Of a DNA stretch of 20,729 nucleotides, positions 1 to 20,729 are shown one piece after another. This stretch comes from a virus. The position numbers and the translations under genes were made by a program. The DNA lies in IMG/VR virus record IMGVR_UViG_3300050821_007235, positions 1-20,729 of that record, one strand, 5' to 3'. A model generated the notes under the pieces. It worked only from the letters and a program-made list of their open reading frames with translations, made no database searches and was not told where the DNA came from. Position 1 is the first letter of the stretch, and each line of letters opens with the position of its first letter.

Positions 1-223
1 TGTCAATCCAATCCATCCAACGGAGCCGGATGCGGTGCGTGATCGGCGTGTCCACTTGAACGCCCGAGTAGAACGTCAGCGCGCCAACGGGCTCAATTTG
101 AGCCCACACGGCCGCCAGGTTGGTCAGTGTTTCCGAGATCCCGCCTCCCACCGCGGCGGCTTGGTTGCGCTCCGCGATGGTGACGGGAAACCGGAGTTGG
201 CCGATTTCAAACGGGTCCGCCAT
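1..223 (-). CDS. Head-tail adaptor protein (SPP1 gp16-like), 3' end cut by window edge
   Basis: The 74 visible residues begin MADPFEIGQLRFPVTIAER and run off the left edge without a stop. The pattern (short N-terminus, FEIGQLRFPVTI strand, then a WAQIEPVGALTFY segment and THRIRLRWMDWI) is that of the small head-tail joining proteins of the SPP1 gp16/HK97 gp10 type, which sit between connector and tail. The start is the ATG at 223, whose A is the last base of the TGA stop of the upstream 58-residue gene (TGATG), so the two genes are translationally coupled. Its position after a gp8-like connector gene fits the usual head-to-tail order. Family assignment is from memory of the motif; the missing C-terminus cannot be judged. 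Confidence 0.72.
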   Translation of the reverse strand, partial: MADPFEIGQLRFPVTIAERNQAAAVGGGISETLTNLAAVWAQIEPVGALTFYSGVQVDTPITHRIRLRWMDWID

Positions 224-399
224 CAGTAGAAGGACCCTTCTTCAGCGACCGCGAGCCGCCGCTCCACGTCACGGAGATACCGCAACAAATGGCGCGCCAG
301 GACCCGGTCAATGAGCACGACGGCAGGATGCCCGTCCGCCATGATAGTCGCCTCAAATTCCGCCAGGTGCGGCGGAGCGGCTACGTCAGGCGGCTCCAT
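223..399 (-). CDS. Hypothetical 58-residue protein in the connector gene cluster
   Basis: This short ORF starts MEPPDVAAPPHLAEFEATIM and ends AEEGSFY. It lies 9 bp after the preceding gene's stop at 409, and its TGA shares a base with the ATG of the head-tail adaptor. An in-frame stop four codons upstream rules out a longer start. The middle (VVLIDRVLARHLLRYLRDVERRL) should form amphipathic helix. No strong Shine-Dalgarno is visible, so expression probably depends on coupling to its neighbours. I do not recognise a family. Tight packing on both sides is the main reason to believe the gene is real. Confidence 0.55.
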   Translation of the reverse strand: MEPPDVAAPPHLAEFEATIMADGHPAVVLIDRVLARHLLRYLRDVERRLAVAEEGSFY

Positions 400-408
400 G
401 CCGGATGG

Positions 409-807
409 TTAGGCCGTTGGCGCCGCGGCCGGCGTGTTGGCGGTCACTGCACCGGCAAGCCCGGACGTGTTGGCCGCGATTGCGTCCCCGAGCGCCGTGA
501 CGGCCGCGAGTTGCGCCGGGCTGGCGCCGGCCGCAACCGCCTTGCCCACCGCATCGGAAATCAGCGCCGGGATGCCAGTGATGAGCGTGTCAGCGGATTG
601 TGCCGCGCTCGTGTTTGCGGCGACCTTGGTTTGCAGGTCAGCAATAGCGGCGTCAAGTTGGGTTTGAGTGCCCGACATAGTTTGGATGTCCTTTCGTAAG
701 TCATTGACCGCAGCGGTGAGGGCGGCAAGCGCATCAACGGAGGCCGCGGATTGCTCCGTGATAACGAGCGGATCGAAATGATGGTAATGGTCAACTCGCA
801 TGACCAT
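409..807 (-). CDS. Coiled-coil phage protein of unknown function, probable minor structural protein
   Basis: The 132-residue product starts MVMRVDHYHHFDPLV. It has a heptad-like coiled coil (about residues 20-65) and then an Ala/Thr-rich tail ending AVTANTPAAAPTA, a tail style common in small phage structural hypotheticals. The ATG at 807 is chosen because AGGAGG lies 10 bases upstream; the ATG at 801 is equally possible. The frame is open back to a GTG at 960, but that would overlap the upstream connector gene and has no ribosome site. A perfect hairpin (842-866) lies between this gene and its upstream neighbour. Function is unknown. Confidence 0.6.
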   Translation of the reverse strand: MVMRVDHYHHFDPLVITEQSAASVDALAALTAAVNDLRKDIQTMSGTQTQLDAAIADLQTKVAANTSAAQSADTLITGIPALISDAVGKAVAAGASPAQLAAVTALGDAIAANTSGLAGAVTANTPAAAPTA

Positions 808-841
808 GGCGCGTGATCCTCCTAATCGAAGAAGGTAGAGA

Positions 842-866
842 CGGCGGGACCGCGGCAGTCCCGCCG
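842..866 (-). terminator. Perfect 9-bp hairpin in a leftward intergenic gap, possible attenuator
   Basis: CGGCGGGAC and GTCCCGCCG form a perfect 9-bp stem with a 7-base loop (CGCGGCA on the plus strand). It sits in the 116-bp gap between the gp8-like gene and the coiled-coil gene. On the leftward transcript it is followed by TCTCTACC, not a run of U, so it is at best a weak intrinsic terminator or an RNA-stability element. Confidence 0.35.
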
Positions 867-923
867 CCTCCGTCAGCCGCAAATCGGGAGGAAACGTAAC
901 CGAATGCAGGCTGATTCTGTCGG

Positions 924-1568
924 CTATACCCAGGACAGACGATACGGTGTTAGCAACCACTGCACGGCGTCCGGGAGCTCCGCCACCGCATCGCCCCGGT
1001 GCTCATAGAGGAACGCGAAGGTGAGCAGGATCGCCTGAATGATCGGTTGCGGGATGTTGGTCGGGTCCGCATAGCCGGCCACGAACTCCACGGCCAGGTG
1101 CGCCATGTTCACCTGGCGGAGCGCGCGGCCGTCCGCGAGCACCGTCTCGGCACCGAAGCGCAACGCTGCCGGCGCCATCAACAGGTCAGTGGCGTAGCCG
1201 TTCAACAGGGTCGGCGGCGGAATCGGGAGCGCGGCCGGCGCGATGGTGGAGGCGTTGCCGAGCAGGTCCGTGACCGTGACGCTGTTCACGGCTTGCACTG
1301 GCGCCCGCGGGAAGATCAACGGCCGTCCGCGGCGGTAATAGTGCCACTCAACGGGCCGGAGCGGGTTCTCCGGTTGCTCAATCCAGGTGACTGTCTGCGT
1401 TATCAACGCGCGTGAGGTATGCGCCTCCACCATGACGCGGGCGGCGGTCAGATAGCCGTCGATCAGTGTGTCATCGGAATCGTGGGGGATGCGCGCGTGT
1501 TGCTTGGCAACGTCCCGCGTGACCGGCTCTTTCGCGGGAGGCGTTTTGATGGTCACAGTGCGCTGCAT
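924..1568 (-). CDS. Head-tail connector protein (phiE125 gp8 / gp6-like)
   Basis: The 214-residue product has the N-terminal signature of this family: DVAKQHARIPHDSDDTLIDG, then a helix ending AARVMVEAHTSRALITQTVTW. A Pro-rich strand region follows (LIFPRAPVQAV, SVTVTDLLGN), and a C-terminal helix bundle (IPQPIIQAILLTFAFLYEHRG) ends in a WLLTPYRLSWV tail. Such proteins form the ring below the portal that joins head and tail. Length is normal for the family. The ATG at 1568 follows directly on the TAG of the small basic gene, with CGGAG about 10 bases upstream. The assignment rests on motif pattern and on its place just after capsid. Confidence 0.8.
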   Translation of the reverse strand: MQRTVTIKTPPAKEPVTRDVAKQHARIPHDSDDTLIDGYLTAARVMVEAHTSRALITQTVTWIEQPENPLRPVEWHYYRRGRPLIFPRAPVQAVNSVTVTDLLGNASTIAPAALPIPPPTLLNGYATDLLMAPAALRFGAETVLADGRALRQVNMAHLAVEFVAGYADPTNIPQPIIQAILLTFAFLYEHRGDAVAELPDAVQWLLTPYRLSWV

Positions 1569-1724
1569 CTAGCGCCGCTCCGGTTTGCCTGGCGGTGGAG
1601 CTCCGCCCTTGCGGTCCGCCTTGCGTTGCGCCTTCAACGCCTCACGCGTGACCTTGCCCTTGCCCTTCTTTGACGGGTAGCGGGAGGACCGCATCATACG
1701 GTCCTCATAGTCACCCGCCTTCAT
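1569..1724 (-). CDS. Hypothetical small basic protein (51 residues)
   Basis: This ORF reads MKAGDYEDRMMRSSRYPSKK, continues with a Lys/Arg-rich stretch (GKGKVTREALKAQRKADRKGG) and ends PPPGKPERR. It begins two bases after the stop of the gene at 1727, and its TAG abuts the ATG of the connector gene (TAGATG), so it fills its gap exactly. The high positive charge suggests nucleic-acid or negatively charged surface binding, but that is inference. No clear ribosome site is seen. It could be a head-completion accessory or simply an unknown. Confidence 0.6.
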   Translation of the reverse strand: MKAGDYEDRMMRSSRYPSKKGKGKVTREALKAQRKADRKGGAPPPGKPERR

Positions 1725-1726
1725 TG

Positions 1727-2215
1727 TCAAATATCGGTATAGGTGTTGATCGGCGTTGCACCCTGGAATGAGCCGAGCACATGGAGTTGCGCCTCCGTGA
1801 TGTTCGCCACGTTTGACGCGCCGGTGCTTAGGGAGATGCAGTCAAAGCCGTTGGCCAGGTCCATACAGGACTCCGGCGTGATCTCAAAGACCACAAGTTT
1901 GTCCGTCAGGCCTGCATCCGTCGTGTAGGTAGCCGCGGCGGTCCGCGCGACCAGCGTGTCATTCGTGCCGGTGTTGAGGTTACTCCAGATCGGCACGGCG
2001 GTCACAGCCTTGCCGCCGGTGCCGGCGACCGCCGTGGCCTGCATGACGGATAGCTGCACAGTGTTCGCGGCGCCTTGGTTGATATGCGCGACGATGTAGG
2101 CCTTGAGCGCGTTGCGGAGCGAGCGGAACGGAGCCGCACGCCCCGCGGCGTCGGCCGCCGGTGCCAAGAGCATGACGGGCGGGATTTGCGCTACGAGTGA
2201 GAATTGACGGGCCAT
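1727..2215 (-). CDS. Conserved phage hypothetical, probable structural/decoration protein
   Basis: The 162-residue product starts MARQFSLVAQIPPVMLLAP. It contains IVAHINQGAANTVQLSVMQATAV, GTGGKAVTAVPIWSNLNT, a DTLVAR segment and DKLVVFEITPESCMDLANGFDCISLSTGASN. I recall this arrangement (VxxNQGAANT, VPIWxN, GFDCxxxxTGASN) from small proteins encoded just downstream of HK97-type capsid genes, but no function is established that I can cite. It is mostly predicted beta strand. The start has TAGGAG about 8 bases upstream. It follows the capsid gene after a 109-bp gap that holds a terminator-like hairpin, so it may be expressed at a lower level than capsid. Confidence 0.72.
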   Translation of the reverse strand: MARQFSLVAQIPPVMLLAPAADAAGRAAPFRSLRNALKAYIVAHINQGAANTVQLSVMQATAVAGTGGKAVTAVPIWSNLNTGTNDTLVARTAAATYTTDAGLTDKLVVFEITPESCMDLANGFDCISLSTGASNVANITEAQLHVLGSFQGATPINTYTDI

Positions 2216-2253
2216 TGACTGTTACTCCTACCGCCCCCCAAAGCGGCAAATTG

Positions 2254-2279
2254 AAAACGGCGCGAGGGGAGCCGCGCCG
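2254..2279 (-). terminator. Terminator-like hairpin after the capsid gene
   Basis: CGGCGCG and CGCGCCG (2258-2264 and 2273-2279) form a perfect 7-bp GC stem with an 8-base loop. On the leftward transcript the stem is followed by TTTTC and then AATTT. It lies about 45 bases after the capsid stop and before the ribosome site of the next gene. The short U run suggests a leaky terminator that would favour capsid over downstream genes. Confidence 0.42.
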
Positions 2280-2324
2280 GCGTCAGTCAAAGCGTTGCGG
2301 GAAGTGCGCGCCAGGCGCGCCGGA

Positions 2325-3695
2325 TCAGCGCGTGGCCAAGGTAATGAACGGGCTCTTGGTCACACCTTTCGCCGGTGTGATCGGCACATACCACATCGGC
2401 TTGCCATCGACGCGATAGGTGATCCGGAAAACCATTTCATCCGTGTTGAACGCCACATGCACGGACGTTGCCGCTTGCACGCCGTTTTTATCAACGAGCG
2501 TGTATTGTGACAGGTCCGCGAGCATCACGTCCCCCTCCGTGGAGAGCGCGGAGGCGTATTCCGTGAAGACTATCTCGCGGCCGAGCAGTGTCCCGTATGG
2601 CACGCCGGACAATCCGCCTGGCGGCAGATAGACCAACTGGCCGCCGGCGGTGCTCACCCCGATGCTCATGGACAAGAGTTGAGGGAGCACGTCCTGTTGC
2701 ATATACCACTTCGCGTTGCTCATGGAGCGCGCCCAAAGGCGAGCCCACATATTCACGGCATTGGAAGCGGTGAACGTGCCGGTGAGCTGGCCGGAGTCCT
2801 TGGCCACCGCGACCTTGGCGCCGGAGTTCATGATCCCGAGCGGCATACCGGCGCCGGAGCCCTCAAAAATCGCGTCTTCTGTCATCCAAACAATTTCCTC
2901 CGCGAAGGCCTGCGAAGCGATGCCGGTCAAAGCGGAACTGTCCTGAAGCAGTTCGTCAGTGACATACATCAGTGACATCATTTTCTTCAGGTCAAACTCA
3001 ACGATGCGGAATTTCGGCCGCGACGGCGTGACGGTGGTCCCCTCCCCGATCCAGGTTGACGTGACGCCGCCCCAACGGGAGCCGGTGGCGCGCGACGTTT
3101 CATCAACGCCGGGGATTTTCAGGCCATTGGAGCCGGCACTGATCGGGATTTTGTTCACCTCCGCGAGCAGGTGTCCCATGTCATGCGCGAGCATGAAAAT
3201 TGCGGCCGCAAAATCCACCTGCACCAAGAAGCCGCCGCCGGTCGGATCAACCTCGCTGGCACCGGTTGGCGCACGCACGAGGCGCGGGTCCATATCGGTG
3301 CCTTTGCCGAGATAATACCTGGCAATGGACTGAAGCTGCTCGCCCAAAGTCCGGTAGTGCGTGTCGCGCGCCGGCGCGAAATCCAGGCCCTTGCGCGCCA
3401 GCGCTAGGTAATCATCAAAGCCCCGGAGCTTGCCCCGGGCCGGCTCCATCGCGCGTATCTGCGTGAGGGTCCGCTCCATCGGGTTCGTCTCATCAACGGC
3501 GCCGAGGGAGCCGTTAGCGCCGGCAGGACGTGCCAGCGCTGCGCTGCGCCGCTGCGCCCGCTCAAGGTCCGCAATCTGACGCTCAATGGCGTCGATTGCC
3601 TTTTCCGCCTCGGCGAAATCCTTTGTCCCCGCCAGGTCCGGAAGCTCATCAACCGCCTTGCCGAGGGCCTGGCGGAGCGACTGAAGTGTAGCCAT
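2325..3695 (-). CDS. Major capsid protein, HK97 fold
   Basis: The 456-residue product forms the icosahedral shell. Residues 1-55 form a charged coiled coil (SLRQALGKAVDELPDLAG and EAEKAIDAIERQIADLERAQ), matching the scaffolding delta domain that the prohead protease removes in this family. The shell domain follows from about residue 140 (SEVDPTGGGFLVQVDFAAAI). It has the usual landmarks: TEDAIFEGSGAGMPLGIMNS, a GREIVFTEYASAL strand near the end and GDVMLADLSQY. Length is normal for an unprocessed capsid precursor. The ATG at 3695 has AGGAGA about 7 bases upstream. It sits directly downstream of the protease gene, the standard order. The exact cleavage site cannot be read from sequence. Confidence 0.95.
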   Translation of the reverse strand: MATLQSLRQALGKAVDELPDLAGTKDFAEAEKAIDAIERQIADLERAQRRSAALARPAGANGSLGAVDETNPMERTLTQIRAMEPARGKLRGFDDYLALARKGLDFAPARDTHYRTLGEQLQSIARYYLGKGTDMDPRLVRAPTGASEVDPTGGGFLVQVDFAAAIFMLAHDMGHLLAEVNKIPISAGSNGLKIPGVDETSRATGSRWGGVTSTWIGEGTTVTPSRPKFRIVEFDLKKMMSLMYVTDELLQDSSALTGIASQAFAEEIVWMTEDAIFEGSGAGMPLGIMNSGAKVAVAKDSGQLTGTFTASNAVNMWARLWARSMSNAKWYMQQDVLPQLLSMSIGVSTAGGQLVYLPPGGLSGVPYGTLLGREIVFTEYASALSTEGDVMLADLSQYTLVDKNGVQAATSVHVAFNTDEMVFRITYRVDGKPMWYVPITPAKGVTKSPFITLATR

Positions 3696-3760
3696 GACTG
3701 TCTCTCCTAATTGTCCGAAGCCTTGCCCAAGGGCGAGAAGGCGGAATGTGTCAGCCCCGC

Positions 3761-4978
3761 TCAGGCCGCTCGCCTGATCCGCTCGCGGAGCTCCGCAGCA
3801 CGGCGCAACTGCGCCGCCTTGTCAGCGTCATCCGGCTTATCACCGTTGCCGTTGCCGTTGCCGTTGCCGTCGTCACCGTTGCCGGAGTCGTCGTCACCGT
3901 TGCCGTTGCTGCCCTCGTTGATCGCATCCACGACCGGCCCCATAAGGTCCATCGCCTTGGCGTAGTGACCCATCGCTTCGCCGAGGAATGACTTGCAGGT
4001 TTTCATGGATTTGTGCGCGAGCCGGATGGCGTCGTGGTGCTCCATCGGCAGGTCCTCCGGATCGGCCTCCCGGCGGACCGGCGTGAGCAAGCGCAGCAAG
4101 AGCACCCGGAGCCGCTTTTCATCATCTGGCTTGTCATCCGGCTCATCATCCGTTCCGGCCGCCTTGCCGCCGCCATGGATGGCGCACTCGGCCGAATCTT
4201 TGAGCCCGCACTCGGAGTCGGCCTTCCGCCCGCACGTGGCTTGAACCTTGTCCTCCGGCGGCTTGTCGTCCGGGTCCTCATCGTCCGCACGGCGGCGCGG
4301 CTTGGTTGGCACCCTGCGAAGTGTGGTCATGTTCGCTGCATCCTTCCGTAGCTTCTCAAGGTCGGCGCGCGGCAGGACGGCCAGCCCGCCGGCGTCGAGT
4401 GCCGCCTCCGCCCATGTGACCAGCGGCTTCAAATCAATGCCCTTGGCGCGCGCCGCCCCGAGCGCGTTGGGATTTGCCGGGATCGGACACGGGGAGATTT
4501 CCAGCAGCTCTTGGCGTTTGAAGTCGATGCCCCAACCGCGGTCCGGATCGTTCTCCACGAAGCTGTATTCAAGGGGCAGGAAGCCCACCGACACGGCGTT
4601 GAGGAACTGCCCGAGGTAAAGCCGGTAGATCGTGTCAGCGAACGCGTAGGTTTCCGCGTCCGCAAACGTGATGTCACCCATGAGGCGCGTGGCCTCCGTA
4701 GTGACATTGGACGCGCGACCTATCGGCGGGGAGGACGAGTCATGCGCCCAAAGCGCCACCGGGTTTGCCGTGAAGTCCGCGAGCTCCCAACCGTCAACCG
4801 CTATCGTGTCACCCATGCGGTCGATTGAGCCGTCCGAAAAGCAGAACCGGAGTGTCCGTGATTCGTCCTCTACTGCCCGCGGCTTGATCCGTGTGTTGAC
4901 GCGGAAGACGCCATCGGCGCCGTGCGGACGCTTATCGCGTGCCGCGGCGCGGAACTCTTCGATGGTGATGAGGCGCAT
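3761..4978 (-). CDS. Prohead protease (S78-type) fused to an acidic scaffold-like tail
   Basis: The 405-residue product matures the capsid. The N-terminal domain (about 1-180) carries the HK97 prohead protease landmarks: DRMGDTIAVDGWELADFTAN, the probable catalytic His79 in LWAHD, Ser130 in NAVSVGFLPLEYS, and acidic residues in QELLEISPCPIPANP that could supply the third catalytic group. A long C-terminal extension (about 200-405) is highly charged, with a Cys cluster (C249, C257, C265 and H268), a helical middle and a GNGNGNGNGD low-complexity linker before a final RRAAELRERIRRAA helix. I infer a protease-scaffold fusion. A classic protease alone is about 180-220 residues. RBS AGGGG lies 7 bases before the ATG. 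Confidence 0.88.
   Translation of the reverse strand: MRLITIEEFRAAARDKRPHGADGVFRVNTRIKPRAVEDESRTLRFCFSDGSIDRMGDTIAVDGWELADFTANPVALWAHDSSSPPIGRASNVTTEATRLMGDITFADAETYAFADTIYRLYLGQFLNAVSVGFLPLEYSFVENDPDRGWGIDFKRQELLEISPCPIPANPNALGAARAKGIDLKPLVTWAEAALDAGGLAVLPRADLEKLRKDAANMTTLRRVPTKPRRRADDEDPDDKPPEDKVQATCGRKADSECGLKDSAECAIHGGGKAAGTDDEPDDKPDDEKRLRVLLLRLLTPVRREADPEDLPMEHHDAIRLAHKSMKTCKSFLGEAMGHYAKAMDLMGPVVDAINEGSNGNGDDDSGNGDDGNGNGNGNGDKPDDADKAAQLRRAAELRERIRRAA
3842..3868. repeat. CCGTTG hexanucleotide microsatellite inside the protease tail
   Basis: CCGTTG is repeated about four times in a row and reappears nearby at 3876 and 3897. On the coding (minus) strand it encodes the Asn-Gly linker GNGNGNGNG at about residues 371-379 of the protease/scaffold gene. 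It is a slippage-prone tract that keeps frame because the unit is 6 bp. Confidence 0.7.
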
Positions 4979-4987
4979 GAGCGGCCC

Positions 4988-5458
4988 CTATGCCGCCGGC
5001 GCGGGCGCCTGGCGGTCAGCCTCCGCTTGCGCCGCGGCCGTGATGCGGTCCGCCTCCGCTTGCGCCAGTGCAGCGAGACGGTCCTTCTCAGCTTGGTCCG
5101 CGATGCGCTGCGCCTCTTCCTGCACCGCCTGGCGCTCCGCCTCCGCTTTCGCGGCGGCCTCATCCGCCGCCTTCGCCTCCGCGTCCGCCTTCGCGGCAAC
5201 GGTATCCGGGCACAGATGCAACCGCATGATGCTCACCAGATGCATGACGGCCGCGGCGACGGAGCGCACGTCACCGTCACGTCCGCCGGCGAGCGCGTTT
5301 TCCACGTGGCCGAGCGCGTCATGCAACGCGTCCTGTTTTGGATCAGTTTTGACCGCCTTCGCGTCCTGGCGTTCCGCGGCCTCACGGGCAGCGGCTTCAT
5401 GGTCAGCGGCCTGTTGGTCCGCGGCGGCCTGTTGGTCCGCGGTGTGCAAATCGCTCAT
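4988..5458 (-). CDS. Ala-rich coiled-coil protein between portal and protease
   Basis: The 156-residue product starts MSDLHTADQQAAADQQAADH. It has Ala/Gln/Asp-rich N-terminal repeats, a short globular middle (DALHDALGHVENALAGGRDG, then VMHLVSIMRLHL), and a long Ala/Glu/Arg coiled coil from about residue 87 to 150 ending APAPAA. The ATG follows the excellent ribosome site GGAGGAAATC. Position between portal and protease suggests a head-assembly role such as a scaffold helper, but this is inference; composition bias makes homology claims unsafe. Confidence 0.7.
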   Translation of the reverse strand: MSDLHTADQQAAADQQAADHEAAAREAAERQDAKAVKTDPKQDALHDALGHVENALAGGRDGDVRSVAAAVMHLVSIMRLHLCPDTVAAKADAEAKAADEAAAKAEAERQAVQEEAQRIADQAEKDRLAALAQAEADRITAAAQAEADRQAPAPAA

Positions 5459-5469
5459 GATTTCCTCCG

Positions 5470-6804
5470 TCAGTTGGTTGGCGCCGGCTCTTCCCCGGGG
5501 AGCTTGTCGGCGTCCCCGTCTCCGCCCTGGCCTGGCGAGCCTGTTTGATCACTGCCTGATGCGCCGCCGGCGGGTTTCTCCGGAGGCTCCCATCCGAGCG
5601 GTGCGAGGTTGGTTGGTTGCAACACTTCGTCCCCGTGCTCTTGCTCCGGGAGGCCTTCCGAGCGTCGTGCTTCATTGACGGCCATCCATGGCGCGCCGAC
5701 GCTTTGACGATAAGCCGTGAAGCGCGTTTGAATGTCCGCACGCAACCAATGGGAGTAATCCCAGAAAATGAAGGTATCTTCTCCGTCTATATCAAATTGC
5801 CGTTCTAGCGATGCCTTCCACCGCTCACAGTATCCGGACATCGGACCGTTGAGGTATTCCTGGCCTTGCTGCACGAGTGACGGCCCGCTGTCGGCGCCCA
5901 TTATCCCGAGTTTGTATGGAGGAAGGCCAAACACGCGCGCGACTTCGCGCAACTGGAACTCCCGGCTTGCCATGAACTCCGCATCAACCATCGACATGCC
6001 GAGTTGCTGCCACTTCATGCCGTATTCCAGGACCGCAGTCCGGCCGGCGGAACGAGGCCCGCTGTAGTTTTTCTCCCACGCGCTTTTCAAATCCTTCCGC
6101 GCGTCGTCCGGCAGTTTGCCATCGGTGGAGAGATAGCCGGTGAGCCGCGTCCCCTGACCGGCGAAGCGGCTATGGTGCTCCGCCAGGCTCATGCCGAGGC
6201 CTATGGGCTCGCGACCGAGGTTGATGCGGGAGCTCCCCATCAGTGAATGAAAGAACTGCATCCATCGCAGGTGCAGTATATCCTCGGACGGAATGAGCGA
6301 TGGCATGTTCCGCAACATGGCCATCTCATGAAGCCCGTTGCGCGTGACCAGGTAGAAGTAATCTCCGTTCGGCGCTTCCCAGAGCATCACGCGGTCCGGA
6401 TGCACCGGCACGAGGCGGATCGGGTCCCCGCGTTTGTTCCGCACAATAACAGAATAGGCGTTGCCGCGGAGGACAAGCGCGGCCTGCATCATTTCCTTCC
6501 ACTCAAAGCCGGTTTGCCACTCATTCGGCTGGCGCAAGAGCTTGTGGAGCACGTGATTCGTTGCGGGCTCTTTGCCGCCATCATCCCGGCGGTGAAACAC
6601 GCCGACCGGGATTTTCGCCAGGTCCTCCGCCAGTATCGACACGGCCGCCATGACCGGGCCGTGATGCATTGCGGACCATGAATTGACCGGAGCCCCGGCC
6701 TCCGACATGCCCCACTCGCCCCAACCGTCCGCGCCGGAAGCGTTCTCGCCGTCCGTGTCTTTGCCAAGAATCGCGTCTGCGATCCGGGACCAATAACCTG
6801 CCAT
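5470..6804 (-). CDS. Portal protein, HK97 family
   Basis: The 444-residue product forms the dodecameric ring through which DNA enters the head and to which terminase docks. Landmarks are the N-terminal SAMHHGPVMAAVSILAEDLAKIPVGVF, NEWQTGFEWKEMMQAALVLRGNAYSVI, RLVPVHPDRVML, and the stem/clip region IPSEDILHLRWMQF. LREVARVFGLPPYKLG and a Gly/Pro-rich tail follow. Length is typical. The start at 6804 has GGAGGG about 9 bases upstream, and the gene lies 15 bp after terL. The last 45 residues (GGASGSDQTGSPGQGGDGDA) are low complexity, as is common for portal C-termini. Confidence 0.95.
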   Translation of the reverse strand: MAGYWSRIADAILGKDTDGENASGADGWGEWGMSEAGAPVNSWSAMHHGPVMAAVSILAEDLAKIPVGVFHRRDDGGKEPATNHVLHKLLRQPNEWQTGFEWKEMMQAALVLRGNAYSVIVRNKRGDPIRLVPVHPDRVMLWEAPNGDYFYLVTRNGLHEMAMLRNMPSLIPSEDILHLRWMQFFHSLMGSSRINLGREPIGLGMSLAEHHSRFAGQGTRLTGYLSTDGKLPDDARKDLKSAWEKNYSGPRSAGRTAVLEYGMKWQQLGMSMVDAEFMASREFQLREVARVFGLPPYKLGIMGADSGPSLVQQGQEYLNGPMSGYCERWKASLERQFDIDGEDTFIFWDYSHWLRADIQTRFTAYRQSVGAPWMAVNEARRSEGLPEQEHGDEVLQPTNLAPLGWEPPEKPAGGASGSDQTGSPGQGGDGDADKLPGEEPAPTN

Positions 6805-6819
6805 CGGCCTGGCCCTCCA

Positions 6820-8547
6820 TCACACGATCAGCAGGCCGCGACCGTCCCCGTATGGAATTTCCTCCCGTGCCGTCATGGCACGGCCCACCGTCATGATGAG
6901 CGCTATCGCGCCGTCGATCTTTTGTTCGGGCCGGTTTTTCCTGGGATAGACGTTGCCGCGCGCGTCGTAGTGGCCGACGACATTCCCGATGCACCATTCC
7001 AGGACCGGATTGCCGTCATGCTCAATCCGGGCCGCCTGCATGGCCGCGTCGAGCTCTTTTGTCGGTTCGCTGAAGTTTTGCGTGGTCGGCCGGAACTCAA
7101 TGACGGGGACGCCTTGCGCCTGTAGCCGTTGAGCAAGTTGCGTTGCCGACCACGGATCATACGCCACGGAGCCCACTTGGAAGCGAGCGCAGTCCTCAAG
7201 CAAATGATCCTCAATGGTCGTGAAGTCGATCTCGTTGCCCGGCGTGACAACCATGTGCCCGCCGGCCGCCCATGCCGCATATTCCGCCTGGCGCGCCTCA
7301 AGAATGACGGCCTCCGGCGTGTAGTAGCGGCCGAACGTGCTGTAGCGGAGTTGCCCGGTTTCCGGGTCCTCCCGCGAGAACGTCAGTTGCACGGCCGCCA
7401 GGTCCGTCTTTGCCGCCAGGTCAACCGCGATGTCGCAGTGCTGACCAATGAAGTCATCGAGCTTCAGCGGCCGAGCGCAGTCCCGCCAGGCCCGCATGGA
7501 GAACAACGCATCATCTGCACCGACCCATAGGTTGAGGTGACGCGTTTTGAAGGCGCTCTCTTGCACCGGGTTGTTCCGGGCCTGGCGCGCGATCGCGCGG
7601 ATTGCGTCCGGCTGAACGCTGATCCCCCAATTCGGATTCGCTTTGACCCAGGTCCGCTCGTCCCAAATGTCGTCGTCATCGTCCGCGCAATGGATCAGCG
7701 CGAAAAGCCGCGGGTCCGCCTGGCGCCCCTCAAGCACCCGAACGGCGTAATTCCAGAGGCTCCGCCCGATGCCTGAATTGTTCGCCGTGGCGGTGGAGAT
7801 GGAAATGAGCAACGGATGGAGCCGCTTGCCCATGGCAGTGAGCAACACGTCATAGACGTGCGATGTGCGGTGGGAAGCTATCTCATCGCAGACGGCGACA
7901 TGCACGTTGAGCCCGTCTAGCGCCTTGGCGTCTGAGCTCACCGGGACGAATTTGGAAGCGGAGCGCTGTTGGAATATCGCGTTGGTCAGCGTGTCAACGC
8001 CATACTCGCTCCGGAACTCAGGGGACCTCCGGACCATTTCCTGAGCGGTGTCAAACAGGATGCGTGCCTGTGAACGCGTGACGGCCGCGGCGTATCCTTC
8101 CGCTCCCCCCTCCCCTTCGCAGAAGGTCAGGTATAGCGCCACCGGAGCGGCGACGGTCGTTTTGCCATTTCCCCGGGGGACAAATACCACCGCTTGTCGG
8201 TAGCGCCGGGCCTCCGTGCCCCGCTCATAGAACCCGAACAAATTGGCAAAGATGAAACACTGCCACGGCGCGATCACGAGCGGCTTGCCGGCGAGCGGAC
8301 CTTTGATGTTCGGTAGCAGGGACGCGAAAAGCATGGAGGCCTCGGCGGCGCCGGCGCGGAACTCCCACTCACCGCGACCCGCCTCCGCCTTCCGCAGATC
8401 GTCCAGGAATCGGCGCGCCGCGGCGATGGCGAGCTTGCAGGCCGGAATGTCCCCGCTCTCAAGCGAGGCCGCATAGCGAATGCCCTTGATGACGCCCGGC
8501 GGATAGCCGGTAACGTCGATCGGTCGGCTACGAGAGCGTCGTGGCAT
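6820..8547 (-). CDS. terL: Terminase large subunit (ATPase and nuclease)
   Basis: The 575-residue product pumps DNA into proheads and cuts concatemers. The ATPase domain has Walker A VPRGNGKTT (123-131), Walker B VHVAVCDEI (215-223, with D221 and E222) and a coupling motif around SISTATANN (249-257). The RNase H-like nuclease domain has Asp376 in CDIAVDLAAKTD, Asp464 in VAYDPWSATQL and Asp545 in KIDGAIALIM, matching the three metal-binding acids. It belongs to the Terminase_1 (P27/HK97-like) type. The ATG shares one base with the TAA of the GcrA-like gene (TAATG). Unusually, two other genes separate it from terS. Confidence 0.96.
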   Translation of the reverse strand: MPRRSRSRPIDVTGYPPGVIKGIRYAASLESGDIPACKLAIAAARRFLDDLRKAEAGRGEWEFRAGAAEASMLFASLLPNIKGPLAGKPLVIAPWQCFIFANLFGFYERGTEARRYRQAVVFVPRGNGKTTVAAPVALYLTFCEGEGGAEGYAAAVTRSQARILFDTAQEMVRRSPEFRSEYGVDTLTNAIFQQRSASKFVPVSSDAKALDGLNVHVAVCDEIASHRTSHVYDVLLTAMGKRLHPLLISISTATANNSGIGRSLWNYAVRVLEGRQADPRLFALIHCADDDDDIWDERTWVKANPNWGISVQPDAIRAIARQARNNPVQESAFKTRHLNLWVGADDALFSMRAWRDCARPLKLDDFIGQHCDIAVDLAAKTDLAAVQLTFSREDPETGQLRYSTFGRYYTPEAVILEARQAEYAAWAAGGHMVVTPGNEIDFTTIEDHLLEDCARFQVGSVAYDPWSATQLAQRLQAQGVPVIEFRPTTQNFSEPTKELDAAMQAARIEHDGNPVLEWCIGNVVGHYDARGNVYPRKNRPEQKIDGAIALIMTVGRAMTAREEIPYGDGRGLLIV

Positions 8548-8735
8548 TAGCGTTTCTGCGGCGGCCTGCCCGTATTGCGCGGGTCAAGGCCAAACTGAAA
8601 ACGACGGACACCGACATTAGAAATGGAGATACCGAAGCGCTCGCCAATTTCCTTGCGTGACTTGCCCGCATCCCACATCGTTTTGAATTCAGCGCGACGC
8701 TCCGCCGTCCAGTGAACTGACGCCCGGCCTCTCAT
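8547..8735 (-). CDS. Small HTH protein resembling the GcrA N-terminal domain
   Basis: The 62-residue product reads WTAERRAEFKTMWDAGKSRK followed by EIGERFGISISNVGVRRFQF and GLDPR. The spacing of W-T-x-E/D-R, LW-x-x-G-x-S, I-x-x-x-F/L-G and a final G-L-D/P-x-R matches the DNA-binding N-terminus of the alphaproteobacterial regulator GcrA and of sigma-factor-like HTH domains. It lacks the GcrA C-terminal half. It overlaps the methyltransferase stop by ATGA and terL by one base, so it is fully coupled. GcrA reads methylated GANTC made by CcrM, so pairing with a methyltransferase is suggestive. Alternatives are a generic resolvase-type HTH or an accessory terminase factor. Confidence 0.6.
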   Translation of the reverse strand: MRGRASVHWTAERRAEFKTMWDAGKSRKEIGERFGISISNVGVRRFQFGLDPRNTGRPPQKR

Positions 8736-9724
8736 TGCGTCACGGCGGATACGTCCGCGAAGAGCGGACAGTCCCCGGTGATGCGGGTATGACCGGCTTG
8801 TGCGTATTCCGCGTTCAAGTCGATCAGGATGGCACTCCGGCCCAAGCGATCCGCGACAAGCCCGGTGGTCCCGGCTCCGCCGAACGGATCGAGGACGGTA
8901 TCGCCGGCCCGGCTTCCCGCTTTGATGCAGCGCTCCGCCAGCGCCGGCGGCATAAGTGCGAAGTGACCTATGGATGATGGCGCGGCAGCGATCGTCCAGA
9001 CGTTGCGGGTGTTTCGATGTGTAGCGTTTCGATCACGCGCGCCGTCATTGCCGCCCTTAACGCCCGCATCCTTCAGCGCCGTTTCTTTGCCTTGTTTGGA
9101 CGGGTCGAAGATGCGCCGCCACGCCTGTGCTCCATGCGTATCGCTGACCGCTTCCGCCACGGCTGCTGCGTCCCAGTAGTAACGCGCGCTCTTGGTCAGC
9201 AGGAAGACGTGCTCATGCGCCGATGTGGGGCGGTCTGTGACGCTCTCCGGCATGGGGTTGGGCTTCGACCAGATGATGTCCGACCGGAGCCACCAGCCGT
9301 CCGCCTGGAGGGCCAGCGCGACACGGGCGGGGATCATCAGGAGGTCTTTAGGCTTGACCCCGTCCATCGGGGCCTTGCGCTGCCGGACGGCCCAGGAGGG
9401 CACAGCGCCGGCATCAGTCACGACATGCTTTCCGGTGTTGCCGCCGACACCACCGCCCCACTTGTCAGTCGAGCAGTAGCTATCCCCCAGGTTCAGCCAG
9501 AGCGTGCCATCCGGGCGCAGCACCCGGCGCACCTCGCGGAACACGGCCACGAGCTCCGCAACGTATTCAACCGGCGTGGCCTCACGGCCTATCTCGCCGG
9601 CGGTGCCATTATTATAGTCACGGAGCCCGAAATAAGGCGGTGACGTGACGCAACATTGCGCTGACGCTGCTGGCAACGTCGCCAGGACATCCCGGCAGTC
9701 ACCATGAAAGAGACGGACAGCCAC
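8732..9724 (-). CDS. DNA methyltransferase, beta-class N4-cytosine/N6-adenine type
   Basis: The 330-residue product transfers methyl from SAM to a base amino group. It shows the beta order: catalytic motif IV TSPPYFGLRDY near the N-terminus (27-37), then the DIIWSKPNPMPES and TSAHEHVFLLTKS blocks, and SAM-binding motif I DPFGGAGTTG (279-288) followed by RSAILIDLNAEYAQ near the C-terminus. SPPY is commoner in N4-cytosine enzymes but also occurs in N6-adenine ones, so the product base is open. The start is GTG at 9724, two bases after the terS stop; VRLFHGDC is the usual family N-terminus. No restriction endonuclease lies beside it, so it is probably an orphan used for protection or regulation. 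Confidence 0.9.
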   Translation of the reverse strand: MAVRLFHGDCRDVLATLPAASAQCCVTSPPYFGLRDYNNGTAGEIGREATPVEYVAELVAVFREVRRVLRPDGTLWLNLGDSYCSTDKWGGGVGGNTGKHVVTDAGAVPSWAVRQRKAPMDGVKPKDLLMIPARVALALQADGWWLRSDIIWSKPNPMPESVTDRPTSAHEHVFLLTKSARYYWDAAAVAEAVSDTHGAQAWRRIFDPSKQGKETALKDAGVKGGNDGARDRNATHRNTRNVWTIAAAPSSIGHFALMPPALAERCIKAGSRAGDTVLDPFGGAGTTGLVADRLGRSAILIDLNAEYAQAGHTRITGDCPLFADVSAVTQ

Positions 9725-9726
9725 GG

Positions 9727-10296
9727 CTATGCGCTTTCGCGTCCGCCTTGCAGGACCCGGAGCTTGTGCCAGGGACTATCATTCGGCATGGCCGCCCCGG
9801 GATTTGTCTCCGCGAGGCGCGGCCGTGCGGCAGGTGCGAAGCCCATTTCCGACGCGGCGCGGACCATGACTTGCGCCGCTTGGTTTATCACGCCGAGATA
9901 CGGGCTCACTGAGAGCTCCGGTGCTTCCGCCGGCGGCGCGGCCTCACCCTCCTTCTTGGCCTTGGGAGCCGGCTTGCGCCTTATCATCATGAACGGCATG
10001 CGCGGGGAGCGCTTGTCGAGCATCGCTTGCGCCTCCGTGGCGCGCCGGTGGCGGTCCTCCGCCTCGCACCAGACGGTGAGCAAGCCGCGGTCGATCAAAC
10101 GAAGGATGCCGCGTGGCGCATGCTCAACAGCATAGCGCCAGGACGCCGCCTGGCCGTCCGTGAGCCAGTCTGGCGGGTCCGCCAGTAAGTCCCCCGGCGC
10201 CTCCGGCTCCGGGCCGCGCTCGCGCGCTCGCGTGACGTTCTCGGTGCCCTTCAGTTTGAGTAGAGCCGCCGGTGTTGGTTTCCGTCCTGCCTTCAT
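9727..10296 (-). CDS. terS: Terminase small subunit, P27 family
   Basis: The 189-residue product recognises phage DNA and feeds it to TerL. MKAGRKPTPAALLKLKGTEN is the hallmark start of P27-type small terminases. PPDWLTDGQAASWRYAVEHA, a helical region and a C-terminal segment with GFAPAARPRLA (near-universal G-x-x-P-x-x-R in this family) follow. The ATG at 10296 is chosen for that signature. An in-frame ATG at 10338 would add MHGNDPRGRWTVQQ, which is not family-like. Ribosome-site support is weak for both. It is the first gene of the leftward structural block; its own promoter is not obvious. Confidence 0.9.
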   Translation of the reverse strand: MKAGRKPTPAALLKLKGTENVTRARERGPEPEAPGDLLADPPDWLTDGQAASWRYAVEHAPRGILRLIDRGLLTVWCEAEDRHRRATEAQAMLDKRSPRMPFMMIRRKPAPKAKKEGEAAPPAEAPELSVSPYLGVINQAAQVMVRAASEMGFAPAARPRLAETNPGAAMPNDSPWHKLRVLQGGRESA

Positions 10297-10389
10297 TTGT
10301 TGCACCGTCCATCTGCCGCGTGGATCGTTCCCATGCACTGACGGCCGTGCTTCCCGGCGTCACTCGCATGGCATGATTAACGATTGATG

Positions 10390-10418
10390 TTGCGATACCA
10401 ACGTTATGTTGGTATATT
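10390..10418 (+). promoter_or_regulatory. Promoter A with embedded palindromic operator (10395-10415)
   Basis: TTGCGA (10390-10395) and TATATT (10413-10418) are 17 bp apart. The spacer is filled by the 21-bp palindrome ATACCAAC-GTTAT-GTTGGTAT. The same arrangement recurs at three other sites, so it is a regulated promoter for the rightward operon starting at 10469. A regulator bound here would block RNA polymerase. On the opposite strand the hexamers are poor (TGAATA and TATCGC). Confidence 0.75.
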
Positions 10419-10427
10419 CAAATTGTT

Positions 10428-10445
10428 GCCGGCGATTGGCGCCGA
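10428..10445 (+). promoter_or_regulatory. Leader hairpin copy 1
   Basis: CGGCG-ATTGG-CGCCG forms a 5-bp stem in the 5' leader, 24 bases before the ATG at 10469. It is followed by TAGGAGCCTACCC, which holds the ribosome site. The same element precedes 16066, 17737 and 19122. Confidence 0.55.
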
Positions 10446-10468
10446 TGACGTGATTAGGAGCCTACCCT

Positions 10469-11590
10469 ATGTTTGACAAACTCTCTGCCGCGCAACTGGT
10501 CAAAGTGTTCAATGCGGTGACGGACCGCGTGAAGCCGGTCCGCAAGTTTGAATCCCATGCGCGCGCCCTGGCGCTGACCATTGCGGAGCTTGACCGCATG
10601 CAGGTGTCGGCGCCGGTTGCCCTGGCGCGCGCCGGCCTCCCGGTCCCGGCGGATGCACCGGCGGAGGATCAGGCCACGCGCTACGGCAAGATCGCGGACG
10701 GATTGGCCGCGGATTACAACGCCATGGTTGACAAGGCCGCGGCGGAGCGTGCGGCGGAGGCGGAGGCCACGGTGCCGCTGAATCCGAGCGTTGATGGTCT
10801 GTTTGACGCCGCGGCGGCGGAGCGGTGCCAGCCTTGGGGAACGGCGGACGAGTATGAGGCCCCGGCGCCTAAGATTGGCACATGCCTGCACTGCGGTTCA
10901 CTGCTTTCCGCGGTGACGGGTGAATGCGTCCGCGGTGTCCACTGTCCCGGGGAGCTCTTGCCGGCAGGCCGCACGCCCCGCATGGGTCCCAAGCCTGGCC
11001 GCGAGACGCTGAAGCGGTCTGAGCGGCAGTTTGTCCCCACGGCCACCGATGCCGTCAGCGGCGCGCCGGTGGAGCTCCGGTCACTGCATGGTCCGGTCCG
11101 GACCGTCGAGGGTGATCCGGAGAAGGCCGCGGCCAAGATCGCCAAGGACTCGGTGAAGGAGCTCCGCCAGGCCCGGCTTGAGCGGCAGACTGCCAAGGTT
11201 GCCAAGCGTGCCCGCCAGGCGGCGACGACGACCGAGAAGGTGCTTGTCCGCACGGAGGCGTGGCCATACGCCAAGGCGGCTGAGGCTCCGGCGGTCCCCA
11301 CCGCTCCGCCGGTCAAGGCGCCGGCAAAGACGGACGGCCTCACAGCCGAGCAAACCCGCCTGCTCGTGGCGTTGATTGACTGCAAGGCCTTGGCTGGCAA
11401 GCCGCTCCATGAGCGGGCCGGTGAATGGGTCAAATACAAGGCCATCCATGACAGCGACACGCCGCACAACCTGGCCAAAGGGCAGCTGCCCGGTTTGACC
11501 GGTGCACTCCGCCGCCGCGGTATGATAGAGCTCCGCGGTAGCAGCGCGAACGGTGAGGTCCGGTTGACGGCCGCTGCATTGGAGGCGTGA
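10469..11590 (+). CDS. Zinc-knuckle phage protein of unknown function
   Basis: The 373-residue product starts MFDKLSAAQLVKVFNAVTDR. The N-terminal 45 residues form helices in a style I recall from phage accessory proteins (LxKxxNxxxxxxVKxF). A Cys4 knuckle lies at C139, C142, C153 and C159 (CLHCG ... GECVRGVHCPG). A Lys/Arg/Ala-rich helical stretch spans about 215-255, then a Pro/Ala linker (271-287). The C-terminal domain (about 290-373) ends GALRRRGMIELRGSSANGEV, which looks like a winged helix. A nucleic-acid-binding role is inferred. It is the first gene after promoter A, with TAGGAG before the ATG, and overlaps the next gene by ATGA-type coupling (TGATG). Confidence 0.78.
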   Translation: MFDKLSAAQLVKVFNAVTDRVKPVRKFESHARALALTIAELDRMQVSAPVALARAGLPVPADAPAEDQATRYGKIADGLAADYNAMVDKAAAERAAEAEATVPLNPSVDGLFDAAAAERCQPWGTADEYEAPAPKIGTCLHCGSLLSAVTGECVRGVHCPGELLPAGRTPRMGPKPGRETLKRSERQFVPTATDAVSGAPVELRSLHGPVRTVEGDPEKAAAKIAKDSVKELRQARLERQTAKVAKRARQAATTTEKVLVRTEAWPYAKAAEAPAVPTAPPVKAPAKTDGLTAEQTRLLVALIDCKALAGKPLHERAGEWVKYKAIHDSDTPHNLAKGQLPGLTGALRRRGMIELRGSSANGEVRLTAAALEA

Positions 11591-11952
11591 TGCAAGCAGC
11601 AGAGCTACCGGAAATAGTTGAGCTCCGGGAGGCCGTCAAAGGCCTCCCGTTCCGTTTCGCAAAGAGCATGCCGGAGATTCCGCACTGGTATATCGTGCGG
11701 AGCCCGGAGAACGAGGCGACGTATGTCGCCCTGTTTCATGCCATCCACAAGCACGGCTACACCGGCAGTTTTCGCGGCCGGAAGAACAAGTATTTGGAGC
11801 TCGGTGACGGCTTCAAGTATTGGGCCATGACCACAAATCTGAATATCAGCAAGATCATCAACCGGGACGTGCCGGCAAAGCCGCAGGCCACTCCGGAGAC
11901 GCGTAGTAGCCGCGTGACCGGCGGCATCGCCGGCGGCTCCGACGAAGCCTGA
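11590..11952 (+). CDS. Conserved phage hypothetical protein
   Basis: The 120-residue product starts MQAAELPEIVELREAVKGLP. The core FRFAKSMPEIPHWYIVRSP, TYVALFHAIHKHGYTGSFRG, KYLELGDGFKYWAM and NISKIINRD is a pattern I recall from phage proteins without known function (PH-x-Y/W-x-V/I, GDG-x-KYW-x-M, INR). The ATG at 11590 overlaps the upstream TGA by one base; a GTG at 11587 in the same frame is less likely. It ends nine bases before the convergent ParB-like gene. The Gly/Ser-rich last 25 residues appear disordered. Confidence 0.72.
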   Translation: MQAAELPEIVELREAVKGLPFRFAKSMPEIPHWYIVRSPENEATYVALFHAIHKHGYTGSFRGRKNKYLELGDGFKYWAMTTNLNISKIINRDVPAKPQATPETRSSRVTGGIAGGSDEA

Positions 11953-11955
11953 CGC

Positions 11956-11971
11956 GCCGGCCTAGGCCGGC
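11956..11971. repeat. 16-bp perfect palindrome at a convergent gene junction
   Basis: GCCGGCCTAGGCCGGC is perfectly self-complementary. It spans the 9-bp gap between the rightward gene ending at 11952 and the leftward gene ending at 11962, and includes the latter's TAG. It could act on both transcripts as a stem at the end of each, but there is no U run and no natural loop, so a terminator role is tentative. Confidence 0.4.
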
Positions 11972-12765
11972 ACCAGGTCCCGGCAGATTTGCAACAGGCG
12001 CTCCGCGGGCCGGTCCCCGAGCACCGTTTTGATAACCTTCGCCTCGTCATCCGCGAACATCAGGTTGATGCGGTAGAACGTGCCATCCTTCCGCGCGAGC
12101 TCCCGCTCTTCCTCCGTGCGAGCCTCCGCCATCCGGGTTTCCTGGCGCCGCTGCACCTCAATTGCATTCACCGACGCGGCGGATGTCTGGACAATCCCGG
12201 AGCCGTTCGTGTCGGTGGCACGGTCCGTGATCTCGGCGTCCTCCGGCCGCTCCCCGGGCGCCCATGCCGTTGAGTATTCAGCGCCGGCCAGCGCGTCCGG
12301 CGCCGGCACGTCCGCGAGTAGCTTCTCAATCTCCGCGTCACTGAGCATCAAACTGTCAGCGGCCCATTCAAGCGCGCCGAGCTTTTCCAGGTCCCGGAGG
12401 ACCTCGGCGGAGAGTTGCAGATCCTCCGCGCCCCTGGCCCGGTTGTGGCGGAGCGTGGCGATCCGCGCTTGCTCCGGGGACATGCTCACCAGCACGACCG
12501 GGAGCGTCGTCATGCCGAGATGCGCCGCGGCGCGCCAGCGGTGCTCCCCGTCAACAATCACCCGCGTCTCGCGCTGCACGATGACGGGTTGCGTGAACCC
12601 GTCCTCCCGCATGGAGCGCAGTAGAAGCTCAAAGTCCTTCTCGCTCATCCGGTTGGGATTGTATTCGTTCGGCTTCACGGACTCGATCGGCACATACTCG
12701 ATGACCAGCGTTTCCAACGCGACGTTGGTTTTGATCGGCGGCGTCTTTGAGGCGCGTTTCGCCAT
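11962..12765 (-). CDS. ParB/Srx-fold nuclease-like protein (IbrB-like)
   Basis: The 267-residue product has a ParB-type domain in residues 20-110: EYVPIESVKPNEYNPNRM, DFELLLRSMREDGFTQPVIV, then the core DGEHRWRAA (72-80) and a LRHNRARG segment. This fold covers plasmid partition ParB, sulfiredoxin and the DGQHR proteins of DNA-modification loci. A PP-loop enzyme and a methyltransferase lie just upstream, so partition is unlikely; IbrB-like regulation or DNA modification is a better guess. The C-terminal part (from about 170) is charged and helical with RINLMFADDEAKVIKTVLG, perhaps for partner binding. The ATG directly follows the TAG of the methyltransferase gene. Confidence 0.87.
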   Translation of the reverse strand: MAKRASKTPPIKTNVALETLVIEYVPIESVKPNEYNPNRMSEKDFELLLRSMREDGFTQPVIVQRETRVIVDGEHRWRAAAHLGMTTLPVVLVSMSPEQARIATLRHNRARGAEDLQLSAEVLRDLEKLGALEWAADSLMLSDAEIEKLLADVPAPDALAGAEYSTAWAPGERPEDAEITDRATDTNGSGIVQTSAASVNAIEVQRRQETRMAEARTEEERELARKDGTFYRINLMFADDEAKVIKTVLGDRPAERLLQICRDLVPA

Positions 12766-13440
12766 CTACAAGGGTCCTTTGCGCGTGATGGTGCAACCGG
12801 CCGCTGCCAGGCGGGTCAACGTGCACGACATGCGCCACGGGGAGAGCTCAAGACCCAGGAACGTCCCGCCCGCTGTAGCCGCCGTGACAGCCGTCAGGCC
12901 GCGGCCGGCGCAAGGGTCCATTACAACGTCACCGGGCCGCATGCAGGCATTGAGCGCTGTTTTCGGGGTATCCTCGTCGTCCATCCCGGCGAGCCCGTCC
13001 ACATCAGCGGCCGGACCCTGCCAGCGCAGATGCAGAAGCATGCAGGGATGCCGCCGGTAATAGGTGATCGGCCAGCGCCGGATGACCTCCCCGCCGTGGC
13101 GCTCCGCCAGGTCCATCAGGTGCGGCGCGTTGGCGAGCCCCATTTCCAGGAACACGTCACGGCGCGCCATGCGAACCACGGTGAGCAGCTGATCCAGGAA
13201 CGCCGTGAAGTTCACCTGGCGCGGTGTCCCGGCTTTCGTGCGGAACGCGCCGGCGTTGCCGTCATTCCAAGGCGGGTCGGAATAGACCAGGTCCGGAGCT
13301 CCGAACTTGTCAACGAGCCGGAGCCCGTCCCCGGCTTCCAAATCCCCGCAAGCGATAACGTGAGGACCCGCGCGCCACACGTCGCCAGGTTGAACCGGAT
13401 AGTTGAGGCCTCCGGTGGAGGCGTAGTGCCACGGGCTCAT
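12766..13440 (-). CDS. DNA methyltransferase-like protein with DPPW motif
   Basis: The 224-residue product has motif IV YSDPPWND (53-60) near the N-terminus and SAM-binding motif I MDPCAGRGLT (174-183) near the C-terminus, the order of beta-class amino-methyltransferases. The lead-in PGDVWRAGPHVIACGDLEA matches the start of methylase domains that in many phages are fused behind a ParB domain; here the two are separate adjacent genes. DPPW fits N6-adenine chemistry. The ATG at 13440 forms ATGA with the stop of the PP-loop gene. The frame stays open to 13725, but that extra part is the antisense frame of the upstream gene. It is shorter than most such enzymes, and target recognition must come from the short middle region or a partner. 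Confidence 0.85.
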   Translation of the reverse strand: MSPWHYASTGGLNYPVQPGDVWRAGPHVIACGDLEAGDGLRLVDKFGAPDLVYSDPPWNDGNAGAFRTKAGTPRQVNFTAFLDQLLTVVRMARRDVFLEMGLANAPHLMDLAERHGGEVIRRWPITYYRRHPCMLLHLRWQGPAADVDGLAGMDDEDTPKTALNACMRPGDVVMDPCAGRGLTAVTAATAGGTFLGLELSPWRMSCTLTRLAAAGCTITRKGPL

Positions 13441-14600
13441 GACCAGGTCGGTGAATGACCGCCCCAACTGCCGGCGCCGTGGCGGAAGAACTCCGGCTCC
13501 ATCGCGCGGTTGCCGCCGATCCCCTGCGTCTTCAGCGCGAACGGGTCCCCGTTGTAAAGCGCCATCGCGAGTGAGCGCCAGGCGCCCATATTGCCGACGC
13601 ACATATAGCAAGGCTTCACGTCCGGGAACGGCGCCGTCGAATGATGTGCATGGAGCGATAGCAGCGCGCGCATGACGTTCGTGGAGCGCTCCGCAATCCA
13701 CGGCGCCGGCGCCTCCGTGATGCACTCCCGCATAAAGGTGTCGTGCCAGGTTTCGTCAGTGCGCCGGTGCGGCATCACGGCGCGCGCGCCGAACTGCGAT
13801 ATGGTTTTGACGCCCGGAAGCCGGTCCTCCACCTTATCAAACCATCGCGGCCAGGCCTTCCGCGCCATCTCAAGCAGATACACGGAGGCGGAGTTGAGCG
13901 TCGGCGGCGCGATCCGCATTTTCGATAGAGGGATATTGAACCGCATCATGGTGTCGTAAGCCCGGTTGTAATCCCACTGATTGTCTCTGACCGCGCGCCA
14001 CACGTCCGCATCCTGCCAGTCATAAATCGGTCGGCAATTCCGGGTCCCCATGGCGTTCGGCTTGGTCAGGTGCCCGCCGGCGGCGAACACGCTGTAACGC
14101 CGGTTTTGACTTTCGCTCGCGCGGATACCAATGACCGCGAATATGTCTTTGCCTGGCGCCGTGGGATACGTCTGCCGTGTGATAATCCGCGTGATGTCGA
14201 GAGCGTCGATCCGGGTTGCGCACTCCGGCGGTTGGCGGACCCATTGCTCCGGGCGGAGCTCCGGGTCAAAGACCCACCAGTACGGCGCACGCCGGTTGAA
14301 CACGTTGACAATCGGTTGGTTGGCCACGCACCAGCGGAAATCAACCTCGGGCCGCTTGGCGACCCGCTCCGCATATTCAAACGTCCCCGGGAGCATTACC
14401 TCTTCATCGCGCATCGAGACGTGCACCGGGAGCCGGCCGGTCATCCGCGCCGCCATGATGGCGAGCTCAAGACAGACGCCGCTATCCTTCCCGGCACTGA
14501 AGGCGACGACCACGGTGTGCCCGCCGGCGTAGAGCTCATGGAGCCGCTGCAAGGCTTGCTCGAACACGTCGAGCCCGGTCCGTGACCGTGACTTGGTCAT
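13437..14600 (-). CDS. PAPS-reductase/IbrA-like PP-loop ATP pyrophosphatase
   Basis: The 387-residue product has the PP-loop SAGKDSGVCLELAI (35-48), which adenylates a substrate using ATP. The domain continues with GIRASESQNRR (158-168), PIYDWQDADVW (191-201) and a Cys pair CYMC (331-334), the layout of the DUF3440/IbrA and phage PAPS-reductase-like group. Cys127 and Cys189 could help bind sulfur or a metal. Relatives include sulfate-assimilation CysH, DndC of DNA phosphorothioation, and IbrA, which acts with ParB-like IbrB in E. coli. No sulfur donor gene is visible here. The ATG forms ATGA with the upstream methyltransferase stop. Real sulfate reduction is unlikely in this setting. Confidence 0.88.
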   Translation of the reverse strand: MTKSRSRTGLDVFEQALQRLHELYAGGHTVVVAFSAGKDSGVCLELAIMAARMTGRLPVHVSMRDEEVMLPGTFEYAERVAKRPEVDFRWCVANQPIVNVFNRRAPYWWVFDPELRPEQWVRQPPECATRIDALDITRIITRQTYPTAPGKDIFAVIGIRASESQNRRYSVFAAGGHLTKPNAMGTRNCRPIYDWQDADVWRAVRDNQWDYNRAYDTMMRFNIPLSKMRIAPPTLNSASVYLLEMARKAWPRWFDKVEDRLPGVKTISQFGARAVMPHRRTDETWHDTFMRECITEAPAPWIAERSTNVMRALLSLHAHHSTAPFPDVKPCYMCVGNMGAWRSLAMALYNGDPFALKTQGIGGNRAMEPEFFRHGAGSWGGHSPTWS

Positions 14601-15316
14601 GCCGGACGCGCGGCCTCAATGATGAGATAGCGACCGGCCTCCGGGAACCGTCGCGCGAGTAAGGCGTCAAAGCGCAGCAACGGCGTCGGCAGGATCGAGA
14701 ACGCTGACAGGCGGATGAGCTCCGGATAAAAGCCGGCCAGGTGGAAACGTGTGACGGCCTGCCAGGCGCTCCATGCCGCGGGCGCCAGGTGCAAATGAAG
14801 ATCACCAGCACAGTCCGCGTTACGGCGATACCACCGCGGCGCATAGACCATCACGAAGCATCGGCCGCCAGGCCGGAGAACACGAAAAATCTCACGCACG
14901 GCCCTTGCAGGTCCGGGGACGTAGGAGAGCGCGGAGAAGATCGAGACGACACGCTCAAACTGTCCGTCAGGGAACGGCATGGCCTCCACGGAGGCCTGAT
15001 AGAACGTGGCGTTCGGATACTGCCGCCCGGCCTCCGCCAGCATACCGGCTGACACGTCTATGCCGGTGTAATGCCACACCGGCCACTTCACGAGACGCAA
15101 GAGTGCGCCTGTGCCGCAACCGACATCCAAGAGATCACCCATAGAGCTAGAGCCACGGAGGAACGGGCGGAGACTGGCGGCCAGAAGCCGATCCTCGGCG
15201 CAGCAACGGCGGGAGCGAAACACGCTGTCATATCGTGGCGCGATGCGATCAAAGCCACTGGCCACAAGCGCCGCGGTGATAGGCGGCTTGTGGATTTCAA
15301 ATACTGCTTCATTCAC
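14597..15316 (-). CDS. Class I SAM-dependent methyltransferase
   Basis: The product has motif I LLDVGCGTGALL, the acidic loop HYTGIDVSAGMLAEA, motif II FPDGQFERVVSIFSALSYVP and motif III EIFRVLRPGGRCFVMVY, a standard small-molecule/protein-type Rossmann methyltransferase, not a DNA amino-methyltransferase. The substrate is unknown. A GTG at 15316 preceded by AAGGGG gives 239 residues and starts after the stop of the tiny membrane gene. An ATG at 15385 gives 262 residues but overlaps that gene by 41 bp and has a poor ribosome site. The C-terminal part (FHLAGFYPELIRLSAFSILP) is typical lid. Being first of a coupled run with the PP-loop enzyme suggests a shared pathway. Confidence 0.85.
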   Translation of the reverse strand: MNEAVFEIHKPPITAALVASGFDRIAPRYDSVFRSRRCCAEDRLLAASLRPFLRGSSSMGDLLDVGCGTGALLRLVKWPVWHYTGIDVSAGMLAEAGRQYPNATFYQASVEAMPFPDGQFERVVSIFSALSYVPGPARAVREIFRVLRPGGRCFVMVYAPRWYRRNADCAGDLHLHLAPAAWSAWQAVTRFHLAGFYPELIRLSAFSILPTPLLRFDALLARRFPEAGRYLIIEAARPA

Positions 15317-15344
15317 GCTTGCATCAGCCCCTTGTTCTACCGGC

Positions 15345-15500
15345 TTAGTCCCGCGGCCCGATCCAACGGTGGAGGCGGGGATCATAGGGCACGCTGCGAG
15401 CCTCGGGCGGGTTGGATGGCGACGGTTTCAGCAATCGCAACGCCAGGACGGTCAGCAGTAGCGCGGCTATCATCAGCCCGTATCCGATGAGGGCGCTCAT
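15345..15500 (-). CDS. Single-span membrane microprotein (51 residues)
   Basis: The ORF starts MSALIGYGLMIAALLLTVLA, has a basic boundary (LRLLK), and ends with a short Pro-rich polar tail (PSPSNPPEARSVPYD ... WIGPRD). That is one predicted membrane helix with a tail of about 27 residues. Its ATG overlaps the stop of the zinc-ribbon gene by ATGA, the same coupling used along this operon. No family recognised. Partial overlap with the longer start of the methyltransferase is the main argument against it. Confidence 0.6.
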   Translation of the reverse strand: MSALIGYGLMIAALLLTVLALRLLKPSPSNPPEARSVPYDPRLHRWIGPRD

Positions 15501-15886
15501 GGCGCCGGGTCCCCCACGCGCTGAGCGCCGCGCGGATCAAGGCGGCCATATCCTTTCGCCTGGACATAGGCGCCGGAGGCGCCGACCTTGGCCGTGCCGA
15601 GGATCGGGAAGCGGCCCAAGAGGGACTGACCGAAGACGCGGACCTGGTCGCCAACCTTGATCCCCTTGGCCTTCCAAACGGCCTCACCCTCGGCCCGGGC
15701 CTCCGCCTTGACGGTGGCAATCCACGCGGTGCGCCAGGCATCATAGGTCGCGCTCAAGCCGTGCACCTTGTTGCAGGCCATGCAGACGCCGACCCAGGCG
15801 GTTTCAGGCGGAACCGGCGGGACGTTGGTATCAGCGGTCCGGTTGCAGAACTTGCAGGTGTCAATCCAGGTGCGGCGCGTGGCCAT
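15497..15886 (-). CDS. Zinc-ribbon protein of unknown function, first gene of leftward operon
   Basis: The 129-residue product has a Cys4 ribbon CKFC (11-14) and CMAC (35-38). An alpha-helical middle follows (DAWRTAWIATVKAEARAEGE), then a C-terminal beta domain (GIKVGDQVRVFGQSLLGRFP and GTAKVGASGAYVQA) that looks like a small SH3-like barrel. It is expressed from promoter B: AAGGAG lies 8 bases before the ATG, about 30 bases from the -10. Zinc ribbon plus barrel suggests nucleic-acid or protein binding, but this is inference. Confidence 0.75.
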   Translation of the reverse strand: MATRRTWIDTCKFCNRTADTNVPPVPPETAWVGVCMACNKVHGLSATYDAWRTAWIATVKAEARAEGEAVWKAKGIKVGDQVRVFGQSLLGRFPILGTAKVGASGAYVQAKGYGRLDPRGAQRVGDPAP

Positions 15887-15912
15887 TAGCGTGTCTCCTT
15901 CTTACAGGAAAC

Positions 15913-15941
15913 ACTATACCAACATTCCGTTGGTATGTCAT
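15913..15941 (-). promoter_or_regulatory. Promoter B (leftward) with embedded palindromic operator (15916-15936)
   Basis: On the minus strand ATGACA (15941-15936) and TATAGT (15918-15913) are separated by 17 bp. The spacer lies within the palindrome, read on the plus strand as ATACCAAC-ATTCC-GTTGGTAT. Both hexamers match consensus at five of six positions. It would drive the leftward operon from 15886. There is no leader hairpin after this copy. Confidence 0.78.
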
Positions 15942-15989
15942 GCGCAATTAGCGCACGCTGGACACTCCGCCGATGCATAGCGATTAAAC

Positions 15990-16018
15990 TAGCAATACCA
16001 ATACAATGTTGGTATGTT
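15990..16018 (+). promoter_or_regulatory. Promoter C (rightward) with embedded palindromic operator (15995-16015)
   Basis: TAGCAA (15990-15995) and TATGTT (16013-16018) are 17 bp apart, with ATACCAAT-ACAAT-GTTGGTAT between and over them. The -35 is weak (three of six). It is divergent from promoter B, with operator centres 79 bp apart, and would drive the operon starting at 16066. Confidence 0.7.
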
Positions 16019-16027
16019 TCATTTGTC

Positions 16028-16048
16028 CGCCGGCGATTGGCGCCGGTG
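16028..16048 (+). promoter_or_regulatory. Leader hairpin copy 2
   Basis: CCGGCG-ATTGG-CGCCGG gives a 6-bp stem, extendable to 8 with one G-U pair. It ends about 19 bases before the ATG at 16066, and GAGGACCCTCCC follows as the ribosome-site region. The stem and loop bases are identical to copy 1 except at one edge. Confidence 0.6.
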
Positions 16049-16065
16049 ACACAGAGGACCCTCCC

Positions 16066-16281
16066 ATGACCGCACAAGAGATCGCCGCTATCCGCATGGT
16101 TGCTGAAGCGATTGAGGACGCCGTGAAGGCCGCCGGCCCGTTGGGCGCACCAGGCGGCGTGATCTATGCCGCGCTTATGGCGCACGGCGTGACCCTTGAC
16201 CAATACAACCAACTGATGAGCGGCCTTGTCCGCGCCGGCCGGTTGACGCGGGATGGCCACCTTTACCACGTGGCGAAGTGA
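16066..16281 (+). CDS. Small winged-helix-like phage protein
   Basis: The 71-residue product starts MTAQEIAAIRMVAEAIEDAV. It has an Ala-rich helix, then GGVIYAALMAHGVTLDQYNQ, MSGLVRAGRLTRDG and a final HLYHVAK strand. The helix-helix-helix-wing order suggests a DNA-binding wHTH, and I recall similar short proteins in alphaproteobacterial phages. It is first in the operon from promoter C, so it could be a self-regulating factor, but nothing here shows which site it would bind. The ATG is chosen for the AGAGGA upstream. Confidence 0.72.
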   Translation: MTAQEIAAIRMVAEAIEDAVKAAGPLGAPGGVIYAALMAHGVTLDQYNQLMSGLVRAGRLTRDGHLYHVAK

Positions 16282-16288
16282 GGGTGTG

Positions 16289-16618
16289 ATGGACGCGCCC
16301 GTAACCGCAGAGGAAATCGAGGCCTTCCGCGCCGCCCTTGAGGCGATGCTGGCCGCGCATCACACTACCGCCCGGAATGTCGGCACGCCTCCGCGCGTGC
16401 TGATAATGCCTGGCGCGCGCTATGCGCGGATCGTCGTGGAGGACAATCCATCAAGCCGATATGCTTATGGCTTCATCGAGTTCGCCACCGGCAACCTGCT
16501 GAAGTCGGACGGTTGGAAGACGCCGGCCCGCCATCCGCGCGGCAACCTTCGCAACGCTGAGCCGCTGTCAGGCTGCGGTCCGTATGGCATGGCGTATCTC
16601 ATGAGCGGGAGGCGATGA
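16289..16618 (+). CDS. Hypothetical phage protein
   Basis: The 109-residue product has a helical N-terminus (TAEEIEAFRAALEAMLAAHH) that resembles the upstream protein's opening. A beta-rich part follows: YARIVVEDNPSSRYAYGFIE, then FATGNLLKSDGWKTPARHPR and GNLRNAEPLSG. The YGFI-x-x-x-TG-x-x-LK-x-x-W-K-x-PA-x-H-x-RGN pattern is one I recall from phage proteins of unknown function. AGGG lies 5 bases before the ATG at 16289. The frame is open to 16253, but that would run into the previous gene. Confidence 0.7.
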   Translation: MDAPVTAEEIEAFRAALEAMLAAHHTTARNVGTPPRVLIMPGARYARIVVEDNPSSRYAYGFIEFATGNLLKSDGWKTPARHPRGNLRNAEPLSGCGPYGMAYLMSGRR

Positions 16619-16848
16619 TGACAATGCACTACACGGTGACGGTCACCGATTGGACGCAACCGCGAGGCTATCGCGGGAGCGGGAGAGGCTGGCGGGTCCG
16701 GTGCTTCGGCCTGCCGGATGATAATTGGAACGCACTCGGGCACACGGTTTCCGAGCAGTTTTTCCGGTCGCAGGCCGCGGCCGTGAAGGCGGCGCGGGAC
16801 CTGGCGAAGCTCTACAGTGCCACGCTCAACCTGCCGGGCGGGGAGTAG
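16615..16848 (+). CDS. Hypothetical protein (77 residues)
   Basis: The product starts MMTMHYTVTVTDWTQPRGYR. Beta segments (HYTVTVTDW, GWRVRCFGL) come before a helix (SQAAAVKAARDLAKLYSATL). The ATG overlaps the previous stop by ATGA; a second ATG follows at once, and a third sits two codons later. No family recognised. The coupling to both neighbours in a six-gene run is the evidence that it is expressed. Confidence 0.65.
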   Translation: MMTMHYTVTVTDWTQPRGYRGSGRGWRVRCFGLPDDNWNALGHTVSEQFFRSQAAAVKAARDLAKLYSATLNLPGGE

Positions 16849-16852
16849 GTCG

Positions 16853-17071
16853 ATGGGGTTCGCTTTCTGCATGGGTCCGTGCATCACGTGCGGCCGACCG
16901 TTCTCTTACAATCCGCTCCGGGTCCCGAGCACGTCCGCGATCACCGGGACGCGGGAGCCGGTTTGCCGGTCCTGTATGGACTTTATCAACACGAAACGGG
17001 AGACGATGGGCCTCACGCCGTTCCCGATCTTCGATGACGCCTATGAGGCCGTATCAGAGGACGAATTATGA
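16853..17071 (+). CDS. Zinc-ribbon phage protein
   Basis: The 72-residue product has CMGPCITCGRPFSYNPLRVP and then TREPVCRSCMDFINTKRE. Two CxxC pairs (C10/C13 and C43/C46) form a zinc ribbon, with an extra Cys at 6. The order CxxCGRPF-S-x-NP-x-RVPS and REP-x-CR-x-C, with a tail PxxxDAYEAVSEDEL, is widespread among small phage proteins of unknown role. GGGGAG lies about 8 bases before the ATG. It overlaps the next gene by ATGA. Confidence 0.78.
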   Translation: MGFAFCMGPCITCGRPFSYNPLRVPSTSAITGTREPVCRSCMDFINTKRETMGLTPFPIFDDAYEAVSEDEL

Positions 17072-17373
17072 AACGCACATCACTTGCCGCCCTGGCGCTC
17101 TGCGCCACGCTGGCCGCGCCTGCCCGCGCTGACCAATATGTTGCGACGCATGGCACTTCGAATCAGATGGTTTGCCGGAACTTCATGTTGCACGGCACGA
17201 CATTCACGGACTGCTATCCGTTGAAGGATTATCAGGCATGGCAACAACGCCAGGCGGCCCGTGAACATGACGCCGTCGCTGAATACAAGCGGATTTGCGC
17301 TCTGCCACCTGAGCAACGGCCGCGCGGCAGTGAAGAGTGCTATAACGTCCCCGGCAACTATGGTTATCACTGA
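17068..17373 (+). CDS. Small secreted protein with signal peptide
   Basis: The 101-residue product has a classic signal peptide: MKRTSLAALALCATLAAPAR ending ARA before DQYVA, so cleavage after residue 21 is likely. The mature part (about 80 residues) has four Cys (36, 49, 77 and 91), enough for two disulfides in the periplasm, and no membrane helix. C36/C49 and C77/C91 are plausible pairs. A phage export product could act in superinfection exclusion or lysis control, but I do not recognise the family. It is the last gene of the operon from promoter C and overlaps the zinc-ribbon gene by ATGA. Confidence 0.7.
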   Translation: MKRTSLAALALCATLAAPARADQYVATHGTSNQMVCRNFMLHGTTFTDCYPLKDYQAWQQRQAAREHDAVAEYKRICALPPEQRPRGSEECYNVPGNYGYH

Positions 17374-17435
17374 TGACCGCCCGGCCACGGAGCGCGGGAG
17401 GCGCCAACGTGCCAACCGATTTAGATACCACGGCA

Positions 17436-17621
17436 TCAGTAGCGCCAGTGTGGGAGGCCTCCGCCGAACAGCAACACGATCACCACGATGAGCACGATCA
17501 GGCCGAGGCCTCCGCCGGCGTAGTATCCCGGCCCCCAACTCGCGCGTGATCCGTAGCGATATATTCCTCCGCCTCCGCCGAATAGCAGAACCAACACGAT
17601 AATCAGTAGCAACAGGTCCAT
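17436..17621 (-). CDS. Two-helix membrane protein, DUF3309-like
   Basis: The 61-residue product reads MDLLLLIIVLVLLFGGGGGI, a short Gly/Tyr/Arg linker (YRYGSRASWGPGYYA), then GGGLGLIVLIVVIVLLFGGG and a PHWRY tail. Two hydrophobic helices are near repeats of each other, with LLFGGG after each. This pattern matches small membrane proteins common in alphaproteobacteria (DUF3309-like). GGAG lies 8 bases before the ATG at 17621. It is the only leftward gene among the rightward accessory genes, and its promoter would have to lie in the same short gap as promoter D. Function is unknown. Confidence 0.7.
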   Translation of the reverse strand: MDLLLLIIVLVLLFGGGGGIYRYGSRASWGPGYYAGGGLGLIVLIVVIVLLFGGGLPHWRY

Positions 17622-17658
17622 CGGCGGAGCTCCGTTTGAATGTGCGCCGCGCATTCAC

Positions 17659-17687
17659 TGGACATACCAACAAAACGTTGGTATAAG
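17659..17687 (+). promoter_or_regulatory. Promoter D (rightward) with embedded palindromic operator (17664-17684)
   Basis: TGGACA (17659-17664, five of six) and TATAAG (17682-17687) are 17 bp apart, with ATACCAAC-AAAAC-GTTGGTAT between and over them. The hexamers are among the best of the set. It drives the operon beginning at 17737. Confidence 0.78.
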
Positions 17688-17696
17688 GAAGGTGCG

Positions 17697-17714
17697 GCCG
17701 GCGATGGCGCCGGC
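17697..17714 (+). promoter_or_regulatory. Leader hairpin copy 3
   Basis: GCCGGCG-ATGG-CGCCGGC has a 7-bp stem with the loop one base shorter than in copies 1 and 2. It ends 22 bases before the ATG at 17737 and is followed by AAAGGAACCTACCC. The changed loop with an intact stem suggests that the stem is what matters. Confidence 0.6.
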
Positions 17715-17736
17715 GGCAAGTAAAGGAACCTACCCG

Positions 17737-18147
17737 ATGACTGACACAACCAATCCCGCCCGCGTCCTGCGACATGGCGACCGCGTGCGCCTGGCGACAT
17801 GGGCCGCTCCGTATGACCGCACCACCGTCGAGGTCGGCACGGTCCGCGGCTACGCCACAGAGTATCGGAAGGACCCGGCGGAGGCCTACGCCAGAGCGCG
17901 CAAGAACGGCCACGAAATCGCGTGGACTCTCCACGCCGGGACGGCCCTCACTGACAGCAAGGCCTTTTACGCGGCGCAGCGTAAAATTGAGGACGAGAAC
18001 CTGGCACGGGCCGTCATCCTGGCGCCCGGGGACACTGTGCAGATTGATGGCGAGCAATTCGTTGTGCTTGTGCCGCCCGGCAATACCAACGGTGTCCGCA
18101 ACTCAGACCCGATTAAGTTTCAGCCGCTTCCGGGCGGGGAGGGTTGA
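17737..18147 (+). CDS. Hypothetical phage protein (136 residues)
   Basis: The product starts MTDTTNPARVLRHGDRVRLA. Two beta-rich ends (GDRVRLATW and TVEVGTVRGYATEYR; PGDTVQIDGEQFVVLVPPG) flank a helical middle with DSKAFYAAQRKIEDENLARA. The ends have SH3/KOW-like turns (HGDRV, PGDTV). No family recognised. The ATG is chosen over the in-frame one at 17692 because AAAGGA sits upstream of it and the leader hairpin would otherwise be coding. Confidence 0.68.
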   Translation: MTDTTNPARVLRHGDRVRLATWAAPYDRTTVEVGTVRGYATEYRKDPAEAYARARKNGHEIAWTLHAGTALTDSKAFYAAQRKIEDENLARAVILAPGDTVQIDGEQFVVLVPPGNTNGVRNSDPIKFQPLPGGEG

Positions 18148-18150
18148 GCC

Positions 18151-18471
18151 ATGACCAACACTCTTCCCGTCCCGGCCGCCGAGCTCTGCACTGCCATGGA
18201 AAACCGGGTCCTAGAAATGAACGGCCGCGGACGCGTCCAATTTTGCTTCACGGCGACCATGGATCGCGGCGCCTATATCCTGTCCATCGTCATTGAGGGC
18301 GTAACCGGCCACTATCCGTTGCCGGAGCGCTTTGCATTCGGTGATGAGCCGACCATGCGGGCCGTGGCGGAATGGTTGAACCGGGACCGCCTCAACCTGT
18401 CGGATGAAACGGTGGCGCGCCTCGTGCTGCGCTCAATGATGACGGGGACGGGCCGGAGGGCCGCTCGATGA
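18151..18471 (+). CDS. Hypothetical phage protein (106 residues)
   Basis: The product starts MTNTLPVPAAELCTAMENRV. It has beta strands (GRVQFCFTATMDRGAYILSI), then FGDEPTMRAVAEWLNRDRLN and a C-terminal helix (DETVARLVLRSMMTG). No family recognised. GGAGGG is about 8 bases before the ATG, and the gene starts three bases after the previous stop, so it belongs to the operon from promoter D. It overlaps the next gene by ATGA. Confidence 0.65.
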   Translation: MTNTLPVPAAELCTAMENRVLEMNGRGRVQFCFTATMDRGAYILSIVIEGVTGHYPLPERFAFGDEPTMRAVAEWLNRDRLNLSDETVARLVLRSMMTGTGRRAAR

Positions 18472-18734
18472 TTACCTTGCGTGTTGCATTGAACGGGACG
18501 GATGAAAACCCGTTTCATCACATGGGGCTCACGCAAAACCCCTTTCCGCAACTCGGACGATATGAATATGACCGGCAGTGTCTCCACCTGGCCGCCCTCG
18601 GCGGTGAGCCGATCCCTGACGCTGACCACATCCGCAAGCACCTGGCCGGATGGGAGCCGGAATTCGTTGAGCTCTGCTGTGAGCGATTCCGGAAAGGCGT
18701 TTACGTGACCTTCGACGTGGAGTGGCCAGAATGA
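18468..18734 (+). CDS. Hypothetical phage protein (88 residues)
   Basis: The product starts MITLRVALNGTDENPFHHMG and contains GLTQNPFPQLGRYEYDRQCL, then DADHIRKHLAGWEPEFVELC and CERFRKGVYVTFDVEWPE. The small beta-alpha-beta design with a C-terminal strand is all that can be said; the family is not recognised. Overlaps of ATGA type at both ends show it is part of a translationally coupled series. Confidence 0.65.
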   Translation: MITLRVALNGTDENPFHHMGLTQNPFPQLGRYEYDRQCLHLAALGGEPIPDADHIRKHLAGWEPEFVELCCERFRKGVYVTFDVEWPE

Positions 18735-19069
18735 GCAAGGTCACGCGCGCCTTCGAGCCCATGGGCGACCGATACCGCTACGACTTCAAGCTCTGCCATT
18801 TCCGGGACGGTTGGGCTCAACTCGATACCAAGCAAGACGCTTGGTATTACGGCAACTGGATCAATCCCCTCACCCTCCGGCTGTGCTCCTACGCCGAGGG
18901 TGATGTCGTGGTGACGGAGTGCGCTGATGAGGCGGAATTCGGGGCCGCGGTCCGGGATGCCTGTGAGTGGCAGAAGCAAGCCGGCTATTTTGTTGGTATA
19001 GACGGCATGTGCTCCACGCCCATCATCGAGGCCTTCACCCGGATGGGTCTAGGGGAATATCTGCACTAG
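18731..19069 (+). CDS. Hypothetical phage protein (112 residues)
   Basis: The product starts MSKVTRAFEPMGDRYRYDFK. It is beta-rich and Trp/Tyr/Phe-rich (GWAQLDTKQDAWYYGNWINP, LTLRLCSYAEGDVVVTECAD), ending in helices (FGAAVRDACEWQKQAGYF, IIEAFTRMGLGEYLH). ATGA overlap sets the start at 18731. The coding sequence also contains an operator-like inverted repeat (18825-18847) and a half-site (18992-18999). Function is unknown. Confidence 0.65.
   Translation: MSKVTRAFEPMGDRYRYDFKLCHFRDGWAQLDTKQDAWYYGNWINPLTLRLCSYAEGDVVVTECADEAEFGAAVRDACEWQKQAGYFVGIDGMCSTPIIEAFTRMGLGEYLH
18825..18847. repeat. Operator-like inverted repeat inside a gene
   Basis: ATACCAAGC-AAGAC-GCTTGGTAT has a perfect 9-bp arm pair. 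It shares the outer ATACCAA and TTGGTAT with the four promoter operators, but their spacing here is 9 bases, not 7, and there are no promoter hexamers at the standard distance. It could be a weak or auxiliary regulator site, or chance. Confidence 0.4.
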
Positions 19070-19082
19070 ATTGGAGGCGGAG

Positions 19083-19105
19083 CCGCCGGCGACTGGCGCC
19101 GGCGG
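19083..19105 (+). promoter_or_regulatory. Leader hairpin copy 4 (no operator)
   Basis: CCGCCGGCG-ACTGG-CGCCGGCGG forms a 9-bp stem, the longest of the four. It lies 16 bases before the ATG at 19122, with GAGAGGACC after it. The nearest operator half-site is 84 bases upstream, so this leader probably lies on a readthrough transcript from promoter D. Confidence 0.6.
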
Positions 19106-19121
19106 AGCGCCGGAGAGGACC

Positions 19122-19454
19122 ATGACACGCAATCAATTCCGCAACACGCTGGCGGCCCTCGAAATGTCGCAAGGGGCTCTGGCGCGCCTGTTGGCCCACC
19201 TTGGGGATACCGCTGACCCACTGACGATCCGCCGGCGCGTGGAGCGATGGGCACAAGGCGGGACGCCGATCCCCGGCGAGGCCGCGGCGTTCATTAACCT
19301 ATTCGCGAAGTTTCCAGACCTACGCCGGAAGCTGCGTGAAGAGGGATGGGACGATCAAGGCTTCGGCACCGGCCGGCTCCCGCGCAAGTCACCGGGACCA
19401 AACCCGGAAATCATTGAGGAAACGGCAAAGCTGGCTTTCCGGGCGCCAACATGA
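19122..19454 (+). CDS. HTH-like phage protein
   Basis: The 110-residue product starts MTRNQFRNTLAALEMSQGAL. The segment EMSQGALARLLAHLGD, then LTIRRRVERWAQGGTPIPGE and AAAFINLF (about 14-61) has the spacing of a phage helix-turn-helix of the XRE/Cro class, and IRRRVERW could be the recognition region. The rest (FPDLRRKLREEGWDD and a polar tail) looks unstructured. It is a candidate regulator for the operators, but this is only by default. The ATG follows GAGAGGACC and leader hairpin 4. It overlaps the next gene by ATGA. Confidence 0.7.
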   Translation: MTRNQFRNTLAALEMSQGALARLLAHLGDTADPLTIRRRVERWAQGGTPIPGEAAAFINLFAKFPDLRRKLREEGWDDQGFGTGRLPRKSPGPNPEIIEETAKLAFRAPT

Positions 19455-19729
19455 GCGACACCGGCCCGGAGGGTCACGGTGGCGGTGGTCGGTGGTTGAC
19501 AGGGAGTGAGCAGCCCCGGTGGCCGACATTGGCCTATCTCCGTGGCGCACTTGTGATCTACCTCATCGCCTCCCTCCTGGCGGCAGGGCTATTTTTTGTG
19601 GTCATGGTCGTGGTCACTTTGACGGCTGATGGTTTGAATGGCCTTGGCCACAACGGAAGTTGGCCTATTACTGCGGTGTGGCCCTTGATGGAATTACACT
19701 TACGGCAAGCGCACTGCACGTTCTCATAG
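19451..19729 (+). CDS. Membrane protein, 3' end antisense to the HNH gene
   Basis: The 92-residue product starts MSDTGPEGHGGGGRWLTGSE. It has one strong membrane helix (ALVIYLIASLLAAGLFFVVM continuing VVVTLT) after a Gly-rich cytoplasmic head. The last 30 residues (SWPITAVWPLMELHLRQAHC) lack clear structure and overlap 172 bp of the opposite-strand HNH gene, so the natural C-terminus may have been replaced. The ATG forms ATGA with the HTH-like gene. No family recognised. Confidence 0.55.
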   Translation: MSDTGPEGHGGGGRWLTGSEQPRWPTLAYLRGALVIYLIASLLAAGLFFVVMVVVTLTADGLNGLGHNGSWPITAVWPLMELHLRQAHCTFS

Positions 19730-20679
19730 GTGTGTGAGCCGCCGGCGGCAAAGGGGATGCGATGGTCCAATTCCGGCGCGTCATCAGACGTGCCTCCGAT
19801 CATCAAGCGCGGAGTATCAACGCCACATATCTGACATTGCCAACGGTCCCGCTCAAATACCGTAACGCGCCTGACAGATTCATGCGGGACGCCGGCCCTC
19901 TTGGCGCGTTGGATGTGGTTGCTTTCGCCTCGATTCCGGATGCGCCGCATGCACCTTTTAGAACAGAATAGCCTGGCACCATGCCCCCTAATGAATAGCT
20001 TTCCACATCGCTTGCACGCCAACTCAATTTTGGGCTTTCGCATTGAGTCATTGATACAAGCCTGTGAACAATACTTCCTCTTACCACAATACTTCCTCTT
20101 ACCTATGAACGTCACGCCGCACTGCATGCACTCGGTCCGTAATGTAAGGACACGCAGGAATGTCACGCGGGCAGTCCGGAGGGCCGTTTCCGCGACCTGT
20201 TGATCACGCGCTGGCTTAACCCGGGCAGAGCACCGCTTTGAGCAGAAGCGTTGCGGACGGCTGGCCCTGACGGTAAATGACACGCCGCAATGCTCGCAGG
20301 CTTGCTCTATTAACCGGCTCCGGGCTTGCATCGCATTGCGGCATGCCAGCGAGCAATAGCGCCGTGGGGGATTGGCGGTGTAGGCCGTGAACAATTTGCA
20401 GCAAGCCGGGTTGGCGCAAGTGAGCGTCTTGATGGCGCTCTCACCGTAAGGGCGGACCTCCCGCCCGGTCGCAGCGCGGACGCGCTCCCGGTATTGATCA
20501 GCCTGTTTTGCAAGCATTGTCGGAGCGCTATGTAAATAGCGATCCTTCAACGTGCCGGCCGGGAGCCTGGCTTTGTATGCCGCTGAACGGCACGCGTTGG
20601 AGCAATACTTGCGCGCGGGACCCCTCTTACCCCGCTTCCCCGCGGGTCCTCCGCATCGCAGACATCCCGTTGATTCCAT
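19558..20679 (-). CDS. HNH endonuclease with five Cys4 zinc fingers
   Basis: The 373-residue product has five Cys4 fingers of the style CxxCG...F/YCSxxC: C6/C9/C26/C30, C88/C93/C109/C113, C128/C131/C146/C150, C184/C187/C204/C208 and C222/C225/C239/C243. The HNH domain follows: ERDRWQCQICG, then PELDHRIPFAAGGSHTYENV and CACRKCNSIKG (D305, H306, N320, C325/C328). The fingers probably recognise DNA and the HNH cuts it, as in homing or packaging-linked nucleases. A recent 18-bp duplication sits in finger 4. The gene stands alone, opposite to its neighbour and overlapping it, which fits a mobile insertion. The ATG at 20679 has a weak ribosome site. Confidence 0.85.
   Translation of the reverse strand: MESTGCLRCGGPAGKRGKRGPARKYCSNACRSAAYKARLPAGTLKDRYLHSAPTMLAKQADQYRERVRAATGREVRPYGESAIKTLTCANPACCKLFTAYTANPPRRYCSLACRNAMQARSRLIEQACEHCGVSFTVRASRPQRFCSKRCSARVKPARDQQVAETALRTARVTFLRVLTLRTECMQCGVTFIGKRKYCGKRKYCSQACINDSMRKPKIELACKRCGKLFIRGHGARLFCSKRCMRRIRNRGESNHIQRAKRAGVPHESVRRVTVFERDRWQCQICGVDTPRLMIGGTSDDAPELDHRIPFAAGGSHTYENVQCACRKCNSIKGHTAVIGQLPLWPRPFKPSAVKVTTTMTTKNSPAARREAMR
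20068..20103. repeat. Perfect 18-bp tandem duplication in the HNH gene
   Basis: ACAATACTTCCTCTTACC occurs twice head to tail (20068-20085 and 20086-20103). On the coding strand it doubles GKRKYC, giving KRKYCGKRKYCSQAC in the fourth finger. No base differs between the units, so the event is recent. It inserts an extra Cys into the finger. Confidence 0.9.
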
Positions 20680-20729
20680 TGCCCTATGCTACCGTGGCAT
20701 CCTCCGATTCTGGAATCCTAAATACTGTT

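Follow-up and report, generated by a model that had tools for sequence, protein, structure and literature searches.

A repeated promoter cassette with a palindromic operator and a leader hairpin in the accessory-gene block of a phage group, and a candidate HTH regulator

Repressors acting on dispersed sites are known from P1 (C1), SP-beta and mycobacteriophage L5 (stoperators), where one repressor serves repeated operators at several phage promoters; these repressors serve the maintenance of lysogeny and vary from one immunity group to another. Palindromes located between the -35 and -10 elements are found in the promoters of the MerR family, whose spacer is typically 19-20 bp. The systems closest to the locus described here are the acr-aca promoters and the Aca8-type early motif of archaeal viruses. 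Promoters under Aca proteins generally contain an inverted repeat or a pair of them (PMC9410906), repression by Aca2 through a promoter repeat has been published (PMC8434428), and an inverted repeat inside the core promoter is also a feature of Aca promoters (PMC9410906; PMC8434428). In archaeal viruses, a single strong promoter motif, for which repression by Aca8 is presumed, is common to many small early genes, and this shared motif has been used for the prediction of anti-defence genes (PMC11065993).

The window analysed here is the whole 20,729-nt viral record IMGVR_UViG_3300050821_007235 (W), the remaining genome lying outside the record. An initial annotation had pointed to four copies of a palindrome, each embedded in a promoter, and all four were recovered as exact matches to ATACCAAY-N5-RTTGGTAT, while none of 100 dinucleotide shuffles of the window held a match, even with 3 mismatches allowed.

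10395..10415, + strand: operator 1, ATACCAACGTTATGTTGGTAT; -35 TTGCGA at 10390-10395, -10 TATATT at 10413-10418
15916..15936, - strand: operator 2, leftward, without hairpin leader; -35 ATGACA at 15936-15941, -10 TATAGT at 15913-15918
15995..16015, + strand: operator 3; -35 TAGCAA at 15990-15995, -10 TATGTT at 16013-16018
17664..17684, + strand: operator 4; -35 TGGACA at 17659-17664, -10 TATAAG at 17682-17687

Three further contigs with several operators were found by scanning the viral collection: 3300025934_000539 (G1, 14 kb, 4 sites), 3300036828_000249 (G2, 36 kb, 6 sites) and 3300021478_000029 (G3, 63.5 kb, 5 sites), which brings the total to 19 sites over four contigs. Their terminases are 84-97% identical to that of W. 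The palindrome is 21 bp long and 14 of its 21 positions are invariant over the 19 sites; positions 8 and 14 hold only C/T and G/A, respectively, while the centre is A or T throughout. With a position matrix derived from the full set of sites, the true operators scored 34.8-41.7 and the next best sequences 16.0 (G2) and 10.3 (G3), with no intermediates. When the operator alone was used as search key, 90 stretches were retrieved from viral contigs, almost all of them single copies at chance level, several copies being present in the three relatives only. Terminase relatives with 64 and 59% identity contained no operator at up to 3 mismatches, and other repeated palindromes were not found in the fetched part of the former.

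All 19 operators are intergenic and confined to one accessory-gene block adjoining the terminase. In G3 the five sites lie at 2.3-10.9 kb, with none in the other parts of the 63.5 kb, structural genes included, and the position-matrix scan detected no operator in the region of the CI/Cro-like and recombination genes. The motif is thus not randomly placed in the relatives, a check that the initial annotation had proposed, and its restriction to non-structural operons was borne out in the 36-kb and 63.5-kb contigs; the regulon had been called phage-wide, which is too broad, given that the G3 sites are limited to one block. The recurrence of this geometry in G1, G2 and G3 gives strong support to a regulon of non-structural operons sharing one operator.

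The register of the promoters was evaluated on all 19 sites of the four contigs, taking the direction from the downstream gene and comparing the -35 element with TTGACA at spacers of 14-20 bp. The mean -35 score was 4.16 out of 6 at a spacer of 17 bp, compared with 0.2-2.2 at spacers of 14-16 and 18-20 bp, and it fell to 1.79 when the palindrome was read in reverse; the -10 score was 4.84 forward and 3.26 reversed, and the difference between forward and reverse promoter scores was significant (p = 6e-5). The hexamers stand 17 bp apart, as the initial annotation had stated, in a fixed and directional register, and the operator occupies the 17-bp spacer together with the last base of the -35 and the first three of the -10. 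Several pairs approach the consensus, such as TTGACA-17-TATTAT (G2 4034) and TTGCAA-17-TATAAT. In W, the promoter of operator 3 (15995) is a weak pair, with 3/6 at the -35 and 4/6 at the -10. A few sites (G2 5034, G3 5404) have an equal or better -35 at a spacing of 18.

A second element, overlooked in the initial annotation, is a hairpin with a translation leader behind 16 of the 19 operators. The hairpin, CCGGCG-A(N1-3)GG-CGCCGG, is near-invariant and is located 12-14 nt past the operator in all 16 units that bear it. The resulting cassette has the order operator, hairpin, Shine-Dalgarno, C-rich spacer and start codon, with 48-53 nt from the end of the operator to the first start codon. The three promoters lacking the hairpin (W 15916, G2 6660, G3 5483) are those facing the methyltransferase/PAPS-reductase operon. 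Between the fixed arms, loop length ranges from 4 to 6 nt; three G1 leaders contain one G-U pair and two copies a terminal mismatch. Four internal hairpins are also found inside operons, three of them preceding a small HTH gene (W, G2, G3). In a covariance model, the 16 leader hairpins and the internal ones at W 19086, G3 1619 and G3 4657 all scored at least 35 bits, and the one preceding the G2 HTH gene, with a CCCC loop, 21.5 bits.

10429..10445, + strand: leader hairpin 1, CCGGCGATTGGCGCCGA, extended by flanking pairs; 39.4 bits
16030..16046, + strand: leader hairpin 3, CCGGCGATTGGCGCCGG; 35.5 bits
17698..17713, + strand: leader hairpin 4, CCGGCGATGGCGCCGG; 39.6 bits
19086..19102, + strand: internal hairpin, CCGGCGACTGGCGCCGG, without operator, before the HTH gene; 36.2 bits

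The hairpins carry no T-run and are not intrinsic terminators, and no Rfam family matched them at the gathering threshold. If transcription starts, as is usual, about 7 nt past the -10, nucleotides 3-5 or so of the transcript would be where the hairpin begins. The G-U pairing and the variable loop would suit an RNA better than a second DNA dyad, and the effect of the hairpin is probably exerted at the 5' end of the mRNA or on translation. Covariation of the outer stem was rejected as a proof of RNA structure, and because these flanking pairs do not covary better than in shuffles, action at the RNA level is put forward as a suggestion. As to further carriers of the cassette, a strict operator-plus-hairpin pattern returned the same contigs only from the viral set, and unrelated coding matches, with no host found, from genomes; a looser pattern (operator half plus hairpin) was abandoned as search key, its matches being at chance level.

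Most operons of the accessory block begin with a cassette, with 4-6 cassettes per contig. In W the block comprises the following genes.

10469..11590, + strand: first gene of rightward operon 1, protein without assigned function; homologues in G1-G3, likewise preceded by this cassette
11962..15886, - strand: leftward operon headed by operator 2
15497-15886, - strand: gene of the leftward operon, no assigned function
14597-15316, - strand: methyltransferase of the leftward operon
13437-14600, - strand: PAPS-reductase/DndC-like protein of the leftward operon
12766-13440, - strand: DNA methylase-like protein of the leftward operon
11962-12765, - strand: ParB-N protein of the leftward operon
16066..17373, + strand: rightward operon of small genes behind operator 3; first product of 71 aa, predicted winged helix
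17737..19069, + strand: rightward operon of small genes without assigned function, behind operator 4
19122..19454, + strand: small HTH protein of 110 aa, encoded distally in operon 4; leading candidate for the regulator

The cassette combines features of the acr-aca and Aca8-type systems; it is repeated 4-6 times per contig and has a hairpin distinct from the operator. As in the acrIF8-aca2 locus of Pectobacterium phage ZF40, the 17-bp spacer of a promoter close to consensus holds a palindrome, a repeat able to form a hairpin lies at the transcript start, small genes without assigned function follow, and an operon under such a promoter encodes a small HTH protein (19122 in W, and its counterparts in G2 and G3). 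The described acr-aca promoters, however, head one operon, whereas identical cassettes here head several. The hairpin, unlike that of ZF40, is upstream of the Shine-Dalgarno rather than covering the start codon, and it is dissimilar to the operator; the HTH protein is not a recognisable Aca2 homologue, and no known Acr was identified among the block genes scanned. Selected genes of the block matched no anti-defence family in Pfam, PHROGs, PADLOC or NCBIfam. An AUGG loop shared with the ZF40 hairpin was treated as a coincidence; in ZF40 this loop holds the annotated start codon. With the Aca8 system the locus shares the use of one motif for many small genes, whereas the archaeal promoters are of the TATA/BRE type, the regulator is different and a leader hairpin is not mentioned in the available sections of that source (PMC11065993). 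In contrast to the sites of the dispersed-operator repressors, the present one is invariant across diverged phages and keeps to a single accessory block at a distance from the CI/Cro-like region.

The best candidate for a regulator is the 19122 product, whose binding to the operator is putative. Its gene lies within an operator-headed operon in W, G2 (1670-1978) and G3 (1317-1583), the corresponding stretch lying outside G1; in W and G3 it is a distal gene, not directly behind the operator. Relatives were found in operator-bearing contigs only, a distribution as narrow as that of the operator itself, and while the whole protein is 69-73% identical among them, residues 16-46 are almost unchanged, so that conservation is far stronger in the HTH region than elsewhere in the protein, as expected if it has to fit an unchanging operator. 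Other proteins of the block (10469, 11587 and the ParB-like one) are equally restricted and conserved. No match was obtained for 19122 in Pfam, PHROG or PADLOC, and its hhalign comparison with Aca2 was not significant (probability 0.6% over 17 columns). A profile search of solved structures gave HigA-2 as the only near-significant relative (E = 0.01), an antitoxin which Aca6, Aca9 and Aca10 resemble (PMC9410906). The AlphaFold model was poor (pLDDT 47, no confident fold), and a fold search from it was dropped. Two HTH-type products of the window, 19122 and 16066, had originally been named as possible regulators; the former retains its place, whereas the latter, for which the fold search gave weak winged-helix matches only, is unlikely as a common regulator, having no homologue in G3 despite five operators there.

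The reading that we hold to have slightly better than an even chance is that an HTH repressor of the Aca/Cro type, for which the 19122 product is the probable candidate, brakes strong promoters by occlusion of RNA polymerase. Each unit would consist of a strong sigma70-type promoter with the 21-bp operator across its 17-bp spacer. The operator also takes in the final base of the -35 and the three leading bases of the -10, so that a dimer sitting on it would mask both elements and block the polymerase. On phage entry, with the repressor absent, all accessory operons would fire early; operon 4 would then produce the repressor, and negative feedback of the kind exerted by Aca and Cro proteins would silence the entire block. 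The accessory block as a whole is probably under the control of one regulator. The rightward transcripts would begin at or a few nt from the conserved hairpin, upstream of the ribosome-binding site, and there the hairpin might work on the RNA, as protection of the 5' end or as a binding site for translational control. The conserved sequences of the relatives speak to conservation, not to mechanism.

That the operator is instead read by a host regulator, or by a phage protein from an early region outside W, G1 and G2, so that the block reports the host state or lysogeny, appears rather unlikely, though it has points in its favour: the operator stays the same in phages with HTH proteins that have diverged, which is what a host reader would lead one to expect, 19122 yields no confident fold, and G3 possesses a further pair of HTH genes (52.3 and 53.1 kb). 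These CI/Cro-like genes were set aside as the regulator, having no operator near them, and the 90-bp gap between them bears a different repeat, TGCAAGGGA/TCCCTCTTGCA; classical CI-type control is accordingly disfavoured. The operator occurs as three single copies only in 385 alphaproteobacterial genomes, which may not be the host class; a host search by terminase in the same number of alphaproteobacteria gave at most 42% identity. Activation through a MerR-like or class II site that remodels the promoter is very improbable. The palindrome is located between the hexamers as in MerR promoters, and some -35 elements are poor (2-3/6 at G2 5034, G3 10885 and W 15995), but the spacer is 17 rather than 19-20 bp and a MerR-type domain is absent from the ten W proteins scanned. 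No activator is required, because the spacer has the optimal length and several promoters are near consensus; repression, which the initial annotation had thought to fit the placement, is therefore favoured and MerR-type activation disfavoured.

Two proposals concern the leader. An mRNA stabiliser at the 5' terminus, or a standby structure, independent of the operator protein and compatible with the repressor model, falls only somewhat short of an even chance: the predicted start is within a few nt of the hairpin, and internal hairpins precede genes without operators, while the inner stem is near-invariant in sequence, beyond what pairing would need, which suggests a specific reader. The other proposal is an Aca2-like double control, an extension of the repressor model in which one HTH protein on both the DNA palindrome and the leader hairpin would stop transcription and translation, and which we rate as rather doubtful. 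Birkholz et al. are said to have found in 2024 that Aca2 binds RNA; the layout of acrIF8-aca2 (TTGCTT-17-TATAAT, a spacer palindrome, then a hairpin) is alike, and a hairpin lies upstream of the HTH gene in three phages. Against this, the ZF40 hairpin holds the annotated start codon and its IR2 resembles IR1, whereas here the hairpin differs from the operator in sequence, so that one protein reading both is not implied, and the hairpin of the G2 HTH gene has the loop CCCC. Slightly less probable again is the full version, where one small HTH protein would read the palindrome and the unlike hairpin and shut an anti-defence block at both levels through a reusable cassette.

The cassette is a sequence tag for the co-regulated, mostly unannotated accessory genes of this phage group, a use that parallels anti-defence gene finding in archaeal viruses (PMC11065993). 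The genes so marked are candidates to be tested as weapons against bacterial defences, and with the repeated units, possible action of Aca-like proteins on RNA leaders besides promoters can be examined in several operons at once. One reporter would serve all these phages, because the operator is identical across them.

Two minor sites may be added. A copy of the operator with 3 mismatches at 12711 of W lies within a coding region. The G2 site scoring 16.0 overlaps the end of the gene that precedes the HTH gene of this contig; it is possibly the remnant of an operator.

Two features lie directly 5' of the G2 homologue of the small helix-turn-helix (HTH) gene, the candidate regulator:

L233 2034-2054, minus strand, putative half-decayed operator ATATCCTCGGAACATTGGTAT
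L233 1990-2023, CCCC-loop hairpin

The presence of both directly before the gene suggests that it formerly possessed a full cassette of its own. In G3, an inverted repeat (TGCAAGGGA/TCCCTCTTGCA; L231 13045-13080) is located between the two divergent HTH genes and is likely the operator of this CI/Cro-like pair. In the window, the following feature is oriented towards the HTH operon:

19558-20679, minus strand, ORF of 373 aa whose product contains several Cys pairs and has an HNH-like C-terminus

The product of window 13437-14600 is a PAPS-reductase/DndC/BrxP-like protein. One gene beside it encodes a DNA methylase-like protein and another a ParB-N protein, and the three possibly constitute a DNA-modification set under the leftward operator. 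An operator copy with three mismatches (TTTCCAACGCGACGTTGGTTT; 12711-12731) is found within coding sequence, close to the ParB-like gene start, and a leader-like hairpin (11910-11943, minus strand; 26.2 bits) just beyond the leftward operon end, within the convergent gene. In most hairpin-leader units, a C-rich run (CCTTCCC, CCTACCC) is conserved immediately 5' of the start codon, following the Shine-Dalgarno sequence.
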